A stretch of 64,000 nt of DNA from assembly GCF_008271365.1 (NCBI RefSeq), contig NZ_CP043430.1:124001-188000 (forward strand), given 5' to 3'. Under the pieces are notes generated by a model, which was not told where the DNA came from, did not search any database, and worked only from the letters and a program-made list of their open reading frames with translations. Made by a program: the position numbers and the translations under genes. The DNA is from Microbacterium sp. 1S1 (lineage in GTDB: Bacteria; Actinomycetota; Actinomycetes; Actinomycetales; Microbacteriaceae). Of this stretch, positions 1-64,000 are shown one piece after another (position 1 is the first letter of the stretch; each line of letters opens with the position of its first letter).

Positions 1-758
1 GCCGCATCCAGTTCACCCCCGACCTGCTCCCCGGTGACGTCACGGGCGTGTCGGTGTACAACCCGGTCGACCGCGAGTTCGAGTTCAAGCGCGGTGCCGT
101 GTTCGCACACATCGTCATCGCCGACGAGATCAACCGCTCCTCCCCCAAGACCCAGTCCGCACTGCTGGAGGCGATGGAGGAGGGGCAGGTCACGGTCGAC
201 GGCTCGACCCACCGGCTCCCCGACCCGTTCCTCGTCGTCGCCACGCAGAACCCGTTGGAGATGGAGGGCACCTACGCTCTCCCCGAGGCGCAGCGGGACC
301 GCTTCATGATGCGGATCTCCATGGGTTATCCCGACCCCGCCGCCGAGGCCCTCATGCTCCGGCAGCGCGACGTCGTGAACCCGTTGGCCACCGTGACCCC
401 GGTCGCGGACGCCACCGCGATCTCCCAGCTCATCGCGTGGGCGCGAGCCGTGCACGTGGCGCCCGCGCTGGAGGAGTACGCGGTCGCGCTCGCCCAGGCG
501 ACGCGGACCGACCCGAATCTGCACCTCGGTGCCAGCCCGCGGGCCACGTTGCAGCTCGTCCGCGCCGCGAAGGTGTGGGCCGCCCTGGACGGCCGCGACT
601 ACGTCATCCCCGACGACATCACCGACCTGCTCATCCCCGTGCTCGCCCATCGCCTGCTCCCGGCCCGCGGCGCACACCGTGCGGGCGCGCAGCCGGTCGA
701 GGCCGCGCTCACCCAGATCGCGGAGCGGGTCCGCGTCCCCGTCGCGACGCGCTCCTGA
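1..758 (+). CDS. MoxR-family AAA+ ATPase (5' end cut by window)
   Basis: C-terminal part of a MoxR-type AAA+ ATPase; the reading frame (codons beginning at base 3) is open to the left edge, so the start and Walker A are outside the window. Visible are a Walker B region (ADEINRSSPKTQSALLEAME), a sensor-1 stretch (VVATQNPLEMEGTYALPEAQ) with the following DRF of the family, and the helical lid domain. MoxR ATPases act as chaperones, often in insertion or activation of cofactors or complexes. It is followed after 9 bases by a DUF58 gene and then a transglutaminase gene, the usual MoxR/DUF58/TgpA operon. The exact client is not known from sequence. Confidence 0.93.
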   Translation, partial: RIQFTPDLLPGDVTGVSVYNPVDREFEFKRGAVFAHIVIADEINRSSPKTQSALLEAMEEGQVTVDGSTHRLPDPFLVVATQNPLEMEGTYALPEAQRDRFMMRISMGYPDPAAEALMLRQRDVVNPLATVTPVADATAISQLIAWARAVHVAPALEEYAVALAQATRTDPNLHLGASPRATLQLVRAAKVWAALDGRDYVIPDDITDLLIPVLAHRLLPARGAHRAGAQPVEAALTQIAERVRVPVATRS

Positions 759-767
759 GACCCCGCC

Positions 768-1958
768 ATGCGCCGACGTCGACTGCTCACACCGCGCGGC
801 ACCGGTGCGCTCCTCGCCGCGCTCGGCTGCCTGATCGCGGCCAACGTCCTCGGCGCGCGGATCCTCCTGTACCTCGGCATCCTGCTCGCCGCGCTCACCC
901 TGTTCGCCGCGCTCGCCGTCCGCCTCCCGCGACGCTCGGGCTCCGTCAGCCGGCAGATCTCGACCGACCTGCTCACGGTCTCGGAGACCTCGCGGGTGAC
1001 CGTCCGCTTCACGCTCCGCGCTCTCCGGGTGCCGCACGGTCTGTGGCACGATGTGCTCCCCTCCGCCGTCACCGGCGACTCCGGGGGCGAGTACCCCGCC
1101 GACACCCCGCAGCTCAGCTACCTCGTCACCGGCGTCCGTCGCGGCGTCTGGCCCCTGGGCCCGCTCGTGCTGAGGACCGTCGACCCGTTCGGGCTCGCGC
1201 AGCGCGAGCAGGCGTTCGGCGACACGCGCACCATCACCGTGGTGCCCGAGGTCTTCGCGCTCACTCCGCTCGCGGTGCGGATCGGCGCCGCGGGGGGCAC
1301 CGCGCACACCTCGTCCACGCGCCTGGGCCAGGGCAGCGACAACCTCTCCCCCCGCGGCTATGCGCCCGGCGATTCCATGCGGCGCATCCACTGGAGGGCC
1401 ACGGCGCACCGCGGGGAACTCATGGTCCGGCAGGAGGAGGAGGAGTCGAGCCCGGACGCGGTCGTCGTGCTCGACCGCGCCGGCGCCCGCTGGGCCGCCG
1501 CGTCGGACGCGCCGGACCCGGCGTTCGAGGCCGCCGTCTCGCTCTGCGCCTCCGCTGCCCTCCATCTCGCCGCCGAGGGGTACAGCGTCGACGTCCTGGA
1601 CAGCGCCGGAGTCCTCCTCGGCGCGCTCCGCGGACACGAGGACGACAGGGACGGCCTCCTCGTCGCCCTGGCGATGGTCTCGCCCCGCGGTGAGAGCCGC
1701 GACCTTGCCGCCCTTCTCGGCGGCACCCCGCCCGGGCCGCTCGTGTACGTGACGGGCCGGTTGGACGAGGAGGACGCCGCCCTGCTGCGCCCGGCAGGGG
1801 CGGCCGCGCCGTTGCTCTTCCCCACCGACCCCCTGCCAGGGGCGGAGGACGCCGCTCGTCAGCTCGGGTGGACCGTGGCGCGGCTCGCCGCAGACGTGCC
1901 CGAGGCATGGGACGACGCGCTGTCGGCGAGGGCGGGAGCCTCCGATGTTCCGCGCTGA
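768..1958 (+). CDS. DUF58 domain protein, membrane anchored
   Basis: 396-residue protein with two hydrophobic segments near residues 12-50 and a C-terminal DUF58 region. The family signature is clear at GDSMRRIHWRATAHRGELMV (about residues 203-222), followed by a vWA-like fold that begins with the DAVVVLDRAG strand. DUF58 proteins accompany MoxR ATPases and are thought to be their partner or scaffold; the biochemical role is not established. The ATG at 768 lies just after the MoxR stop, and the 3' end overlaps the next start by 14 bases, indicating translational coupling in one operon. Confidence 0.93.
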   Translation: MRRRRLLTPRGTGALLAALGCLIAANVLGARILLYLGILLAALTLFAALAVRLPRRSGSVSRQISTDLLTVSETSRVTVRFTLRALRVPHGLWHDVLPSAVTGDSGGEYPADTPQLSYLVTGVRRGVWPLGPLVLRTVDPFGLAQREQAFGDTRTITVVPEVFALTPLAVRIGAAGGTAHTSSTRLGQGSDNLSPRGYAPGDSMRRIHWRATAHRGELMVRQEEEESSPDAVVVLDRAGARWAAASDAPDPAFEAAVSLCASAALHLAAEGYSVDVLDSAGVLLGALRGHEDDRDGLLVALAMVSPRGESRDLAALLGGTPPGPLVYVTGRLDEEDAALLRPAGAAAPLLFPTDPLPGAEDAARQLGWTVARLAADVPEAWDDALSARAGASDVPR

Positions 1959-4209
1959 CCGCCCGCGGCCCGCCGCGGTGCCCCTCGACACCCGCCTGCA
2001 GTGGCACGGCGAACGCGAGGTGCCCGCCGGAGTCGTCGCACCCGGTGTCCTCGCCGGGGCGGCCGCCCTCACCGCGCTGTGGCCGTTCACCTCGGTCATC
2101 GCCCCCGGTGCCTGGTCTCTCGTCGTGACCCTCCTCGTCGTCGCGGTCGTCGCAACGGGCATGCTCATGCGGCACCTCCTGCGCCGGCGTCGGGTGGCGA
2201 TCGTGGGTCTCCTCGCCCTCCTCGCGCAGCTCCTCGTGGCCACCGCTCTGCTCACCCTGCTCCTTGCGGGCGACACGGCCGTCCTGGGCATCGTCCCGAC
2301 CCCCGCGACCCTCGCGCTCTTCCAGGCGCTCGCCGCAGCCGCCACGGAACAGATCGTGTTCGGATCGGCGCCTCTCGCCGCCTCCCCCGGTCTGTCCGCC
2401 GCCCTGGGTGCGGGCTTCACCGTCGTCGCGATCCTCCTCGACCATCTGATCGCCCACCGGGCCGCCGTCCTCGCAACCGTGCTGCTGGGAGTGATCGGCT
2501 CCCTGCCGATGATCGTCACGCTGGGCTCCCCGAACCTGGCGTGGTTCGTCGTCGCCGCGGTCGTCGCGCTGCTCCTGTTCCGCCACACGGCGCGCCGGCA
2601 TCCGGAGTCGCCCCGGCGCGCATCGGGAGCGGTCGCGGTCACCGTCGGTGCGGCGGCCATCGCCACGGCGCTCGTCGTCACCCCGCTTCTCCCGGTGGGC
2701 TCGACGATCGCCGGAACCGGGGTCGGCGTCACGGTGGACGCCTCCCTTCGCCTCGGCGACGACCTGCGGCAGCCGAGCCCCGTCGAGGTCCTGACCGTGG
2801 CGACGAAGGCGGAGGCGGCGCCGTATCTCCGGCTCACGACGCTCTCCCGTTTCGACGGCCGTGTGTGGCAGCCCGATCGCGGAGACCTGCAGTCCCAGGT
2901 CGACGGTTTCGGCGGGGCGGAGTGGGGCGAGGACATCGCCACGGCGGAGCAGACGACGTCCATCCGGGTGCTTCGCATGTCGAGTTCCTGGCTCCCCGTG
3001 CCCTACCCGGCCATCGATGTGCAGGGCCTCGGTGCGGCGTGGCGGGTGTCGCCTGAGAACCGCACCCTGTTCTCCCGGCGCGGCGACGCCGTGGGCAACG
3101 ACTACACCGTGACCTCGCTCCGCGTGACCCCGACCCTGGAGCAGATCCGCAGCGCGGACGCGGCTCGCCCCGTCGCGGACCCCGACGCGGAAGCCGTGGA
3201 GCTGCCCGGGATCATCGGTGAACTGGCCGCCGAGGTGACCGCGGACGAGGAGACCGACTACGACCGCCTCGTCGCGCTGCAGAACTGGTTCCGCACGCAG
3301 TTCGAGTACTCGCTGGAGACGCCCGTGGAGGAGGGCTTCGACGGCACAGGGGCGGATGCCGTCGCGCGTTTCCTCGAGGAGCGCTCCGGCTACTGCGTGC
3401 ATTTCGCGGGCGCGTTCGCCCTCATGGCCGAGAGTCTCGGGATGCAGGTCCGCGTGGTCGTCGGGTATCTCCCCGGTGCCCTCACGGACGAGAAGCGCGG
3501 CGACGAATCCATCTTCTCGGTGACGAGCGACCAGTTGCACTCGTGGCCGGAGGTCCTGTTCCCGGGCATCGGGTGGGTGCCGTTCGAGCCCACCGCCTCC
3601 CTCGGGGTGCCGACCTCCTTCCGCGCGGGCACGACGCAGGGCGGGACGACCGGCGGCCCCGCGGACCCGGCGCCGACGACGGCACCGCAGTCGGAGGAGA
3701 CCACCGCCCCGGAGGTCGACCGCGGCGATGCCGACCCCGGCTCCTCCGGGTCAGGAGAGCTGCGGCGCCTCGACCCGACGCCCGTCGTCCTCATCGCCGT
3801 CGGCGTCCTGGTCCTCCTGCTCGTCCCTGCCTCGATCCGGCTGATCGAGCGACGGCTGCGGCTCCGCCGCGCCGCGCACGGGGATGCCGCCGCGGCATGG
3901 GCCGAGCTCCGGGACACCCTCGTGGACCTTCGCGTGCCGGTGTCGGATGCCGAGAGCCCGCGGATGCGGTCCGCCGTGCTGGTGAGGGACGCCGGGGCCG
4001 ACGAGTCCGCGCTCCGAGACCTGACGGCGGCGGTGGAACGTGCGAACTACGCTCGTGCCGCCGACACCGCGGAGGACCTCGCCGCTCCGCTGAAGGTCGT
4101 CGTGGACAGCCTGCGACGGCACGTCGACCGCGGGACCAGGGCACGCGCGCTGCTGCTGCCGCGGTCGCTCTACGCTCCGCGCGGGGCCGACACCCGGCTC
4201 CTGGTGTGA
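1945..4209 (+). CDS. Transglutaminase-like membrane protein (TgpA/DUF3488 type)
   Basis: 754 residues. The N-terminal third carries about six to seven hydrophobic segments (residues about 25-260). A large extracytoplasmic part holds a transglutaminase-like core with Cys484 in RSGYCVHFAGAF and His532 in DQLHSWPEV, then an Asp/Glu-rich linker, one more membrane helix at about 610-630, and a cytoplasmic DUF4129-like tail. The thiol, His and downstream acidic residue fit a cysteine protease/transglutaminase fold. It is the third gene of the MoxR/DUF58/TgpA operon; such proteins are thought to act on cell-envelope proteins or peptides. The substrate is unknown. Confidence 0.92.
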   Translation: MFRADRPRPAAVPLDTRLQWHGEREVPAGVVAPGVLAGAAALTALWPFTSVIAPGAWSLVVTLLVVAVVATGMLMRHLLRRRRVAIVGLLALLAQLLVATALLTLLLAGDTAVLGIVPTPATLALFQALAAAATEQIVFGSAPLAASPGLSAALGAGFTVVAILLDHLIAHRAAVLATVLLGVIGSLPMIVTLGSPNLAWFVVAAVVALLLFRHTARRHPESPRRASGAVAVTVGAAAIATALVVTPLLPVGSTIAGTGVGVTVDASLRLGDDLRQPSPVEVLTVATKAEAAPYLRLTTLSRFDGRVWQPDRGDLQSQVDGFGGAEWGEDIATAEQTTSIRVLRMSSSWLPVPYPAIDVQGLGAAWRVSPENRTLFSRRGDAVGNDYTVTSLRVTPTLEQIRSADAARPVADPDAEAVELPGIIGELAAEVTADEETDYDRLVALQNWFRTQFEYSLETPVEEGFDGTGADAVARFLEERSGYCVHFAGAFALMAESLGMQVRVVVGYLPGALTDEKRGDESIFSVTSDQLHSWPEVLFPGIGWVPFEPTASLGVPTSFRAGTTQGGTTGGPADPAPTTAPQSEETTAPEVDRGDADPGSSGSGELRRLDPTPVVLIAVGVLVLLLVPASIRLIERRLRLRRAAHGDAAAAWAELRDTLVDLRVPVSDAESPRMRSAVLVRDAGADESALRDLTAAVERANYARAADTAEDLAAPLKVVVDSLRRHVDRGTRARALLLPRSLYAPRGADTRLLV

Positions 4210-4228
4210 GGCCGGATCGCCGCGGCGG

Positions 4229-5137
4229 TCAGGCCCGCGTCGCGACCCCCTCCGCGTGCACCGGGCACGCCACCGCGTCGCAGTCCGCGCAGACGACGAA
4301 CTGGGCGCGGCACGAGGGGTCCGGGCAGTTTGCGGTGCGCTTCGTGGCCGTGCCGCATCCGGCGCACGTGCCGATCACCCGGGCGTGGTCGGAGAAGTCG
4401 ACGGATCCGCGGCCGTCGAAGACATAGAGCGAGCCGTCCCAGAGGCCGTCGTCGCCGTAGGTCTCGCCGTAGCGGACGATGCCTCCTTCGAGCTGATAGA
4501 CCTCGCCGAAACCACGCGCGATCATGAGGCTCGACAGCACCTCGCAGCGGATGCCACCCGTGCAGTACGTCACGACGGGCTTGCCCTTCAGGTCGTCGTA
4601 GGCGCCGGAGTCGAGCAGCCCCACGAAGTCCCTGGTGGTCTCGGTGTCGGGCACGACCGCGCCGCGGAAGCGCCCGATCTCGGCCTCCAGCGCGTTCCGG
4701 CCGTCGAAGAACACGACCTCATCGCCGCGCTCGGCGACGAGCGCGTGCAGCTGTTCGGGAGTGAGACGCGTGCCGCCGCCGACGACGCCGTTCGCGTCGA
4801 CCTGGAGCTCGTCCGGTGCGCCGAACGACACGATCTCGTCCCGCACCTTCACGCTCAGCTTCGGAAAGTCGAGGCTGCGGCCCGCCTCGTCGAGCCCGGT
4901 TCCTTCGCTCCACTTGATGTCGGCGTCGCGGAACGGGGCATACGACCGAAACGACCGCACCCACTTCTTCAGGGCCGGAAGATCTCCGCCGAGCGTCCCG
5001 TTGATGCCGTGCGGCGAGAGGAGCACCCGGCCGCGCAGTCCCAGCGCCTCGCCGAGATCGCGCTGCCAGACGCGGATGGCCTCCGGGTCGGCGAGCGGCG
5101 TGAAGGCGTAGAAGAGGACGATCTTGGGGGTGGCCAC
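4229..5137 (-). CDS. trhO: tRNA uridine(34) hydroxylase / rhodanese-like protein
   Basis: 302 residues, the size of the TrhO (YceA) family that hydroxylates U34 of tRNAs in a prephenate-dependent route. The N-terminal domain (about 1-100, including [13 protein letters not shown]) is typical of the family. A rhodanese domain follows, with the active-site loop YCTGGIRCE; the catalytic Cys is residue 192 and the second family Cys is residue 198. The C-terminal tail has several CxxC pairs ([15 protein letters not shown]) that could bind a metal. It is convergent with the transglutaminase gene and stands alone. Confidence 0.93.
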
Positions 5138-5166
5138 CCAGGAATCCTACGTCGCGGCCCGTCGCT

Positions 5167-5898
5167 CTAGCTCACGTCCCGCTGCAGGAACACCGCCGCT
5201 CCCGCCCCCACCGCGAGCACGGTCCAGCCCGCCGCGATCGGCACCGCCGCCGGTGCGAACTCTCCGTCCGCGGGGATGCCCAGGGCGGCCACATCGAATC
5301 GGAAGGCGCCGAGCAGGGCAGGAAGAGGGAGGGAGACGGCACCCGCACTCCAGAACATCGCCACGAGGAGGCCCGCACCCATCGAGAGGGTGGCGGCGAA
5401 CAGCGCCGCGAGATGCGTCTGCACGACGATGCCGACCCCCAGACCCCACAGTGCCGCGGTCGCACCGAGGGCGACGGTCGATGCGACGGCGGACGCGTGC
5501 ACGGGAACGCCACCCATGGTCACCAGAAGCGCCGTGCGACCGCCTGCCACGGCGGCGACCGCGACGACCGCGCCGCCCAGCGCCGAAGCGAGCAGTCGGA
5601 CCATGAGCATCGCCCAACGGGACTCCAGCATCAGCCGCTGCGCGATGACGCCGTCCCGGCGGTCGATCGTGTAGCGGAAGGAGCCGTAGACGGCCGCCAG
5701 GATGCCGGCGTAGGTGGCGAGGACGGCGTCGAAAGGGGCGACGAGCTCCTCCCGGACCGCCGGCGGAGCGTCGGCGAGATCCGGCGGGATGCCGGTCGCC
5801 AGGGAGAGCGACAGCAGGAGGGCCGCCAGTGCGACCCCGAGGAGGACGACGTCCCCGGCCGCGCCCCGCGCCTGCGCCCGCAACGCCCGCCCGATCAC
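5167..5898 (-). CDS. ABC-2 type permease subunit of the daptide export/immunity system
   Basis: 243 residues with about six hydrophobic segments and no ATPase motifs. The GTG start at 5898 is chosen because it overlaps the stop of the upstream permease by 4 bases (GTGA), continuing the overlap pattern of the operon; open sequence further upstream in this frame is antisense-type noise. It is the last gene of the daptide operon. With the partner permease and the ATPase it probably forms an exporter for the mature peptides or for self-protection. Whether it exports, protects or both cannot be told from sequence. Confidence 0.85.
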   Translation of the reverse strand: MIGRALRAQARGAAGDVVLLGVALAALLLSLSLATGIPPDLADAPPAVREELVAPFDAVLATYAGILAAVYGSFRYTIDRRDGVIAQRLMLESRWAMLMVRLLASALGGAVVAVAAVAGGRTALLVTMGGVPVHASAVASTVALGATAALWGLGVGIVVQTHLAALFAATLSMGAGLLVAMFWSAGAVSLPLPALLGAFRFDVAALGIPADGEFAPAAVPIAAGWTVLAVGAGAAVFLQRDVS

Positions 5899-6623
5899 GC
5901 GACGCTCCGACGTCCCCGGACGGCGGCGAGCGCGACGAGGCCGATCGTCCACGTGATCCCGACGGCGGCGGCGGGCGTGAAAGCGAGCAGTCGGCCCTGG
6001 TATTCCGGCACGCTCAGCGCTGCGATGGCCATCCCCGGCGAGAACCGTGCGACCTCGGGCGCCGTCCGCAGCATCGCGAACTCCAGCGCCATCGGGAAGA
6101 CGAGGACGATGATCGCCGTCGCGTAGTAGTTCCGGGTGATCCAGCCGATCGCTCCGCCGCTGAGAGCACCGAGGACCACGCCGGCCAGAGCCCCGGCGAC
6201 GATGCGCCCTGCCTCTGCCGTGAACACGAGACCGAGCCCGTGCCGGGCCAGGAAGACGGAGATTCCGAGCGTCCACAGCAGGAAGACGACCACGGCCAGC
6301 GCGAGGGCGGTGAGGACACCGGCGACCATCTTGCCGCGAAAGGCGCGACGGAACCCGACCGCCGTGAGCGTCCGGTCCATGGAGCCGTAGTAGTACTCCC
6401 TGGTCACCGGGTAGGCGCCCACGAACGCCGCCGAGATGACCGACCACGCGAGCGGTTCCAGCAGCCGCGCTGTCGCCGCCCCCGCGTCGAGCCCGTCCAG
6501 CGCGAAGCGCGAGCCGTCGGAGAAGAGCACGAAGGCCGGCATGAGGACCGCGACGAGGTAGACGGCGAGGATCGACAGCCCGCTCACCGCGCGCAGCAGT
6601 TCGCCGCGGGTCACGGCGCTCAT
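5895..6623 (-). CDS. ABC-2 type permease subunit of the daptide export/immunity system
   Basis: 242 residues, six predicted membrane segments, starting MSAVTRGELLRAVSG. This topology is that of ABC-2 permeases associated with small bacteriocin exporters. The ATG at 6623 overlaps the stop of the ATPase gene by 4 bases, and its own stop overlaps the next permease start by 4 bases. The two permeases are similar in length but clearly different in sequence, suggesting a heterodimeric membrane part. Confidence 0.87.
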   Translation of the reverse strand: MSAVTRGELLRAVSGLSILAVYLVAVLMPAFVLFSDGSRFALDGLDAGAATARLLEPLAWSVISAAFVGAYPVTREYYYGSMDRTLTAVGFRRAFRGKMVAGVLTALALAVVVFLLWTLGISVFLARHGLGLVFTAEAGRIVAGALAGVVLGALSGGAIGWITRNYYATAIIVLVFPMALEFAMLRTAPEVARFSPGMAIAALSVPEYQGRLLAFTPAAAVGITWTIGLVALAAVRGRRSVA

Positions 6624-7342
6624 GCGGAAGCTCCTTCGACGAGCTCGAAGTACCGGCTCTCGAGCGAGTCGACGCCGCCGGTGACGAGATCGTCGAGCCG
6701 GCCGGCGAAGAGCGCGCGGCGCTTGATGACGACGACCTCGTCCACGACCTGCTCGAGCTCGGAGAGCTGATGACTGGAGATGAGCACCGTGCCGCCGCGT
6801 TCGGCGAATCCGCGAAGGAACCGGCGCAGCCAGCGGATGCCGTCGGGATCCAGGCCGTTGGCCGGCTCGTCGAGGATGAGCGTCCGCGGCGCACCGATCA
6901 ACGCCGCGGCCAGCCCCAGCCGCTGCGCCATACCCGTCGAGTAGGTCTTCACACGACGACGCGCATCGGCGGCGAGGTCCACCTCGTCCAGCACTTCGTC
7001 CACACGGCCGCGGGGCGCACCGCTCGCGAGACGGCAGATCTCCAGGTGCCGCCGCCCCGAGATGCCGGGCTCGAAGCCGAACCCGTCCATGTGCACCCCG
7101 ACACGCGCGGCCGGGTTGTCCAGCGCCCCGAACGGCGTCCCCTCGATGACGGCTTCTCCGCTGGTCGGCCGGACGAGGCCGACGATCGCGCGCAGCGTCG
7201 TCGACTTCCCCGCACCGTTCGGGCCGAGGAGCCCGACGATCGCCCCGCGGGGCACCGCGAACGACAGGTCCTCGACAGCGGTGCGGCGTCCGAACCTCTT
7301 CGTGAGGCCGCGCACCTCGATGGCGTGCTGATTCATGGTCAT
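6620..7342 (-). CDS. ABC transporter ATP-binding protein of the daptide operon
   Basis: 240 residues. Walker A is GPNGAGKST (about residues 39-47), the signature is YSTGMAQRLGLA and Walker B is LILDEPANGLDP, followed by the SSHQLSELEQV H-loop. It belongs to the group of ATPases paired with ABC-2 permeases in antibiotic or bacteriocin export and immunity. The usual Q-loop glutamine is not obvious; VHMDGF stands there, as in some members of this group. The start ATG at 7342 overlaps the end of mpaP by 4 bases, which places it in the daptide operon. An alternative Met lies two codons downstream. Confidence 0.92.
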   Translation of the reverse strand: MTMNQHAIEVRGLTKRFGRRTAVEDLSFAVPRGAIVGLLGPNGAGKSTTLRAIVGLVRPTSGEAVIEGTPFGALDNPAARVGVHMDGFGFEPGISGRRHLEICRLASGAPRGRVDEVLDEVDLAADARRRVKTYSTGMAQRLGLAAALIGAPRTLILDEPANGLDPDGIRWLRRFLRGFAERGGTVLISSHQLSELEQVVDEVVVIKRRALFAGRLDDLVTGGVDSLESRYFELVEGASA

Positions 7343-9024
7343 CCTCTCTCCTCCTCGCTCGTGAGAGCTGCCAGCGGCGACGAGACCGCCGCCCAGAGCG
7401 CCTGCCAGAGCGGCGCCGAGCCGAGCTCCACGCGCGCTTGCCCAGCTGCCGGAAGGGCGCTCCGCTCCCCGGCCACCGCCACCTCCGCGACGGCCGTCAC
7501 CGGGACCGTCGCCCCGGGCATCCTGACCGGGAAGAGCGCCTCGATCGGCGCCCTGCTCTCCGTCGCGGGGCGAGCTTTGACCGTTCCCTCGCCCCGGTAC
7601 TCGTTCGCGAGGATGCCCCGCGTCGAGAGGACGACGGGGGCACCGTCCGGGATGTCGATGCCGGGGTCCGGTCCGCCCTGCACGAGGACCACCCGGTCGT
7701 CCTCCACCGAGAACCCCAGCATCGCGGCCGTGGGGACCGGGATGACGATGCCGGCGGCCACGATCCCGGCCGCGAGCGCGGCGGTCACCCCGACGAGACG
7801 GAATCGGGAGACACCGGATCGTCGCACGCGGAGCAGAGCGCGCCCCAGGAGTGCCACGCCCACCACGGCCACGACGGCCTCCAGGGCGAACACGATGAGA
7901 CTCGCCGCCGGCCCGCCTCCGGCGAGCAGCTGCGCGGTCCGGACGACCGCGATCAGCACCATGACGACCGGGGCCACCAGGCAGCAGAGACCGAAGGGCA
8001 CGCTCCACCACCGCTCCAGCGCCCGGGGCAGCCGCGGCCCCCCGAAGAGAAGGCGGGCGACGAAGGCCGCACCGTCGCGGACCGTCCTCCCCCGGAGATT
8101 CGGTTCGTCCAGGGCGCTCATCAGCGCGAGGTATCCGTCGAAGCGCACGAAGGGGATGAGGTTCACGAGCACGACGACCGTGCACGAGGCCGCGAAGAGC
8201 AGCAGTGTCTCGCGGGCCGCCGACGACGGCAAGAAGAGAGCAACGAGCATCGCCGCCGCCGCCACCGTGGCGTGGACGGCGGGGCCCGCCAGCGCGATCG
8301 CCACACGATCCCGACGGTCGGCGAGCCGCCAGCCGTCCGTCACATCGACGAAGAAGGCGGGCGTGAGGTACAGGAGCATGAACCCCGCGCGCCGCGGCCG
8401 TCCCCCCAGCCGGGTGAGGGTGAGGCCGTGCGCGGCCTCGTGGACCAGGGTCGCGAGCCCGAGCGCCACGACCACGAGCGTGAACCCGGCGAGCGGGACG
8501 GGACGAGCGAGCACGGCGCCCAGCTCGCCGGCGTGCCGGACCGCGGCGACGATCCCGGCACCGAGCAGCGCGGCGGCGGCAACGAGCACCGCGCGACGCG
8601 GCACGGGGGCCACCAGGCGGTCGAGGCGGGCGAAGAGCGTCGCAGCGCGGAGCGTCGCGAACTGCACGGTGAACGGCGGCCGATAGGTGACCCGGCCGGG
8701 CAGCCGAGACGCGCCCCCGTCCAGGAGCCCGGTGTCGCGGAAGCGCTCCATCAGTCGCAGCACGCTCTCGTCGCTCTCCCCCGGCGCGAAACGGTCCCGC
8801 AGCGCAGAGACCGCTGTGCGTCCGTCCATCGCCGTCAGCAGATCGACCACAGCACGGGACAGCCGCGCGGACGGTACGCCCTGAACGCTGACGAGCCACC
8901 CGGAGCCCTCCGCCGTCGGCTCGAAGGCGACGCCGGAGGCGAGGGACGGACACGAGTCCGTCGTGAGGGAGTCCCGCCCTCGTCCGCGGCGTCGCCGCAT
9001 GGGTCGAAGCCCTGCCGTGGTCAT
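7339..9024 (-). CDS. mpaP: Daptide biosynthesis intramembrane metalloprotease MpaP
   Basis: 561-residue membrane protein proposed to remove the leader of the daptide precursors. The zinc motif is HEAAH (His195, Glu196, His199) within a membrane helix, and the third ligand is Asp296 in the FDGY motif, as in M50 site-2-type proteases. About ten hydrophobic segments surround these sites. Residues about 25-90 (ending in LMERFRDTGLLDGG) look like a PqqD/RRE-type winged-helix domain, and the last 130 residues form a soluble beta-rich tail. The ATG at 9024 overlaps the mpaM stop by 4 bases. The name rests on family and context; the cleavage site is not predictable with confidence. Confidence 0.9.
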   Translation of the reverse strand: MTTAGLRPMRRRRGRGRDSLTTDSCPSLASGVAFEPTAEGSGWLVSVQGVPSARLSRAVVDLLTAMDGRTAVSALRDRFAPGESDESVLRLMERFRDTGLLDGGASRLPGRVTYRPPFTVQFATLRAATLFARLDRLVAPVPRRAVLVAAAALLGAGIVAAVRHAGELGAVLARPVPLAGFTLVVVALGLATLVHEAAHGLTLTRLGGRPRRAGFMLLYLTPAFFVDVTDGWRLADRRDRVAIALAGPAVHATVAAAAMLVALFLPSSAARETLLLFAASCTVVVLVNLIPFVRFDGYLALMSALDEPNLRGRTVRDGAAFVARLLFGGPRLPRALERWWSVPFGLCCLVAPVVMVLIAVVRTAQLLAGGGPAASLIVFALEAVVAVVGVALLGRALLRVRRSGVSRFRLVGVTAALAAGIVAAGIVIPVPTAAMLGFSVEDDRVVLVQGGPDPGIDIPDGAPVVLSTRGILANEYRGEGTVKARPATESRAPIEALFPVRMPGATVPVTAVAEVAVAGERSALPAAGQARVELGSAPLWQALWAAVSSPLAALTSEEERG

Positions 9025-9833
9025 CGCCCACCTCTTCCCGCACCGACATGGCGGGTCGTGAGGAGCAGGAGCTGCATGCCGACGGGCGTCCGCACCGGAG
9101 ACATCTCGGGCGCCAGGAAACCGGCCGCGACGAGTTCTTCGGAGAGGAGTCCAGGGTTCAGCACGTGCAGGCGACTCGTGAGGACGGGCACCTCCGCGCG
9201 CGGCGCGATGTCCGCGAGGCGGAGCCAGTTCACCACCCGCACGGCACCGTCGTCTTCGATCTGCTGCGCGAAGAGGTAGGGCTCGTCGCCGGCGTTTCCT
9301 GGGACCATGATCTCGCGGTCGGTCGCGACGGCGAGGGAGTCCGCCGACGCACCGTCCGCGATGGTGAGGGCGAAGACGCCGGCGGAGGCGAGATGACGGC
9401 GAACGCCCGCGTAGAGACGCGCCCGGCCTTCGCGATCGAGGAGGGTGATGGAGGTCGCCCCGAGGACGACGAGACCGAAGTGCTCGCCGAGCGCGAGGTC
9501 GCGCATGTCCGCCATGACACACTCGACCGTCGCCCCGTGCGGCACGGCGCCGCGGAGGCGCGCGAGCATGTCGGCCGAGAGATCGACCGCCGTGACCCGG
9601 TGTCCGGAGCGTGCGAGGGGGATCGTCAAGCGGCCGCTTCCCGCGGCGAGGTCGAGGACGGGCCCGGGGACCGTGCGCGCGAGCGCCAGGACCTCGCGGA
9701 TCTCCACGCGGTCCGGACCGACGAGCCGGTCGTAGAAGTCGGTGCCGGCCCCGACGTAGAGGTCCTGTGCCCTGGCGGTCGCGCCGACCAGGTCGAGCCG
9801 CGCAGCCACGGTCTCGGTGATCAAGGATGTCAT
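9021..9833 (-). CDS. mpaM: Daptide biosynthesis methyltransferase MpaM
   Basis: 270-residue class I SAM-dependent methyltransferase. Motif I is VLDLAAGSG (residues 59-67), followed by an acidic strand VTAVDLSADML and a motif at VECVMADMRDL. In the daptide pathway this enzyme is known to dimethylate the new C-terminal amine made by the aminotransferase. It sits directly after the three precursor genes and before mpaP, overlapping the latter by 4 bases. The ATG at 9833 is the only reasonable start in frame; a 3-codon open frame (ATG at 9841) ends inside it, with the Shine-Dalgarno-like AGGAG just upstream of both. Confidence 0.92.
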   Translation of the reverse strand: MTSLITETVAARLDLVGATARAQDLYVGAGTDFYDRLVGPDRVEIREVLALARTVPGPVLDLAAGSGRLTIPLARSGHRVTAVDLSADMLARLRGAVPHGATVECVMADMRDLALGEHFGLVVLGATSITLLDREGRARLYAGVRRHLASAGVFALTIADGASADSLAVATDREIMVPGNAGDEPYLFAQQIEDDGAVRVVNWLRLADIAPRAEVPVLTSRLHVLNPGLLSEELVAAGFLAPEMSPVRTPVGMQLLLLTTRHVGAGRGGR

Positions 9834-9841
9834 CCGTGCAT
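9830..9841 (-). other. Possible minicistron overlapping the mpaM start
   Basis: ATG-CAC-GGA-TGA on the minus strand: a three-codon frame whose stop overlaps the mpaM ATG (ATGA). The purine-rich AGGAGAGG lies 5 bases from this ATG and about 10-13 from that of mpaM, so ribosomes might start here and re-initiate on mpaM. It could equally be chance. Confidence 0.3.
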
Positions 9842-9863
9842 CGCCTCTCCTCGATGGATGGTC

Positions 9864-9890
9864 GGGGGGGGGGGGCGGACGATCCCGCCC
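9864..9890 (-). repeat. G12/C12 homopolymer plus hairpin between precursors and mpaM
   Basis: The plus strand has 12 consecutive G (9864-9875), the longest homopolymer I noticed in the window. It overlaps a perfect 6-bp hairpin (GGGCGG / CCGCCC, 9873-9890, six-base loop). In the transcript the hairpin comes first and the C12 tract follows. There is no U-tract, so it is not a standard terminator, but it may pause polymerase, set the ratio of precursor to enzyme message, or vary in length by slippage. Confidence 0.6.
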
Positions 9891-9900
9891 GCACCCTCGG

Positions 9901-10020
9901 TCAGGTCGCGATGGCGGCGGCTCCGCCGATGATCGCGATGATGTAGCTCGCGTGCTCCCACCACTCGAGCGGCGTGTCGATCTGTTCGAGTTCGAGGAAC
10001 TCCAGCGACGTGGACTGCAA
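9901..10020 (-). CDS. mpaA3: Daptide precursor peptide 3 (TTG start)
   Basis: 39-codon gene too short for usual gene calling. A strong Shine-Dalgarno (GGAGG) that overlaps the stop of the preceding precursor lies 7 bases before TTG at 10020, the only suitable start in frame. The leader has the shared motif FLELEQIDTP (residues 8-17), followed by a Trp pair and a hydrophobic segment ending IIGGAAAIAT. The C-terminal Thr is the residue that daptide enzymes convert to the dimethylated diamine. Numbering of the three precursors follows operon order and is mine. Confidence 0.88.
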   Translation of the reverse strand: MQSTSLEFLELEQIDTPLEWWEHASYIIAIIGGAAAIAT

Positions 10021-10030
10021 CGTGCACCTC

Positions 10031-10156
10031 CTAGGTCAGAGCGAGAATTCCGATGATCACGCCCACGGCGAAGCCGCGGATGTAGTCGTCGGCATCGCCC
10101 GGCGCGTCCATGGCCTCGAGCTCGGTGAACTCGAGCGCCGGCAGTGCTGCGGTCAT
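10031..10156 (-). CDS. mpaA2: Daptide precursor peptide 2
   Basis: 41-residue peptide, ATG at 10156 preceded by AAGGAGG. The leader motif is FTELEAMDAP (residues 10-19), then an acidic DADDY stretch and a hydrophobic tail ending GVIIGILALT. The final Thr and the 22-residue distance from the motif Pro to the end match precursor 3. The TAG stop overlaps the Shine-Dalgarno of precursor 3, so the two are probably translationally coupled. Confidence 0.9.
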   Translation of the reverse strand: MTAALPALEFTELEAMDAPGDADDYIRGFAVGVIIGILALT

Positions 10157-10199
10157 GCGTCCCTCCTTCCTTTGTCCGATCGAGCGCTGTCGGGCGGCA

Positions 10200-10334
10200 T
10201 CACGTGGCGGCTGCCGCGCCGATCCCGATGAGGACCAGCGCGCTGATCACGCCCTGGTAGAAGCTGTCCCAGCTGGGGGCCTCCATCGGGTCGAGCTCCT
10301 GGAACCGGATGCTCATCTCCGTGCTTTCGGTCAT
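10200..10334 (-). CDS. mpaA1: Daptide precursor peptide 1
   Basis: 44-residue peptide starting MTESTEM, with ATG at 10334 and a very strong Shine-Dalgarno (GAGGAGGTGA) that contains the mpaB stop codon 5 bases upstream. The leader motif is FQELDPMEAP (residues 11-20). The rest is a helix-prone hydrophobic segment (SFYQGVISALVLIGIGAAAAT is the last part) ending in the C-terminal Thr needed for daptide maturation. The acidic N-terminal half and hydrophobic C-terminal half are typical of a leader and a membrane-active core. Confidence 0.92.
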   Translation of the reverse strand: MTESTEMSIRFQELDPMEAPSWDSFYQGVISALVLIGIGAAAAT

Positions 10335-10339
10335 TCCCG

Positions 10340-11512
10340 TCACCTCCTCTCCGCCACTCGGGGCCGGCGGTCGCCGACCGCGGTCGTGCTCCACCGGGAG
10401 TCGTGGAGCACGGCGCGGACGTCCGCGGCGCGGATTCCGCGCAGCATGGGGCGGTGATCTCCCCACGCCGTCTCCACCGCCGCGGCGATCCGGTCGATCT
10501 CCCGTGCGCTCGGGCGCGGTGCCGAGGGGAGGCCTGCCTGATCGACGAGGACGGCGATGCCGATGGCGGGGTCGCGGGGCAGCGCCGTCGCGCCCGTGAC
10601 GTCCGTCCAGAAGGCGTCGAGGCTGGCGCGATCGCCCCAGCGCGGATCGCCCGCGGCGATCTGCGCCCAGACGGCGGCGATGACCGCTGCGGTCGCCGTC
10701 ATCTTGCGGACGCCGAGATGGAAGGCGACCTCGTTCGCGAGGTACCAGTGCCGGGCGCTGTACGGGTCGCGACCGCGGAGCGCGGCCGTGCGCTGGGTGG
10801 CGGCACTCAGCCGCGCCAGGCGCAGCCGCCCCGTCGTCGACATCGCGTCCCCCCTGGCCGCCTCGAGCAGCGCCCTGCCGAGCGTCCGCGCGTCGCGGTC
10901 GGCTCGCTCCGTCCGCGGACTCGTCGAGGCTCCGGCCACCCGGAGGAAGGCTTCCAGCGCGCCTTCCCGCACGGCAGCCGGCACGAGTGTGGCGAACTGG
11001 TCGGGGTCGAGGACGGCGTGGCGCGGCCGCAGCGGCCGACCGACGAGAAGCCGGGAACCGCGCCGGTGCCGGAGGACGGCCACGCTGTTCGTCTCCGAGG
11101 AGGTGCCGATCGTCGTCGGCACCGCGACGATGTCGACGGACGGAGGGGCGTCCGGCAGGATCGTGAGCGCCGAGATCTCCGCGTGCCGGAGGGCGAAGTC
11201 CAGAAGGCGCCCGGGGCTGAGCGCGAGGGCCGCGATCTTGCTCGCATCGAGGACGCTTCCGCCTCCGACGGCCACGATGACCTCGGGTGGTCGTCGGACG
11301 AGCTCCTCGGCGATCACGAGGACCCCGACCTCATCCACCGCTCCCGTGTCCACCGTCATCCTGCGGGCCGGGTGCGCGGTGGGAAGGGGGTACGCGACGG
11401 CCGCGTCGGCGATCACCAGCGTGTCCCGTCCCGCCGTGAGACGGACCATCGCCTCTCGTGCGCGGGGCCCGTGCCACAGCGTGGGGACGCGTGCGCTGAA
11501 CGGCGCGGTCAT
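10340..11512 (-). CDS. mpaB: Daptide biosynthesis oxidative decarboxylase MpaB (iron-ADH fold)
   Basis: 390 residues of the iron-dependent alcohol dehydrogenase superfamily. The nucleotide-binding motif GGGSVLDASK is at 83-92 and VPTTIGTSSETNS at 131-143. In daptides this protein, with MpaC, is reported to oxidise and decarboxylate the C-terminal Thr to an aminoketone-type intermediate. The expected metal-ligand motifs of the family (DAxxH and the late HG) are not recognisable: EGALEAF and FHLGVRKMTAT stand there. ATG at 11512 overlaps mpaD by 4 bases (ATGA), which fixes the start. Confidence 0.9.
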   Translation of the reverse strand: MTAPFSARVPTLWHGPRAREAMVRLTAGRDTLVIADAAVAYPLPTAHPARRMTVDTGAVDEVGVLVIAEELVRRPPEVIVAVGGGSVLDASKIAALALSPGRLLDFALRHAEISALTILPDAPPSVDIVAVPTTIGTSSETNSVAVLRHRRGSRLLVGRPLRPRHAVLDPDQFATLVPAAVREGALEAFLRVAGASTSPRTERADRDARTLGRALLEAARGDAMSTTGRLRLARLSAATQRTAALRGRDPYSARHWYLANEVAFHLGVRKMTATAAVIAAVWAQIAAGDPRWGDRASLDAFWTDVTGATALPRDPAIGIAVLVDQAGLPSAPRPSAREIDRIAAAVETAWGDHRPMLRGIRAADVRAVLHDSRWSTTAVGDRRPRVAERR

Positions 11513-12768
11513 GCCGCTCCCTGCCGCACGCGCGCCAGGCCGGCCCGAACGGCCCGGTCGGTCTCGGCCACCTCCGCCGCCGTGAAGCCGTAGCCGGGGA
11601 TGAGCTGGAAGGAGCTGGGACCGGGGTGGACCACGACGCCGCTGTCGGCGATGGCGGACACCACCTGCAGGACGTCGGCCCCGGAGAGCGGCGACCCGTC
11701 CGGGCGGCGGAGCCCCACCCCGACGAAACAGCCGCTGCCGGTGACGCCGGTGACGATCCCGTCGTCCTGCCAGGTCCGCGCGAGGTGGTGCACCGTCGTC
11801 GCCAGTGCCTGCGTGGTCGTCTCGACGTCGATGCGGCGGAGCTCGTCGATCACGGCGAGGACCGCGGCCGCACACGCCGGCGTGCCCGCCTGCGTCTCCC
11901 CGTGGACGAAGGTCCAGCCGCCGCGGGCGAACGCCGTCGCGATACGGTCTCCGACGAGGAGCGCCGCAGCCCCCATCGCGCCGTTCGTCAGCGCCTTCGA
12001 CACGATGAGGACGTCCGGAGCCGCCGCCCAGCGGTCGGTCGCGAACAGGGCACCGGTGCGCCCGAATCCCGTCGCGACCTCGTCCGCGACCAGCAGGAAC
12101 CCGTGCCGCTCCCGCAGCTCCAGGAGGCGGCGGACGAAGGCCCCGGACAGCGCGTGGGCACCGCTGCCCAGGACGGGCTCCACCACGACGGACGCGACTC
12201 GGGACCCTTCACGCTCCACGAGCGCCGCGAGCTCCGCCCCGTCGTCGGTGTGCGACACGTGCCGCACCGCTCTCCTGTCGACGCCGTAGACCGACTGCAG
12301 CAGGTCGTCGCCGCTCAGCACGTGGCTGCCGTACATCGTGCCGTGATAGCTCCCGCGCAGCCCCACGACGAGGGAGCGCGAACCCGAGCCCTGCTGCGCC
12401 CAGTACTGCCGCGCGAGCTTCATCGCGGCGTCATTCGCGGCCCCGCCCGACGTGGAGAAGATCACGCGCCGGTAGCGCTCGGATCCCGCGAGGGCGATGA
12501 GGGCATCGGCGGCGTCTTCGGCGTACCGGTGCGGGGCACGGAACAGGGAGAGGTACGAGGCGTCACGCGTCGCCCTGCTCACGGCCTCCGTCACGGCGGG
12601 GTTGCCGAAGCCGAGCGGAACGTTCCACAGCCCACTCGTCGCGCAGAGGCGTTCGGAGCCGTCGGCATAGAAGAGGCGATGTCCGGAGGCGCCGATCGTC
12701 ACGCGATCCGGAGGAAAGGCGGTGTCAGCGGGGAGCATCGACGTCCACAGCGCGTGCGGCACACTCAT
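11509..12768 (-). CDS. mpaD: Daptide biosynthesis aminotransferase MpaD
   Basis: 419-residue class III PLP-dependent aminotransferase. The PLP lysine is Lys258 in VSKALTNG, the ring-binding Asp is 229 in VADEVATGFGRTG, and the phosphate-binding region is STSGGAANDAAMKLAR near 105-120. In the pathway it aminates the ketone left by oxidative decarboxylation of the C-terminal Thr. Both ends overlap neighbours by 4 bases (mpaC upstream, mpaB downstream), so expression is coupled. Confidence 0.92.
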   Translation of the reverse strand: MSVPHALWTSMLPADTAFPPDRVTIGASGHRLFYADGSERLCATSGLWNVPLGFGNPAVTEAVSRATRDASYLSLFRAPHRYAEDAADALIALAGSERYRRVIFSTSGGAANDAAMKLARQYWAQQGSGSRSLVVGLRGSYHGTMYGSHVLSGDDLLQSVYGVDRRAVRHVSHTDDGAELAALVEREGSRVASVVVEPVLGSGAHALSGAFVRRLLELRERHGFLLVADEVATGFGRTGALFATDRWAAAPDVLIVSKALTNGAMGAAALLVGDRIATAFARGGWTFVHGETQAGTPACAAAVLAVIDELRRIDVETTTQALATTVHHLARTWQDDGIVTGVTGSGCFVGVGLRRPDGSPLSGADVLQVVSAIADSGVVVHPGPSSFQLIPGYGFTAAEVAETDRAVRAGLARVRQGAA

Positions 12769-13835
12769 CGGGCGCCTTCCCCCGAGGCATCCTCGACCGG
12801 ACCACCGAGGTGGACGCGGAGCGCGGCGAGCGCGTCCAGACACAGGCGCCGGGCGTGGGCGTCGGGCACGCCACAGGCGCGGGCCACGCGCGCGGCCGCC
12901 AGCGCGCGCGTGCCCGAGGTCTGGACCGCGTCGACCACCGCGGCGGTCAGCGGGGACAGGAGATGCCGGCGGAGGGTCCTGACGTCGGCAAGCAGGAAGC
13001 CCTCGGCAGTGTCGAGCAGGAACGGATCGTCGGGCAGGGGCTCGGCATCCGCGAGGTCGTCGTCGAGGAGCGCCCACCCGAAGCCCGCGATCCGGGCGGT
13101 GCCGTTCGGCAGGCGGAGCATCTTGCGGAGATCGGCCGCGTCGAGGTACCGGCTGAGCCACGGCCGGGCGTCGAGCTCGGCGACGAGGTCCGCCGCGCCT
13201 GGCACGCTGCCCAGTGCCGACATCAGGGGCACGGTTCGTCCGAGGACGGCCGGCAGGTCGTCCACGTGGCCGATCGCCTCCCCCTGCAGGCCGAGATGCA
13301 CGCCGCCGCCCGCGTCGACGCGGACGGCGCACGGAGTCTCCTCCCGGTGGGGCCGCGCGAGAGCGGCGCGGTCCGCCAACAGCACCCGCGGGTCGAGCAT
13401 CGCGGCGGCGAACACTCCGGTGGCGCGGGCGAGATCGGCGTCGTCCAGGAAGGCACGCCAGCTGCCCTCGTCGAAGAACCGCACCGCCGTCGGTCCGACG
13501 ATCTGGACGAACGAGGCCGCGATGTAGTCCTGAAGCTCGACGCCGCGCTCACCCAGGAACAGTTCGTCGCCGAGGTCGGCGAGCCTGCCCTCGTAGCCGA
13601 CGACGACCCGCGCCGCCCCCGGCCGAGGCACCGATCCTGCGGGCTCGAGGATCACGTCCTCAGGGTCGGCTGCAGCAGCGACGGATGCAGCCCCGACCTC
13701 CGTCTCGCGCAGGAACACGCGACCGCGCGCCCCCTGCCCGCCGGTGATCCACGCCCGCAGGGCATGCGGCCCGAGGAGCGGGTCTTCGCCCGTCCCTCCC
13801 TCGTCCTGCCGTGCCGTCGTCGCACTCGACCCCAT
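12765..13835 (-). CDS. mpaC: Daptide biosynthesis RiPP recognition protein MpaC
   Basis: 356-residue protein without a recognisable catalytic motif. In described daptide loci the protein in this position carries the RiPP recognition element that binds the leader and is needed by MpaB. Here the C-terminal 90 residues (from GFLLADVRTLRRHLL) are rich in short helices and look like a winged-helix; the central part contains the hydrophobic LQDYIAASFVQIVGPTAVRFFD region. It is the first gene of the operon. ATG at 13835 has only a weak G-rich ribosome site. The assignment rests mainly on operon position and general resemblance. Confidence 0.82.
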   Translation of the reverse strand: MGSSATTARQDEGGTGEDPLLGPHALRAWITGGQGARGRVFLRETEVGAASVAAAADPEDVILEPAGSVPRPGAARVVVGYEGRLADLGDELFLGERGVELQDYIAASFVQIVGPTAVRFFDEGSWRAFLDDADLARATGVFAAAMLDPRVLLADRAALARPHREETPCAVRVDAGGGVHLGLQGEAIGHVDDLPAVLGRTVPLMSALGSVPGAADLVAELDARPWLSRYLDAADLRKMLRLPNGTARIAGFGWALLDDDLADAEPLPDDPFLLDTAEGFLLADVRTLRRHLLSPLTAAVVDAVQTSGTRALAAARVARACGVPDAHARRLCLDALAALRVHLGGPVEDASGEGAR

Positions 13836-13875
13836 GATCCCCCCAGAGAACCGGATCCGTCTGACGCGGTTGCGT

Positions 13876-13887
13876 CTTCATATGAAG
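13876..13887. promoter_or_regulatory. 12-bp perfect palindrome at the daptide promoter
   Basis: CTTCATATGAAG is a perfect 12-bp palindrome overlapping the candidate -10 box and expected start of the mpa transcript. Position and symmetry suit a dimeric repressor. No regulator gene lies in the operon. Confidence 0.4.
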
Positions 13888-13913
13888 GTAGCTTTGCCTC
13901 GAATGCGGTGCAA
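13885..13913 (-). promoter_or_regulatory. Candidate promoter of the daptide operon
   Basis: On the minus strand TTGCAC (13913-13908) and TACCTT (13890-13885) are separated by 17 bases, a good sigma-70-type arrangement, about 50 bases upstream of the mpaC ATG. The region is visibly richer in A/T than its surroundings. Confidence 0.5.
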
Positions 13914-14000
13914 TATTACAGCTCCGCCAGCTCCAGGCCGGGATCTGCGGTATGTCACGAGGCCCGCAGGACATCGGATAGGATGGACAGGTTGTTCCTT

Positions 14001-14088
14001 GGTGACGTGTCCGAGCGGCCGAAGGAGCACGCTTGGAAAGCGTGTGTTGTGCAAGCAACCGCGGGTTCGAATCCCGCCGTCACCGCCA
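14001..14088 (+). tRNA. tRNA-Ser (GGA)
   Basis: Class II tRNA with a long variable arm. The acceptor stem GGTGACG pairs with CGTCACC, the anticodon loop is TTGGAAA (anticodon GGA), the T-arm GGTTCGAATCC is intact, and the 3' CCA is encoded (14086-14088). Confidence 0.96.
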
Positions 14089-14132
14089 GAAACGAAGAAG
14101 ACCTCCGCATCGCGGAGGTCTTCTTCGTTTCT
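14088..14132. terminator. Bidirectional terminator between tRNA-Ser and the GNAT gene
   Basis: A perfect 21-bp stem (14088-14108 with 14112-14132) and a 3-base loop. The outer part is A/T-rich on both sides (AAACGAAGAAG / CTTCTTCGTTT), giving a U-rich tail in either direction. Confidence 0.85.
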
Positions 14133-14140
14133 CGCTGCTG

Positions 14141-14743
14141 TCAGGTGTCGAAGCGTATCCCGTAGGTCAGTCCGCCCGGCGCGGAGGGGAGCCGGGTCAT
14201 GCCGAGGCGCTCGTAGAAGGCGGCAGCGCCGACGTTGGCGGGGTCCATCCCCAGGTGCAGCGCCGGGACGTCTCGTTCGCGCAGTGTGGCGAAGAGCGTC
14301 TCGATCAGGGCGCGGCCGAGCCCCTGCCCCTGGGTCTCCGGCAACAGGTCGATGTGCAGATGCGCGGGGTACTCCGTGGCGTTGGGCTCGACACCCGGTT
14401 CCCGCGTGTAGCCGTATTCGATCAGCTTCTCCTCGCGGGTCTGAGGATCGGCCGACCGGGGGTAGCGTGCATGCAGGGCGGGCCACCACTCGTCGCGGAA
14501 CCAGGCGGAGAACGCGTCGGTGTCGTCGGTCGCGACCAGGTAGCCGATGGCGCGCCCGTCGTCTGCCTCCACGACCCACGCGAGGTCGGGGTGCCGCTCG
14601 ACGTAGGGCACGGCGAAGAGGTTGCCCCAGAGCTCGTCATCCGACAGCACACCGGTGGCGTCTCCCCCGGCGTCCGCCGTCTTCACGCAGATCTCGAACA
14701 TCGCCGCGCGATCGGTCGGGCGGTAGGGGCGGATACGCGACAC
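14141..14743 (-). CDS. GNAT-family N-acetyltransferase
   Basis: 200 residues. Acetyl-CoA-binding motif A of the GNAT fold is seen at LPETQGQGLGRALIETLF (Q-x-x-G-x-G/A type), followed by the motif B-like AAAFYERLGMTRL. The N-terminus IRPYRPTDRAAMFEIC is typical. The long insert (residues about 45-120) resembles GNAT proteins annotated as related to glycoside or aminoglycoside modification, but the substrate cannot be named. Single gene, convergent with tRNA-Ser. Confidence 0.9.
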   Translation of the reverse strand: MSRIRPYRPTDRAAMFEICVKTADAGGDATGVLSDDELWGNLFAVPYVERHPDLAWVVEADDGRAIGYLVATDDTDAFSAWFRDEWWPALHARYPRSADPQTREEKLIEYGYTREPGVEPNATEYPAHLHIDLLPETQGQGLGRALIETLFATLRERDVPALHLGMDPANVGAAAFYERLGMTRLPSAPGGLTYGIRFDT

Positions 14744-14761
14744 GGATGCTCCTCGGAAGGG

Positions 14762-15403
14762 TCAGGGTGCGCTCAGCCTATCGGCGTGTGCGGCCGGCTC
14801 GACGTCGCGACGGATCCACGGCACGAGCCAGGCGCCGAGCACGAGGACGACGCCGGCGCCGACGAGGGCGCCGCCGAGCGTGTCCGTCGCCCAGTGCACC
14901 GACAGGAACGTGCGCGACAGCGCCATGAGCACGATCCATGCGGCCCCCACGATCGCCATCCACACTCGGGGGAACAGGACCCAGAGCACGAGCGCGATGG
15001 TCGCGGCGTTCGCGGTGTGACCGGACGGGAAGGAGCCGTAGTCGCTCACGACGAGCATGTCGTGGGGACGAGCGCGACCGAAGATGTTCTTCAGGAGTTG
15101 CACGGCACCCGCGCTGACGAGGAAGCAGAAGGCGGCGAAGAGGGCACCTCGCCATCGCCGCAGGAGCAGCAGGACCAGGATGGTCCCCAGCGGGACGGCG
15201 AGGATGGCCACCCACCCTCCGCCGATCCAGTTCAGCGCGAGCGCGAAGCTCAGCATCCAGTCCGCGCGGATCGCGCCGATCGTGTCGTTCCACCACTGGT
15301 CGAGGCCCGGTGTCTGCGGATACACGAAGACGACGAGCGCGCCGAGGGCGGTGGCCAGGAACAGGCAGGCGACGCCCCACCACAGCAGCATCCGTCGATT
15401 CAT
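14762..15403 (-). CDS. PAP2-family membrane phosphatase
   Basis: 213 residues with about six membrane helices. The three PAP2 motifs are present: KNIFGRARP, PSGH, and SRTFLSVHWATD. Such enzymes dephosphorylate lipid phosphates (phosphatidic acid, undecaprenyl diphosphate or similar) at the outer membrane face. ATG at 15403 is taken because it begins just before the first helix; the ribosome site is weak. The substrate is uncertain. Confidence 0.92.
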   Translation of the reverse strand: MNRRMLLWWGVACLFLATALGALVVFVYPQTPGLDQWWNDTIGAIRADWMLSFALALNWIGGGWVAILAVPLGTILVLLLLRRWRGALFAAFCFLVSAGAVQLLKNIFGRARPHDMLVVSDYGSFPSGHTANAATIALVLWVLFPRVWMAIVGAAWIVLMALSRTFLSVHWATDTLGGALVGAGVVLVLGAWLVPWIRRDVEPAAHADRLSAP

Positions 15404-15450
15404 CGTCCCATTGTGACCGATGCCCCCGTGATCGCGGGTCGGCGTGCCGG

Positions 15451-16611
15451 TCAGCGGCCGATGCGGGCGAGCCCCTGCTCGAGGTCCGCGATGAGGTCGG
15501 CCACGTCCTCGATGCCGACGGAGAGGCGCACGACGTTCTCCGGAACCGCGAGCTCGGTGCCGCGGACCGACGCGTGCGTCATCTCGGGCGGGTACCCGAT
15601 GAGCGACTCCACGCCGCCGAGCGACTCGGCGAGCTGGAAGAGGCTCGTGCTCTCGGCGAAGGCACGCGCCGCCTCCCCGCCGGCGGCGAGGCCGAGCGAG
15701 AGCATCCCCCCGAAGCCGCTCATCTGCCGGGCGGCGACCGCGTGCCCGGCATGCGACGACAGACCGGGATAGAAGACCTGGGCGAACTCGGGGCGCGCCT
15801 GCGCCCATTCGGCGATCGCCTGTGCGTTCTCGGAGTGCTGGCGCATCCGCACCGCGAGCGTCTTGATGCCGCGGGTCGTCAGCCAGGCGTCCAGCGGAGC
15901 AGAGACCGCGCCCACGGCGAACTGCTGGAACTTCACGGCCTCGACGAAGCGGTCGTCCCGGAAGACGACAGCGCCGCCGAGCACGTCGGAGTGTCCCCCG
16001 AGGTACTTGGTCGTCGAGTGCACGACGACGTCGGCGCCGAGCGCCAGGGGCTGCTGCAGGGCCGGCGAGGCGAACGTGTTGTCCACCACGACGAGGGCCC
16101 CCGCCGCGTGAGCGATCTCGGCGATGAGCGCGATGTCGATGACCTTGAGCAGCGGGTTGCTCGGCGTCTCCAACCACACGATGCGAGTCTCGGGACGGAT
16201 GGCAGCCCGGATCACGTCGACGTCGGACAGCTCGACGGTGGTCGTGTCGATCCCCCAGGGCGCGAGCACCTTCGTGAGCAGCCGGTAGGTGCCGCCGTAG
16301 ACGTCGTTGCCGAGCAGCACGTGATCGCCGGGCGCGAGGAGACCGCGCAGCAACCCGTCCTCCGCCGCGAGACCCGACGCGAACGAGAGCGCTGCGACCC
16401 CGCCCTCCAGCGCGGCGAGCTGCGTCTCCAGCGAGGAGCGCGTCGGGTTGCCGGCGCGATTGTACTCGTAGCCGTCGCGGAACCCGCCGATGCCGTCCTG
16501 CACGTGCGTCGAGGACTGGTAGATCGGCGGGATGATCGCCCCGGTGGTCGGGTCGGGCGCCTGTCCGGCGTGGATGGCGCGGGTGGCGAAGGCGTGATCG
16601 TGGTCGGACAT
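15451..16611 (-). CDS. metB: Cystathionine gamma-synthase / gamma-lyase family enzyme
   Basis: 386 residues of the Cys/Met metabolism PLP family. Lys202 in HSTTKYLGGHSD is the Schiff-base lysine; YEYNRAGNPTRSSLE and the VVVDNTFASP motif are present. Members act as cystathionine gamma-synthase or gamma-lyase and sequence alone does not separate them. The gene lies 54 bases downstream of a cystathionine beta-synthase gene on the same strand, which favours the lyase direction (homocysteine to cysteine). Confidence 0.9.
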   Translation of the reverse strand: MSDHDHAFATRAIHAGQAPDPTTGAIIPPIYQSSTHVQDGIGGFRDGYEYNRAGNPTRSSLETQLAALEGGVAALSFASGLAAEDGLLRGLLAPGDHVLLGNDVYGGTYRLLTKVLAPWGIDTTTVELSDVDVIRAAIRPETRIVWLETPSNPLLKVIDIALIAEIAHAAGALVVVDNTFASPALQQPLALGADVVVHSTTKYLGGHSDVLGGAVVFRDDRFVEAVKFQQFAVGAVSAPLDAWLTTRGIKTLAVRMRQHSENAQAIAEWAQARPEFAQVFYPGLSSHAGHAVAARQMSGFGGMLSLGLAAGGEAARAFAESTSLFQLAESLGGVESLIGYPPEMTHASVRGTELAVPENVVRLSVGIEDVADLIADLEQGLARIGR

Positions 16612-16665
16612 GCCCTCAGCCTACGTCCGGGTCCGCCGACCGGTCCCGGCCTGTTACGCCGCGCG

Positions 16666-18036
16666 TCACCGGGAGAGGTAGCCGAGCAGATCCTGCCGGG
16701 TCAGCACGGTGTGGGGCTTGCCGTCCTCCGTCACGAGCAGCGCGTCGGCGTCGGCCAGGGCGGCGCGCGCCTGGGCGACCGGGGCGTGGATGCCGATCAG
16801 CGGAAGCCGCTCCCCCGCGTGCGCTCCGACGGCGTCGCTCGGCTCGGCGTCGCCGCGGAAGAGCAGGTCGAGCAGACCCTTCTCGTCGACGGTGCCGACG
16901 ACCTCGCCCATCATCACCGGGGGTTCTGCACTGAGGACGACGAGTTGCGACACCTCGAACTCCGTCATCATCCCGATCGCCTCGAGCACCGTGTCGGTGG
17001 GATGGGCGTGCACGAGGTCGGGAAGGCCGTGCCGAGAGGCGCGCGCCGCGAGCACGTCGGCGACGGTCTCCCCCTCCTCCACCTCGCTGAACCCGTACGA
17101 GCGCATCCACCCGTCGTTGAAGATCTTGCCCAGGTAGCCCCGACCGCCGTCCGGCAGGAGCACGACCATGACGGCATCTGCAGGAAGCTGTCGGGCCAAG
17201 CGCAGCGCCCCAACCACCGCCATGCCGCTGGAGCCGCCGACGAGGATGCCCTCCTCGCGTGCGAGCCTGCGGGTCATCGCGAACGACTCCGCGTCACCGA
17301 CCGCGACGATCTCGTGCGGCACGGTCGGGTCGTAGGCGCCCGGCCAGATGTCCTCGCCCACGCCTTCGACGAGGTAGGGCCGGCCGGTGCCGCCGCTGTA
17401 GACGCTGCCCTCGGGGTCGACGCCGACGATGCGCACCCGGTCGCCCGACACCTCGCGCAGGTAGCGCCCGGTGCCGGTGATCGTGCCGCCCGTCCCCACA
17501 CCGGCGACGAAGTGGGTGATCCGGCCGTCGGTGTCGCGCCAGATCTCCGGCCCCGTCGTCTCGTAGTGACTGCGCGGCCCGTTCGGGTTCTCGTACTGGT
17601 TCGGCTTGAACGCGCCGGGGATCTCGCGCGCCAGTCGATCGCTCACGCTGTAGTACGACTCGGGGCTGTCGGCCGGGACCGACGTCGGGGTGACGACGAC
17701 CTCCGCGCCGTACGCCCGGAGCACGTCGATCTTGTCCTCCCCCACCTTGTCCGGGACCACGAACACGCAGTGGTAGCCGCGCTGCTGCGCGACGAGGGCG
17801 AGCCCGACGCCGGTGTTACCGCTCGTCGGCTCGACGATGGTGCCGCCCGGTTTCAGCTGGCCCGCGGCCTCGGCGGCATCGATGATGCGGGTGGCGATGC
17901 GGTCCTTCGCCGAGCCGCCGGGATTCAGGTACTCGAGCTTCACGAGCACCGTGCACGCGATGCCCTCGGTGACGTGCTGGAGCTTCACCAGAGGCGTGTC
18001 GCCGACGAGGTCGACGATGGAGTCTGCGTACTTCAT
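16666..18036 (-). CDS. Cystathionine beta-synthase
   Basis: 456 residues: an N-terminal PLP fold-type II domain with Lys44 in GGSAKDRI and SGNTG (72-76), and two C-terminal CBS domains (about 335-456). It joins serine (or O-acetylserine) and homocysteine to cystathionine. There is no N-terminal heme-binding region as in vertebrate enzymes, as expected in bacteria. It forms a two-gene unit with the downstream gamma-synthase/lyase gene. Confidence 0.93.
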   Translation of the reverse strand: MKYADSIVDLVGDTPLVKLQHVTEGIACTVLVKLEYLNPGGSAKDRIATRIIDAAEAAGQLKPGGTIVEPTSGNTGVGLALVAQQRGYHCVFVVPDKVGEDKIDVLRAYGAEVVVTPTSVPADSPESYYSVSDRLAREIPGAFKPNQYENPNGPRSHYETTGPEIWRDTDGRITHFVAGVGTGGTITGTGRYLREVSGDRVRIVGVDPEGSVYSGGTGRPYLVEGVGEDIWPGAYDPTVPHEIVAVGDAESFAMTRRLAREEGILVGGSSGMAVVGALRLARQLPADAVMVVLLPDGGRGYLGKIFNDGWMRSYGFSEVEEGETVADVLAARASRHGLPDLVHAHPTDTVLEAIGMMTEFEVSQLVVLSAEPPVMMGEVVGTVDEKGLLDLLFRGDAEPSDAVGAHAGERLPLIGIHAPVAQARAALADADALLVTEDGKPHTVLTRQDLLGYLSR

Positions 18037-18088
18037 CTGTTCAGGGTACGGCGAGGGTTCCCGCCGATGGGGCTGTGTTTCAGCGCCG

Positions 18089-18155
18089 CTTCGACAGGCT
18101 CAGCCACCCAGCACCTGGGTCCCTGAGCCTGTCGAAGGGCCTGAGCCTGTCGAAG
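18089..18155. repeat. Three copies of the CTTCGACAGGCTCAG repeat
   Basis: CTTCGACAGGCTCAG at 18089-18103 is followed by two copies of its reverse complement at 18123-18137 and 18141-18155. The first and second form a 15-bp stem that may terminate transcription between convergent-side genes. Related copies are near 35381 and 45008-45070. Confidence 0.8.
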
Positions 18156-18157
18156 GC

Positions 18158-19126
18158 TCAGCCCTTCGTCGCGCCGGCCAGCAGGCCGCGCACGAAGAAG
18201 CGCTGGAGGGCGAAGAACACGATCAGCGGGACGATGATCGAGATGAACGTTCCCGCCGACTGCAGGAACCACTTGTTGCCCCAGGTCCCGGAGAGCGAGT
18301 TCAGCGCCTGCGTGATCGGCAGGGCGCCGGGCGAGGCGAAGATCGTCGCGACCAGCAGGTCGTTCCATACCCAGAGGAACTGGAAGATCGCGAAGGACGC
18401 GATCGCCGGAGCGGCCAGGGGCAGGATGATCCGGAAGAACACCTGGCCGTGTCCTGCGCCGTCCACGCGCGCCGCCTCGATGATCTCACCGGGGATCTCG
18501 GAGATGAAGTTGTGGAGCATGAACGTCGCCAGCGGCAGCGCGAAGATCGCGTGCGCGATCCACACCCGCGCGAAGCTGTACTGCACCTCGTTCAGCCCGA
18601 ATCCGGGGAAGATCGGCACGTCGTTGATCGTCAGGCCGTCCGAGAACAGGCTCAGCAGCGGCACGAGAGCCATCTGCAGCGGAACGATCTGCAGCGCGAA
18701 CACGAAGATGAAGAGCATGTTCCGACCCTTGAAGTCGATCCATGCGAACGCGTACGCGGCGAGCGACGCCATGACGATCGGGAACACGGTCGCGGGGATC
18801 GTGATCGCCAGCGAGTTCACGAAGGCGGTCGCGAGGGTCGTCGACGTACCACCCGAGTTCCATGCCTGCACGTAGTTGTCGAACGTGAACTCAGGGTTGG
18901 CGAAGACCGTCCACCATCCGCTGTTCTGCGTGTCCGCTCCCGGGCGGAACGAGGTGACGAACAGCCCGAACGTCGGAATGGTCCAGAAGAGGGCGATGAC
19001 CGCGGCCGCGATCGTCGCGCCCTTCGAGGTCAGCTTCTTATGGGCGATCGCCTCGTTGCGGCGCGTGTCCCGCGCCACCTGGCGCTTGGTGCGGTTGTCC
19101 ACGACCGTGGCCTGCGTTGCACTCAT
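18158..19126 (-). CDS. Sugar ABC transporter permease (MalG-type)
   Basis: 322 residues, six membrane helices with an N-terminal cytoplasmic extension. The EAA loop EAARVDGAGHGQVFFRIILP contacts the ATPase. It pairs with the MalF-type permease whose gene ends where this one begins (1-base overlap). The operon has no ATPase gene, as is common in actinobacteria where one MsiK-type ATPase serves many sugar importers. Confidence 0.93.
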   Translation of the reverse strand: MSATQATVVDNRTKRQVARDTRRNEAIAHKKLTSKGATIAAAVIALFWTIPTFGLFVTSFRPGADTQNSGWWTVFANPEFTFDNYVQAWNSGGTSTTLATAFVNSLAITIPATVFPIVMASLAAYAFAWIDFKGRNMLFIFVFALQIVPLQMALVPLLSLFSDGLTINDVPIFPGFGLNEVQYSFARVWIAHAIFALPLATFMLHNFISEIPGEIIEAARVDGAGHGQVFFRIILPLAAPAIASFAIFQFLWVWNDLLVATIFASPGALPITQALNSLSGTWGNKWFLQSAGTFISIIVPLIVFFALQRFFVRGLLAGATKG

Positions 19127-20463
19127 CAGCGGATCTCCCTCTGCTTGGCCATCGATCGGGCGTTGTAGACGATCAGCGGCAACACGAACAGGAACAGCAC
19201 GACGGCGAGCGCCGACGAGTGCCCGTAGCTCTGGAACCGCTGCTGCTGGTTGACCATCTCGAAGCCGAGGACGCTGGTCTCATCCCGGCCACCGGTCATC
19301 ACGGCGACGATGTCGTACACCTTGAGCGACGCGATCGTGATGGTCGTGAGCACCACGATCAGCGACGACCGGATGCCGGGCACCGTCACGTTGCGGAACC
19401 GCTGCCAGGCGTTCGTCCCGTCGAGCTCGGCCGCCTCCATCTGCTCCACCGGGACCGCCTTGATCGCGGCCGAGAGGATCACCATCGCGAATCCCGTCTG
19501 GGTCCAGATGAAGACGATGAGCAGCATGAGGGTGTTGAGGATCGGCTTGATCGCCAGCCACTGCACCGGATCGCCGCCGAACGCGGTGACGATGGCGTTG
19601 AGGAGGCCGATCTGATCGCCCTGGCGGGCGTCGTACATGAACTTCCAGATGATGCCCGCGCCGACGAACGAGATCGCCACCGGCATGAACACGAGCACCT
19701 TGAGGAACTTCTCGCCGCGCGCCCGGTCGATGAACACGGCGTAGGCGAGGCCGATGACCACCGAGATCACCGGAGCCAGCAGCGCCCAGATGATCGTGTT
19801 GATCACCGACGAGGTGCCGACCGGGTTGGTGAAGACCCAGATGTAGTTCTCGAGTCCGACGAACTCGTCGCCGGTCTTGTCGAAGAAGGACTTGAAGATC
19901 GTCGAGATCGCGGGGTAGATCAGCCCCAGCAGCAGCATGATCGACGCCGGGGCCATGAACAGCACGAGCTGGAACAGGTAGCCGGCGCCCTGGCGGGCGC
20001 GGAAGTCGGCGAAGAAGAGGAGCGCGCCGACGAGCAGCGCGATGGCCACGACGTACACGACGGCGTTGGCGTAGGGGCGCAGCAGCAGCAGGGCGAGCAC
20101 CGGGATCACCAGGCACGCGACCAGCCGCATGATGAAGTAGCCGCGGCCGGGGCGGGGCGCGAACTCGATCAGCACCAGGATGAGGGCCACGACCACGCCG
20201 AACACGAGCAGCACGGCCGGGATCTGCACCAGCGGGTTCAGACCGCCGAGCCACAGGAAGAAGCTGTTGAGCGAGAAACCGATGGTGATCCGCGAGGACT
20301 CCTCGGTCGGCGCGGTGAACGCGAGGAGCAGCGCGAGGGCGACGACGACCACGAAGCCGATCGCGAGGACCGTGCGGGTGACGTTCCTCCCCTTCGCATC
20401 GGTGCCGTGCGTCGTCGGTGGCGCGTCAGCCTCGACGGGTTTCTCGATGGTCGCGTGCGACAT
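19126..20463 (-). CDS. Sugar ABC transporter permease (MalF/AglF-type, extended)
   Basis: 445 residues. The C-terminal 300 residues are a standard permease with the EAA loop EAAELDGTNAWQRF. The N-terminal 150 residues add several membrane helices, an extension seen in alpha-glucoside-type permeases. It lies between the binding-protein gene and the MalG-type gene. The long intergenic hairpin before it probably lowers its expression relative to the binding protein. Confidence 0.92.
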   Translation of the reverse strand: MSHATIEKPVEADAPPTTHGTDAKGRNVTRTVLAIGFVVVVALALLLAFTAPTEESSRITIGFSLNSFFLWLGGLNPLVQIPAVLLVFGVVVALILVLIEFAPRPGRGYFIMRLVACLVIPVLALLLLRPYANAVVYVVAIALLVGALLFFADFRARQGAGYLFQLVLFMAPASIMLLLGLIYPAISTIFKSFFDKTGDEFVGLENYIWVFTNPVGTSSVINTIIWALLAPVISVVIGLAYAVFIDRARGEKFLKVLVFMPVAISFVGAGIIWKFMYDARQGDQIGLLNAIVTAFGGDPVQWLAIKPILNTLMLLIVFIWTQTGFAMVILSAAIKAVPVEQMEAAELDGTNAWQRFRNVTVPGIRSSLIVVLTTITIASLKVYDIVAVMTGGRDETSVLGFEMVNQQQRFQSYGHSSALAVVLFLFVLPLIVYNARSMAKQREIR

Positions 20464-20513
20464 GGACGTCCCCTTCTGGATAGTGCTGGGTTCCCGGGCA
20501 GTACGGATCGGTG

Positions 20514-20548
20514 GAGCGGGGGCCGGGCTGTGCAGCCCGGCCCCGCTC
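20514..20548 (-). terminator. Attenuating hairpin between binding-protein and permease genes
   Basis: A GC-rich 16-bp stem with one bulged base (GAGCGGGG... / ...CCCCGCTC) and a two-base loop lies in the 111-base gap. No U-run follows, so it is more likely a partial terminator or 3' stabiliser for the binding-protein message. Confidence 0.65.
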
Positions 20549-20574
20549 TGCCTACGACGATCGCGTCGAGGCGA

Positions 20575-21903
20575 TCAGTTCTCGTAGCCGGCCTGGATGT
20601 CGGAGAGCACCGTCTCGGTGTCCTTGCCGTCGATCCAGTCGACCATCCCCTTCCAGAACGACCCCGAGCCGACCGTGGACGGCATCAGGTCGGAGGCGTC
20701 GAACCGGAAGGTCGTCGCGTCGTCCTGCATGATGGTCATCGCCTCCTGGAGGAACTCGCTCGAGGCGAGGCTCGGGTCGGCGTTCTTGTTGGCGGAGATC
20801 ACGCCGCCCAGCTCGACACGCGCGTCGGCGAACTCCGGCGATGCCATGAACTCGAGCACCTGCTGGGTGGCCTCGTCGTCGGAGAAGGCCGCGACGAACT
20901 CACCGCCACCCTCGACCTGGAGCTCGCCCGCGGTCTCACCCGGCATGATGAACGCGTAGACGTCGCCGTCCGGAGCGACCTCAGGGACGTTGCCCTCCGC
21001 GGTCTCGGTGTCGAGGAAGTTCGCCGACAGGAACGAGGCCTGGTGGGTCAGTGCGCAGTCGCCCTTCGCCACCGCGTTGGCGACGTCGCCGAAGGCGGTG
21101 GAGTTGATGCTCTTGACGTCGCCGTAGCCCGCGTTCACGTACTCCGGATTGAGCAGGATCTCGCCGACGGCGTCGAAGGCCTGCTTGATCTCGGGGTCGG
21201 TGAACTTGACGTCGCCGGCCACCCAGTCGTCGTAGACATCCGGGCCCGACTGACGCAGCACGAGGTCCTCGATCCAGTCCGTGCCCGGCCAGCCCGAGGC
21301 CGCCTCGGAGGCGAAGCCGGCGCACCAGGCCGGACCGCCGGTCTTCTCGACGATGGTGTCGGTGAGCGCGATCATGTCGTCCCAGGTCTCCGGAACCTCG
21401 ACACCCCACTCGGCGAACTGCTTCGGGGAGTACCAGACGTAGCCCTTGAGGTTCGCGAGCATCGGCGCCGCGTAGAAGGTGTCGTCGAACGTGCCGTACT
21501 TCTTCCAGTCCTCGGACCAGTTCTCGTCGACGGCCTTCTCCACGGCCTCGGGCGCCGGCATGACCTTGCCGGTGTCGACGAGGGTCTTGAGCAGACCGGG
21601 CTGCGGCACGATCGCGATGTCGGGGGCGTCTCCACCCGTCACCTTGGTGACGATGTTGCCCTCGAAGCCCTTGTCGCCGGTGTACTCGACCTTGATGCCG
21701 GTGTCCTTCGTGAACTGCTCGAAGGAGGCGTTGAGGTCGTCGGCCTCGACGCCCGTGATGCCGCCGGAGATCCGGACCGTGTCCTTGGTCTCCCCGCTGC
21801 CGCCGTCGCCGCTTCCGCCCTCGGCGCAGCCCGCGAGCGCAAGAGATGCGACGCCGACGAGTGCGATGGGGGCGAGCAGGCGGTATCGCTGTGACAAAGC
21901 CAT
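20575..21903 (-). CDS. Sugar-binding lipoprotein of an ABC importer (AglE-like)
   Basis: 442 residues. The signal sequence ends in a lipobox (SLALAGC, Cys26) followed by a Gly/Ser linker, so the mature protein is lipid anchored. The rest is a family 1 solute-binding fold; the sequence (for example GFEGNIVTKVTGGDAPDIAI) resembles alpha-glucoside-binding proteins. ATG at 21903 begins the signal peptide. It is the first gene of the importer operon and divergent from the LacI regulator. The substrate is a glucoside by resemblance only. Confidence 0.9.
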   Translation of the reverse strand: MALSQRYRLLAPIALVGVASLALAGCAEGGSGDGGSGETKDTVRISGGITGVEADDLNASFEQFTKDTGIKVEYTGDKGFEGNIVTKVTGGDAPDIAIVPQPGLLKTLVDTGKVMPAPEAVEKAVDENWSEDWKKYGTFDDTFYAAPMLANLKGYVWYSPKQFAEWGVEVPETWDDMIALTDTIVEKTGGPAWCAGFASEAASGWPGTDWIEDLVLRQSGPDVYDDWVAGDVKFTDPEIKQAFDAVGEILLNPEYVNAGYGDVKSINSTAFGDVANAVAKGDCALTHQASFLSANFLDTETAEGNVPEVAPDGDVYAFIMPGETAGELQVEGGGEFVAAFSDDEATQQVLEFMASPEFADARVELGGVISANKNADPSLASSEFLQEAMTIMQDDATTFRFDASDLMPSTVGSGSFWKGMVDWIDGKDTETVLSDIQAGYEN

Positions 21904-21966
21904 GTACTTCTCCTCTTCCGGTGGATCTTCCGTCCGCCCAAGGAGAGCAATCGCCGCAACCATTGG

Positions 21967-21978
21967 GGAACCGATTCC
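21967..21978. promoter_or_regulatory. LacI-type half-symmetric operator candidate
   Basis: GGAACCGATTCC, a 12-bp palindrome with one mismatch and the central CG typical of LacI-family sites, in the leader of the binding-protein gene. Confidence 0.5.
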
Positions 21979-22065
21979 AGGCCAACCTACTCGGGTTCCT
22001 TCTCGCCGTACAACTGGGGAAGGTTACAAGATCACAACCCTTTGACGGAGCCTGTTCCCCGACGA

Positions 22066-22079
22066 TGGGAGCGCTCCCA
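22066..22079. promoter_or_regulatory. Perfect CebR/CelR-type operator
   Basis: TGGGAGCGCTCCCA is a perfect 14-bp palindrome and identical to the site known for CebR (Streptomyces) and CelR (Thermobifida). It lies between the divergent importer and LacI-family genes. Confidence 0.85.
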
Positions 22080-22092
22080 GTCCATGGCGTCT

Positions 22093-22104
22093 GGAACCGG
22101 TTCC
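22093..22104. promoter_or_regulatory. LacI-type operator candidate
   Basis: GGAACCGGTTCC, a perfect 12-bp palindrome with central CG, 13 bases after the CebR-type site and about 80 bases upstream of the regulator gene; it may serve autoregulation. Confidence 0.6.
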
Positions 22105-22186
22105 TCCTCGCGTGTGGAACGATTACGATGGCTCCCGGCGAGCGCCCGATGGCTCGCCGTCGTGGAACCGCGTCGAGGAGGACACG

Positions 22187-23191
22187 ATGAGCACGATCGC
22201 CGACGTCGCGACGCGCGCCGGTGTGTCCAAGGCCACCGCCAGCCGCGCCCTCAGCGGTCGCGGCTACGTCTCGGAGGAGACCAGGCAGCGCGTGGAGGAG
22301 GCGGCACAGTCCCTCGCGTACGTCGCTCACTCCTCCGCCACGAGCCTCGCCACGGGGCGCACGGGCACCGTCGGGCTGGTGATGCCCCCGGTCGACCGCT
22401 GGTTCTTCTCGGAGCTGCTCGCCGGGGTGCAGGAGGCGCTGCTCGCCCTCGACTACGACCTGTCGCTCTACGGTGTCCCCGAGCGCTCCGGCACCAGGGA
22501 GCGATTATTCGAGAGCGTGCTGCCGGGCCGGAGGTTCGACGGCATCATCGCCGTCGGCATCCAGCCCAGCGCCCGTGAGCTGGAGCGGCTGCACCGCACA
22601 GGGCGCCCGCTCGTGAGCGTAGGCCCCTACAGCGCCGGGGCGAGCGCCGTGTCGATCGACGACGCCGCCGCGGCGCGGATCGCGACCGAGCATCTGATCG
22701 AGCTCGGCCACACCGACATCGCCTTCGTGGGCGGCGCCACCGACGACACCGATCTCAGCTACGGCGATGCCCGCCGCCTCGCCGGCTATCGCGAGGCGCT
22801 GCACGCGGCGGGGCTGACCCCACGGGCGCGGGTCGCGGGCGCGGCGCCGACCATGCCCGGTGGCTACGCCGCGGCGGCGGGGCTCCTCGGCGACCGGCGG
22901 CACCGTCCGACCGCGATCGTCGGCGTCTGCGACGAGGCCGCCATCGGTGCCGTGATCGCGGCCCGCCGCCTGGGCATCGCGGTGCCGACCGAGCTCAGCG
23001 TCGTCGGCATCGACGACCATGAGCACGCGGAGATGTTCGCCCTCACCACCATCGGGCAGTCGCCGCGGGAGCAGGGCAAGGAAGCCGTGCGCCTGCTGAC
23101 GCGCCGGATGAACGAGCCGGACGCCCCGGTCGAGCGCATCGAGGCCGGATCGGCGCTCGTCGTGCGCAGTTCGACCGCGGCGCCACGCTGA
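22187..23191 (+). CDS. LacI-family transcriptional regulator
   Basis: 334 residues. The N-terminal helix-turn-helix (TIADVATRAGVSKATASRALSG) and hinge are followed by a periplasmic-binding-type sugar-sensing domain. ATG at 22187 is preceded by GAGGAG at good spacing. It is divergent from the sugar importer, with three LacI-type palindromes between them, so it probably represses that operon until a sugar inducer binds. Confidence 0.94.
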   Translation: MSTIADVATRAGVSKATASRALSGRGYVSEETRQRVEEAAQSLAYVAHSSATSLATGRTGTVGLVMPPVDRWFFSELLAGVQEALLALDYDLSLYGVPERSGTRERLFESVLPGRRFDGIIAVGIQPSARELERLHRTGRPLVSVGPYSAGASAVSIDDAAAARIATEHLIELGHTDIAFVGGATDDTDLSYGDARRLAGYREALHAAGLTPRARVAGAAPTMPGGYAAAAGLLGDRRHRPTAIVGVCDEAAIGAVIAARRLGIAVPTELSVVGIDDHEHAEMFALTTIGQSPREQGKEAVRLLTRRMNEPDAPVERIEAGSALVVRSSTAAPR

Positions 23192-23205
23192 GTCCCGTGG
23201 ACGCA

Positions 23206-23236
23206 CGAAGGCCCCGGGCGGAACCCGGGGCCTTCG
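23206..23236. terminator. Terminator between lacI-type gene and rplL
   Basis: A perfect 13-bp stem (CGAAGGCCCCGGG / CCCGGGGCCTTCG) with a 5-base loop between convergent genes; it can serve both strands. Confidence 0.85.
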
Positions 23237-23258
23237 CAGAAGCGCTGGTGCGCTGGAA

Positions 23259-23642
23259 TTACTTGAGGGTGACGGTCGCGCCGGCCTCTTCCAGAGCAGC
23301 CTTGGCCTTCTCGGCCGTCTCCTTGTTGGCGCCCTCGAGGACGGCCTTCGGAGCACCGTCGACGACGGCCTTGGCCTCGCCGAGGCCGAGCGAGGTGAGC
23401 TCGCGGACAGCCTTGATGACCTGGATCTTCTTGTCGCCAGCAGCCTCGAGGATGACGTCGAAGGAGTCCTTCTCCTCCTCGGCCGCGGCCTCGCCTGCGC
23501 CGCCAGCGGCACCGGCGACGGCGACGGGGGCAGCAGCGGTGACCTCGAACTTCTCCTCGAACGCCTTCACGAACTCGTTGAGCTCGATGAGGGTCAGGCC
23601 GGCGAACTGCTCGAGCAGCTCCTCGGTGGAAAGCTTCGCCAT
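23259..23642 (-). CDS. rplL: 50S ribosomal protein L7/L12
   Basis: 127 residues. N-terminal dimerisation region ([20 protein letters not shown]), Ala/Gly-rich hinge ([18 protein letters not shown]), and C-terminal factor-binding domain ending in AGATVTLK. It forms the ribosomal stalk with L10 and lies 48 bases downstream of rplJ. Confidence 0.98.
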
Positions 23643-23690
23643 GATGTATCTCCTAGATAGATGGGGTTTGTAGACGAGATCGCCGGTCGC

Positions 23691-24179
23691 TTACGCGGCC
23701 TCGGCGGTCTCCAGCTTTTCGCGAAGCGCGTCGATGGTGGCGGCAGCCTTGCCCATCGTCGCCTTCATCATTCCCGCGGCCTTCGCCAGCAGAACCTCAC
23801 GGCTCTCGAGCGCGGCGTACGTGTTGACCTCGTCGGCGGTGAGGGCCTTGCCCTCGAAGATGCCCGACTTGATCACGAGAAGCGGGTTGGCCTTGGCGAA
23901 GTCACGCAGAGCCTTGGCGGTGGCGACGAAGTCACCGTGCACGAACGCGACAGCCGACGGCCCCTTGAGGTCCTCGTCCAGCGCGGAGATGCCTGCCTTG
24001 TTGGCGGCGATCTTGGTCAGCGTGTTCTTCACCACGGCGTACTCAGCGTCCTGACGGATGCTGTTGCGCAGCTGCTTGAGCTGGGCAACCGTCAGACCGC
24101 GGTACTCGGTCAGCAGGACGGCGTTCGAGTTCTCGAATGACTTCGTGAGCTCGTTGACCGATGCATCCTTCTGCGCCAT
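23691..24179 (-). CDS. rplJ: 50S ribosomal protein L10
   Basis: 162 residues from ATG 24179, starting MAQKDASVNELTKSF. The N-terminal rRNA-binding domain and the C-terminal helix that holds L7/L12 dimers are present. A purine-rich AAGGAG precedes the start. The upstream 150-base leader carries stem structures of the L10 type. Confidence 0.97.
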   Translation of the reverse strand: MAQKDASVNELTKSFENSNAVLLTEYRGLTVAQLKQLRNSIRQDAEYAVVKNTLTKIAANKAGISALDEDLKGPSAVAFVHGDFVATAKALRDFAKANPLLVIKSGIFEGKALTADEVNTYAALESREVLLAKAAGMMKATMGKAAATIDALREKLETAEAA

Positions 24180-24330
24180 GGTCACTCCTTGGTGTGTACG
24201 AGGCGCCGCACGGTGGTGGGGCGCCGGCCTCCGACCCCCTGCAAAAGAGAAGAGCTCCGGCGCAAGCGCACGGAGCTCGGAAGTTCGTGACACCTGCGCG
24301 GGCCCCTGCGTTGCAGAGCTTCGATCCTGC
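24180..24330 (-). promoter_or_regulatory. Ribosomal protein L10 leader with attenuator hairpin
   Basis: The minus-strand leader of rplJ is strongly structured. A hairpin at 24252-24278 (GAGCTCCG / CGGAGCTC stem) is followed by TCTCTTTT (24250-24243), which looks like an intrinsic attenuator. L10(L12) complexes are known to bind such leaders in bacteria. Exact boundaries are a guess. Confidence 0.6.
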
Positions 24331-24420
24331 GTGCTTGCGCACACACGATGACCAGCGGTCTTCGGTTATGACCACTGTACCCCACCCCCATCTCTCCCCC
24401 AAATCCCCCTCCTCTTTCCG

Positions 24421-24499
24421 TCGACCCACCCCTCTGCGTGCACCCCGGCCCCCTACGACCGCACGCATGGGGCCGGGGCGCACGGAAGGGGTGGGTCGA
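24421..24499. repeat. Long palindromic intergenic repeat, copy 1
   Basis: About 80 bases with outer arms TCGACCCACCCCT / AGGGGTGGGTCGA and inner arms CCCCGGCCCC / GGGGCCGGGG, between the L10 leader and a nuclease-like gene. Same family as the elements at 25578, 35270 and 43538. Confidence 0.75.
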
Positions 24500-24503
24500 T
24501 GTC

Positions 24504-25478
24504 TCAACGGGCGAAGAGGCCGAGCGCGCGGAAGTGCGCGTCGGCCGCGGCGAGGGAAGCGACGTGCGCACTCGCCACCCGGATCACCCGCCAGCCGGTG
24601 GTCCCGCGCACCCAGTCCTCGCGGATCTTCTCGTCCAGCACCACCTCTTCCGCGCTGCGGTCGCCGCGGAGCTCGTCATTCAGGTATTTGTCGCGGCCGT
24701 CGCACTCCACGAAGGTACGGGACTGATCGACGGCGATGTCCATCCAGAACCTGCCGCCGCGCGGCCCGTCGACCGGCACCTGCAGACGCGGCCTGCCGAA
24801 GCCGAGTTGATGGAGCCGATACCGCGTCACGCTTTCCAGCGGAAGCTGTGCGCGACCGTCGGCCAGACTCACGATCCGACGCGCCTGCACGATGCCGCGG
24901 AGCCGCGGATGGCGCACCCGATCCGCGAGGTCGGCCAGGAGAGCCTGCTCCGCGGTGTCGTCGAACTGCCACGGGTCACCGCCGACACGGGCGAGGGCGG
25001 CATCCGCGACGGCGAGGGCCGCCTCCGGGACGACCGTGCGGGCGAGGTCGACGACCGTGCGGGCGAGGGAGGTGCACCGGATGCCGTCGACATCCACGAC
25101 GTCGTCATCCGGAACCCGTCCCTCGTGCCGCAGGATCCCTGGCGTGCTGTGCCGACGGTCCGGGGGCGCCGTCACGTGGACCCTCGTCGGCCGGACCCGG
25201 TACAGCGGCAGCCCCCACAGCACAGCGGCCGAGGCGTGCGAGAACACGGGCCGCGTCTGCGATGCCGAAAGGTCGGCGGCCACGACTTCCGCGCGGTGCC
25301 GGGACTCCGGTGCGAGCTCGTTCCAGACCTGCTGCGCGATGTACCACCCGCGACGGACGTGATGCAGCCGTCGCCCCACCTCGGCGGCACGGAGCGTCCG
25401 GGAGCCCCACCCCTCCGCCTCCAGCCGCCGGCGACCGAGGAGCATCGTCCGGATCTCGTCCACGCCCACCTGCCTCAT
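24504..25478 (-). CDS. DUF559-type nuclease-like protein with antitoxin-like N-terminus
   Basis: 324 residues. The C-terminal part (about 215-324) resembles the Vsr/DUF559 endonuclease-like fold: FWMDIAVDQSRTFVECDGRDKY contains the D...ExDG pattern and is followed by VVLDEKIREDWVRGTTGW and WRVIRVAS. The N-terminal half (VRRGWYIAQ, SHASAAVLWGLPL) resembles the AbiEi-type antitoxin proteins common in actinobacteria. No partner nucleotidyltransferase toxin is next to it. ATG at 25478 is the first start after the A/T-poor spacer. Function is unknown. Confidence 0.8.
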   Translation of the reverse strand: MRQVGVDEIRTMLLGRRRLEAEGWGSRTLRAAEVGRRLHHVRRGWYIAQQVWNELAPESRHRAEVVAADLSASQTRPVFSHASAAVLWGLPLYRVRPTRVHVTAPPDRRHSTPGILRHEGRVPDDDVVDVDGIRCTSLARTVVDLARTVVPEAALAVADAALARVGGDPWQFDDTAEQALLADLADRVRHPRLRGIVQARRIVSLADGRAQLPLESVTRYRLHQLGFGRPRLQVPVDGPRGGRFWMDIAVDQSRTFVECDGRDKYLNDELRGDRSAEEVVLDEKIREDWVRGTTGWRVIRVASAHVASLAAADAHFRALGLFAR

Positions 25479-25577
25479 CCCCCGAGTCTCCCCACCGCCA
25501 GTCCCCGTACTCCCCTTCTTTGAGTTCCCCACACCCCTCCCCTCCCTCCCCCTCCTGTGCAGGAACGATCCCGCGCA

Positions 25578-25655
25578 GTCGACCCACCCGCTTCCGTGCC
25601 TCCCACCCCTTTCGCGCGGGCGGAAGGGGTGGGAGGCACGCAGGGGGTGGGTCGG
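25578..25655. repeat. Long palindromic intergenic repeat, copy 2
   Basis: Inner arms GTGCCTCCCACCCCTT and its exact complement (16 bp) lie inside outer arms GTCGACCCACCC / GGGTGGGTCGGC. The element sits in the 280-base gap between two divergent genes; nothing else is apparent there. Confidence 0.8.
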
Positions 25656-25758
25656 CGGGAGGGGCGGCGTGCGAACGGAACGGGGGTGGGGGAGAGTTAG
25701 AGTCTTCTGGTGACCCCCGGAACTCCAAGCTCGCATCGTCGCAGACTCGCGCGACCGC

Positions 25759-26391
25759 GTGGCCTGGATGAGGGCGCGATCCCGCGGCATCACCGCCACC
25801 GACGTCGCCGGACTCACCAGCGAACGCTCGATCGCCCGCGCTGCCGACGCCAAGCTCGGCGGTGGGCCCCGATTCGGTGGCAACGCCTACACGGACCACG
25901 GCCGGCGCCGGGAGCCCGAGATCGCCGCCTGGGTGGCCGCGACGCACGGCATCTTCCCCTCTTCCGCGTTGTTCCGCGCCGAGGTCGAGCACCGCCACCT
26001 GGCGACCCCCGACGGGATCTCCGTGGATGCGGACGGTCGGGTCAGCCTCGCGGAGATCAAGACCACCAACAAGGCGTTCCGCGGCATCCCGCGCACGTAC
26101 CTGCGACAGGTGTGGTGGCAGCAGCATGTGCTGGGCGCCGAACGCACCCTGTTCGTCTGGGAGGAGCACGTCGACTTCTCCCCGGTGCACGACGAGCCCC
26201 GCTGCGTGTGGATCGACCGCGACGACCGGGAGATCGCAAAGCTCGTGGGGCTCGCGACCGACCTCATCGACGAGCTGTACCGCCGGACGACGGGACGTAC
26301 GGTCCCGTCCCGCTCCACCTCCCCCGCAGACAGCCGCCGCGAGCAACTCCGCGAGCGCGACGCCTTCCGCGCCCTCGCCCTCGCCGACTGA
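25759..26391 (+). CDS. YqaJ-like phage-type exonuclease/recombinase domain protein
   Basis: 210 residues. The sequence GITATDVAGL, the conserved GRRREPEIAAWVA, then TPDGISVD and LAEIKTT (D and E-x-K nuclease residues) match the YqaJ/lambda-exonuclease fold of the PD-(D/E)XK group. It is used here as a single chromosomal gene, with no recT-like partner or phage genes nearby. The GTG at 25759 is the probable start; a Met three codons later is possible. Its role (DNA repair or phage remnant) is not clear. Confidence 0.82.
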   Translation: MAWMRARSRGITATDVAGLTSERSIARAADAKLGGGPRFGGNAYTDHGRRREPEIAAWVAATHGIFPSSALFRAEVEHRHLATPDGISVDADGRVSLAEIKTTNKAFRGIPRTYLRQVWWQQHVLGAERTLFVWEEHVDFSPVHDEPRCVWIDRDDREIAKLVGLATDLIDELYRRTTGRTVPSRSTSPADSRREQLRERDAFRALALAD

Positions 26392-26406
26392 GCAGCCGGC
26401 GCGGGC

Positions 26407-26901
26407 TCACGTGCACGTGTTGTTCCCGCCCAGACCGAGCAGGCCGCCCACCGACAGCGTCCGCGTCGCGGCGGGCGAGACCCAGGACGTCCCGGGGAGG
26501 ACGGCCTCGACCCGCACGGTATTGGAGGAGCCGAGCAGGCTTCCGAGCAGGGTGCTGAGCACGCTGGAGCTGATCGTGGCCGAGTACGTCCACGGCCCAC
26601 TCCCGCTCTGTCCGACCGAACCGTTGTCGACGACGACGGTGTTGATCGAGAGCCGCTGCTGCGCCTTCGGATAGGGCGAGGTCCAGGTGATCGTGAAGCC
26701 GGTGAAGGTTCCGAGCAGACTCGTCACCGTGCAAGAGGTGATGGACGGCACGGCCAGCCGCGACGCGGTGAAGGACCCGGCGGCGTACTCGCCATCCGTG
26801 AACCGCGCCGTGCTGGGCTCGACCGACGACGCGGAGACTGCGGCGCAGAGGACGGCCACGGCGGCGACTGCGACGGCCCTCCGCCGGCCCCGGCTCATCA
26901 C
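26407..26901 (-). CDS. Secreted Ser/Thr-rich protein of the SipW-type surface operon
   Basis: 164 residues with a basic N-terminus and a hydrophobic segment (RRRAVAVAAVAVLCAAVSAS), then a Ser/Thr-rich beta-type sequence (TARFTDGEYAAGSFTASRL). The segment ARFTDGEYAAGSFTA resembles the mature start of SipW-dependent proteins. It is the last gene of a five-gene operon and overlaps the LAxTG gene by 4 bases. Function unknown; probably an envelope or fibre component. Confidence 0.8.
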   Translation of the reverse strand: MMSRGRRRAVAVAAVAVLCAAVSASSVEPSTARFTDGEYAAGSFTASRLAVPSITSCTVTSLLGTFTGFTITWTSPYPKAQQRLSINTVVVDNGSVGQSGSGPWTYSATISSSVLSTLLGSLLGSSNTVRVEAVLPGTSWVSPAATRTLSVGGLLGLGGNNTCT

Positions 26902-27533
26902 AGCTCCTTCCCCCTTCCCGAGCCCCGGCGCGGAGCGGCACCGAGCACGGCGGCGCCGATCACGACCAGCCCGCCGGCCACGATCAGGGGGGCGATCCTC
27001 GACGGGGGTCCCGTCGAGGCGAGCCCACCGCCCGGCCCAGCGTGCACGGTCTCCCCTGCCCCGTGGGCGACGACCTGCATCTGCGTCGTCCCGGCTCCGT
27101 CCGCAGGATCGAGCGCGATCGTGAGACGGAGGTGGGCGGTCTCGGAATGCGGGATCTCGGTCACGGGGGTCTCGGTCCCGTCGCGCGGGATGCTCCAGTC
27201 ATCGCGGACGATCGTCGATCCCGATGCGCACCCCGCCGGGCCCCACCGCTCGGCACAGAGCGCGACGTCCACCCGGAGTCGGGCGTCACCCGTCGCCCGC
27301 ACGCCGATACGGATCCGACCCGGTTCCTGCGCCTGGGCGCTGACCTCGACGTCCCACCGCACTGGCCGACCGGGAAGCATCCCCCCGGCGGACTCCCAGT
27401 CCGCGATCGAGACGAGCCGCAGCACATCGCCCTGGATCACCTCCGACGTCGGCTCCGCCCGCGCGACCCCCGGGACCACGAGGGTCAACAGCACGGGCGC
27501 CGCGAGGACGGCAGCCACTCGGCGCCACTTCAC
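26898..27533 (-). CDS. LAxTG-anchored surface protein
   Basis: 211 residues: signal peptide (residues 1-26, ending VARA), an extracellular beta-rich domain with two cysteines (Cys93, Cys102), and a C-terminal cell-wall sorting signal with LASTG at 171-175, a membrane helix and a basic tail. LAxTG is the motif of class E sortases in high-GC Gram-positives. GTG at 27533 overlaps the signal peptidase gene stop by 4 bases. No sortase gene is in this operon, so a housekeeping sortase must be elsewhere. Confidence 0.85.
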   Translation of the reverse strand: MKWRRVAAVLAAPVLLTLVVPGVARAEPTSEVIQGDVLRLVSIADWESAGGMLPGRPVRWDVEVSAQAQEPGRIRIGVRATGDARLRVDVALCAERWGPAGCASGSTIVRDDWSIPRDGTETPVTEIPHSETAHLRLTIALDPADGAGTTQMQVVAHGAGETVHAGPGGGLASTGPPSRIAPLIVAGGLVVIGAAVLGAAPRRGSGRGKEL

Positions 27534-28102
27534 GATCCCTCCGCGTGCGCCGGGGCCCGCCGCGGCGCACGCGGCCAGAAGGCCCAGACCACCAGCGCCG
27601 TCGCCGCGATCGTGAGCACGGCGAGGACCACCGGGTCCCCGAGCGCCGCGACCACGACCGCCGCCCCCGGCATCGCGAAGAGCACGGTGCGGACGGAGGA
27701 CACCGGATAGGGGACGGGATCCTCGCTCGCGTTCGCGTCGCCCCGCAGGGTGAGCATCCGCTCGTGCTCCGAGGCACCGGGTTCGACAGCCGTGACGCGA
27801 TGAGTGACGGGGAGCTCGCCGCGGCGGTCCACCGTCACCACGTCCCCCACTTCGACCTCCGCGGCGGGCACCCGCTGTACGACCGCCACCGACCCCGCGG
27901 GGATCGTCGGCGCCATCGAGCCCGTCCGGAACATGATGAGCGTGATCTGCGACGTCGCCGCGAGGATCACCAGGAGGATGCAGATCGTCCCGGCGGCCGC
28001 CGCGCACCACAGCAGCAGGTCACCCAGCATCCTCCGCCCGCGGCCCCGCGCCGCGACCGGCTCCGTGGTCTCTGCTCGCCACCGGCGACGGGGCGTCATC
28101 AT
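27530..28102 (-). CDS. Signal peptidase I of the SipW (ER-like) type
   Basis: 190 residues. The catalytic Ser62 is in RTGSMAPTIPAGSV, and the general base is His101 in LPVTHRVTAVE instead of Lys, which marks the SipW/ER type. A helix precedes the serine and two helices are near the C-terminus. It overlaps both neighbours by 4 bases. Since both upstream genes encode SipW-dependent-type signal sequences, it probably processes these proteins. Confidence 0.9.
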   Translation of the reverse strand: MMTPRRRWRAETTEPVAARGRGRRMLGDLLLWCAAAAGTICILLVILAATSQITLIMFRTGSMAPTIPAGSVAVVQRVPAAEVEVGDVVTVDRRGELPVTHRVTAVEPGASEHERMLTLRGDANASEDPVPYPVSSVRTVLFAMPGAAVVVAALGDPVVLAVLTIAATALVVWAFWPRAPRRAPAHAEGS

Positions 28103-28716
28103 GACGACGTCCCCTGGATCTGCCAGGTCTGCGTCATCGTGAGCCCCTGCGCCCCGTTTCCCGCCGCCGAGGGCAGGGTCACCGCGAAGCAGTAGTTCAC
28201 CTGCGCCGCCCCGTTCGCCGCGACCGCCTGGGTCGTGGTCCCCGACGCCGTCAGGGCGGACCCCTCAGAGACGACAGTGGTTCCCGCCGGATACGTCGCC
28301 GCCGTGCAGGAGGTTCCGGCGATCGTCCGCACCCCGTAGGTGAGATACGTCACCAGCCCCGTTCCCCCCGGCGTTCCCGGGATCAGCTGCAGCACTCCGG
28401 CCACCGAGGGATTCGCGGTCCGCACGCTGAACAGTGCGTACGTCGTCGTCCCCGGTGCCATGGCGGTGGGCGGAAGCTGGAAGTTCAGCGCGGCCGCCGT
28501 GCCCGCCGTCGCGTGGCTGGAGAAGGTCGTGCCGTCGGTCGCCCCGACGATGTCGAACCGTCCGGCCGTGAAGGTCGCGGCGCCGAACTCGGAGTCGTTC
28601 CAGGCGGCCAGGGTCGCGGTCGCGCCGACGCCCAGCACGAGACCCCCGGCGAGTATCGCCCGGATCCGGCGGGATCGCGTCCGTCCCCTCTCCCGCCTCA
28701 CTCTGCGGGTATCCAC
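28099..28716 (-). CDS. SipW-dependent-type surface protein (TasA/camelysin-like)
   Basis: 205 residues. The signal sequence AILAGGLVLGVGATATLAAW followed by NDSEFGAATFTAG is the recognised SipW-dependent type. The mature part is a beta-sandwich-like sequence with two cysteines. TasA and camelysin relatives form fibres or bind the envelope; whether this one polymerises is unknown. It follows a paralogue by 6 bases and precedes the signal peptidase gene. Confidence 0.87.
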   Translation of the reverse strand: MDTRRVRRERGRTRSRRIRAILAGGLVLGVGATATLAAWNDSEFGAATFTAGRFDIVGATDGTTFSSHATAGTAAALNFQLPPTAMAPGTTTYALFSVRTANPSVAGVLQLIPGTPGGTGLVTYLTYGVRTIAGTSCTAATYPAGTTVVSEGSALTASGTTTQAVAANGAAQVNYCFAVTLPSAAGNGAQGLTMTQTWQIQGTSS

Positions 28717-28722
28717 GAGGAC

Positions 28723-29349
28723 TCAGCTCGTGGAGGTCGCCGTGAACTTCCACGTGGCGTCGGTCACCAACCCCGGCTCCAGCGCGGCATCCGCGGTCAC
28801 GGCGAAGCAGAGCTGGACCGCGGTACCGGGCGCGGCGGCGGTCGCCCCCTCTGCGAGGGGCACCGTCGTCACCCCGGTCTGCGCGTCGAGCGTGGCTCCG
28901 GTCGCGACGGGGGTCGCCGTCGCCGAGGTCGCGTCGCACGTCGCCCCGGGTGCGAGCTCATAGATCGCGTAGGACAGGTGATCGCTGTTCGAGGTCGCCG
29001 CCGGGTCCGCGGTCGTGCCGTCGGCGACCAGGTTCGCCGCCGTCGTCGTCCCCGCAGCGAGCCGCACCCAGAACCCCGCGTAAACGGTGTCGGTCGGCGA
29101 CATGTTGCCGACCACCCCCGCCGGCAGAGCGAACGTCAGTGCTGCGGCCGTGTCGCCGTCGTCCACGTTGTGGTCGCTGAAACTCGTGCCATCGGTGGAG
29201 CCCTCCAGATCGAAGGACCCGGCTGTGAACGTCCCGGTCGCGAACTCGGAGTCGTTCCAGGCGGCGAGCACTCCCGCCACCCCCACACCGAGCACGAGCC
29301 CACCCGCCAACACTGCCAGGACTTTCCGTTGCGTCGTCGTCGTCGCCAT
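28723..29349 (-). CDS. SipW-dependent-type surface protein, paralogue
   Basis: 208 residues from ATG 29349, preceded by GAGGGGGGA. The signal region LAVLAGGLVLGVGVAGVLAAW is followed by NDSEFATGTFTAGSFDLEGS, nearly the same as in the downstream gene, then a TasA-like beta domain with two cysteines. First gene of the five-gene operon. Confidence 0.88.
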   Translation of the reverse strand: MATTTTQRKVLAVLAGGLVLGVGVAGVLAAWNDSEFATGTFTAGSFDLEGSTDGTSFSDHNVDDGDTAAALTFALPAGVVGNMSPTDTVYAGFWVRLAAGTTTAANLVADGTTADPAATSNSDHLSYAIYELAPGATCDATSATATPVATGATLDAQTGVTTVPLAEGATAAAPGTAVQLCFAVTADAALEPGLVTDATWKFTATSTS

Positions 29350-29477
29350 GTCGTTTCCCCCCTCAGGAATCCGGTCTGCGCGGATGCCCGACGAGTAGAG
29401 CCCAGGCCTCCCGCGTCCTGGTATACTGCCGGACCTCCGGAGCAAGGACAACCCCCCCCTCCGCGCGACGGCTGCCC

Positions 29478-30386
29478 TCAGTCGCGCCCCCGCGTCCTCG
29501 CGGACGGCTGTGGAGCCAGGACGCGCCGCGCCTCGTCCGCGACCTCCGCGGCGATCGTGTCGAGAAGTGCCGAGCGCAGGTTCCACTGCTGCCAGTACAG
29601 GGCGACGCGCAGGGTCGGACCGCCGAGCGCCACGAGTCCCGGCACCTCCTGCAGTCGCGGCACCATTCCCCAGCCGAGGCCGAGGCCGACCGCCAGCGCG
29701 TAGTCGTGCGACGCCGGGACATAGTGCCGGGGGACGCCTGCCGCCGGCACTCCCCACGCTGCCAGCCACTCGTGCTGCAGGGTGTCCCGGCGGTCGAAGT
29801 CGACGAACGGGGCGTGCGCCAGCGCGGCAGGGCTCGCCCCGTCCGGGAACCAGCGACGGGCGTAGGCGGGTTCGGCCATGGCGCGGTACTCGAGCACGCC
29901 GAGGGGCGTGACCGTGCACCCCGCGACCGCCGTGGCCTCGCTCGTCACCGCTGCCATGACCGTTCCCGACTCGAGCAGCCGCGCCGTGAAGTTCTGATCA
30001 TCGCGGTGGAGGTCCATGTCGATGTCGTGGGTGGCCGAGAGCCGGGCGAGCGGCGCGAGGAACCAGGTCGCCAACGAGTCCGCGTTCACGGCGAGGGGGA
30101 CGGTGATCCGGCGTCCGTCGCGCCCGTCGTCGATACCCACGCCGGCGAGCGCATCGTGCTCCAGGAGGGCGATCTGCCGCGCCAGCCGCACCACCGCCTC
30201 CCCTGCCTCCGTCAGCCGGACGGGCTTGCTGCGGACGAGCAGGATGCGCCCCAGCTGCTGCTCGAGCGCTTTGAGCCGCTGACTGACCGCGGACGGAGTG
30301 ACGCGCAGCCGGTGGGAGGCGGCGTCGAGCGTGCCCTCGTCGGCCACCGCGGCGAGAGTGGCGGCGAGCTCCGGATCGATCCTCAC
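29478..30386 (-). CDS. lysG: LysR-family regulator of amino acid export (LysG/ArgP type)
   Basis: 302 residues from GTG 30386. The N-terminal winged helix (GTLDAASHRLRVTPSAVSQRLK) and the LysR effector domain are present; the sequence belongs to the ArgP/LysG subgroup. It is divergent from lysE with 70 bases between starts, the arrangement known from Corynebacterium where LysG with Lys or Arg activates lysE. Confidence 0.92.
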   Translation of the reverse strand: MRIDPELAATLAAVADEGTLDAASHRLRVTPSAVSQRLKALEQQLGRILLVRSKPVRLTEAGEAVVRLARQIALLEHDALAGVGIDDGRDGRRITVPLAVNADSLATWFLAPLARLSATHDIDMDLHRDDQNFTARLLESGTVMAAVTSEATAVAGCTVTPLGVLEYRAMAEPAYARRWFPDGASPAALAHAPFVDFDRRDTLQHEWLAAWGVPAAGVPRHYVPASHDYALAVGLGLGWGMVPRLQEVPGLVALGGPTLRVALYWQQWNLRSALLDTIAAEVADEARRVLAPQPSARTRGRD

Positions 30387-30456
30387 ATGAGAGATGCTAA
30401 TGGTAGGAAAGGAATCTTCGCTGTCATTCATGGTTCGGAATTCGTAGGCTCGACGC

Positions 30457-31110
30457 ATGCTCACCGTCCTCGCCGGCCTCGGTCTCGGCCTCTCCCTCAT
30501 CGTCGCGATCGGCGCGCAGAACGTCTTCGTCCTGCGCCAGGGCATCCGCCGCGAGCACGTCCTCGCCGTCGTCATCGTCTGCGCGCTCTCGGATGCGGTG
30601 CTGATCATCGCGGGCGTCGCCGGGCTGGGCTTCGTGCTGTCGGCCGCACCCTGGCTCGTCGTCGTCGCCCGGTGGGCGGGGGCGCTGTTCCTGCTGGGGT
30701 ATGGGCTGCTCGCGGCGCGGCGGGCCTGGCGCGGTGGCGAGGAGCTGGTGGTCGACGGAGGCGATGCACCGGTTCTCGAAGCGTCCGGTGGCACCGCGAC
30801 CCTCACCCGCACGCGCCTCGCCCCGGTCATCCTCACGACACTGGCTCTGACGTGGCTGAACCCGCACGTGTACCTCGACACGGTCCTGATGCTCGGCTCC
30901 ATCGCGGCCACGCACGGGGAGGAGCGGTGGCTGTTCGCCACCGGAGCAGTGGCGGCGAGCGTCCTCTGGTTCACCGCCCTCGGCTTCGGGGCTCGCTACC
31001 TCGGCCGCTGGCTGCGTACCCCGCGCTCCTGGCGCCTCCTCGACGCCGTGATCGCGATGGTGATGATCACGCTGGCGGTCAGTCTCGTGCTGCCGGTCCT
31101 GGGCGGCTAG
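30457..31110 (+). CDS. lysE: LysE-family amino acid exporter
   Basis: 217 residues with six hydrophobic segments; the N-terminus GLGLSLIVAIGAQNVFVLRQG is the LysE signature. Exports basic amino acids (lysine, arginine) in relatives. Divergent from its probable regulator lysG. Convergent with the DUF1801 gene, 4 bases apart. Confidence 0.93.
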   Translation: MLTVLAGLGLGLSLIVAIGAQNVFVLRQGIRREHVLAVVIVCALSDAVLIIAGVAGLGFVLSAAPWLVVVARWAGALFLLGYGLLAARRAWRGGEELVVDGGDAPVLEASGGTATLTRTRLAPVILTTLALTWLNPHVYLDTVLMLGSIAATHGEERWLFATGAVAASVLWFTALGFGARYLGRWLRTPRSWRLLDAVIAMVMITLAVSLVLPVLGG

Positions 31111-31114
31111 CCAC

Positions 31115-31480
31115 TCACCCCGCCTCGATCTGCGTCACCCTCGACCGGACGAGGGCGCGGACCGCCTCCTCCGGCAGCGGGTGCTCCGGCTGGAAGCGGA
31201 TCGTACCCTTGTCGAGACTGACCTCGGGATGACCGTCCAGGAGCTCCGCGACCGCAGCAACAGCCTCGGGGCTGAACGGGTAGACGCCGATGTGCTTCTT
31301 CGCGCGCATCACCGAGAGCAGTGGCTTGCCGGCGTGCACGAGCGCCGGCATGCCGTAGCCCGTGCCCTGCTCGGCGTCCGGGACCTGCTCCCGCGCGATC
31401 GCATAGACGCGATCGACCGCTACGCGGTCGGAGGAGTCGAGATCGGCCAGGTAGTCGTCGATGGTGCCCACGCGTGGCAT
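31115..31480 (-). CDS. DUF1801 / YdhG-like protein
   Basis: 121 residues (MPRVGTIDDYLADL ...). It has the family features GTGYGMPALVHAGKPLLSV, IGVYPFSPE and the C-terminal LVRSRVTQIE. These small cytoplasmic proteins are related to the Bacillus frataxin-like iron chaperone YdhG, but most have no known function. ATG at 31480 is the first clear start. Single gene between lysE and an ABC operon. Confidence 0.85.
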   Translation of the reverse strand: MPRVGTIDDYLADLDSSDRVAVDRVYAIAREQVPDAEQGTGYGMPALVHAGKPLLSVMRAKKHIGVYPFSPEAVAAVAELLDGHPEVSLDKGTIRFQPEHPLPEEAVRALVRSRVTQIEAG

Positions 31481-31518
31481 CCTGCCACCGATCGTCGCGG
31501 GGGTCGAGGGGCGAGCGG

Positions 31519-32322
31519 TCAGATCCCGTCGAGCGGTCGGAGGATGCGGGTGAGGAACCGCTGCGTGCGCTCGTGCTGCGGCGTGCTGAACAGCTGAGCG
31601 GGCGGCCCCTGCTCCACCACCACGCCGCCATCCAGGAAGAGCACGTGGTCGGCGACCTCCCGGGCGAAGCTCAGCTCGTGGGTGACGACGGCCATCGTCC
31701 AGCCCTCGTCGGCCAGCTCCTTGATGACGAGCAGCACTTCGCCGACGAGCTCCGGATCGAGCGCACTCGTCGGCTCGTCGAACAGCAGCAGATCGGGCCG
31801 GAGGGCCAGGGCTCGCACGATGCCCACGCGCTGCTGCTGGCCCCCCGAGAGCTGATGGGGCCGCGCGTCCGCCTTGTCCGCGAGACCGACGCGGGCCAGC
31901 AGCGCCTGCGCCTCGGCGATCACCTCGGTCTTCGGACGGCCCTGCACCCGCCACGGCCCCTCGATCACGTTCTCCAGCACGGTCAGGTGCGGGAAGAGGT
32001 TGTGGTGCTGGAACACCATCGCCGACCGGTCGCGCAGGGCGAGCCGGTGCTGCTTCTCGACGCGGGGTTTCGGGCGGACCGCGGGAGCGAAGTCGATCTC
32101 CGGCCCTCCGGCCACCGCGATGGTGCCGGCGTCCGGCGTCTCCAGGCCGTTCAGGGCGCGCAGGACGGTCGTCTTCCCCGAGCCGCTGGGCCCGATGAGC
32201 ACGACGACCTCGCCGCGGTGCAGGGTGAGGTCGAAACCGCGCAGCACCTCGGTGGCGCCGAAGCTCTTGTGCAGGCCGCGGGCGGTGAGCAGCGGTTCGA
32301 CTGTGGGGTCAGTGCGCGACAC
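31519..32322 (-). CDS. Polar amino acid ABC transporter ATP-binding protein (cystine type)
   Basis: 267 residues. Walker [11 protein letters not shown]-loop [15 protein letters not shown], signature [11 protein letters not shown], Walker [13 protein letters not shown] and the H-loop VTHELSFA are all present, as in GlnQ/TcyC. It is the last gene of a three-gene importer operon and overlaps the permease gene by 14 bases. Confidence 0.95.
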
Positions 32323-32974
32323 GACTGTCGAGCCTCCTCTCCAAGGCGCTCTGCCCGAACGAGAGCACCAGGCAGATCACCCAGTAGACCAGCGCTGCGG
32401 CCAGATACAGCACCATGAACTCGAGCGTGGTGGAGGCGATCTGCTGCGCCACCTTGAACAGCTCCGTCACGAGGATCAGCGAGGTGAGGGAGGTGTCCTT
32501 CACGAGCGAGATGAACGTGTTGGACAGCGGGGGCACCGACACCCGGGCGGCCTGGGGCAGGATGATGCGGGTCAGCGTCCGCGTGCGGTTCATGCCGACC
32601 GTGTAGGCCGCCTCCCATTGCCCCTTCGGCACCGAGAGGATCGCCGCCCGCACGACTTCGGCGCCGTAGCCGCCGACGTTGAGCGAGAGCGCGATGATCG
32701 CGCTCGGCCACGGATCGAGGGTTACCCCGACGGACGGCAGCCCGTAGAAGATCACGAAGAGCTGCACGAGCATCGGCGTGCCGCGGATCACGGAGATGTA
32801 GAACCGCGCAATGCCGGACACGACCGGGCGCACGGAGATCCGCATCAGCGCCATGCCGATCGCGATCACCAGCCCCAGGGCGAACGACACCAGAGCCAGC
32901 GGGATCGTCACCGTCAGCCCCGCCCAGGCGATCGGCCCGAGCGAGGAGAAGAAGAGCTCCCAGGGGTTCTGCAT
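32309..32974 (-). CDS. Polar amino acid ABC transporter permease
   Basis: 221 residues of the HisM/GlnP family with five membrane helices and the EAA loop EAAYTVGMNRTRTLTRIILP. Lies 3 bases downstream of the binding-protein gene. As only one permease is encoded, it probably works as a homodimer, as in cystine importers. Confidence 0.94.
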   Translation of the reverse strand: MQNPWELFFSSLGPIAWAGLTVTIPLALVSFALGLVIAIGMALMRISVRPVVSGIARFYISVIRGTPMLVQLFVIFYGLPSVGVTLDPWPSAIIALSLNVGGYGAEVVRAAILSVPKGQWEAAYTVGMNRTRTLTRIILPQAARVSVPPLSNTFISLVKDTSLTSLILVTELFKVAQQIASTTLEFMVLYLAAALVYWVICLVLSFGQSALERRLDSRVAH

Positions 32975-32977
32975 CGC

Positions 32978-33793
32978 CTACTGCGAGACGTCTTCGCCGA
33001 AGTACTTCTCGCTGATCTCAGCCAGGGTGCCGTCGGCACGGAGCTTGTCGAGCGCTTCGTCGACGGCATCGACGAGCGCCTCCTTGTCCTTCGTGAAGAC
33101 GAAGGCCTGCTCCCCGGCGTCGTCGGTCTCCGCGGCGATCTTCAGGCCGGTCGGGCTGTTGGTCGTCTCGTAGTCGAGGAAGGTCAGCTTGTCGTTGACG
33201 GTCGCGTCCACCCGCCCCTGGCGGAGGAGCTCCACGGCCTGCGCCCAGCCCTCGACGCCCTCGACCTTCGCACCGGACTCGGTGGCCAGCTCGTACCAGT
33301 TGCTCGTCAGGGACTGCGCCGTGGTCTTGCCTGCGAGGTCGTCGAACGAGGAGATCGAGTCGTCGTCCTCCTTGACCACGATGACGCCGGGCGACACGGT
33401 GTACGGGGCGCTGAAGAGGTACTTGGCCTCGCGCTCGTCGTTGATCGACACCTGGTTCGCGATGACGTCGAAGCGTCCGGCGTCGAGGCCCGCGAAGATC
33501 GCGTCCCACTGGGTCTCCTGGAACTCGACCTTCAGGCCGAGCTCGTCGGCGACGGCCTGGATGATCTCGACGTCGTAGCCGGTGAGGTCGCCGGAGCCGC
33601 CGTCGCCGTGGAAGCTGAACGGACGGTAGGTGCCCTCGGTCGCCACGGTCAGCGTGCCGTCCTTCACCAGGCCGAAGTCGGAGCCTGCGGAGCTCTCGCC
33701 GTCCGTGCTCGCGGGGGTGCTCGATCCGCTGCAGGCGGTCAGGGCGGCAGCGGCGACGACGAGTGCGGTGACGGCGATGAAGCGACGGTACAT
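32978..33793 (-). CDS. Amino acid-binding lipoprotein (probably cystine)
   Basis: 271 residues. Lipoprotein signal with lipobox ALTAC (Cys21), Ser/Thr linker, then a family 3 solute-binding domain (GTLTVATEGTYRPFSFHG, LTGYDVEIIQAVADELGL, NQVSINDEREAKYLFSAPY). The latter pattern is close to cystine-binding TcyA/FliY proteins. First gene of the operon. The substrate is inferred from resemblance. Confidence 0.9.
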   Translation of the reverse strand: MYRRFIAVTALVVAAAALTACSGSSTPASTDGESSAGSDFGLVKDGTLTVATEGTYRPFSFHGDGGSGDLTGYDVEIIQAVADELGLKVEFQETQWDAIFAGLDAGRFDVIANQVSINDEREAKYLFSAPYTVSPGVIVVKEDDDSISSFDDLAGKTTAQSLTSNWYELATESGAKVEGVEGWAQAVELLRQGRVDATVNDKLTFLDYETTNSPTGLKIAAETDDAGEQAFVFTKDKEALVDAVDEALDKLRADGTLAEISEKYFGEDVSQ

Positions 33794-33932
33794 GGACCCT
33801 CCTGGGGCGAGAAAGCGCGGATGCGAGTTTACGCGACGACCGCGGGAACTCCCCCACAGTACGCGTCGCCCCCGACCTTCCCCGCATCGGATGACGCCGG
33901 ATGTCGGGGGCGGCGAGGCCTCCAGGAACGCA

Positions 33933-33963
33933 GAACGCCCCCGAGGAGAACTCGGGGGCGTTC
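33933..33963 (-). terminator. Terminator of the rplK-rplA operon
   Basis: A perfect 13-bp stem (GAACGCCCCCGAG / CTCGGGGGCGTTC) with a 5-base loop about 30 bases after the rplA stop. Confidence 0.85.
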
Positions 33964-33993
33964 GGTGCGACAGGTGCGAGACCCGTCGACGCG

Positions 33994-34683
33994 TCAGATG
34001 GCGTTGACGTCCAGCGGGATGCCGGGGCCGAACGTGGTCGACACCGCACCCTTCTGGATGTAACGGCCCTTGGCGCTGGACGGCTTGAGGCGGACGATCT
34101 CCTCGAGAGCGGCATCGATGTTCTCGTTCAGCTGCTCGGCCGAGAACGAGGCCTTGCCGATGACGAAGTGCACGTTGGCGTGCTTGTCGACGCGGAACTC
34201 GATCTTTCCGCCCTTGATCTCCTCCACGGCCTTGGCCGGGTTCGGAGTCACGGTGCCGGTCTTCGGGTTCGGCATCAGGCCACGGGGACCGAGCACCTTG
34301 CCGAGACGGCCGACCTGGCCCATGAGCTCCGGGGTCGAGACCGCGGAGTCGAAGTTGGTCCAGCCGTCGGCGACCTTCTGGATGAGCTCGGCGCCGCCGA
34401 CCTCATCGGCGCCGGCGGCGATCGCAGCCTCGGCCGCGGGGCCGGTGGCGAACACGATGACGCGGGCGGTCTTACCGGTGCCGTGGGGCAGGATGACGGT
34501 GCCGCGCACCATCTGGTCCGCCTTGCGCGGGTCGACGGCGAGCTTCAGCGCGACCTCGACGGTCGAGTCGAACTTCGCCGAGCCGGTCTCCTTCGCGAGC
34601 GCGACGGCCTCGGACGGCGTGTAGAAACGGTCTGCCTCGATCTTCTCGGCGGCAGCCTTGTAAGCCTTGGACTTGGTAGCCAT
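33994..34683 (-). CDS. rplA: 50S ribosomal protein L1
   Basis: 229 residues of the normal length. Conserved [20 protein letters not shown] and [21 protein letters not shown] segments are intact. It binds 23S rRNA at the L1 stalk and in many bacteria its own mRNA. Lies 11 bases after rplK. Confidence 0.98.
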
Positions 34684-34694
34684 GATTATTCTCC

Positions 34695-35126
34695 TCAGCC
34701 CTCGACCGTGATGCCCATGGAACGGGCGGTGCCGGCGATGATCTTCGAGGCGGCCTCGATGTCGTTCGCGTTCAGGTCGGCCTGCTTCTGCTCGGCGATC
34801 TGACGGACCTGGTCCTTGGTGATCTTGCCGACCTTCACGGTGTGCGGGGTGGCCGAAGCCTTCTGCACGCCGGCGGCCTTCTTGATGAGCTCCGCCGCGG
34901 GCGGGGTCTTCAGGACGAAGGTGAAGCTGCGGTCCTCGTAGACGGTGATCTCGACGGGGATGACGTTGCCGCGCTGCGACTCGGTCGCGGCGTTGTACGC
35001 CTTGCAGAACTCCATGATGTTGACGCCATGCTGACCGAGCGCGGGGCCGATCGGCGGCGCCGGGTTGGCGGCACCGGCGTTGATCTGAAGCTTGATCAGG
35101 CCGGTCACCTTCTTCTTCGGTGCCAT
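34695..35126 (-). CDS. rplK: 50S ribosomal protein L11
   Basis: 143 residues. The N-terminal thiostrepton/factor-binding domain ([36 protein letters not shown]) and the C-terminal rRNA-binding domain are complete. Preceded by a purine-rich ribosome site (GAGGAAAGGAAAG) and a structured leader. Confidence 0.98.
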
Positions 35127-35145
35127 TCTCTTTCCTTTCCTCGAG

Positions 35146-35196
35146 GCGGATGCGAGCATCCGCTTCTCCCACGGCTCCGGCCTCTCCGGCCCGTGG
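35146..35196 (-). promoter_or_regulatory. Structured 5' leader of rplK
   Basis: Two hairpins: GCGGATGC / GCATCCGC (35146-35163) and CCACGG...CCGTGG with an inner GCC/GGC stem (35169-35196). They lie just upstream of the rplK ribosome site and may be the target for L1 autoregulation. This is inference from position. Confidence 0.4.
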
Positions 35197-35269
35197 TCGC
35201 TTGTGCGCACGCCGAAGCGTCACACAAACCACGTAAGTCTACCTGATCTCTCCCCCGCTGGCGAGCCGG

Positions 35270-35340
35270 CCCCGTGCGTGCGAGCCGGCCCTGTGCGTGC
35301 GTCCACAACGGGCCGGGAGGCACGAAAGGGGTGGGTCGGG
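35270..35340. repeat. Long palindromic intergenic repeat, copy 3 (degenerate)
   Basis: Left part has a tandem duplication of GTGCGTGCGAGCCGGCCC-like sequence; right part GGCACGAAAGGGGTGGGTCGG matches the right arms of the other copies. It occupies the gap between rplK and the nusG terminator. Confidence 0.6.
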
Positions 35341-35346
35341 GAAGAA

Positions 35347-35372
35347 AACGGCCGCCCGGGAGGGCGGCCGTT
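35347..35372 (-). terminator. Terminator of secE-nusG
   Basis: Perfect 11-bp stem AACGGCCGCCC / GGGCGGCCGTT with a 4-base loop, about 35 bases after the nusG stop. A CTTCGGCAGGCTCAG repeat relative (35381-35395) lies between. Confidence 0.8.
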
Positions 35373-35405
35373 CTCGTGCACTTCGGCAGGCTCAGTGATC
35401 CAAGG

Positions 35406-36440
35406 TCAGATCATCTTGGTGACCTGGTCGAACGACAGCTCGACCGGGGTCTCGCGCTCGAAGAGCGAGACGAGGACCGTGAGCTTGCCGCTCTCCGGCT
35501 TGATCTCGCTGATCGAACCCGGAAGACCCGCGAACGAGCCCTCCTTGATCGTGATGGTCTCGCCGACCTCGAAGTCGACCTCGGCGGGAAGCGGACGGGC
35601 GACGGCGACGCCGCCCTTGGCCGCGATGTTCTTGGCGGTCGGGACGTCCTTGACCTCGACGAGCGACTTCAGCATGTTGAAGGCCTCTTCGAAGCGCAGC
35701 GGCGTCGGGTTGTGGGCGTTGCCCACGAAGCCGGTGACGCCCGGGGTGTGCCGGACGACCGACCAGGTGTCCTCCGTGAGCTCCATCCGCACCAGCACGT
35801 AGCCGGGGATGCGCACGCGGGTGACCATCTTGCGCTGGCCGTTCTTGATCTCGACGACGTCCTCCATCGGGACCTCGACCTGGTAGATCTCGTCCTCGAC
35901 CTCGAGCGTCGACTTACGCTGCTCGATGTTCGCCTTGACCTTGCGCTCGAAGCCCGCGTAGGAGTGGATGACGTACCACTTGCCGGGGAGCATCCGCAGG
36001 TCCATGCGGAACGCCTCGTACGGGTCCTCCTCCGCGGCGGCCTCGTCCTCGTCGGACTCGGCACCGGGACGGTCGTCCTCGCCGTTCACGTCGGGCCCCT
36101 CGTAGGGGGTGACCTCGTCAGCGGCTTCGGCCTCCTGCTCGGCGGCTTCCTCCGCGACGGAGTCGTTGAGGACCTCCGCGGCGGCCTCGGATTCCGCGGC
36201 CTCGTCCAGGTTCAGAGCGTCGTTCACGATGGCGTCCGCCTCCGGGTCGTCGATGTCGATGTCGATGTCTTCCGTCTCCTGCTCGCCGTCCTCGTCCTCG
36301 ACGTGGACCGCGACGTGCTCGGCAGAGGTGACCGAGAGCTCCTCGGCGGCGAGCACGTTGCCCTCCTGGGCCTCGTCCTCCTCGCTGGACTGCTCTGCGG
36401 CGGTCGCCCAGTCGGCGTCGTCGGAATATCGTTCAGACAC
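35406..36440 (-). CDS. nusG: Transcription termination/antitermination factor NusG with acidic N-terminal extension
   Basis: 344 residues, against about 180 in E. coli. The C-terminal 190 residues are the NGN domain ([20 protein letters not shown]) and KOW domain ([19 protein letters not shown]). The first 150 residues are a very acidic, low-complexity extension found in actinobacteria. GTG at 36440 ([11 protein letters not shown]) is chosen because GGAG lies 9 bases upstream; an ATG at 36455 has no ribosome site and one at 36482 overlaps the secE stop. NusG couples RNA polymerase with Rho, ribosomes and other factors. Confidence 0.93.
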
Positions 36441-36481
36441 GTTCTTCTTCTCCATAGCTGCGGCGGATGCCGCGGGGGTCA

Positions 36482-36754
36482 TCAGCCAGGGATTCCGAAC
36501 ACGTAGTGCGTCAGGAGCCCGAAGACGTAGTCGAGACCGTAGACGATGCCCATGACGATCAGGACGAAGACGAGCACCACACCCGTGAACTTGAAAAGCT
36601 CCTTGCGGGTCGGGGTGACGACCTTGCGCAGTTCGGCGATGACCTGGCGGATGAACAGGGCGATGCCCCCGAAGAACCGGGAGAAGGGGTTGCCCTTCTT
36701 CTGGCGCGTGGCGCCGGCCGCGACGACCTCGCCGCGCGGTTCGTCCTGATCCAT
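36482..36754 (-). CDS. secE: Preprotein translocase subunit SecE
   Basis: 90 residues: an N-terminal charged region, the amphipathic helix [20 protein letters not shown] and one membrane helix, as in single-helix SecE proteins. It stabilises SecY in the plasma membrane. Located between tRNA-Trp and nusG, the classical order. Confidence 0.96.
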
Positions 36755-36793
36755 CCTGAATGTACCTTTCGTGTGTCAGCGTGCGCTGACGCG

Positions 36794-36866
<73 letters not shown>

Positions 36867-37058
36867 AGAGACCCGGAGGTCTCGGGGATGCCCTCCCCAC
36901 CCTGCCACCGGCCGATGTCATAGACGCCAGGCACGGCGAAAGAATGCAGAGAACAACTGCTCCACAAGCATACGGCATCGATCCGGTGGTGCCGAACAGG
37001 AAGCGGAAGAGGCGTTGTTGCTAGGCTCGGCGGGCGGACGAAGCAGGAAGGGACGCAT

Positions 37059-38882
37059 GTGAGCGGGGATGTGCAGCAGTTCCAGGTGGATCTGCGCGGG
37101 GTCGTCGATCTGCTCAGCCGGCACATCTACTCCAGTCCCCGCGTGTATCTGCGCGAGCTGCTGCAGAACGCCAGGGACGCGATCGCCGCGCGGCGAGAGG
37201 TCGACGGGGGCGGCAGCCGGATCCGGATCACGCCGCTCACCGCGCAGACGGGCGAGTTCGTCCTTCGCGACGATGGCGTGGGACTGACCGCCGCCGAGGT
37301 CGCCGATCTGCTCGCGACCGTCGGGCGCAGCTCCAAACGGGACATCTTCGATCTCCCCCGGAGCGACTTCCTCGGCCAGTTCGGCATCGGACTGCTGAGC
37401 TGCTTCATGGTCGCCGACACCATCGTCATCCGCTCCCGCAGTGCCAGAGGCGGCTCCGCGGTCGAGTGGACGGGGAGCGCCGACGGCACCTTCCGCGTCA
37501 CGGAGATCGATGACGACCTGCCGATCGGCACCAGCGTGCACCTCGTGCCGCGCTTCGACGCCGACGAGCTGCTCCGCCCTGCGGCCGTGCACGAACTCGC
37601 CACCGCGTTCGGGGAGTTCCTGCCCGTGCGCGTGACGATCGACGCCCCAGGAGGAGACGTCGATGTCACCCGAGAAGCCCCCTTCCTCGACCCTGCCGCC
37701 GACCTCGAGGCGGCCGTGCAGTACGGTCGAGATCTGCTCGGGGCAGCGCCGCTGGACGTGATTCCGCTGAGTGAGCCGGCCACCGGGACGCAGGGCCTGG
37801 CGTTCGTGCTGCCCTTCGCACCCCCGCCCGGTGCCCGTCAGGCGACCCGCATGTACCTGGGGCGGATGCTGCTGTCCGAGCGCGTCGACGACGTGCTTCC
37901 CGACTGGGCGTTCTTCGTGCGCGCCGTGGTCGACTCCACCGGCCTCGCGCCGACCGCGAGCCGCGAGTCCCTCGTCGAAGACACGGCGCTGGAGCACGTC
38001 CGCGAGCAGCTCGGCGCCGGCATCCGCCGCTGGGTCCTCGAACTCGGGCTGCGCGAACCGCACCGCCTCGCCCAGTTCGTCGCCGTCCACGAGGTCGGGC
38101 TGAAGTCGCTCGTGCGCCACGACGAGGAACTCGCGCGGTTCATCACCCGCTGGCTCACCGTCGAGACCACGCACGGGACGCTGCGGATCGGCGACCTCGT
38201 GGAGCGGTACCCGCACGTGCGGTACGCCCAGACGGTCGATGAGTTCCGCCAGGTCGCCGGGATCTCCCCCGCCGACGAGGTACTCGTCAACGGCGGCTAT
38301 CTCTACGACGCCGACCTGATCCGCCTGCTCCCCGACCTCTACCCGCAGGTCACGGTCGAGAAGGTCGACGTGGCAGGGGAGCTCGACCGGCTCGACCCGC
38401 CGCCGCTCGACGACCGGGACGCCGCGATGGCGCTGGAGTCGCGCGCCGGCACCGTGCTCGCCGCTTCCGACTGCGCCGTGGTCGTGCGGGCGATCGATCG
38501 CCCGTCGCTCACGGGGTTGTACGTCGCCGACCCCGAGGTCCTCCGGACGATCGACCGCGGACGCACCAAGGGCATCGCGAGCGCCCTGTGGGGCGGGGTG
38601 CTCGACCGGATCGACCAGACACTGTCGTCCACGCGCGACGACGACCTCACGGCGCGACTGTGCCTGAACTGGTCGAACCGCGTCGTCCGCGCCCTCGTCC
38701 GCGTGGAGGACGACGCGGTGTTCGCGCGCACCGTCCAATTGCTCTACATCCAGGCGCTCCTCGCGGGACACCACCCGCTCTCGGACGCCGATCGGGCGCT
38801 CATGACCAGCGCCCTCTCCGACCTCGTCTCACTCTCGGCCGGCATCGAAGGGGACACGCTCCCCTTCGATGACGCCCGCTGA
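37059..38882 (+). CDS. Hsp90-family ATPase (HtpG-like)
   Basis: 607 residues from GTG 37059. The GHKL ATPase motifs are intact: YLRELLQNARDA (catalytic Glu33, Asn37), DDGVGL (71-76) and GQFGIG (106-111). The middle domain retains PTASRESL, the loop with the catalytic Arg. The C-terminal part is diverged from HtpG and no MEEVD-like tail is present (ends GDTLPFDDAR). The sequence belongs to the actinobacterial HSP90 family rather than classical HtpG. It is followed after 23 bases by a TPR-like gene on the same strand, which suggests a chaperone and partner pair. Client unknown. Confidence 0.9.
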   Translation: MSGDVQQFQVDLRGVVDLLSRHIYSSPRVYLRELLQNARDAIAARREVDGGGSRIRITPLTAQTGEFVLRDDGVGLTAAEVADLLATVGRSSKRDIFDLPRSDFLGQFGIGLLSCFMVADTIVIRSRSARGGSAVEWTGSADGTFRVTEIDDDLPIGTSVHLVPRFDADELLRPAAVHELATAFGEFLPVRVTIDAPGGDVDVTREAPFLDPAADLEAAVQYGRDLLGAAPLDVIPLSEPATGTQGLAFVLPFAPPPGARQATRMYLGRMLLSERVDDVLPDWAFFVRAVVDSTGLAPTASRESLVEDTALEHVREQLGAGIRRWVLELGLREPHRLAQFVAVHEVGLKSLVRHDEELARFITRWLTVETTHGTLRIGDLVERYPHVRYAQTVDEFRQVAGISPADEVLVNGGYLYDADLIRLLPDLYPQVTVEKVDVAGELDRLDPPPLDDRDAAMALESRAGTVLAASDCAVVVRAIDRPSLTGLYVADPEVLRTIDRGRTKGIASALWGGVLDRIDQTLSSTRDDDLTARLCLNWSNRVVRALVRVEDDAVFARTVQLLYIQALLAGHHPLSDADRALMTSALSDLVSLSAGIEGDTLPFDDAR

Positions 38883-38905
38883 GCCATCACCCGAAGGGGC
38901 CCGCC

Positions 38906-41698
38906 ATGGCACGTCCGAAGAAGCGCTTCCAGCAGCTCATCGAGGAGATCGACCGCACCCCATGGGGACCGGCGGAGCAGGCGCTCGTAGCCGAGGCCGT
39001 CGCGCTCGCGGTGGAGATCGGGGACGAGCGGCTGGAATACGAGGCCCGCATGCGCCAGACCGCGTCGGCGAACATGACGGGGGCCACCGACGTCATGCTC
39101 AACTCGTTCGCCTGGTGCCTCGCGCATCATGACGCCGACCCGCAGCGGTTCCCCGCCGACCTCGGCAACGGCGGGGCGGATCTCATGTGGCAGTTCAAGT
39201 GGATGGCGTCGTCCCTCCGCTCCTCCCCTGCCTTCTCCCAGGAGCAGATCGCCGCGGTTCTCGATGACATGGAAGCCCACTACCGTGCCGCAGGGCTCGG
39301 CCTCAGCGGTGTGCTCACGGCCCGCTTCGAGGACGCCTGGGACGCCGGCCGGTTCGACGCCGCCGAAGCCCTGCGGGTCCAGCTCGAGGCCACGCCACGC
39401 GACGAGCACAGCCACTGCGACGCGTGCAGCCGCAGCCAGTTCGCCGGGTTCTTCGCGGAGACCGACCGTGACGCCGACGCCATCCGGCTCGTCGAGGAGA
39501 TGATCGAAGGCGGCTTCTCCTGCGGCGAGGAGCCGGAGCACGCTCTGTCCCGTGTACTCCTCCCCTACCTGCGTGCCGGTCGCACGGAGGACGCGAAGAC
39601 CGCGCACCTGCGCAGCTACCGGCTCGCGAAGGACAACCCGGACAACCTGCGCATCGTGGCCAACAACATCGTGTTCGCCGCGATCACCGGCAACGAGGCA
39701 CGGGCGCTGGCCCTGATCGAGAAGCACATCGCCTGGCTCGCCCACGATGGGCTCAACGTCGACGCGCACTTCGCCGCCCTCACCGCCTTCGCCGTCGCGC
39801 TCGACCGCGTCATCGCCGCAGGTCACGGTGACACCCCGGTCCGCGGAGCCGAATCCCCCGCCCTGGTTCCCCTGCTCGGCGCGCATGAGGGGCCGTGGAG
39901 CGCCGCCGACCTGGCCGCCACCGCCTGGTCAACGGCCGAGCGCATCGGAGCGGAGTTCGACGAGCGCGACGGCACGGACGGCCATGCCCGCAGCCTCGCC
40001 CGGATGCGGGCTCTCGCCGACGAGAGCTACGACGTCCCGATCCGCTCCGACGCCTTCGTCGCCCCCGCGCCGGCCACGACCCCGACCGACCCGGACGGCT
40101 GGTTCGAACGGGCGATGCAGCTCGCGCAGTTCGGCGCCGAGCAGGAGACCCTCGCCGCTCTCCCGCACGCCCTGGAGATCGACGACCCCGCCAAGCGCGC
40201 ACAGCTCCTGTCGATGCATCTCGGCATCCTCGTCGCTCTCGATCGCGGGGAGGAGGCCGAGTGCCTGCTCCCCGACCGGATCGCCGCGCTGCGGGCGGCC
40301 GGGAACGATGCGCAGGCCGATTTGGAGGAGCGTCTGGGCCTAGCCACCTTCGGCCTGCACACCGACGAGACCATGGCCGCGCTCGAGGAAGAGCTCGCGG
40401 CGGCCGACCGCCTGCCCGCCTGGTCGCGCGGTGACCTGGCGATCAGCCGTGCGTCGCTCCACCTCCGGGCGGAGGAGCCGGATGCGGCACTCGACCTCGC
40501 GGAACTCGCCGCCCGCTCGTTCGCGGAGGCGCAGGACACCCGGCTGTCGAACACCACGACCCTCGTGGCGATCGGCGCCGTGCTGAGCAAGGGCGACCTC
40601 GACGCCGGCCGCACGCTCCTCGACCGCTTCCTCGCCCAGGACGACCTTTCCACGGGGCACCGGGCCCACGCGCTGCAGACCAGGGCTCGCGTGCGTGGCG
40701 GCACGGGCGCCTACCAGGACGGGGCCGCCGACGCCGACGAGGTGTGCCGTCTGCTCGCCGAGCTCGGCGCCACGCGCGCTCTCGCCGAAGCCCATGTGCT
40801 TGCGGGCGCGCTCTGGGAGGACGCCGAGGAGCCCGAGAAGGCGGTCGCCCGCTACCGTCTGGCCGCTCGCCTGCAGGACGACGGCGATCGCACCGGCGTC
40901 GACTTCCGGCTGGCGCGTGCGATGCTGCGCGCGGGGGACGCGGAGGAGGCCGCCGAGCTGTTCGGCGATGTGCTGCAGCGCGAGGAGAACGCCGAGGTAC
41001 CGGCCGGCTCCCGCGCCATGACCGCCTCCCTCCTGGCGCGATCGCTCGCCGAGTCCGGCGAGTTCGGTCAGGCGGTCGGGGCCCACGGCTACGCCGCCGA
41101 GCTCTTCGGGCAGGCGGAGGCGCACGCCGACCAGGCCATGGCGATGACCGAACAGGCGAAGATCCTCGCCCGCTTCGACGAGCACGACGACGCGGTGCGG
41201 CTGCTGGAGGGCGCCGTGGAGATCGCACGTCGCGCCCCGGAGGCCGTCGGGGCGCTGTCCGAGGTCCTGCACAGCCTCGGCCAGGCTTACGGCGGGCGTG
41301 GCGACGAGCGCGCGTTCGAGCTCTTCGACGAGGTCGCCGCCCTGGCGCAGCAGCACGAGGCCGGCTGGCTGCTCGCCGACGTGACCGACTCCCGCGGACG
41401 CGCCCTGGCCGAGCTGGGGCGGATCGACGAGGCCGTCGCCGCCGCTCTGACCGCCGCGGACGGCTTCGCCGCGCTCGGCGATCAGGGCGCCGCGGGCAGT
41501 TCCGAGCTGTTCGCGGGGCGGGTGCTCGCGGGCAACGACCGCCCGGCCGACGCCGTACCCGTCTACCGGAGCGCCCTGGACCATGCCGAGAGCTTCCCGC
41601 CGTTGCGTCAGGTCGCGGCACTGGAACTCGGCGACGTGCTGGAGGCGCTGGGCCGGCACGCCGAGGCCGCCGAGGTCAGAGCCCTCGTCGAGAGCTGA
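38906..41698 (+). CDS. Large helical-repeat (TPR-like) protein paired with the Hsp90 gene
   Basis: 930 residues, almost wholly alpha-helical and acidic. Many segments have the TPR pattern of alternating small and aromatic residues, for example ALAEAHVLAGALWEDAEEPEKA and FGQAVGAHGYAAELFGQAEA. The N-terminal third carries a Cys/His-rich patch (HSHCDACSRSQF and GGFSCGEEPEH), perhaps a metal site. No catalytic motif or signal peptide is seen. It starts with ATG 38906 after AAGGGG. The operon with an Hsp90 gene suggests a co-chaperone or adaptor, as with eukaryotic TPR partners, but there is no direct evidence. Confidence 0.85.
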   Translation: MARPKKRFQQLIEEIDRTPWGPAEQALVAEAVALAVEIGDERLEYEARMRQTASANMTGATDVMLNSFAWCLAHHDADPQRFPADLGNGGADLMWQFKWMASSLRSSPAFSQEQIAAVLDDMEAHYRAAGLGLSGVLTARFEDAWDAGRFDAAEALRVQLEATPRDEHSHCDACSRSQFAGFFAETDRDADAIRLVEEMIEGGFSCGEEPEHALSRVLLPYLRAGRTEDAKTAHLRSYRLAKDNPDNLRIVANNIVFAAITGNEARALALIEKHIAWLAHDGLNVDAHFAALTAFAVALDRVIAAGHGDTPVRGAESPALVPLLGAHEGPWSAADLAATAWSTAERIGAEFDERDGTDGHARSLARMRALADESYDVPIRSDAFVAPAPATTPTDPDGWFERAMQLAQFGAEQETLAALPHALEIDDPAKRAQLLSMHLGILVALDRGEEAECLLPDRIAALRAAGNDAQADLEERLGLATFGLHTDETMAALEEELAAADRLPAWSRGDLAISRASLHLRAEEPDAALDLAELAARSFAEAQDTRLSNTTTLVAIGAVLSKGDLDAGRTLLDRFLAQDDLSTGHRAHALQTRARVRGGTGAYQDGAADADEVCRLLAELGATRALAEAHVLAGALWEDAEEPEKAVARYRLAARLQDDGDRTGVDFRLARAMLRAGDAEEAAELFGDVLQREENAEVPAGSRAMTASLLARSLAESGEFGQAVGAHGYAAELFGQAEAHADQAMAMTEQAKILARFDEHDDAVRLLEGAVEIARRAPEAVGALSEVLHSLGQAYGGRGDERAFELFDEVAALAQQHEAGWLLADVTDSRGRALAELGRIDEAVAAALTAADGFAALGDQGAAGSSELFAGRVLAGNDRPADAVPVYRSALDHAESFPPLRQVAALELGDVLEALGRHAEAAEVRALVES

Positions 41699-41702
41699 TG
41701 CC

Positions 41703-41741
41703 ACACCGGCTCGGAATCCGGAGAGGATCCCGAGCCGGTGT
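41703..41741. terminator. Bidirectional terminator between the TPR gene and poxB
   Basis: 12-bp stem ACACCGGCTCGG / CCGAGCCGGTGT with a partly paired 15-base loop, between convergent genes. Confidence 0.8.
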
Positions 41742-41761
41742 CGGCGAAACACTGCTCGACG

Positions 41762-43486
41762 TCAGAACAGCTGACGCCAGTTCGCCCGTGCGAGGTCGAG
41801 CAGCTCGTCGCCGCGCCCCGACATCACGGTGCGGATCGCGTACAGCGCGAAGCCCTTGACCTGCGCGGCCTCGATCGCCGGCGGCATGGACAGCTCCTGC
41901 CGCTCGGTCACGACGTCGAGCAGCGCCGGACCGTCGTGCGCGAGGACCTCGCGGACGGCCTCGGGCAGATCCTCGCTGCGCTCCACTCGGCGGGCGAAGA
42001 TCCCCATGGCCTCCGCGATGGCGGCGAAGCTCGGGTTGTCCAGGCCCGTGCCGTAGGTGACGAAGCCGGCGGCCTTCATCTCCAGCTCCACGAAGTTCAG
42101 CGACGAGTTGTTCACCACGATCGTCTTGACCGGCAGACCGTTCTGGGTGAGCGTCAACAGCTCGCCGAGCATCATGGCGAGGCCGCCGTCGCCTGCGAGC
42201 GCCACGACCTGACGACCCGGGTGCGCGACCTGCGCGCCGATCCCGTGCATCAGGGCGTTCGCCATCGAGCCGTGCGTGAACGACCCGATCAGCCGGCGCC
42301 CCTCGGTCATGGACAGATAGCGCGCGGCCCAGACGGTCGGCGAGCCCACGTCGGCGGTGAAGATCGCGTCCTGCGCGGCGTACTCGTCCAGCAGTCGGGC
42401 GAGGTACTGGGGGTGGATGGGCCGTGCGCCCTTCGCCGGCACTGCGAGTTCGTCGAGCTTCTTCCGCGTCTTCCGGTAATGGGCCACGGCATCGTCGAGG
42501 TGGGCCCGGTCGTCCTTCCGCGCGAGACGGGGAAGCAGAGCTTCCGCCGTGGCCTTCACGTCTCCGACGAGGCCGAGGTCGAGCGGGTGGCGCTTACCCA
42601 GCTGGGAGCCGCGGATGTCGACCTGGATGGTGGTCGCGTGCTCCGGGTAGAACTGCTCGTACGGGAAGTCGCTGCCGAGGACGAGGAGCGTGTCGGCGGC
42701 CTCCATGGCCCGGTAGCCGGATGCGAACCCGAGCAGCCCTGTCATCCCGACGTCGAACGGGTTGTCGTACTCGATGAACTCCTTGCCCCGCAGCGCGTGG
42801 ACGATGGGGGCTCCGAGCGCGTCGGCGAGCGCGATCACCTCGTCGTGCGCCCCTTCCACCCCGGCTCCGGCGAGAATCGTGACCTTCTTGGCCGCGTTCA
42901 GCATCGTCGCGGCCTTCTCCAGCTCCGGGCCGCTGGGCTGAATCACCGGACGAGCGCGCTCGATCACCACGGCGCGGTCGTCCGCGATCTCGGACAGCGC
43001 CACGTCTCCCGGGATCACGAGGACGGCGACCCCGCGCTGCTCGATGGCGGCGCGCATCGCGATCTCCATCAGTCGCGGCATCTGCGACGGGTCGGCGACG
43101 TACTCGACGTACACGCTGCACTCACGGAACAGCTCCTGCGGATGCGTCTCCTGGAAGTATCCGGTGCCGATCTCGACGGTCGGGATGTGGGCGGCGATGG
43201 CGAGCACCGGCACACGGGAGCGCTGCGCGTCGTACAGCCCGTTGATGAGATGCAGGTTGCCGGGGCCGCACGAGCCCGCGACGACGGCGAGGTCTCCCGT
43301 GGTGCCGGCGTCGGCCGCGGCGGCGAAGGCCGCGGACTCCTCGTGACGCACATGCACCCAGCGGATGCTGCCGTCTTTGCGGAGCGCGTCCGTGAGTCCG
43401 TTCAGCGAGTCGCCCGGGATGCCGTAGATCCGGTCGACTCCGTTGGCGTTCAAAGTCTTGACGATGTTCTCAGCGACGTTGGCCAT
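41762..43486 (-). CDS. poxB: Pyruvate dehydrogenase (quinone) / pyruvate oxidase
   Basis: 574 residues of the thiamine-diphosphate family. N-terminal HVRHEESAAFAAAADA contains the catalytic Glu, the middle domain binds FAD, and the C-terminal GDGGLAMMLGELLTL...NNSSLNF motif binds ThDP-Mg. The enzyme oxidises pyruvate to acetate and CO2 and passes electrons to menaquinone at the membrane. The C-terminus lacks an obvious amphipathic helix like that of E. coli PoxB, so the membrane contact is not clear. Single gene. Confidence 0.93.
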   Translation of the reverse strand: MANVAENIVKTLNANGVDRIYGIPGDSLNGLTDALRKDGSIRWVHVRHEESAAFAAAADAGTTGDLAVVAGSCGPGNLHLINGLYDAQRSRVPVLAIAAHIPTVEIGTGYFQETHPQELFRECSVYVEYVADPSQMPRLMEIAMRAAIEQRGVAVLVIPGDVALSEIADDRAVVIERARPVIQPSGPELEKAATMLNAAKKVTILAGAGVEGAHDEVIALADALGAPIVHALRGKEFIEYDNPFDVGMTGLLGFASGYRAMEAADTLLVLGSDFPYEQFYPEHATTIQVDIRGSQLGKRHPLDLGLVGDVKATAEALLPRLARKDDRAHLDDAVAHYRKTRKKLDELAVPAKGARPIHPQYLARLLDEYAAQDAIFTADVGSPTVWAARYLSMTEGRRLIGSFTHGSMANALMHGIGAQVAHPGRQVVALAGDGGLAMMLGELLTLTQNGLPVKTIVVNNSSLNFVELEMKAAGFVTYGTGLDNPSFAAIAEAMGIFARRVERSEDLPEAVREVLAHDGPALLDVVTERQELSMPPAIEAAQVKGFALYAIRTVMSGRGDELLDLARANWRQLF

Positions 43487-43537
43487 ACCCCGACCTTACG
43501 CCCGCCTGGGCTGCACCGGGCCGGGCCGCTCTCCTCC

Positions 43538-43617
43538 GTCGACCCGGCCCCTCTCGTGCGAGCGGCCCCTTGCGTGCGCACGCAAGGGGCCGCTCGGCCG
43601 CAAGGGGGTGGGCCGAC
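43538..43617. repeat. Long palindromic intergenic repeat, copy 4
   Basis: Contains a 38-base perfect palindrome (43559-43596; half site CGAGCGGCCCCTTGCGTGC) inside outer arms GTCGACCC / GGGCCGAC. Between poxB and an aldehyde dehydrogenase gene. Confidence 0.85.
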
Positions 43618-43619
43618 GG

Positions 43620-44984
43620 TCAGCCGACGCGAATCAGCTTCTTGTTGACGAACTCGTCGGCGGCGAGGTGCCCCAGCTCGCGGGCCGTGCCGCTGCGCTT
43701 GATGCCGCCGAACGGGAGCTCAGGGCTGTCGGCGAGCACGAGGTTCACGTAGACCATGCCGGCCTCGATCCGATCGGCCACGCGCTCCGCCTGCGCCTCG
43801 TCCGTCGTGAAGACGTACGAGCCGAGGCCGAACGTGGTGTCGTTGGCCAGCGCGACCGCGGCGTCCTCATCCGCGACGCGGTACACGACCGCCGCGGGGC
43901 CGAAGAGTTCCTCGCGGTACACGTCCATCTCCGGGGTCACGTCGGCGAGCACGGTCGGTGCGAAGAACGCCCCGTCGCGCGTGCCGCCCGTGAGCAGGGT
44001 CGCCCCCTGGGCCACGGCGGTGTCGATCTGCTTCTGCAGGTTCTCCGCCGCCGCCTCCGACGAGACCGGGCCGAGGACCGTGTCGTCGAGCGTGGGGTCG
44101 GTCGCCTCGACGGCCGCCATCGCCGCCGTGAACTTCTCCACGAAGGCGTCGTAGAGGTCGTCGACGATGATGAAGCGCTTGGCGCCGTTGCAGGCCTGGC
44201 CGTTGTTGTCGAGGCGCGCGTCCACGCCCGCCTGCACGGTGGCGTCGAGATCGTCGGTGGAGAGCACGATGAACGGGTCGGACCCGCCCAGCTCCAGCGC
44301 GACCTTCTTGAGGTTGCGCCCCGCGACCTCGGCCACCGCGGCGCCGGCGCGCTCGGAGCCGGTCAGCGACACGCCCTGTACCCGCGGGTCCGCGATCATC
44401 GCCGCGATCTGCTCGTTCGTGGCGAGCACGTTCTGGTACGCGCCCGTCGGGAAGCCGGCGTCGTGGTAGATCGCCTCGATCGCGCTGGAGGACTCCGGGC
44501 ACTGCGGCGCCGGCTTCAGGAGGATCGTGTTGCCGACGATCAGGTTCGGCGCGGCGAAGCGCACGATCTGATAGGCCGGGAAGTTCCACGGCATGATCCC
44601 CACGAGCGGCCCCAGCGAGGAGCGGCGGATGATCGCCGACCCCTCCCCGAGGATCGTGATGGGCTGGTCGGCCATGATGTCCTCGGCCTGGTCCGCGTAG
44701 TACTCCGCGATGTCGGCGGCGAAGTCGACCTCGCCGAGCGCGGCCTCGCGGGGCTTGCCCATCTCGCGAACGAAGATGTCGGCCAGCTCCTCGCGGCGCT
44801 CGCGGTGCAGTTCGGCGGCACGACGCAGCAGCGCGGCACGGTCGGCGACCGTGGTGGAGCGCGACCACTCGCGGTGCGCCTCGTCGGCCGCCGCGACGGC
44901 CTCCTCGATCTGCGCGTCGGTGAAGGTGTCGTACGACGCCAGGGTCTCGCCGGTGGCGGGGTTGACGACGGCGTAGTCGGTCAT
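43620..44984 (-). CDS. NAD(P)-dependent aldehyde dehydrogenase (succinate-semialdehyde type)
   Basis: 454 residues. The active-site region FELGG-type ALELGGSDPFIVL (Glu) and GQACNGAKRF (catalytic Cys) are present. It matches the shorter succinate-semialdehyde dehydrogenase group (GabD2/Sad-like). As the last gene of the putrescine/GABA block it may oxidise 4-aminobutanal or succinate semialdehyde; the two aldehyde dehydrogenases here could divide these steps. It is separated from the upstream gene by a 99-base spacer with repeats. Confidence 0.9.
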   Translation of the reverse strand: MTDYAVVNPATGETLASYDTFTDAQIEEAVAAADEAHREWSRSTTVADRAALLRRAAELHRERREELADIFVREMGKPREAALGEVDFAADIAEYYADQAEDIMADQPITILGEGSAIIRRSSLGPLVGIMPWNFPAYQIVRFAAPNLIVGNTILLKPAPQCPESSSAIEAIYHDAGFPTGAYQNVLATNEQIAAMIADPRVQGVSLTGSERAGAAVAEVAGRNLKKVALELGGSDPFIVLSTDDLDATVQAGVDARLDNNGQACNGAKRFIIVDDLYDAFVEKFTAAMAAVEATDPTLDDTVLGPVSSEAAAENLQKQIDTAVAQGATLLTGGTRDGAFFAPTVLADVTPEMDVYREELFGPAAVVYRVADEDAAVALANDTTFGLGSYVFTTDEAQAERVADRIEAGMVYVNLVLADSPELPFGGIKRSGTARELGHLAADEFVNKKLIRVG

Positions 44985-45007
44985 GGGTTGTCCTCTCGTG
45001 TGCGGGC

Positions 45008-45070
45008 CCCTTCGACAGGCGCAGGGACCCGGCCGTTCGGGTGGGTGGGGCCCTTCGACAAGCTCAGGGA
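45008..45070. repeat. Two copies of the CTTCGACAAGCTCAGGGACC repeat
   Basis: CCCTTCGACAGGCGCAGGGA (45008-45027) and CCCTTCGACAAGCTCAGGGA (45051-45070), relatives of the repeats at 18089-18155, in the gap between the two aldehyde dehydrogenase genes. Each copy is itself an imperfect inverted repeat (CCCT...AGGG). Confidence 0.7.
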
Positions 45071-45083
45071 CCCACCCGGAAGG

Positions 45084-46550
45084 TCAGGAGACCGGGATCA
45101 GCGTGTACTTGGTGGACAGGTACTCGTGGATGCCCTCGAAGCCGCCCTCGCGGCCGACGCCCGACTGCTTGACGCCGCCGAAGGGAGCCGCCGCATTGGA
45201 GACGACACCCACGTTGAGACCCATCATGCCGGTCTCCAGCGCGTCGATCATCCGCTGGCCGCGCTGCAGGTTCTCAGTGAACACGTACGAGACGAGGCCG
45301 TACTCGGTGTCGTTGGCGAGGCGCACGGCCTCCTCCTCCGTCTCGAAGGTCGCGATCGCGAGCACCGGGCCGAAGATCTCCTCGCGGAGGATCGCCGAAC
45401 CGGGCACGACGTCGGTCAGAACCGTGGGCTCGTAGAAGGTGCCGGTACCCTCGAGGGCCTTGCCGCCCGCGAGCAGGGTCGCACCGCGATCGACGGCGTC
45501 GTCCACGAGCTCGCCGGCCTTGGCCACGGCGTCCTCGTCGATGAGCGGGCCGATCGCCACGCCCTCCTCCGTGCCACGGCCGATCTTCATGGCGTTGACA
45601 CGCTCGGTGACGCGCTTGGCGAACTCGCCCGCGATGTCCTTGTGCACGATGAAGCGGTTGGCCGCGGTGCAGGCCTGACCGATGTTGCGGAACTTCGCGG
45701 CGAGCGCGCCGTCCACGGCCTTGTCGAGGTCGGCGTCGTCGAACACGACGAACGGAGCGTTGCCGCCGAGCTCCATCGACACCCGCAGCACGCCCTCCGC
45801 CGCCTGGGCGATGAGCTTGCGGCCGACTTCGGTCGATCCGGTGAAGGAGAGCTTGCGCAGGCGCGGGTCGGCGATGATCGGCGCCGACAGCGCGCTCGAC
45901 TTGGAGGTCTGCACGACGTTGACGACCCCCTTCGGCAGACCGGCCTCCTCGAGCAGGGTCGTGAAGAAGATGGTCGTGAGCGGCGTCAGTGCCGGGGGCT
46001 TGATCACGACGGTGCAGCCGGCGGCGAGGGCCGGCGCGATCTTGCGGGTCGCCATCGCGAACGGGAAGTTCCACGGTGTCACGAAGAACGACGGCCCCAC
46101 GGGACGCTGCGACACGATCATGTGACCGGTGCCTTCGGGGTTGAGGCCGTAGCGGCCGCTGATGCGCACGGCCTCTTCGCTGAACCAGCGGAGGAACTCG
46201 CCACCGTAGGCGACCTCACCGCGGGCCTCCGCGAGGGGCTTGCCCATCTCGAGCGTCATCAGCAGTGCGAGGTCCTCCTTGCGCGCCTGCACGAGGTCGA
46301 ACGCCCGCCGCAGGATCTCGCCGCGCACGCGGGGCGCCGTCGCGGCCCACTCGTCCTGGGCGGCCACGGCCGCGTCGAGCGCCCGGATGCCGTCCGCGGG
46401 GGTGGCGTCGGCGATCGTGCGGATCACCTGGTTCGTCGAGGGGTCCTTGACGTCGAAGGTCGCGCCGGTCTCCCCGTCGACCCACTCGCCGCCGATGAAG
46501 AGGCCGGTGGGGATGCTGTCGAGCAGGGCCTGCTCGTTCTGAGTGCTCAT
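45084..46550 (-). CDS. gabD: NAD-dependent succinate-semialdehyde dehydrogenase
   Basis: 488 residues of full-length GabD size. The Glu motif is SMELGGNAPFVVFDDADLD and the catalytic Cys is in NIGQACTAANRF. The NAD-binding FTGSTEVGR is intact. It oxidises succinate semialdehyde to succinate. In this block GabT supplies the substrate. It lies 14 bases downstream of the permease gene. Confidence 0.92.
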   Translation of the reverse strand: MSTQNEQALLDSIPTGLFIGGEWVDGETGATFDVKDPSTNQVIRTIADATPADGIRALDAAVAAQDEWAATAPRVRGEILRRAFDLVQARKEDLALLMTLEMGKPLAEARGEVAYGGEFLRWFSEEAVRISGRYGLNPEGTGHMIVSQRPVGPSFFVTPWNFPFAMATRKIAPALAAGCTVVIKPPALTPLTTIFFTTLLEEAGLPKGVVNVVQTSKSSALSAPIIADPRLRKLSFTGSTEVGRKLIAQAAEGVLRVSMELGGNAPFVVFDDADLDKAVDGALAAKFRNIGQACTAANRFIVHKDIAGEFAKRVTERVNAMKIGRGTEEGVAIGPLIDEDAVAKAGELVDDAVDRGATLLAGGKALEGTGTFYEPTVLTDVVPGSAILREEIFGPVLAIATFETEEEAVRLANDTEYGLVSYVFTENLQRGQRMIDALETGMMGLNVGVVSNAAAPFGGVKQSGVGREGGFEGIHEYLSTKYTLIPVS

Positions 46551-46564
46551 GGATTCTCTCTCTT

Positions 46565-48121
46565 TCAGACGGACGTGGGACGACGACGGCGGCTGGGCGG
46601 GGCGTCCATACCCAGCGTCTCACCGCGGAAGAAGGCCGGGCGCCGGATGGCGTTCCCGATCATCACGGCCACGCCCACCACGATGATGAGGATGCCGAGG
46701 ATGAAGACGATGCCGATGCCGCCGATCTCCGACCCGGAGCCGTAGGCCGGGTCCATGGAGTCGATCAGGGTGGTGAAGAACAGGATGGCGAGGATGATGC
46801 CACCCACCAGGGGGAACAGGAAGGTGAAGAAGAAGTTCCTCGTGGAGTCGAACCACTGCTTGCGGAAGTACCAGACGCAGGCGAACGCGGTGATCCCGTA
46901 GTAGAAGCAGATCATCATGCCGAGCGTGAGGATCGTGTCCCACAGGGTGTCCTCGCTGACCACGCGCATGACCGCGTAGAACGCGGAGGCCACGATGGCC
47001 GACACGATCGTGGCATAGCCCGGGGTGAAGAACCGGGGGCTCACCTTCGCGAACGACTTCGGGAGGGCGCCGTAGTGCCCCATTGCGAGCAGGGTGCGGG
47101 CAGGGCCCACGAACGTCGACTGCAGCGACGAAGCCGAGCTCGTGAGCACCGCGAGCGACACGAGGAACGCGAGCGGGCCGAGGATCGGCCCGGAGAGGTG
47201 GAAGAACACGTTCTCCTGGATGTCGCCGTTGCCGAGGCCGAGCTCTCCGGTGCCGACGCCCGCGAACATGATCATCGCGACGGCGAGGAGCAGGTAGAGC
47301 GAGACGATCGTGAGCACCGTGACGGTCGCCGCGCGCCCGGGGGTCTTCTCCGGGTCCTTCGTCTCCTCGTTCATGGTGAGGGTGACGTCCCAGCCCCAGA
47401 AGATGAAGATCGACAGGGACAGACCGGCGGCGACCGCGCTGAACGACGAGATCGCGAAGGGGTTGAACCAGTTGAGGTCGAACGGCTGGTAGTCGAAGCC
47501 GTTGCCGCTGACCGCCTGCACGATGGCGGCGACCGCGAAGAACACCAGCACGAGGATCTGGAATCCGACCAGCCAGTACTGCAGCTTCTGCGTGGTCTGC
47601 ATGTCACGGTACGACACCCACGTGGCACCGAGCATGAACAACAGGCAGACCCCGATGTTGATCCAGGTCACGCCGGCGAGGTCGGCGATCTCCGGATTGC
47701 CCGTGATCTGCGACAGCAGGAGGAACAGGAAGTCGACCGCGACGCCGGCGAGGTTGGACAGGACGAGGATCGTGGCCACCACGAGCCCCCAGCCGGCCAT
47801 CCAGCCCACCCACGGTCCGAACGCCCGCGCGGCCCAGGTGAAGGAGGTGCCGGAGTCGGGCATGCGGTTGTTGAGCTCGCGGTAGCCGAAGGCCACGAGG
47901 AGCATCGGAATGAAGCCGACGAGGATGATCGCCGGGATCTGCGCGCCGACCTCCGACGCGGTGGGGCCGACGGCGGCCGTGAACGTGTAGGCGGGGGCGA
48001 TGCACGAGATGCCGATCACGACGGCGCCGATCAGGCCGACGGTGCCGGCGCTGAGGCCCTTCGTCGAGATTCCGGTCGTGACGCCGGATGCGGGCTCCGT
48101 CGCCCGGTTGGTGCTGCTCAT
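46565..48121 (-). CDS. APC-family amino acid/polyamine permease
   Basis: 518 residues with about 12 hydrophobic segments; the start GTVGLIGAVVIGISCIAPAYTF is typical of APC permeases. Position between putrescine oxidase/usp and gabD suggests uptake of putrescine or GABA. The ATG overlaps the stop of the usp gene by 1 base (TGATG). Substrate inferred from neighbours. Confidence 0.9.
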   Translation of the reverse strand: MSSTNRATEPASGVTTGISTKGLSAGTVGLIGAVVIGISCIAPAYTFTAAVGPTASEVGAQIPAIILVGFIPMLLVAFGYRELNNRMPDSGTSFTWAARAFGPWVGWMAGWGLVVATILVLSNLAGVAVDFLFLLLSQITGNPEIADLAGVTWINIGVCLLFMLGATWVSYRDMQTTQKLQYWLVGFQILVLVFFAVAAIVQAVSGNGFDYQPFDLNWFNPFAISSFSAVAAGLSLSIFIFWGWDVTLTMNEETKDPEKTPGRAATVTVLTIVSLYLLLAVAMIMFAGVGTGELGLGNGDIQENVFFHLSGPILGPLAFLVSLAVLTSSASSLQSTFVGPARTLLAMGHYGALPKSFAKVSPRFFTPGYATIVSAIVASAFYAVMRVVSEDTLWDTILTLGMMICFYYGITAFACVWYFRKQWFDSTRNFFFTFLFPLVGGIILAILFFTTLIDSMDPAYGSGSEIGGIGIVFILGILIIVVGVAVMIGNAIRRPAFFRGETLGMDAPPSRRRRPTSV

Positions 48122-49005
48122 CAGCGGTCTCCTGCTTCATCGCGGGTACGCGGGACGACGATCATGGGGACGGGCAGCTCGTGCAGCATCTTCGCCGCCG
48201 TGGAGCCCAGGAAGAGGCGGCGCGGCTGCGCCAGCCTGCTGGAGCCGACGAGGACGACCTCGCCGGGGAGCCAGGAGAGCCCGGCGACGGCGTCTTCCAC
48301 CGTCTCACCTGGCGCCTCCTCGACGACGGCGCCGAGCCCGTCCGGCAGCCGCTCCGCCGCGACGGCGAGCACCTGGTGCGCGTGCTCGCTGCCCGCGAGG
48401 CGGATGGCTCCCGTGTCGAGTCCCGGCGGCACGTCGAACGGAACGAGGGACACCAGCCGGAGACCCACCTCCGCGGCACCGGCGAGCGCGACGGCCTGAT
48501 CGAGGACGCCCTCCGCACCGGGACGCGTGCCCACGGCGACGGTGACGCGCGGGAGGACATGGTCGTCCTGCTGGGCGAGACCGGCCGGGGCGAGGGCCAC
48601 CGGGATCGGCGAGGAGTGCAGCAGCTCGGAGGCGACGCTGCCCAGGCGGTGGCGGCCGAAGAGTCCCCCGCCGGCGGTGCCGATCACGATGACGCCGGCG
48701 TCGAACTCCTCACCGGCGGCGATGAGCCCCTCGGCGAAGGACTCCGAGAACCGCACGTGCCCGCTCCGGACCAGCTCCTGCGGCAGACGCACGACGGCAT
48801 CCTGCAGCCACTTCCGCGCCTGCGTCCGGATGACCTCCTCGTACGCGCGCTCCGGCGGCACGGCGGCACTGCGGGTGCCTTCGGTCGGCAGGACGATCAC
48901 GAGGTGCAGGGTCGCGCCGATGCTGCGCGCCAGCCGTGCGCCCAGGGCCGCCGCGTCCGCTCCCGCGTCCGTCGCCGTGTAGCCGACGACGACCGTGCCG
49001 GTCAT
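48121..49005 (-). CDS. Universal stress protein with two Usp domains
   Basis: 294 residues: two tandem Usp domains (about 1-140 and 150-290). The first has a GTAGGGLFGRHRLGSVASELL motif, of the G-x2-G-x9-G ATP-binding type; the second has VGSSRLAQPRRLFLGSTAAKM. It is fused into the putrescine operon by 1-base overlaps at both ends. Usp proteins bind ATP and are stress responsive; the reason for its presence in this catabolic operon is not known. Confidence 0.9.
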   Translation of the reverse strand: MTGTVVVGYTATDAGADAAALGARLARSIGATLHLVIVLPTEGTRSAAVPPERAYEEVIRTQARKWLQDAVVRLPQELVRSGHVRFSESFAEGLIAAGEEFDAGVIVIGTAGGGLFGRHRLGSVASELLHSSPIPVALAPAGLAQQDDHVLPRVTVAVGTRPGAEGVLDQAVALAGAAEVGLRLVSLVPFDVPPGLDTGAIRLAGSEHAHQVLAVAAERLPDGLGAVVEEAPGETVEDAVAGLSWLPGEVVLVGSSRLAQPRRLFLGSTAAKMLHELPVPMIVVPRTRDEAGDR

Positions 49006-50387
49006 CAGCCGATGCTCTCGGGAGCGCCGGCCTCGCGGCGGGCGTCGACGATGTTCGCGGCGACGAGTCGACCCATTCGGATCGCGCCGTCGACGTGCTG
49101 GTAACCCGCTCCGGCCATGTCGCTGCACGCGAAGTGGATCGGCCCGACCGGGGTGCGGAGGTCCGCGCCGTAGCGGTGCAGGCCCCCGAGGTCGAAGCTC
49201 GCGGCGTACGCGCCGCGGGTCCACTCCTCGCTGCCCCAGTCGCTCTCGTAGTAGACGACCGGGTTCTTCGCCTCGGGACCGTAGTAGTGCGACAGCGACT
49301 CGAGGATGCGCTCCTTGCGCTCCTCGGCCGACAGCTCGAACACGCCGTCGGCGTTCGCGTCGGACACGAAGCCGACCAGGGTGCCGCGCTCGTCGCCGTG
49401 GTTGGTGTTGTCGTACGCCTCGTGCGACAGCTCGTACGGGCTGAAGGCGGTGCCGCTGAGGCCCTGCTCGCGCCAGAACGGACGGTCGTAGACGGCGTGC
49501 ACCTTGATCACGAAGCCCATCGACAGGTGCTGGTGCAGCTGGTGCTGACGACGCGGCAGCGGCGGGACGAAGGAGATGCGGTTGTAGAGGATGGGCGCGT
49601 GGGCGAGGATCGCGTACCGTGCCCGGACCGTGAGGTCGTCGGTGGTCGCCACGACCCCGTCCTCCGACCACTCCAGGCTGCGGACGGGCTGGTTCAGCAG
49701 CACGTCATCGCCCAGGCGCTCGGCGAGGCGCAGCGGCACCTGCTGCAGACCGCCCACGACGCGCTTGTCGAGGATGAAGTCGGCGTCGACGAGGTTCGAA
49801 TACGAGCCGGCGGACGCGGCCATCAGCAGCGACTGCAGCAGCGAGAAGGCGTGGGTCGGCTTGGTGAGCATCGCGGAGCCGGTCGCGAACGCGAGGTTGC
49901 GCACGGCCTCGTCGTCGTCGGTCTGCGAGCGCAGCCAGGCGTCCCAGGAGATCGAGTCCCACTCGGCGGCGTTCGGATGCTCCCACGGCTTGTCCGGGTC
50001 GATCTCGGCCACGAGGGCGTCGAGGATGCCGGTGATGCGCGCGATCACGGCCTCGGTCTCCGGCGAGACGGGGAACATCTCCCCCGTGAAACGGTGCGCC
50101 TGCCCGTCCGGGCCGACGTAGACGCTGTCGCCCTCGCGGTAGCGGCTGTACGTTTCCAGGCCGAGCTCTTCGATCGTGTCCTTGAGCGCGTCCTGGTCCG
50201 GCGAGACCCACTGCCCGCCGATCTCCAGCATCGCGCCGTCGATCACATCGGTCCACAGGCGGCCGCCGACGCGGTCACGAGCCTCCAGCACGGCGACCGA
50301 CAGGCCGGCCTTCCGCAGGTCGTTGGCCGCCGTGAGCCCTGCGGCTCCGGCGCCCACGATGAGCACGTCGCGGGTGATCTCAGCCAT
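49005..50387 (-). CDS. puo: Flavin amine oxidase, probably putrescine oxidase
   Basis: 460 residues. FAD-binding VLIVGAGAAGLTAANDLRKA at the N-terminus, the GGRLWTD motif, and the C-terminal flavin contact near GAGYQHVDGAIRMGRLVA. Overall sequence resembles the putrescine oxidases of Kocuria and Rhodococcus, which convert putrescine to 4-aminobutanal, NH3 and H2O2. It is between gabT and the transport genes, matching a putrescine to GABA to succinate route. Other amines remain possible substrates. Confidence 0.9.
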   Translation of the reverse strand: MAEITRDVLIVGAGAAGLTAANDLRKAGLSVAVLEARDRVGGRLWTDVIDGAMLEIGGQWVSPDQDALKDTIEELGLETYSRYREGDSVYVGPDGQAHRFTGEMFPVSPETEAVIARITGILDALVAEIDPDKPWEHPNAAEWDSISWDAWLRSQTDDDEAVRNLAFATGSAMLTKPTHAFSLLQSLLMAASAGSYSNLVDADFILDKRVVGGLQQVPLRLAERLGDDVLLNQPVRSLEWSEDGVVATTDDLTVRARYAILAHAPILYNRISFVPPLPRRQHQLHQHLSMGFVIKVHAVYDRPFWREQGLSGTAFSPYELSHEAYDNTNHGDERGTLVGFVSDANADGVFELSAEERKERILESLSHYYGPEAKNPVVYYESDWGSEEWTRGAYAASFDLGGLHRYGADLRTPVGPIHFACSDMAGAGYQHVDGAIRMGRLVAANIVDARREAGAPESIG

Positions 50388-50428
50388 CTGCAACTCCTTC
50401 GTCGTCGGGGGATGCGGGGGAAGAAGTA

Positions 50429-50470
50429 CCGGTCGCGTCCCGAAATCCCCCGATCCGGGGACGCGACCGG
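50429..50470 (-). terminator. Hairpin between gabT and the putrescine oxidase gene
   Basis: 13-bp perfect stem CCGGTCGCGTCCC / GGGACGCGACCGG with a 16-base loop in the 92-base gap. It may partly terminate gabT transcription. Confidence 0.65.
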
Positions 50471-50479
50471 ACAGGGGTG

Positions 50480-51841
50480 TCAGGCGCCGGCGAGCGCCGC
50501 GGCCACGACGTCGAGACCTTCGTTCAGCAGGTCGTCGCCGATGGACAGCGGCGGGAGGAAGCGGATCACGTTGCCGTAGGTGCCGCACGTGAGGACGATG
50601 ACGCCCTGCGCGATGCAGGCCTTGGCCACTGCGGCCGTGAGCGCGGCGTCGGGCGCCTTCGTCTCCGGGTCGACGAACTCGGCGGCCACCATGGCACCGT
50701 GACCGCGGACGTCGCCGATGCGGGCGTCTTCGGCCTGGAGGGCGGTCAGGCGGCCGATGAGGACCTCGCCGATCTCTCGAGCCCGCTCGATGACACCGTC
50801 GTTCTCGAACACGTCGATCGACGCGAGTGCCGCGGCGCAGGCGATCGGGTTGCCGCCGTACGTGCCGCCCAGCCCGCCCGTGTGCGAAGCGTCCATGATC
50901 TCGGCGCGACCGGTCACCGCCGCGAGCGGCAGCCCGCCGGCGATGCCCTTGGCCGTGGTGATGAGGTCGGGCTCGATGCCGAAGATCTCGCTGGCGAACA
51001 TGTGGCCCGTGCGAGCGAAGCCGGTCTGGACCTCGTCGGCGATGAAGACGACGCCGTTCGCACGGCACCAGTCCACGATCGCCGGGAGGAAACCGTCGGC
51101 GGGGACGATGAAGCCGCCCTCACCCTGGATGGGCTCGATGATGACGGCCGCGAGGTTGTCGGCCCCGATCTGCTTCTCGAGCTGGAGGATGACGCGGGCC
51201 GCAGCCTCGCCGCCCTCCAGGCCGTCGCGGAACGGGTAGGACATCGGCGCGCGGTACACCTCGGGAGCGAACGGCCCGAAGCCGCTCTTGTAGGGCATCG
51301 ACTTCGCGGTCAGGGCCATGGTGAGGTTCGTGCGGCCGTGGTAGCCGTGATCGAACGCGACGACCGCCTGGCGACCGGTGTGCTTGCGGGCGATCTTGAT
51401 CGCGTTCTCGACGGCCTCCGCGCCGGAGTTGAACAGGGCGCTCTTCTTGGCGAAGTCTCCGGGGGTGACGCGGTTGAGCGCCTCGGCCACGCCGACGTAC
51501 GACTCGTACGGCGAGATCATGAAGCAGGTGTGCGTGAACTGCGCGGCCTGCGCGGCGACGGCGGCGGCGACCTTGGGATGCGCGTTGCCAACCGTGGTGA
51601 CGGCGATGCCGGAGCCGAGGTCGATGAGCGAGTTGCCGTCGGCGTCGACGACGACTCCTCCGCCGGCCGCGACGGCGGCGACGGGCACGGTGTGGCCGAC
51701 GCCGGCGGCGACCGCGTCCGCCTTGCGGGCGAGGACCTCGGCCGAGCGCGGGCCGGGGAGTTCCGTGACGAGGCGACGCTCCTGCGGGAGGTCGGGGCCG
51801 CCGAGGGGGACTGCGGGTGCTGCGGTGTCGAGGAGAGCCAT
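50480..51841 (-). CDS. gabT: 4-aminobutyrate aminotransferase
   Basis: 453 residues of the class III PLP aminotransferase family. The phosphate-binding region FNSGAEAVENAIKIAR, the VFIADEVQTGFARTG motif and the PLP lysine in ITTAKGIAGGLPL are all present, as in GabT. It converts GABA and 2-oxoglutarate to succinate semialdehyde and glutamate. First gene of the block, divergent from a PucR-type regulator. Confidence 0.94.
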   Translation of the reverse strand: MALLDTAAPAVPLGGPDLPQERRLVTELPGPRSAEVLARKADAVAAGVGHTVPVAAVAAGGGVVVDADGNSLIDLGSGIAVTTVGNAHPKVAAAVAAQAAQFTHTCFMISPYESYVGVAEALNRVTPGDFAKKSALFNSGAEAVENAIKIARKHTGRQAVVAFDHGYHGRTNLTMALTAKSMPYKSGFGPFAPEVYRAPMSYPFRDGLEGGEAAARVILQLEKQIGADNLAAVIIEPIQGEGGFIVPADGFLPAIVDWCRANGVVFIADEVQTGFARTGHMFASEIFGIEPDLITTAKGIAGGLPLAAVTGRAEIMDASHTGGLGGTYGGNPIACAAALASIDVFENDGVIERAREIGEVLIGRLTALQAEDARIGDVRGHGAMVAAEFVDPETKAPDAALTAAVAKACIAQGVIVLTCGTYGNVIRFLPPLSIGDDLLNEGLDVVAAALAGA

Positions 51842-51884
51842 GTCGCGAGCGTACGACCGGCACGGAGACGCCCGCATTCGCCGA

Positions 51885-51929
51885 GTCGTACAATCGGAGA
51901 ATTGATTTCGCCACGTCGTACAACGGAGA
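51885..51929. promoter_or_regulatory. Direct repeats between gabT and the PucR-type gene
   Basis: GTCGTACAATCGGAGA (51885-51900) and GTCGTACAACGGAGA (51915-51929) are 30 bases apart; an inverted GTACGAC lies at 51851-51857. The 92-base gap separates divergent genes, so these are good candidates for the regulator's binding sites. Confidence 0.6.
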
Positions 51930-51933
51930 CCGC

Positions 51934-53442
51934 ATGGCCCTGACCGAGCCGCCCACGCTGGCCGCCCTGCTGCGGCGCCGCGACCTCGAGCTGCGCCTCG
52001 TCTCCACTCCGGCGGGGCTCCCGGACGGAGCGCTCGACCGACCGTTGCGCTGGGTCCACAGCTCGGACCTCGCCGACCCGACGCCCTTCCTCGCCGAAGA
52101 CCTCGTCCTGCTCACCACCGGGACGCAGTTCGACGACCCCGACGCCATCGCCCCCTACGTCGTTCGCCTCGCCGAGCGCGGCGTGCTCGGCCTCGGTTTC
52201 GGCACCGACGTGCACCGCTCCGGCACGCCGGAGGAGCTGATCGCCGCCTGCGGGGCACAGGGCATCCCCCTGTTCGAGGTGCCGTACCGCACCCCGTTCA
52301 TCGCCGTGGCGCGCGCTCACTCCGAGGCGATCGCGGCACAGGCCTATGCCCGGCGCACCTGGGCGCTGGACACCCAGCGCGCCCTTGCCCTGGCGGCCCT
52401 CCGCCCCCGAGGGCTGGAGGCCATCATCACGGAGCTCGGCCGCCGGCTCGACACGTGGGCCGGGATGTTCGACGCGGCGGGCGACCTGCTCGTCGGCCAG
52501 CCTCGCGACGCGATCTCCGCGGAGGTCCGCGAGCAGCTCGGCGGCCGGGTCCGGGAGATCCTCGACCGCGGGCTCGAGGCGGGACAGTCGCTCACGATCG
52601 CCGCGCACACCTTCATGCTCTTCACCGTCGGCCGCGGCGGGCATCTCCGCGGGGTGATCGCCGTCGCCGCCGACGCCCTCGACCAGGAGGCGCGGGCCGT
52701 CGTCACCTCGGTCATCGCGATGGCGGGCCTCGCGAGGGAGCAGAGCGAACAGCTCGCGCGCGGCCGACGTCGGCTGCACACCCAGTTACTGCGGTCGCTG
52801 CTCGGCGACGACCCCGCCATCGCCCGCCGAGTGCTCGGCGGTCTTCCCCCCGCTCCCGTGGTGGTCGCCGTGACCGGAGACGCCCCGGCGGAGCCGCTTC
52901 TCGACTGGTGGGAGCGCCGCCGGGCCGAGCACGGCACCGCCGCGTTCCTCGCGGACTCCGAGGACGGAGTCGTGATGTGCGTCTCCGCCATAGACGACGC
53001 CCTCCTGGATGACGTGGCCACGCGCTTCTCCGCTCGCGTCGGCGTCTCCGCTCCGGAGGGGTACGACGCGTTCTCGCGCGCGCACGGCCAGGCCCTCGTG
53101 GCGCTGCGACAACCGGGCACGAGCGGGGTCGTCCGCTACGCGGACACCGTCGGCTCCCGCCTGCTGACCGCACTCGCCACGGATGAAGCGCGGCTGGTCG
53201 CGGAATCCCGGCTCGCCCCGCTCCGCGAGCACGATGCCGCCCATGGCACGGCGCTGGAGCATGCCCTGCGCACCTGGCTCGATCACGATGCCCGCGCCGA
53301 GCAGGCCGCAGCCGCCCTCGGCATCCACCGCCACACCCTCCGCTCTCGGGTCGCCCATGCCGGCGCGCTCCTCGGCGCCGACCTGACGACCTTCCCCGCC
53401 AGGGCCGAGGTGTGGGCGCTGCTGCAGACCGCCCGCGACTGA
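51934..53442 (+). CDS. PucR-family transcriptional regulator
   Basis: 502 residues: an N-terminal PucR domain (about 8-130), a middle sensor region, and a C-terminal helix-turn-helix (RAEQAAAALGIHRHTLRSRV). ATG 51934 has ACGGAGA upstream. PucR-type activators control GABA genes in Corynebacterium (GabR). Divergent placement next to gabT points to the same role here, with GABA or an aldehyde as possible effector. Confidence 0.92.
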   Translation: MALTEPPTLAALLRRRDLELRLVSTPAGLPDGALDRPLRWVHSSDLADPTPFLAEDLVLLTTGTQFDDPDAIAPYVVRLAERGVLGLGFGTDVHRSGTPEELIAACGAQGIPLFEVPYRTPFIAVARAHSEAIAAQAYARRTWALDTQRALALAALRPRGLEAIITELGRRLDTWAGMFDAAGDLLVGQPRDAISAEVREQLGGRVREILDRGLEAGQSLTIAAHTFMLFTVGRGGHLRGVIAVAADALDQEARAVVTSVIAMAGLAREQSEQLARGRRRLHTQLLRSLLGDDPAIARRVLGGLPPAPVVVAVTGDAPAEPLLDWWERRRAEHGTAAFLADSEDGVVMCVSAIDDALLDDVATRFSARVGVSAPEGYDAFSRAHGQALVALRQPGTSGVVRYADTVGSRLLTALATDEARLVAESRLAPLREHDAAHGTALEHALRTWLDHDARAEQAAAALGIHRHTLRSRVAHAGALLGADLTTFPARAEVWALLQTARD

Positions 53443-53576
53443 CCGGCACCGGCCCCGTCCGTCCCCGCCCCCGCGCCGCCTGCACGACCTTGCGACGCCT
53501 GCACGACGAATCCCCCCGTCCGATCGTGCATCTGCAACACGATCGTGCCTCCGAGGGTCGGAGACGGGTCAGGGGG

Positions 53577-54701
53577 TCACGCCGGCGTCGACCGGAGCGG
53601 CCAGGCCGGCCACCAGCCGTCGTCGAGCTCTCGAAGCAGAGCGGCGGCACGCTCCCGCTCCTCCGCCGGCAGCTCCGGGGCGGGACCGGAACTGCTCTCC
53701 CGCTGATCCCCGTCCGGGGAACGGAGCTCCGTGTACGACCACGCGCGTCGTCCCACGGGGTACTTCTCCCGGAAGCCTCCGGCGGCGATCGACAGCAGGA
53801 TCCGCTCCAGCTCGTCCGCTGCGGTCTCGGCGGTCTCGTCGCAGGCATCGCACGTGCAGGACGGCACGGTCGCATGGAAGAGGGCTCCCGCCTCGACGCG
53901 GACGACGGGTGGGGTCGGCGTGACCGTGATCCGCGCACCGGCCGTCGGTTCCATCACGACGCGCTCCGTCCCGCCCTCTCCCGGCTCTCGCCGCACCGTG
54001 ACCTCGTACTCGCGGAAGAGGTGTTCGACGATCGCATCGGCCACGAGGAGCAGCGGCGCGAAGCGCTCCGGATGGGACTCACGGGAGTACGACTCCTCGG
54101 CCGGGGTGCCATCGGACCAGCGGTGTCCGTACCGGATGACCTCGCCGCGGTCGTCGAGGAACGTCGGGGTCGGGAGAGCGGGACGGACGTACGCGTGTGC
54201 CGGGACGACGGCCGTCGGAGCGGAGTCCTCCTCGGACAGCGCCCTCATCTCCTCGTCGTCACGATCGTCCTGCTCCCACGAGCCGAGCATCTGGAGGAAC
54301 GCGTTCCGCTGGTCGGGCTGCCGCACCATCCCCTGCACGAGCGCCGCGACCGGGATGGAGATGGTGTTCGTGCCGATCTCCGGTTCGCCGGTCATCCGCC
54401 ACGTCGCCGCCGGGTGCACGACCGCGATGACGTTGCCGACGAAGCGCGCGGCGGCGGCCGCGAGATCCGCACGGTCGAGGATCTCCGGGTACGCCGCCAC
54501 CACGTCCCAGGTCGCCGCGAGGTCGTCGGCCAAGACCGCCGGGTCGACCCCGTCGCTGCGCAGGAAGTCGACGAACGGCTCGAAACCGTCGACGAACCGG
54601 ACCGGCCCCCACCCGTCCTCCTGCGGCGGCATCCGCAGGATCGCCGCCGCCCCCGCCTCGGGCATCGAACCGAGCGGACCGGGGAAGACATCGCTGCTCA
54701 T
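53577..54701 (-). CDS. Uncharacterised actinobacterial protein (possibly DUF6226)
   Basis: 374 residues, acidic, without signal peptide or membrane helix. It has a Cys cluster CTCDACDETAETAADELERI near residue 285-305 and a C-terminal segment EKYPVGRRAWSYTELRSPDG. It resembles conserved hypothetical proteins of Microbacterium; I recall the DUF6226 label but am not sure. ATG 54701 is the most likely start. Downstream of ramB on the same strand, with 22 bases between. Confidence 0.75.
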   Translation of the reverse strand: MSSDVFPGPLGSMPEAGAAAILRMPPQEDGWGPVRFVDGFEPFVDFLRSDGVDPAVLADDLAATWDVVAAYPEILDRADLAAAAARFVGNVIAVVHPAATWRMTGEPEIGTNTISIPVAALVQGMVRQPDQRNAFLQMLGSWEQDDRDDEEMRALSEEDSAPTAVVPAHAYVRPALPTPTFLDDRGEVIRYGHRWSDGTPAEESYSRESHPERFAPLLLVADAIVEHLFREYEVTVRREPGEGGTERVVMEPTAGARITVTPTPPVVRVEAGALFHATVPSCTCDACDETAETAADELERILLSIAAGGFREKYPVGRRAWSYTELRSPDGDQRESSSGPAPELPAEERERAAALLRELDDGWWPAWPLRSTPA

Positions 54702-54723
54702 CGACCGAGCGTACCGAGCGACA

Positions 54724-56169
54724 TCACCGCGGCGCGTGGGACTCCAGGAACTCGTACACATCCGTGGTGTCGACACCGGGGAAGGCGCCGGTCGGCAGGG
54801 TCGCCAGGAGCGTGCGGGGGGTCTTCACGTTGGGCCAGGAGTACTCCCGCCACCGCTCCTCCAGCTCGGCGGGCGCACGGCGGCAGCACACCTCGACCGA
54901 GTGCTTCGACACGCCCCGGTGCGGGGTGTCCCTGCCCACGAACCACTTCGTGTCGTCGAACCGCACCCCGACGCTCACGGAGTGCAGGCCCTCGCTGGAT
55001 GCCTCGACGCGAGCCGTGCACCAGTAGGTGCCGTTGCCGGTGTCGGTGTACTGGTAGTACGGATTGAACCGGTCGTCCTCATCGAACACGACCCGGGATG
55101 TCCACCGCCGACAGCAGAGCTGCCCCTCGATGGCTCCGAGGCGGTCGGTCGGGAAGTTCACGTCGTCGTTCTCGTACGCCTTGGTGATCGTCCCCGATTC
55201 GTGCACCTTGAGGAAGTGCACGGGGACGTCCAGGTGCCGCGTGGCGAGGTTCGTGAACCGGTGCGCCGCCGTCTCGTACGACACGGAGTACGCGTCGCGG
55301 AGGTCCTCGATGGAGATCGCACGGCGCTGCTTCGCGTCCTTCAGCGCCGGAACGACATCCCTCTCCGGCATCAGCAGAGCGCCCGTGAGGTAGTTCGTCT
55401 CCACGCGCTGCCGGAGGAACTCGGCATAGCTGCGCGGCTCGGCGTGCCCGAGGATGCGACTGGAGAGGGCCTGCAGCACCGCGGTGCGCGCGTCGCCCTT
55501 CGCCGGGACGCTGCTCGACAGGTACAGCCGGCCGTTCGCGAGGTCGGCCACGCTGCGGGTGGTCTGAGGCAGGTCGGGCGCGTAATGCAGCGTGAAGCCG
55601 AGATAGGCCGCGATCTCGGAGGCGGTGCGCTGCGTGAGCGGACCGCCGGGGTGGCCGACCGCCGCCAGGAGCTCCGACGCCTTGGCCTCCAGGTCAGCGA
55701 AGTGGTTGTCCTGCCTGCGCATCAGGTGCCGCAGCTCGACGTTGGCCCGCCGTGCCTCTTCCGGGGTGGCCGCGCGCTCGTCCTTCAGCCGGTCGATCTC
55801 GCCGTGCAGCGCGAGCAGCGCCTTGAGGGCGTCTGTCGGGACGCTCTTGGCGATGCGGAACGGCGCGATGCCGAGAGCCTGGAAGGTCTGCCCCTTCATG
55901 GCACGCTCCAGCGCGATTTCCATCGCACTGCGCTCGTCGAGGGGCTCCCCCGCCAGGAGCGCATCGATGGTCACGCCGAGAGCCCGGGCGATCGCCTGCA
56001 GCTGCGTGAGCTTCGGTTCGCGTTTGCCGGTCTCGATCATGGAGAGCTGACTCGGCGCACGGTCGACCGCGGCGGCCAGCGCCTCCAGCGTCATGCCCTT
56101 CGTCGTCCGCACCTGGCGGATGCGCCGCCCGACGGTGAGGGCGTCGGTCTCGTCCGCGGTCTCGTCCAT
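54724..56169 (-). CDS. ramB: RamB-type regulator of acetate/glyoxylate metabolism
   Basis: 481 residues. N-terminal XRE-type helix-turn-helix ([26 protein letters not shown] in the region 25-50), a middle IrrE/ImmA-like region ([21 protein letters not shown]), and the C-terminal domain with conserved cysteines ([17 protein letters not shown]) of short-chain fatty acyl regulators. Related to RamB of Corynebacterium and Mycobacterium, which represses aceA/aceB. Divergent from aceA, 242 bases between starts. Confidence 0.9.
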
Positions 56170-56411
56170 CTCGGCTCCTTCCGGCCGGTCCGCCCGCGTC
56201 GGTGCGGGATCGGAAACGCTCCGCGGAGGTCCGCGCCGGGCCCATTCTCGATCCCGGCTCAGCGGAAGAGCGGTGCGTGGAGGCCGAGTCTGTCACGAAA
56301 ACAGAAATTCGCGCAAACTTCTCCCTAAATCCGGTCGGGAGACTCGAAGAACTTCACCCAGAGTGGAGGCACGCCACCGGCACCGACGCCGGTTCCATCC
56401 GAGGAGACACC

Positions 56412-57737
56412 ATGACCAACACCGCAGCGACCCCCACCCCGCGCCCCGCCGGCCTGCGCGCCGGCGACCAGGTCGAGACGGCCGCGGAGCTCCAGGAGAG
56501 CTGGGACACCGACCCGCGCTGGGACGGCGTCGAGCGCACCTACTCCGCGGAGGACGTCATCCGCATCCGCGGCTCGGTCCGCGAGGACGCCACTCTCGCC
56601 CGCCGCGGCGCGGAGAACCTGTGGAATCTCCTGCACACGGAGGACTACATCCGGGCGCTCGGCGCCTACACCGGCGGCCAGGCCGTGCAGCAGGTCCGGG
56701 CCGGACTCAAGGCCATCTACCTCTCCGGCTGGCAGGTCGCTGCGGACGGCAACCTCGCCGGACAGACCTACCCCGACCAGTCGCTCTACCCCGCGAACTC
56801 GGTCCCCGCGGTCGTGCGCCGCATCAACAACGCCCTGCTGCGGCAGGACCAGCTCGAGCACGCCGAGGGGGAGATCACGCAGGACTGGCTCGCCCCGATC
56901 GTGGCCGATGCCGAGGCCGGATTCGGCGGTCCGCTCAACGCGTACGAACTCGCCCAGTCGCTCATCCAGGCCGGCGCCGCCGGGATCCACTGGGAGGACC
57001 AGCTCGCGAGCGAGAAGAAGTGCGGTCACCTCGGCGGCAAGGTGCTCGTGCCCGCGCAGCAGCACATCCGCACGCTGAACGCGGCCCGACTCGCGGCGGA
57101 CGTCGCCGGCGTCCCGACCGTCATTATCGCCCGCACCGACGCTCTCGCCGCCGATCTGCTCACGAGCGACGTCGACGAGCGGGACCGGGAGTTCACCACC
57201 GGCGAGCGCACGTCCGAGGGCTTCTACCGGATCCGCCCGGGCATCGAGTCGGTCATCAGCCGCGGCCTCGCGTTCGCCCCCTACGCCGACCTGCTCTGGG
57301 TCGAGACCGGGGAGCCGGACATCGCGCTGGCACGGGAGTTCGCCGCGGCGATCCACGCGCAGTTCCCCGGTAAGCTCCTGGCTTACAACTGCTCGCCGAG
57401 CTTCAACTGGAAGCGCCACCTGTCGGACGCCGAGATCGCGACGTTCCAGCAGGAGCTGGCAGACCTGGGTTACAAGTTCCAGTTCATCACTCTGGCCGGC
57501 TTCCACGCCCTGAACCACTCCATGTTCGACCTCGCCCGTGGCTACGCCGAGCGCGCCATGAGCGCCTACGTCGAGCTGCAGGAAGCCGAGTTCGCCGCGG
57601 AAGCCGACGGCTACACCGCCACCAAGCACCAGCGCGAGGCGGGCACCGGCTACTTCGACGTCATCTCCACCGCGCTCAACCCCGACAGCGCGACCCTCGC
57701 CCTCGCCGGCTCCACCGAGGCCGCTCAGTTCCACTGA
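56412..57737 (+). CDS. aceA: Isocitrate lyase
   Basis: 441 residues. The active-site signature KKCGH is at 202-206 (catalytic Cys204). ATG 56412 follows GAGGAG at good spacing. It splits isocitrate into succinate and glyoxylate, allowing growth on acetate or fatty acids. The promoter region 56170-56411 holds TTCGCGCAAACTT-like sequence (near 56308) that loosely resembles RamB sites. aceB follows. Confidence 0.96.
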
Positions 57738-57764
57738 CCCAGTTCCACTGACCCACTTCCACCG

Positions 57765-57845
57765 AGACCCCCGGTTCTCGTCGAGACCCCGCCCCGCACA
57801 CGCCGGGAGCCCCGGGGTATCGACGACAACCCGGGGGCTCGGCAT
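57765..57845. repeat. GAGACCCC-type repeat with hairpin in the aceA-aceB gap
   Basis: Two GAGACCCC units are followed by a GC-rich hairpin (GAGCCCC ... GGGGCTC, 57807-57840). The element resembles the larger one at 63062-63140, which also ends in GGGGGCTCGG. It may attenuate aceB relative to aceA. Confidence 0.55.
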
Positions 57846-57863
57846 AAGGCAAAGGACAACATC

Positions 57864-59498
<1,635 letters not shown>

Positions 59499-59582
59499 CG
59501 ACGCCGGGATGCCGCGGACCTCGAGGTCCGCGGCATCCCGCGTCCCGCCCGGCCCCTCCCCTGGCGGGCGTAGCCTGGAGCC

Positions 59583-60014
59583 ATGAGCGCCGTATGGAAC
59601 AGCATCGCCGAGGAGTTCCTGCACCTCTACCCGCGGGGGCGACGCCTGCTCGCGGTCGCCGGGGCCGACGCCGAGCGGTCCCGCGTCGCGGCCGACGAGC
59701 TCGCGGCCGCGCTGACCGCCGCCGGCCAGAGCGTCGAGCGCGCGCACACCGCCGACGGTGAGGAAGCCGCCCTCCGCGCCGACCTGGTGGGGCCCTTCCG
59801 CGCCACCGAGAGCGATTCCGTGCTCGTCGTCTCCGGCCCGGGGGCGATCGTGACTCCGAGCGCGCGTGGCATGTGGAACTACGTGCTCTGGCAGCTCGCG
59901 GGAGACGAGCCCCCGCATACCGCAGCGAACGCTCTCGTCGACATGACCGACCCCGAGCATCCGACGCGGCGCTTCGCCGACTACTGCGCCGTGCCTTCCT
60001 CTTTCGAGACCTGA
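59583..60014 (+). CDS. Uncharacterised small protein
   Basis: 143 residues with no recognised domain. The order of alternating beta strands and helices (RRLLAVAGAD, SDSVLVVSGPGAIVTP) suggests a small alpha/beta fold. GPGAIVTPSARGMWNYVLWQL is its most distinctive segment. No signal peptide. Located between aceB and the ald regulator; no functional clue from neighbours. Confidence 0.8.
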   Translation: MSAVWNSIAEEFLHLYPRGRRLLAVAGADAERSRVAADELAAALTAAGQSVERAHTADGEEAALRADLVGPFRATESDSVLVVSGPGAIVTPSARGMWNYVLWQLAGDEPPHTAANALVDMTDPEHPTRRFADYCAVPSSFET

Positions 60015-60033
60015 GAGCGCGCCGCCCGGCGGC

Positions 60034-60543
60034 TCAGTGGAACGACGCCGCGACCGAGTTGCGGTGGTAATCGAACACGATGCTCGTGCGGGTCGACGCC
60101 ACGCTGCTCTGCGCCGACAGATGCTCGAGCACGAACTCGCGCATCTCCGAGGAATCGGCGACGGCGATGTGCAGGAGGAAGTCGTCGTCTCCGCCGAGGA
60201 AGAACACCTGGATCACCTGCGGGAGCGCACGCACGCGGTCGGCGAACTCGACGATGCTCTCCCGTCGCGCGGCCGGGCGAAGACTCACGCCGATGATCGC
60301 CTGCAGTCCTGCGCCGAGCTCGCGTTCGTCGACGCTCGCGTGGAACCCGGTGATGACCCCCCGCTCGATCAGGCCGCGCAACCGCGCGTGCGCCGTCGAC
60401 GGGGCGACGCCGAGACGGCCCGCGAGCTCGGCGTTCGTCATCCGCCCGTCCGCAGTGAGCAGCTGCACGATCCGCGCGTCGGTGGGATCCAGGGCGGGCG
60501 CCCGAACGCTGTTCGGCTCGGATGACGCGGAGGTGGTAGTCAT
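60034..60543 (-). CDS. Lrp/AsnC-family regulator of alanine dehydrogenase
   Basis: 169 residues: N-terminal helix-turn-helix (MTNAELAGRLGVAPSTAHARL) and C-terminal RAM ligand-binding domain (GAGLQAIIGVSLRP, VIQVFFLGGDDDFLLHIAV). Divergent from ald, 116 bases between starts, as AldR in mycobacteria. Starts at 60543 and 60552 are both possible; neither has a ribosome site, so the mRNA may be leaderless. Confidence 0.9.
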   Translation of the reverse strand: MTTTSASSEPNSVRAPALDPTDARIVQLLTADGRMTNAELAGRLGVAPSTAHARLRGLIERGVITGFHASVDERELGAGLQAIIGVSLRPAARRESIVEFADRVRALPQVIQVFFLGGDDDFLLHIAVADSSEMREFVLEHLSAQSSVASTRTSIVFDYHRNSVAASFH

Positions 60544-60659
60544 ACGAAGCATTATTCAGGATCACCCCATCTGCCGAAGAGCCTTCAGGGAATCTGTCCA
60601 ATCCTCGACGTTTCTGCGATCCTAGGCTGCACCCCGCGCACCCCGAACCAGGAGGATCG

Positions 60660-61754
60660 ATGAAGATCGGCGTCCCGACCGAAGTCAAGAACAACGAGAA
60701 CCGCGTCGCCCTCACCCCGGCCGGAGCCGATCGGCTCGTGCGGGAGGGCCACCGCGTGCTCGTGCAGTCCGGCGCCGGCATCGGGTCGAGCATCGACGAC
60801 GACGCGTACCGTGCGGCGGGCGCCGAGATCGTCCAGGATGCGGCCGAGGCGTGGGGCGAGGCCGATCTGCTCATCAAGGTCAAGGAGCCGATCGCCGAGG
60901 AGTACGGTTTCCTCCGCCCGGACCTCACGCTCTTCACGTACCTTCACCTCGCGGCCGACCGCCCGCTGACCGAGGCCCTCGTCGCCGCGGGAACGACGGC
61001 CGTCGCCTATGAGACCGTGCAGCTGCCGGATCGCACCCTGCCGTTGCTGGTGCCGATGAGCGAGATCGCCGGACGCCTCTCCGTCGTCATGGGATCGCAT
61101 TCGCTGCTGCGCTCGCAGGGCGGCCGCGGCATGCTGCTGGGCGGGATCGCCGGCACCCCGCGGGCGAAGACCGTCGTGATCGGCGGCGGTGTCGCGGGCG
61201 AGCACGCCGCCGCGAACGCACTCGGACTCGGCTCGAAGGTCACCGTCGTCGACGTGGCGCTCCCCCGGCTCCGCGACCTGGAGCACCGCTACGGAGGGGC
61301 GCTGGAGACACGCGCCTCCAGCCGGTACGACATCGCCGAGGAGCTGACGACGGCGGACCTCGTGATCGGCTCGGTCCTCATCCCCGGCGCCGCGGCCCCC
61401 AAGCTCGTGACGGACGACATGGTCGCGGCCATGAAGCCCGGGTCGGTCCTCGTGGACATCGCGATCGACCAGGGCGGCTGCTTCGAGGGCTCCCGCCCGA
61501 CGACGCACGACGACCCGACCTTCACCGTGCACGAGTCGATCTACTACTGCGTCACGAACATGCCGGGGGCCGTGCCGACGACCGCGACCCGCGCCCTGAC
61601 GAACGCCACCCTCCCCTATGTCTCCGCGATCGCAGCGAAGGGCTGGGAGCGGGCGGCGTCCGACGACGCTGCTCTCGCCAGGGGCCTCAACGTGCAGGGC
61701 GGGCGCATCACGCTGGACGCGGTGGCCCGGGCGCACGGCCTCGACGCCTCCTGA
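60660..61754 (+). CDS. ald: Alanine dehydrogenase
   Basis: 364 residues. Substrate-binding Arg15, Lys75 and His96 of the family are in place, and the NAD-binding [15 protein letters not shown] motif is intact. It interconverts L-alanine and pyruvate plus ammonia. ATG 60660 follows CCAGGAGGA. The divergent Lrp-type gene probably encodes its activator. Confidence 0.95.
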
Positions 61755-61782
61755 CGCCCCGGGGCCATCATCCCCACGCCGA

Positions 61783-61798
61783 AAGAACCGGGGTTCTT
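61783..61798. terminator. Small hairpin after ald
   Basis: AAGAACC / GGTTCTT inverted repeat with a 2-base centre, 30 bases after ald. A weak terminator candidate. Confidence 0.4.
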
Positions 61799-61849
61799 GA
61801 TGACGACACCCCCGGCCGCTCGCGAGGCGACCCGAGTACGCTCGTAACC

Positions 61850-63058
61850 GTGACCGAACGCGCTCCTCTCTCCCGCAAGCTGTCCGCCATCGCCGAGTCC
61901 GCGACCCTCAAGGTCGACGCCAAGGCCAAGGCCCTCAAGGCCGAGGGCAAGCCCGTCATCTCGTATGCCGCGGGCGAGCCCGACTTCGCCACGCCGCAGT
62001 TCATCGTGGACGCGGCGGCCGAGGCTCTGGCCGATCCGGCGAGCTATCGGTACACCCCCGCCCCCGGACTCCCCGCGCTGCGCGAGGCGATCGTCGCCAA
62101 GACGCTCCGCGACTCCGGCCTCGAGGTCTCGCCCGGCCAGGTCATCGTGACCAACGGCGGCAAGCAGTCGGTGTACCAGGCGTTCCAGGCCGTCGTGAAT
62201 CCGGGCGACGAGGTCCTTCTTCCCGCGCCCTACTGGACGACGTATCCCGAGGCGATCCGTCTCGCGGACGGCACCCCCGTCGAGGTCTTCGCCGGCGCCG
62301 ACCAGGAGTACAAGGTGACGGTCGAGCAGCTCGAGGCGGCGCGCACCGACCGCACGACGGTCCTCGTGTTCGTGTCGCCGTCGAACCCGACGGGTTCCGT
62401 GTACACCGCCGAGGAGACGAAGGCCATCGGCGAGTGGGCCGTGGAGCACGGCATCTGGATCATCAGCGACGAGATCTACCAGAACCTCACCTATGAGGGC
62501 GTCAAGGCGACCTCCATCGTGGAGGCCGTGCCGGAGGCCGCGAACCAGACCATCCTCGTCAACGGCGTCGCCAAGACCTACGCCATGACCGGGTGGCGCG
62601 TGGGCTGGATGGTCGGCCCTGCCGACGCCATCAAGATCGCCGGCAACCTGCAGTCGCACCTCACGAGCAACGTCAACAACGTCGCACAGAAGGCGGCGAT
62701 CGCGGCGCTCAACGGCCCGCAGGACGAGGCCGGGAAGATGCGCGAGGCCTTCGACCGTCGCCGTCAGCTCATCGTCTCGGAGCTGTCGAAGATCGAAGGT
62801 CTCGTGGTCCCGAACCCGCTCGGCGCGTTCTACGTCTACCCCGACGTGCAGGGTCTGCTCGGCCGCACCTGGGGCGGCGTGACCCCGACGACGTCGCTGG
62901 AGCTCGCGGACCTCATCCTCGACCAGGCCGAGGTCGCCGTCGTCCCCGGCGAGGCCTTCGGTCCCTCTGGCTACATCCGCATGTCGTACGCGCTCGGCGA
63001 CGACCAGCTCCTCGAGGGCGTGCAGCGCCTCCAGCGCCTGTTCTCTTCTCCTTCTTGA
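61850..63058 (+). CDS. aspC: Class I PLP aminotransferase (aspartate type)
   Basis: 402 residues. Fold-type I features: [14 protein letters not shown], the [13 protein letters not shown] motif, [10 protein letters not shown], and the PLP lysine in [16 protein letters not shown]. Related to bacterial type Ib aspartate aminotransferases; broader or aromatic specificity cannot be excluded. The GTG at 61850 has no clear ribosome site and the mRNA may be leaderless. Confidence 0.92.
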
Positions 63059-63077
63059 TCCCGAGACCCCGCTTTAC

Positions 63078-63123
63078 CGCCGAGACCCCCTCGTACCTGC
63101 GCAGGTACGAGGGGGTCTCGGCG
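63078..63123. repeat. 46-base perfect palindrome after aspC
   Basis: Perfect palindrome with half site beginning CGCCGAGACCCCCTCGTACC and no separate loop. A GAGACCCC unit lies just before it and GGGGGCTCGG just after. It can form a very stable hairpin and may terminate both aspC and the convergent VOC gene. Confidence 0.85.
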
Positions 63124-63140
63124 TGAACACGGGGGCTCGG

Positions 63141-63542
63141 TCAGTCCTCGGGGTGGAAGCCGATCAGCCAGCGGATGCCGTAGCGGTCGACGAGGGTGCC
63201 GTCGAAATCGCCCCACGGACGCTGCTGCAGCGGATCGACGATGCGGCCGCCGGCGGCCAGTTCGTCGTACCAGCGGGTCAGCGTTCCGGGGGCGGCGGTG
63301 CCGAGCAGCGAGAGGAACATCCCGCTCATCTGGACCGCGTCGTCATCGGCTCCCGCGTCGGCTCCGGCGAGCTCGACCGGGCCGCTGAGCTGGCCGTGCG
63401 CGACGGCGTCGCGTGGGCCGTCATGACGACCGGCGCTCGCGTAGTCCACGAGCTCGAGCTCGCCGCCGAAGACGTCGCGATAGTGGCCGAGCGCTTCCGC
63501 GGCGTTGCCGGGGAACAGCAGGTACGGGATCAGTCCGCTCAT
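63141..63542 (-). CDS. VOC-superfamily (PhnB/glyoxalase-like) protein
   Basis: 133 residues from ATG 63542. The N-terminal PYLLFPGNAAEALGHYRDVFGG and the C-terminal RPWGDFDGTLVDRYGIRWL are typical of PhnB-type VOC proteins. The fold often binds a metal, but the usual His/Glu ligands are only partly visible. No function can be given. Confidence 0.88.
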   Translation of the reverse strand: MSGLIPYLLFPGNAAEALGHYRDVFGGELELVDYASAGRHDGPRDAVAHGQLSGPVELAGADAGADDDAVQMSGMFLSLLGTAAPGTLTRWYDELAAGGRIVDPLQQRPWGDFDGTLVDRYGIRWLIGFHPED

Positions 63543-63634
63543 CCCGCGAGCGTAGTCCGCGGCGGCTCCGACGACCACCCGGAGACGACGAACGACCGCC
63601 ACCCGGAGGGGACGGCCGTTCGTGCGGACGGGGA

Positions 63635-64000
63635 TCAGGAGACCGGGATCACCGCGTACAGGATCCAGGTCAGCGCGAAGCCGGAGACTCCGAGCACCGT
63701 CGTGAGCGGCGTCCAGGTGCGCAGGCCGTCCTTCACCGACAGACCGAGGTACCGCGTGACCACCCAGAAGCCCGAGTCGTTCACGTGGCTGAGGCCGAGG
63801 CCGCCGTAGCCGATCGCGACCGCGAGCAGCGCGGTGTGCACGGTGTCGAGCCCCATCGCGGAGACCGACGGCAGCAGGAGCCCCGCGGTGGTGGCGATCG
63901 CGACGGTCGCGGAGCCCTGCGCGGCACGCATGATGAGGGAGATGAGGAAGGCCGCGAGCAGCAGCGGCATGCCGCTGGACGCGAGCACCTCGGCGACCGC
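63635..64000 (-). CDS. GntP-family gluconate/H+ symporter, C-terminal part (cut by window)
   Basis: The frame is open to the right edge; 121 codons including the stop are visible. The segment RAAQGSATVAIATTAGLLLP is the conserved GntP motif, followed by GGLGLSHVNDSGFWVVTRYLG and three hydrophobic segments. The family takes up gluconate or related sugar acids. The start lies outside the window. Confidence 0.88.
   Translation of the reverse strand, partial: AVAEVLASSGMPLLLAAFLISLIMRAAQGSATVAIATTAGLLLPSVSAMGLDTVHTALLAVAIGYGGLGLSHVNDSGFWVVTRYLGLSVKDGLRTWTPLTTVLGVSGFALTWILYAVIPVS

Follow-up and report, generated by a model that had tools for sequence, protein, structure and literature searches.

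The window analysed here is a 64,000-nucleotide stretch of contig NZ_CP043430.1 of Microbacterium sp. 1S1. Its minus strand carries eleven genes of a daptide operon, with a promoter-like element upstream and a hairpin inside the operon:

5167..13835, minus strand: daptide operon of eleven genes, all eleven reading frames open
13874..13913, minus strand: promoter-like TTGC..17..TACCTT with an operator-like dyad CTTCATATGAAG (13876-13887), putative role
12765..13835, minus strand: dapB (MpaB type), daptide RiPP recognition protein; NF041823, 285 bits (cut-off 150)
11509..12768, minus strand: dapD, PLP-dependent class III aminotransferase; NF041821, 579.7 bits (cut-off 450); PF00202
10340..11512, minus strand: dapC (MpaC type), oxidative decarboxylase, Fe-ADH fold; NF041822, 357 bits (cut-off 300); PF00465
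10200..10334, minus strand: dapA1, precursor of 44 aa, core SWDSFYQGVISALVLIGIGAAAAT; NF041805, 97.2 bits (cut-off 40)
10031..10156, minus strand: dapA2, precursor of 41 aa, core GDADDYIRGFAVGVIIGILALT; NF041806, 94.6 bits (cut-off 40)
9901..10020, minus strand: dapA3, precursor of 39 aa with TTG start, core LEWWEHASYIIAIIGGAAAIAT; NF041807, 86.9 bits (cut-off 40)
9867..9896, minus strand: hairpin between the precursors and dapM, no T-run, putative role
9021..9833, minus strand: dapM, SAM-dependent N-methyltransferase; NF041820, 263.9 bits (cut-off 175)
7339..9024, minus strand: dapP, M50 intramembrane metalloprotease; NF041824, 409.5 bits (cut-off 300), residues 26-397
6620..7342, minus strand: dapT1, ABC transporter ATPase; PF00005
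5895..6623, minus strand: dapT2, membrane protein, presumed ABC permease from its position and its conserved place beside T1 in relatives
5167..5898, minus strand: dapT3, membrane protein with GTG start, presumed ABC permease from its position and its conserved place beside T2 in relatives

The published names give the order B-D-C-A1-A2-A3-M-P-T1-T2-T3. The first-pass annotation had claimed a complete daptide-type operon, and all eleven genes are indeed present; of its order "mpaC-D-B" the gene set holds but the names B and C must be exchanged, MpaB being the RRE protein and MpaC the dehydrogenase (a DUF-RRE fusion and an annotated alcohol dehydrogenase in PMC10036551). Its statement that most junctions overlap by 4 bases is fair, because six of the ten do (B/D, D/C, M/P, P/T1, T1/T2 and T2/T3); the remaining four are gaps of 5, 43, 10 and 67 bases around the precursors. 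From this layout, transcription of the eleven genes as one unit is plausible.

All five enzymes (B, C, D, M and P) exceed the curated cut-offs of the NCBIfam daptide-specific models, and the three precursors exceed those of the MpaA1, MpaA2 and MpaA3 equivalogs. The locus thus has the enzymes and precursors that define the daptide RiPP class (Actinomycetota type), and one precursor for each of the three models that define the mpa subgroup. The NCBI family search that had been suggested as a check covered the recognition protein, the dehydrogenase and the protease, and returned the scores listed above; the RRE protein and the protease, whose failure to match had been named as grounds for rejection, both lie far above their cut-offs. 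The RRE protein model matched none of 14 control genomes, so the assignment is not due to chance, and another RiPP class is ruled out by the enzyme and precursor scores. Membership of this class is secure; such a system has been described before and is not new. Taken as a whole, the locus is almost certainly a full daptide operon and the ortholog of the mpa cluster characterised in Microbacterium paraoxydans.

Modification enzymes and transporter genes

The structure model of DapB has a C-terminal RRE-like fold (residues ~262-339); a Foldseek search found no match at E ≤0.001 for its N-terminal part, and a second look covered almost only residues 247-348. In DapC, aligned to YqhD by the metal-ligand numbering of that enzyme, the four ligand positions are replaced by E187, R191, W256 and K270, and these four residues (E, R, W and K) are invariant in 63 of 63 sequences. 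The replacement agrees with TfDapC, which was reported to be metal-free (PMC12338566), and we counted it in favour of the daptide explanation. DapP comprises an N-terminal RRE-like part, the M50 protease and a beta-rich C-terminal domain (about residues 428-537), for which Foldseek gave no match at E ≤0.001; its model has a pLDDT of 77.4 and a pTM of 0.59. Residues H194, E195, H198 and D295, which include those of the HExxH motif, are invariant in 40 sequences.

For the prototype, published work has demonstrated the chemistry, the use of the leader and haemolysis, and by orthology the same would be expected of this copy. The C-terminal RRE of DapB would bind the leader motif and present the C-terminal Thr to DapC, a presumably metal-free NAD-type dehydrogenase that would convert it to a ketone by oxidative decarboxylation. 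DapD would transaminate the ketone to an amine, DapM would dimethylate the amine to give Dmp, and DapP would remove the leader after its last Pro.

T1-T3 may export the peptides, protect the producer, or both. That they serve self-protection of the LanFEG immunity type, instead of or beside export, is a serious contender, though we rate it somewhat below an even chance. The best NCBIfam match of DapT1 is the lantibiotic-protection model TIGR03740, and, as in LanFEG systems, a related ATPase is followed by two separate membrane proteins. However, the score of 187.5 bits is below the cut-off of 309.75 that marks a LanFEG ATPase, and neither DapT2 nor DapT3 matches any NCBIfam or Pfam model at E 0.01. 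Moreover, the operon contains no other transporter, and DapT1T2 are named exporters in PMC12338566, in whose available text no test of this accompanies the name.

Precursors, predicted products and related clusters

All three precursors have an ELExMEAP-like leader motif (ELDPMEAP, ELEAMDAP and ELEQIDTP in A1, A2 and A3, respectively) and an invariant C-terminal Thr. Assuming that the leader is cut off after its last Pro and that the C-terminal Thr is converted to Dmp, we predicted MH+ values of 2393.32, 2232.28 and 2339.29 for the products of dapA1, dapA2 and dapA3. For M. paraoxydans DSM 15019, daptides 1-3 were published with m/z 2363, 2232 and 2339 (Ren et al. 2023, PMC10036551); the predicted masses of peptides 2 and 3 are thus those of published daptides 2 and 3, which supports the daptide interpretation of the first-pass annotation. 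Its description of the peptides as charged at both ends stands as regards two terminal cations per peptide, but there are also acidic residues near the N-terminus, and the net charge calculated with Dmp comes to no more than +1, 0 and 0 for peptides 1, 2 and 3. The operon would yield three hydrophobic, probably helical peptides. It is an intact copy of its characterised ortholog, by analogy with which we predict that it makes three small membrane-active peptides with C-terminal ends converted to amines.

The likeness to the mpa cluster (PMC10036551) extends over the enzyme set, the three precursors with their matches to the MpaA1/A2/A3 models, two of the three product masses, and the end of the A1 leader, where ELDPMEAP corresponds to the published residues E(-8) to P(-1). 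The difference is in core 1, which is 30 Da heavier in the window. Four relatives (L037, L038, L039 and L042) have cores whose predicted masses are exactly 2363.31, 2232.28 and 2339.29, and the sole core difference between them and the window is Gly to Ser at position 11 of core 1, which matches this shift. DapB of the window shares 85% identity with a protein cluster that bears the name M. paraoxydans. Based on the product masses (the basis of comparison with the published peptides), the cores of the four relatives and the DapB identity, we identify the locus as the prototype mpa cluster, carried by a close relative.

The tfDap (Thermobifida fusca) and saDap (Streptomyces azureus) clusters share the route from Thr through ketone and amine to Dmp, and a metal-free DapC (PMC12338566). 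In contrast to the window operon, both carry a YcaO for an imidazoline terminus and tfDap has D-Ala enzymes, none of which is encoded here; there are five precursors in tfDap, four in saDap and three in the window (PMC12338566).

Distribution and conservation of the three peptides

Among 366 congeneric genomes, DapB was found in 68, in 65 of them above the cut-off. The A1, A2 and A3 models each scored above their cut-offs in 58 of the 366, the three genome sets are identical, and no genome carries one precursor family alone above the cut-off. A DapB match without the MpaA1-A3 trio occurs in ten genomes, five of which (L080, L082, L083, L087 and L088) encode another trio of related design. In a sample of 398 genomes drawn from the family, the A3 model exceeded its cut-off in five: that of the window itself, a single congener and three from a second genus. 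In that second genus, A1-like, A2-like and A3-like peptides stand consecutively in this order at all three loci. We did not find the 58-genome co-occurrence stated in the available text of PMC10036551 or PMC12338566. The existence of three separate NCBI models indicates that curators had already recognised three peptide families. Our own precursor pattern missed A2 in L046 and L079 (G158 and G175), both of which the curated model finds, and called a precursor falsely once in L078; in L134-L136 it passed over A2 and some of the A3 peptides, which a looser listing showed.

In 50 of 69 regions, window included, a tRNA-Ser(GGA) lies at most 1.9 kb from dapB, and trhO occurs in the same stretch as dapB in 48 of 69, again with the window; of the regions lacking tRNA-Ser or trhO, some are cut by contig ends and others are located elsewhere. 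DapB is missing from 298 congeneric genomes, of which we sampled 20: 15 of these have a trhO match, and the regions around the 10 best matches were examined. Five of these 10 (L121-L124 and L126) have the order gnat, tRNA-Ser(GGA), trhO, with 1.2-4.7 kb from tRNA to trhO and no dap gene match; this arrangement was not seen in the other five (L125 and L127-L130). A mobile island integrated into the tRNA was considered and is not supported, as the operon is located 5′ of tRNA-Ser; reading by eye, we recognised no integrase among the listed frames between 3500 and 15500.

Conservation was compared over 65 loci, 42 of which have a DapB 45-62% identical to that of the window; L031-L034, which repeat L037, L068, L035 and L079, were left out of the counts, L103 was dropped for want of a cluster, and L072 and L100-L102, without a detected precursor, stand outside the table. 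For the 42 loci, mean identities are 53.6% (B), 73.9% (D), 60.7% (C), 62.7% (M) and 55.9% (P) for the enzymes, 81.9% (T1), 66.7% (T2) and 59.8% (T3) for the transporter proteins, and 83.4% (A1), 79.2% (A2, 40 loci) and 93.8% (A3) for the cores. The cores are thus more conserved than most enzymes, though enzyme identities are from local BLAST and core identities from global alignment, which are not strictly the same measure; T1, by these means, is as conserved as A1 and A2.

Our reading is that the three daptides are inherited together as a set, which agrees with the synergistic haemolysis already published: mixtures 1+3, 2+3 and 1+2+3 are more haemolytic than single peptides (PMC10036551). Conversely, the peptides may act independently, with linkage and recombination of the precursor block holding the trio together, an explanation that we hold to be possible, at about one chance in three. 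Each daptide is haemolytic on its own (PMC10036551), and across the 68 codons of the cores, four close relatives show just 1-5 synonymous differences, a smaller proportion than in the enzymes (compared for L038 and L042), which fits recombination or a nucleotide constraint too. Against independent action are the identical genome sets of the three families, with none found alone, and the comparison with L054, where the cores differ by 26.5 synonymous and 7.5 non-synonymous changes, a ratio that fits selection on the peptides. Since the trio is co-inherited and the mixtures are more haemolytic, joint action is the first reading to test.

Putative control elements and the case for joint action

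The element upstream of dapB is a putative promoter with an operator-like dyad. Its pattern (TTG, spacer, C.TC....GA.GAC) occurs upstream of dapB in 39 of 66 regions, window included, and is absent in 27; shuffled upstream regions contained it in 2 of 3300 cases. The free pair of the dyad is complementary in 35 of 36 distinct sequences (C-G in 24, T-A in 9, G-C in 2, and one mismatch). A generic sigma-70 scan gave no sites between 4100 and 14300. A regulon was considered for the dyad and dropped, as the stricter pattern has a single match in the window's own genome.

For the hairpin, an alignment of 25 sequences, selected from 52 distinct ones, has 12 consensus pairs, five of which show changes on both sides. 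It may stabilise the upstream message or dampen read-through into dapM-dapT3. A conserved mini-ORF before dapM (ATG CAC GGA TGA) was rejected because it is missing in L048. In the window, a run of C breaks two of the 12 pairs, only at those positions, and the -10-like sequence is TACCTT instead of the TATCTT of the four closest relatives; that this strain has an intact but silent operon, or one at the onset of decay with the poly-C tract as a first sign, is nevertheless very improbable given the open frames of all eleven genes, the scores of every enzyme and precursor above its model cut-off and a dN far below dS for all five enzymes (against L038, L042, L048 and L052), and the C run may also be a sequencing artefact.

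Returning to joint action, we propose that the three peptides form one co-inherited set that would act jointly on membranes. In its fullest form, for Microbacterium and one or more other genera of the family, one peptide each of A1, A2 and A3 would make up an obligate membrane-active assembly, evolving as a unit and under tighter constraint than most enzymes; in Microbacterium it would sit mostly at one site (tRNA-Ser/trhO) under a dedicated dyad operator and hairpin control. The hairpin would then set the level of the peptide message relative to the methyltransferase, protease and transporter genes. We offer this full version tentatively, and give it the same modest weight as independent action.

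With this locus the prototype daptide system is located in a closely related, sequenced strain, where Gly11Ser in core 1 would be a new natural form of peptide 1. The occurrence of the three peptide families in identical sets of genomes points to a joint job, and offers a concrete handle on the functional role of daptides, a question left open in PMC12338566.

Additional dapB-like genes and a solitary dapB match

In 18 of the 69 regions compared, the window included, an extra dapB-like gene precedes the usual dapB, which encodes the daptide RiPP recognition protein (fetched regions L035, L040, L041, L043, L054-L056, L058-L062, L064, L065, L068, L069, L073 and L097). This gene matches the window's dapB at about 34%. 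Some of the extra copies (congeneric genomes G016, G017, G127 and G157) matched the dapB model (NF041823) over the first two thirds only, not over the RRE part. Region L072 (genome G246) carries a lone dapB match flanked by trhO and tRNA-Ser, with no other dap gene matched at the locus. This dapB is possibly the remnant of a lost operon.

A different daptide trio and the hairpin behind dapA3

Five genomes (L080, L082, L083, L087 and L088) encode a daptide trio different from that of the window, with cores resembling SEWTDFVNG, DFWTWYAAVKIG and EPWYIIVGD. In at least four of the five, the trio adjoins the same tRNA-Ser as the usual operon.

Separately, the 3′ arm of the hairpin behind dapA3 contains a run of C in the window (9864-9875), where relatives carry CCGCCCGCAC; this is either a sequencing artefact or a real change.

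The gene behind dapT3

Behind dapT3 lies the following gene:

4229-5137, minus strand, trhO-like rhodanese gene (PF17773, PF12368, PF00581)

Because it lies 29 bases behind dapT3 and on the same strand, read-through from the daptide operon could extend into this gene.
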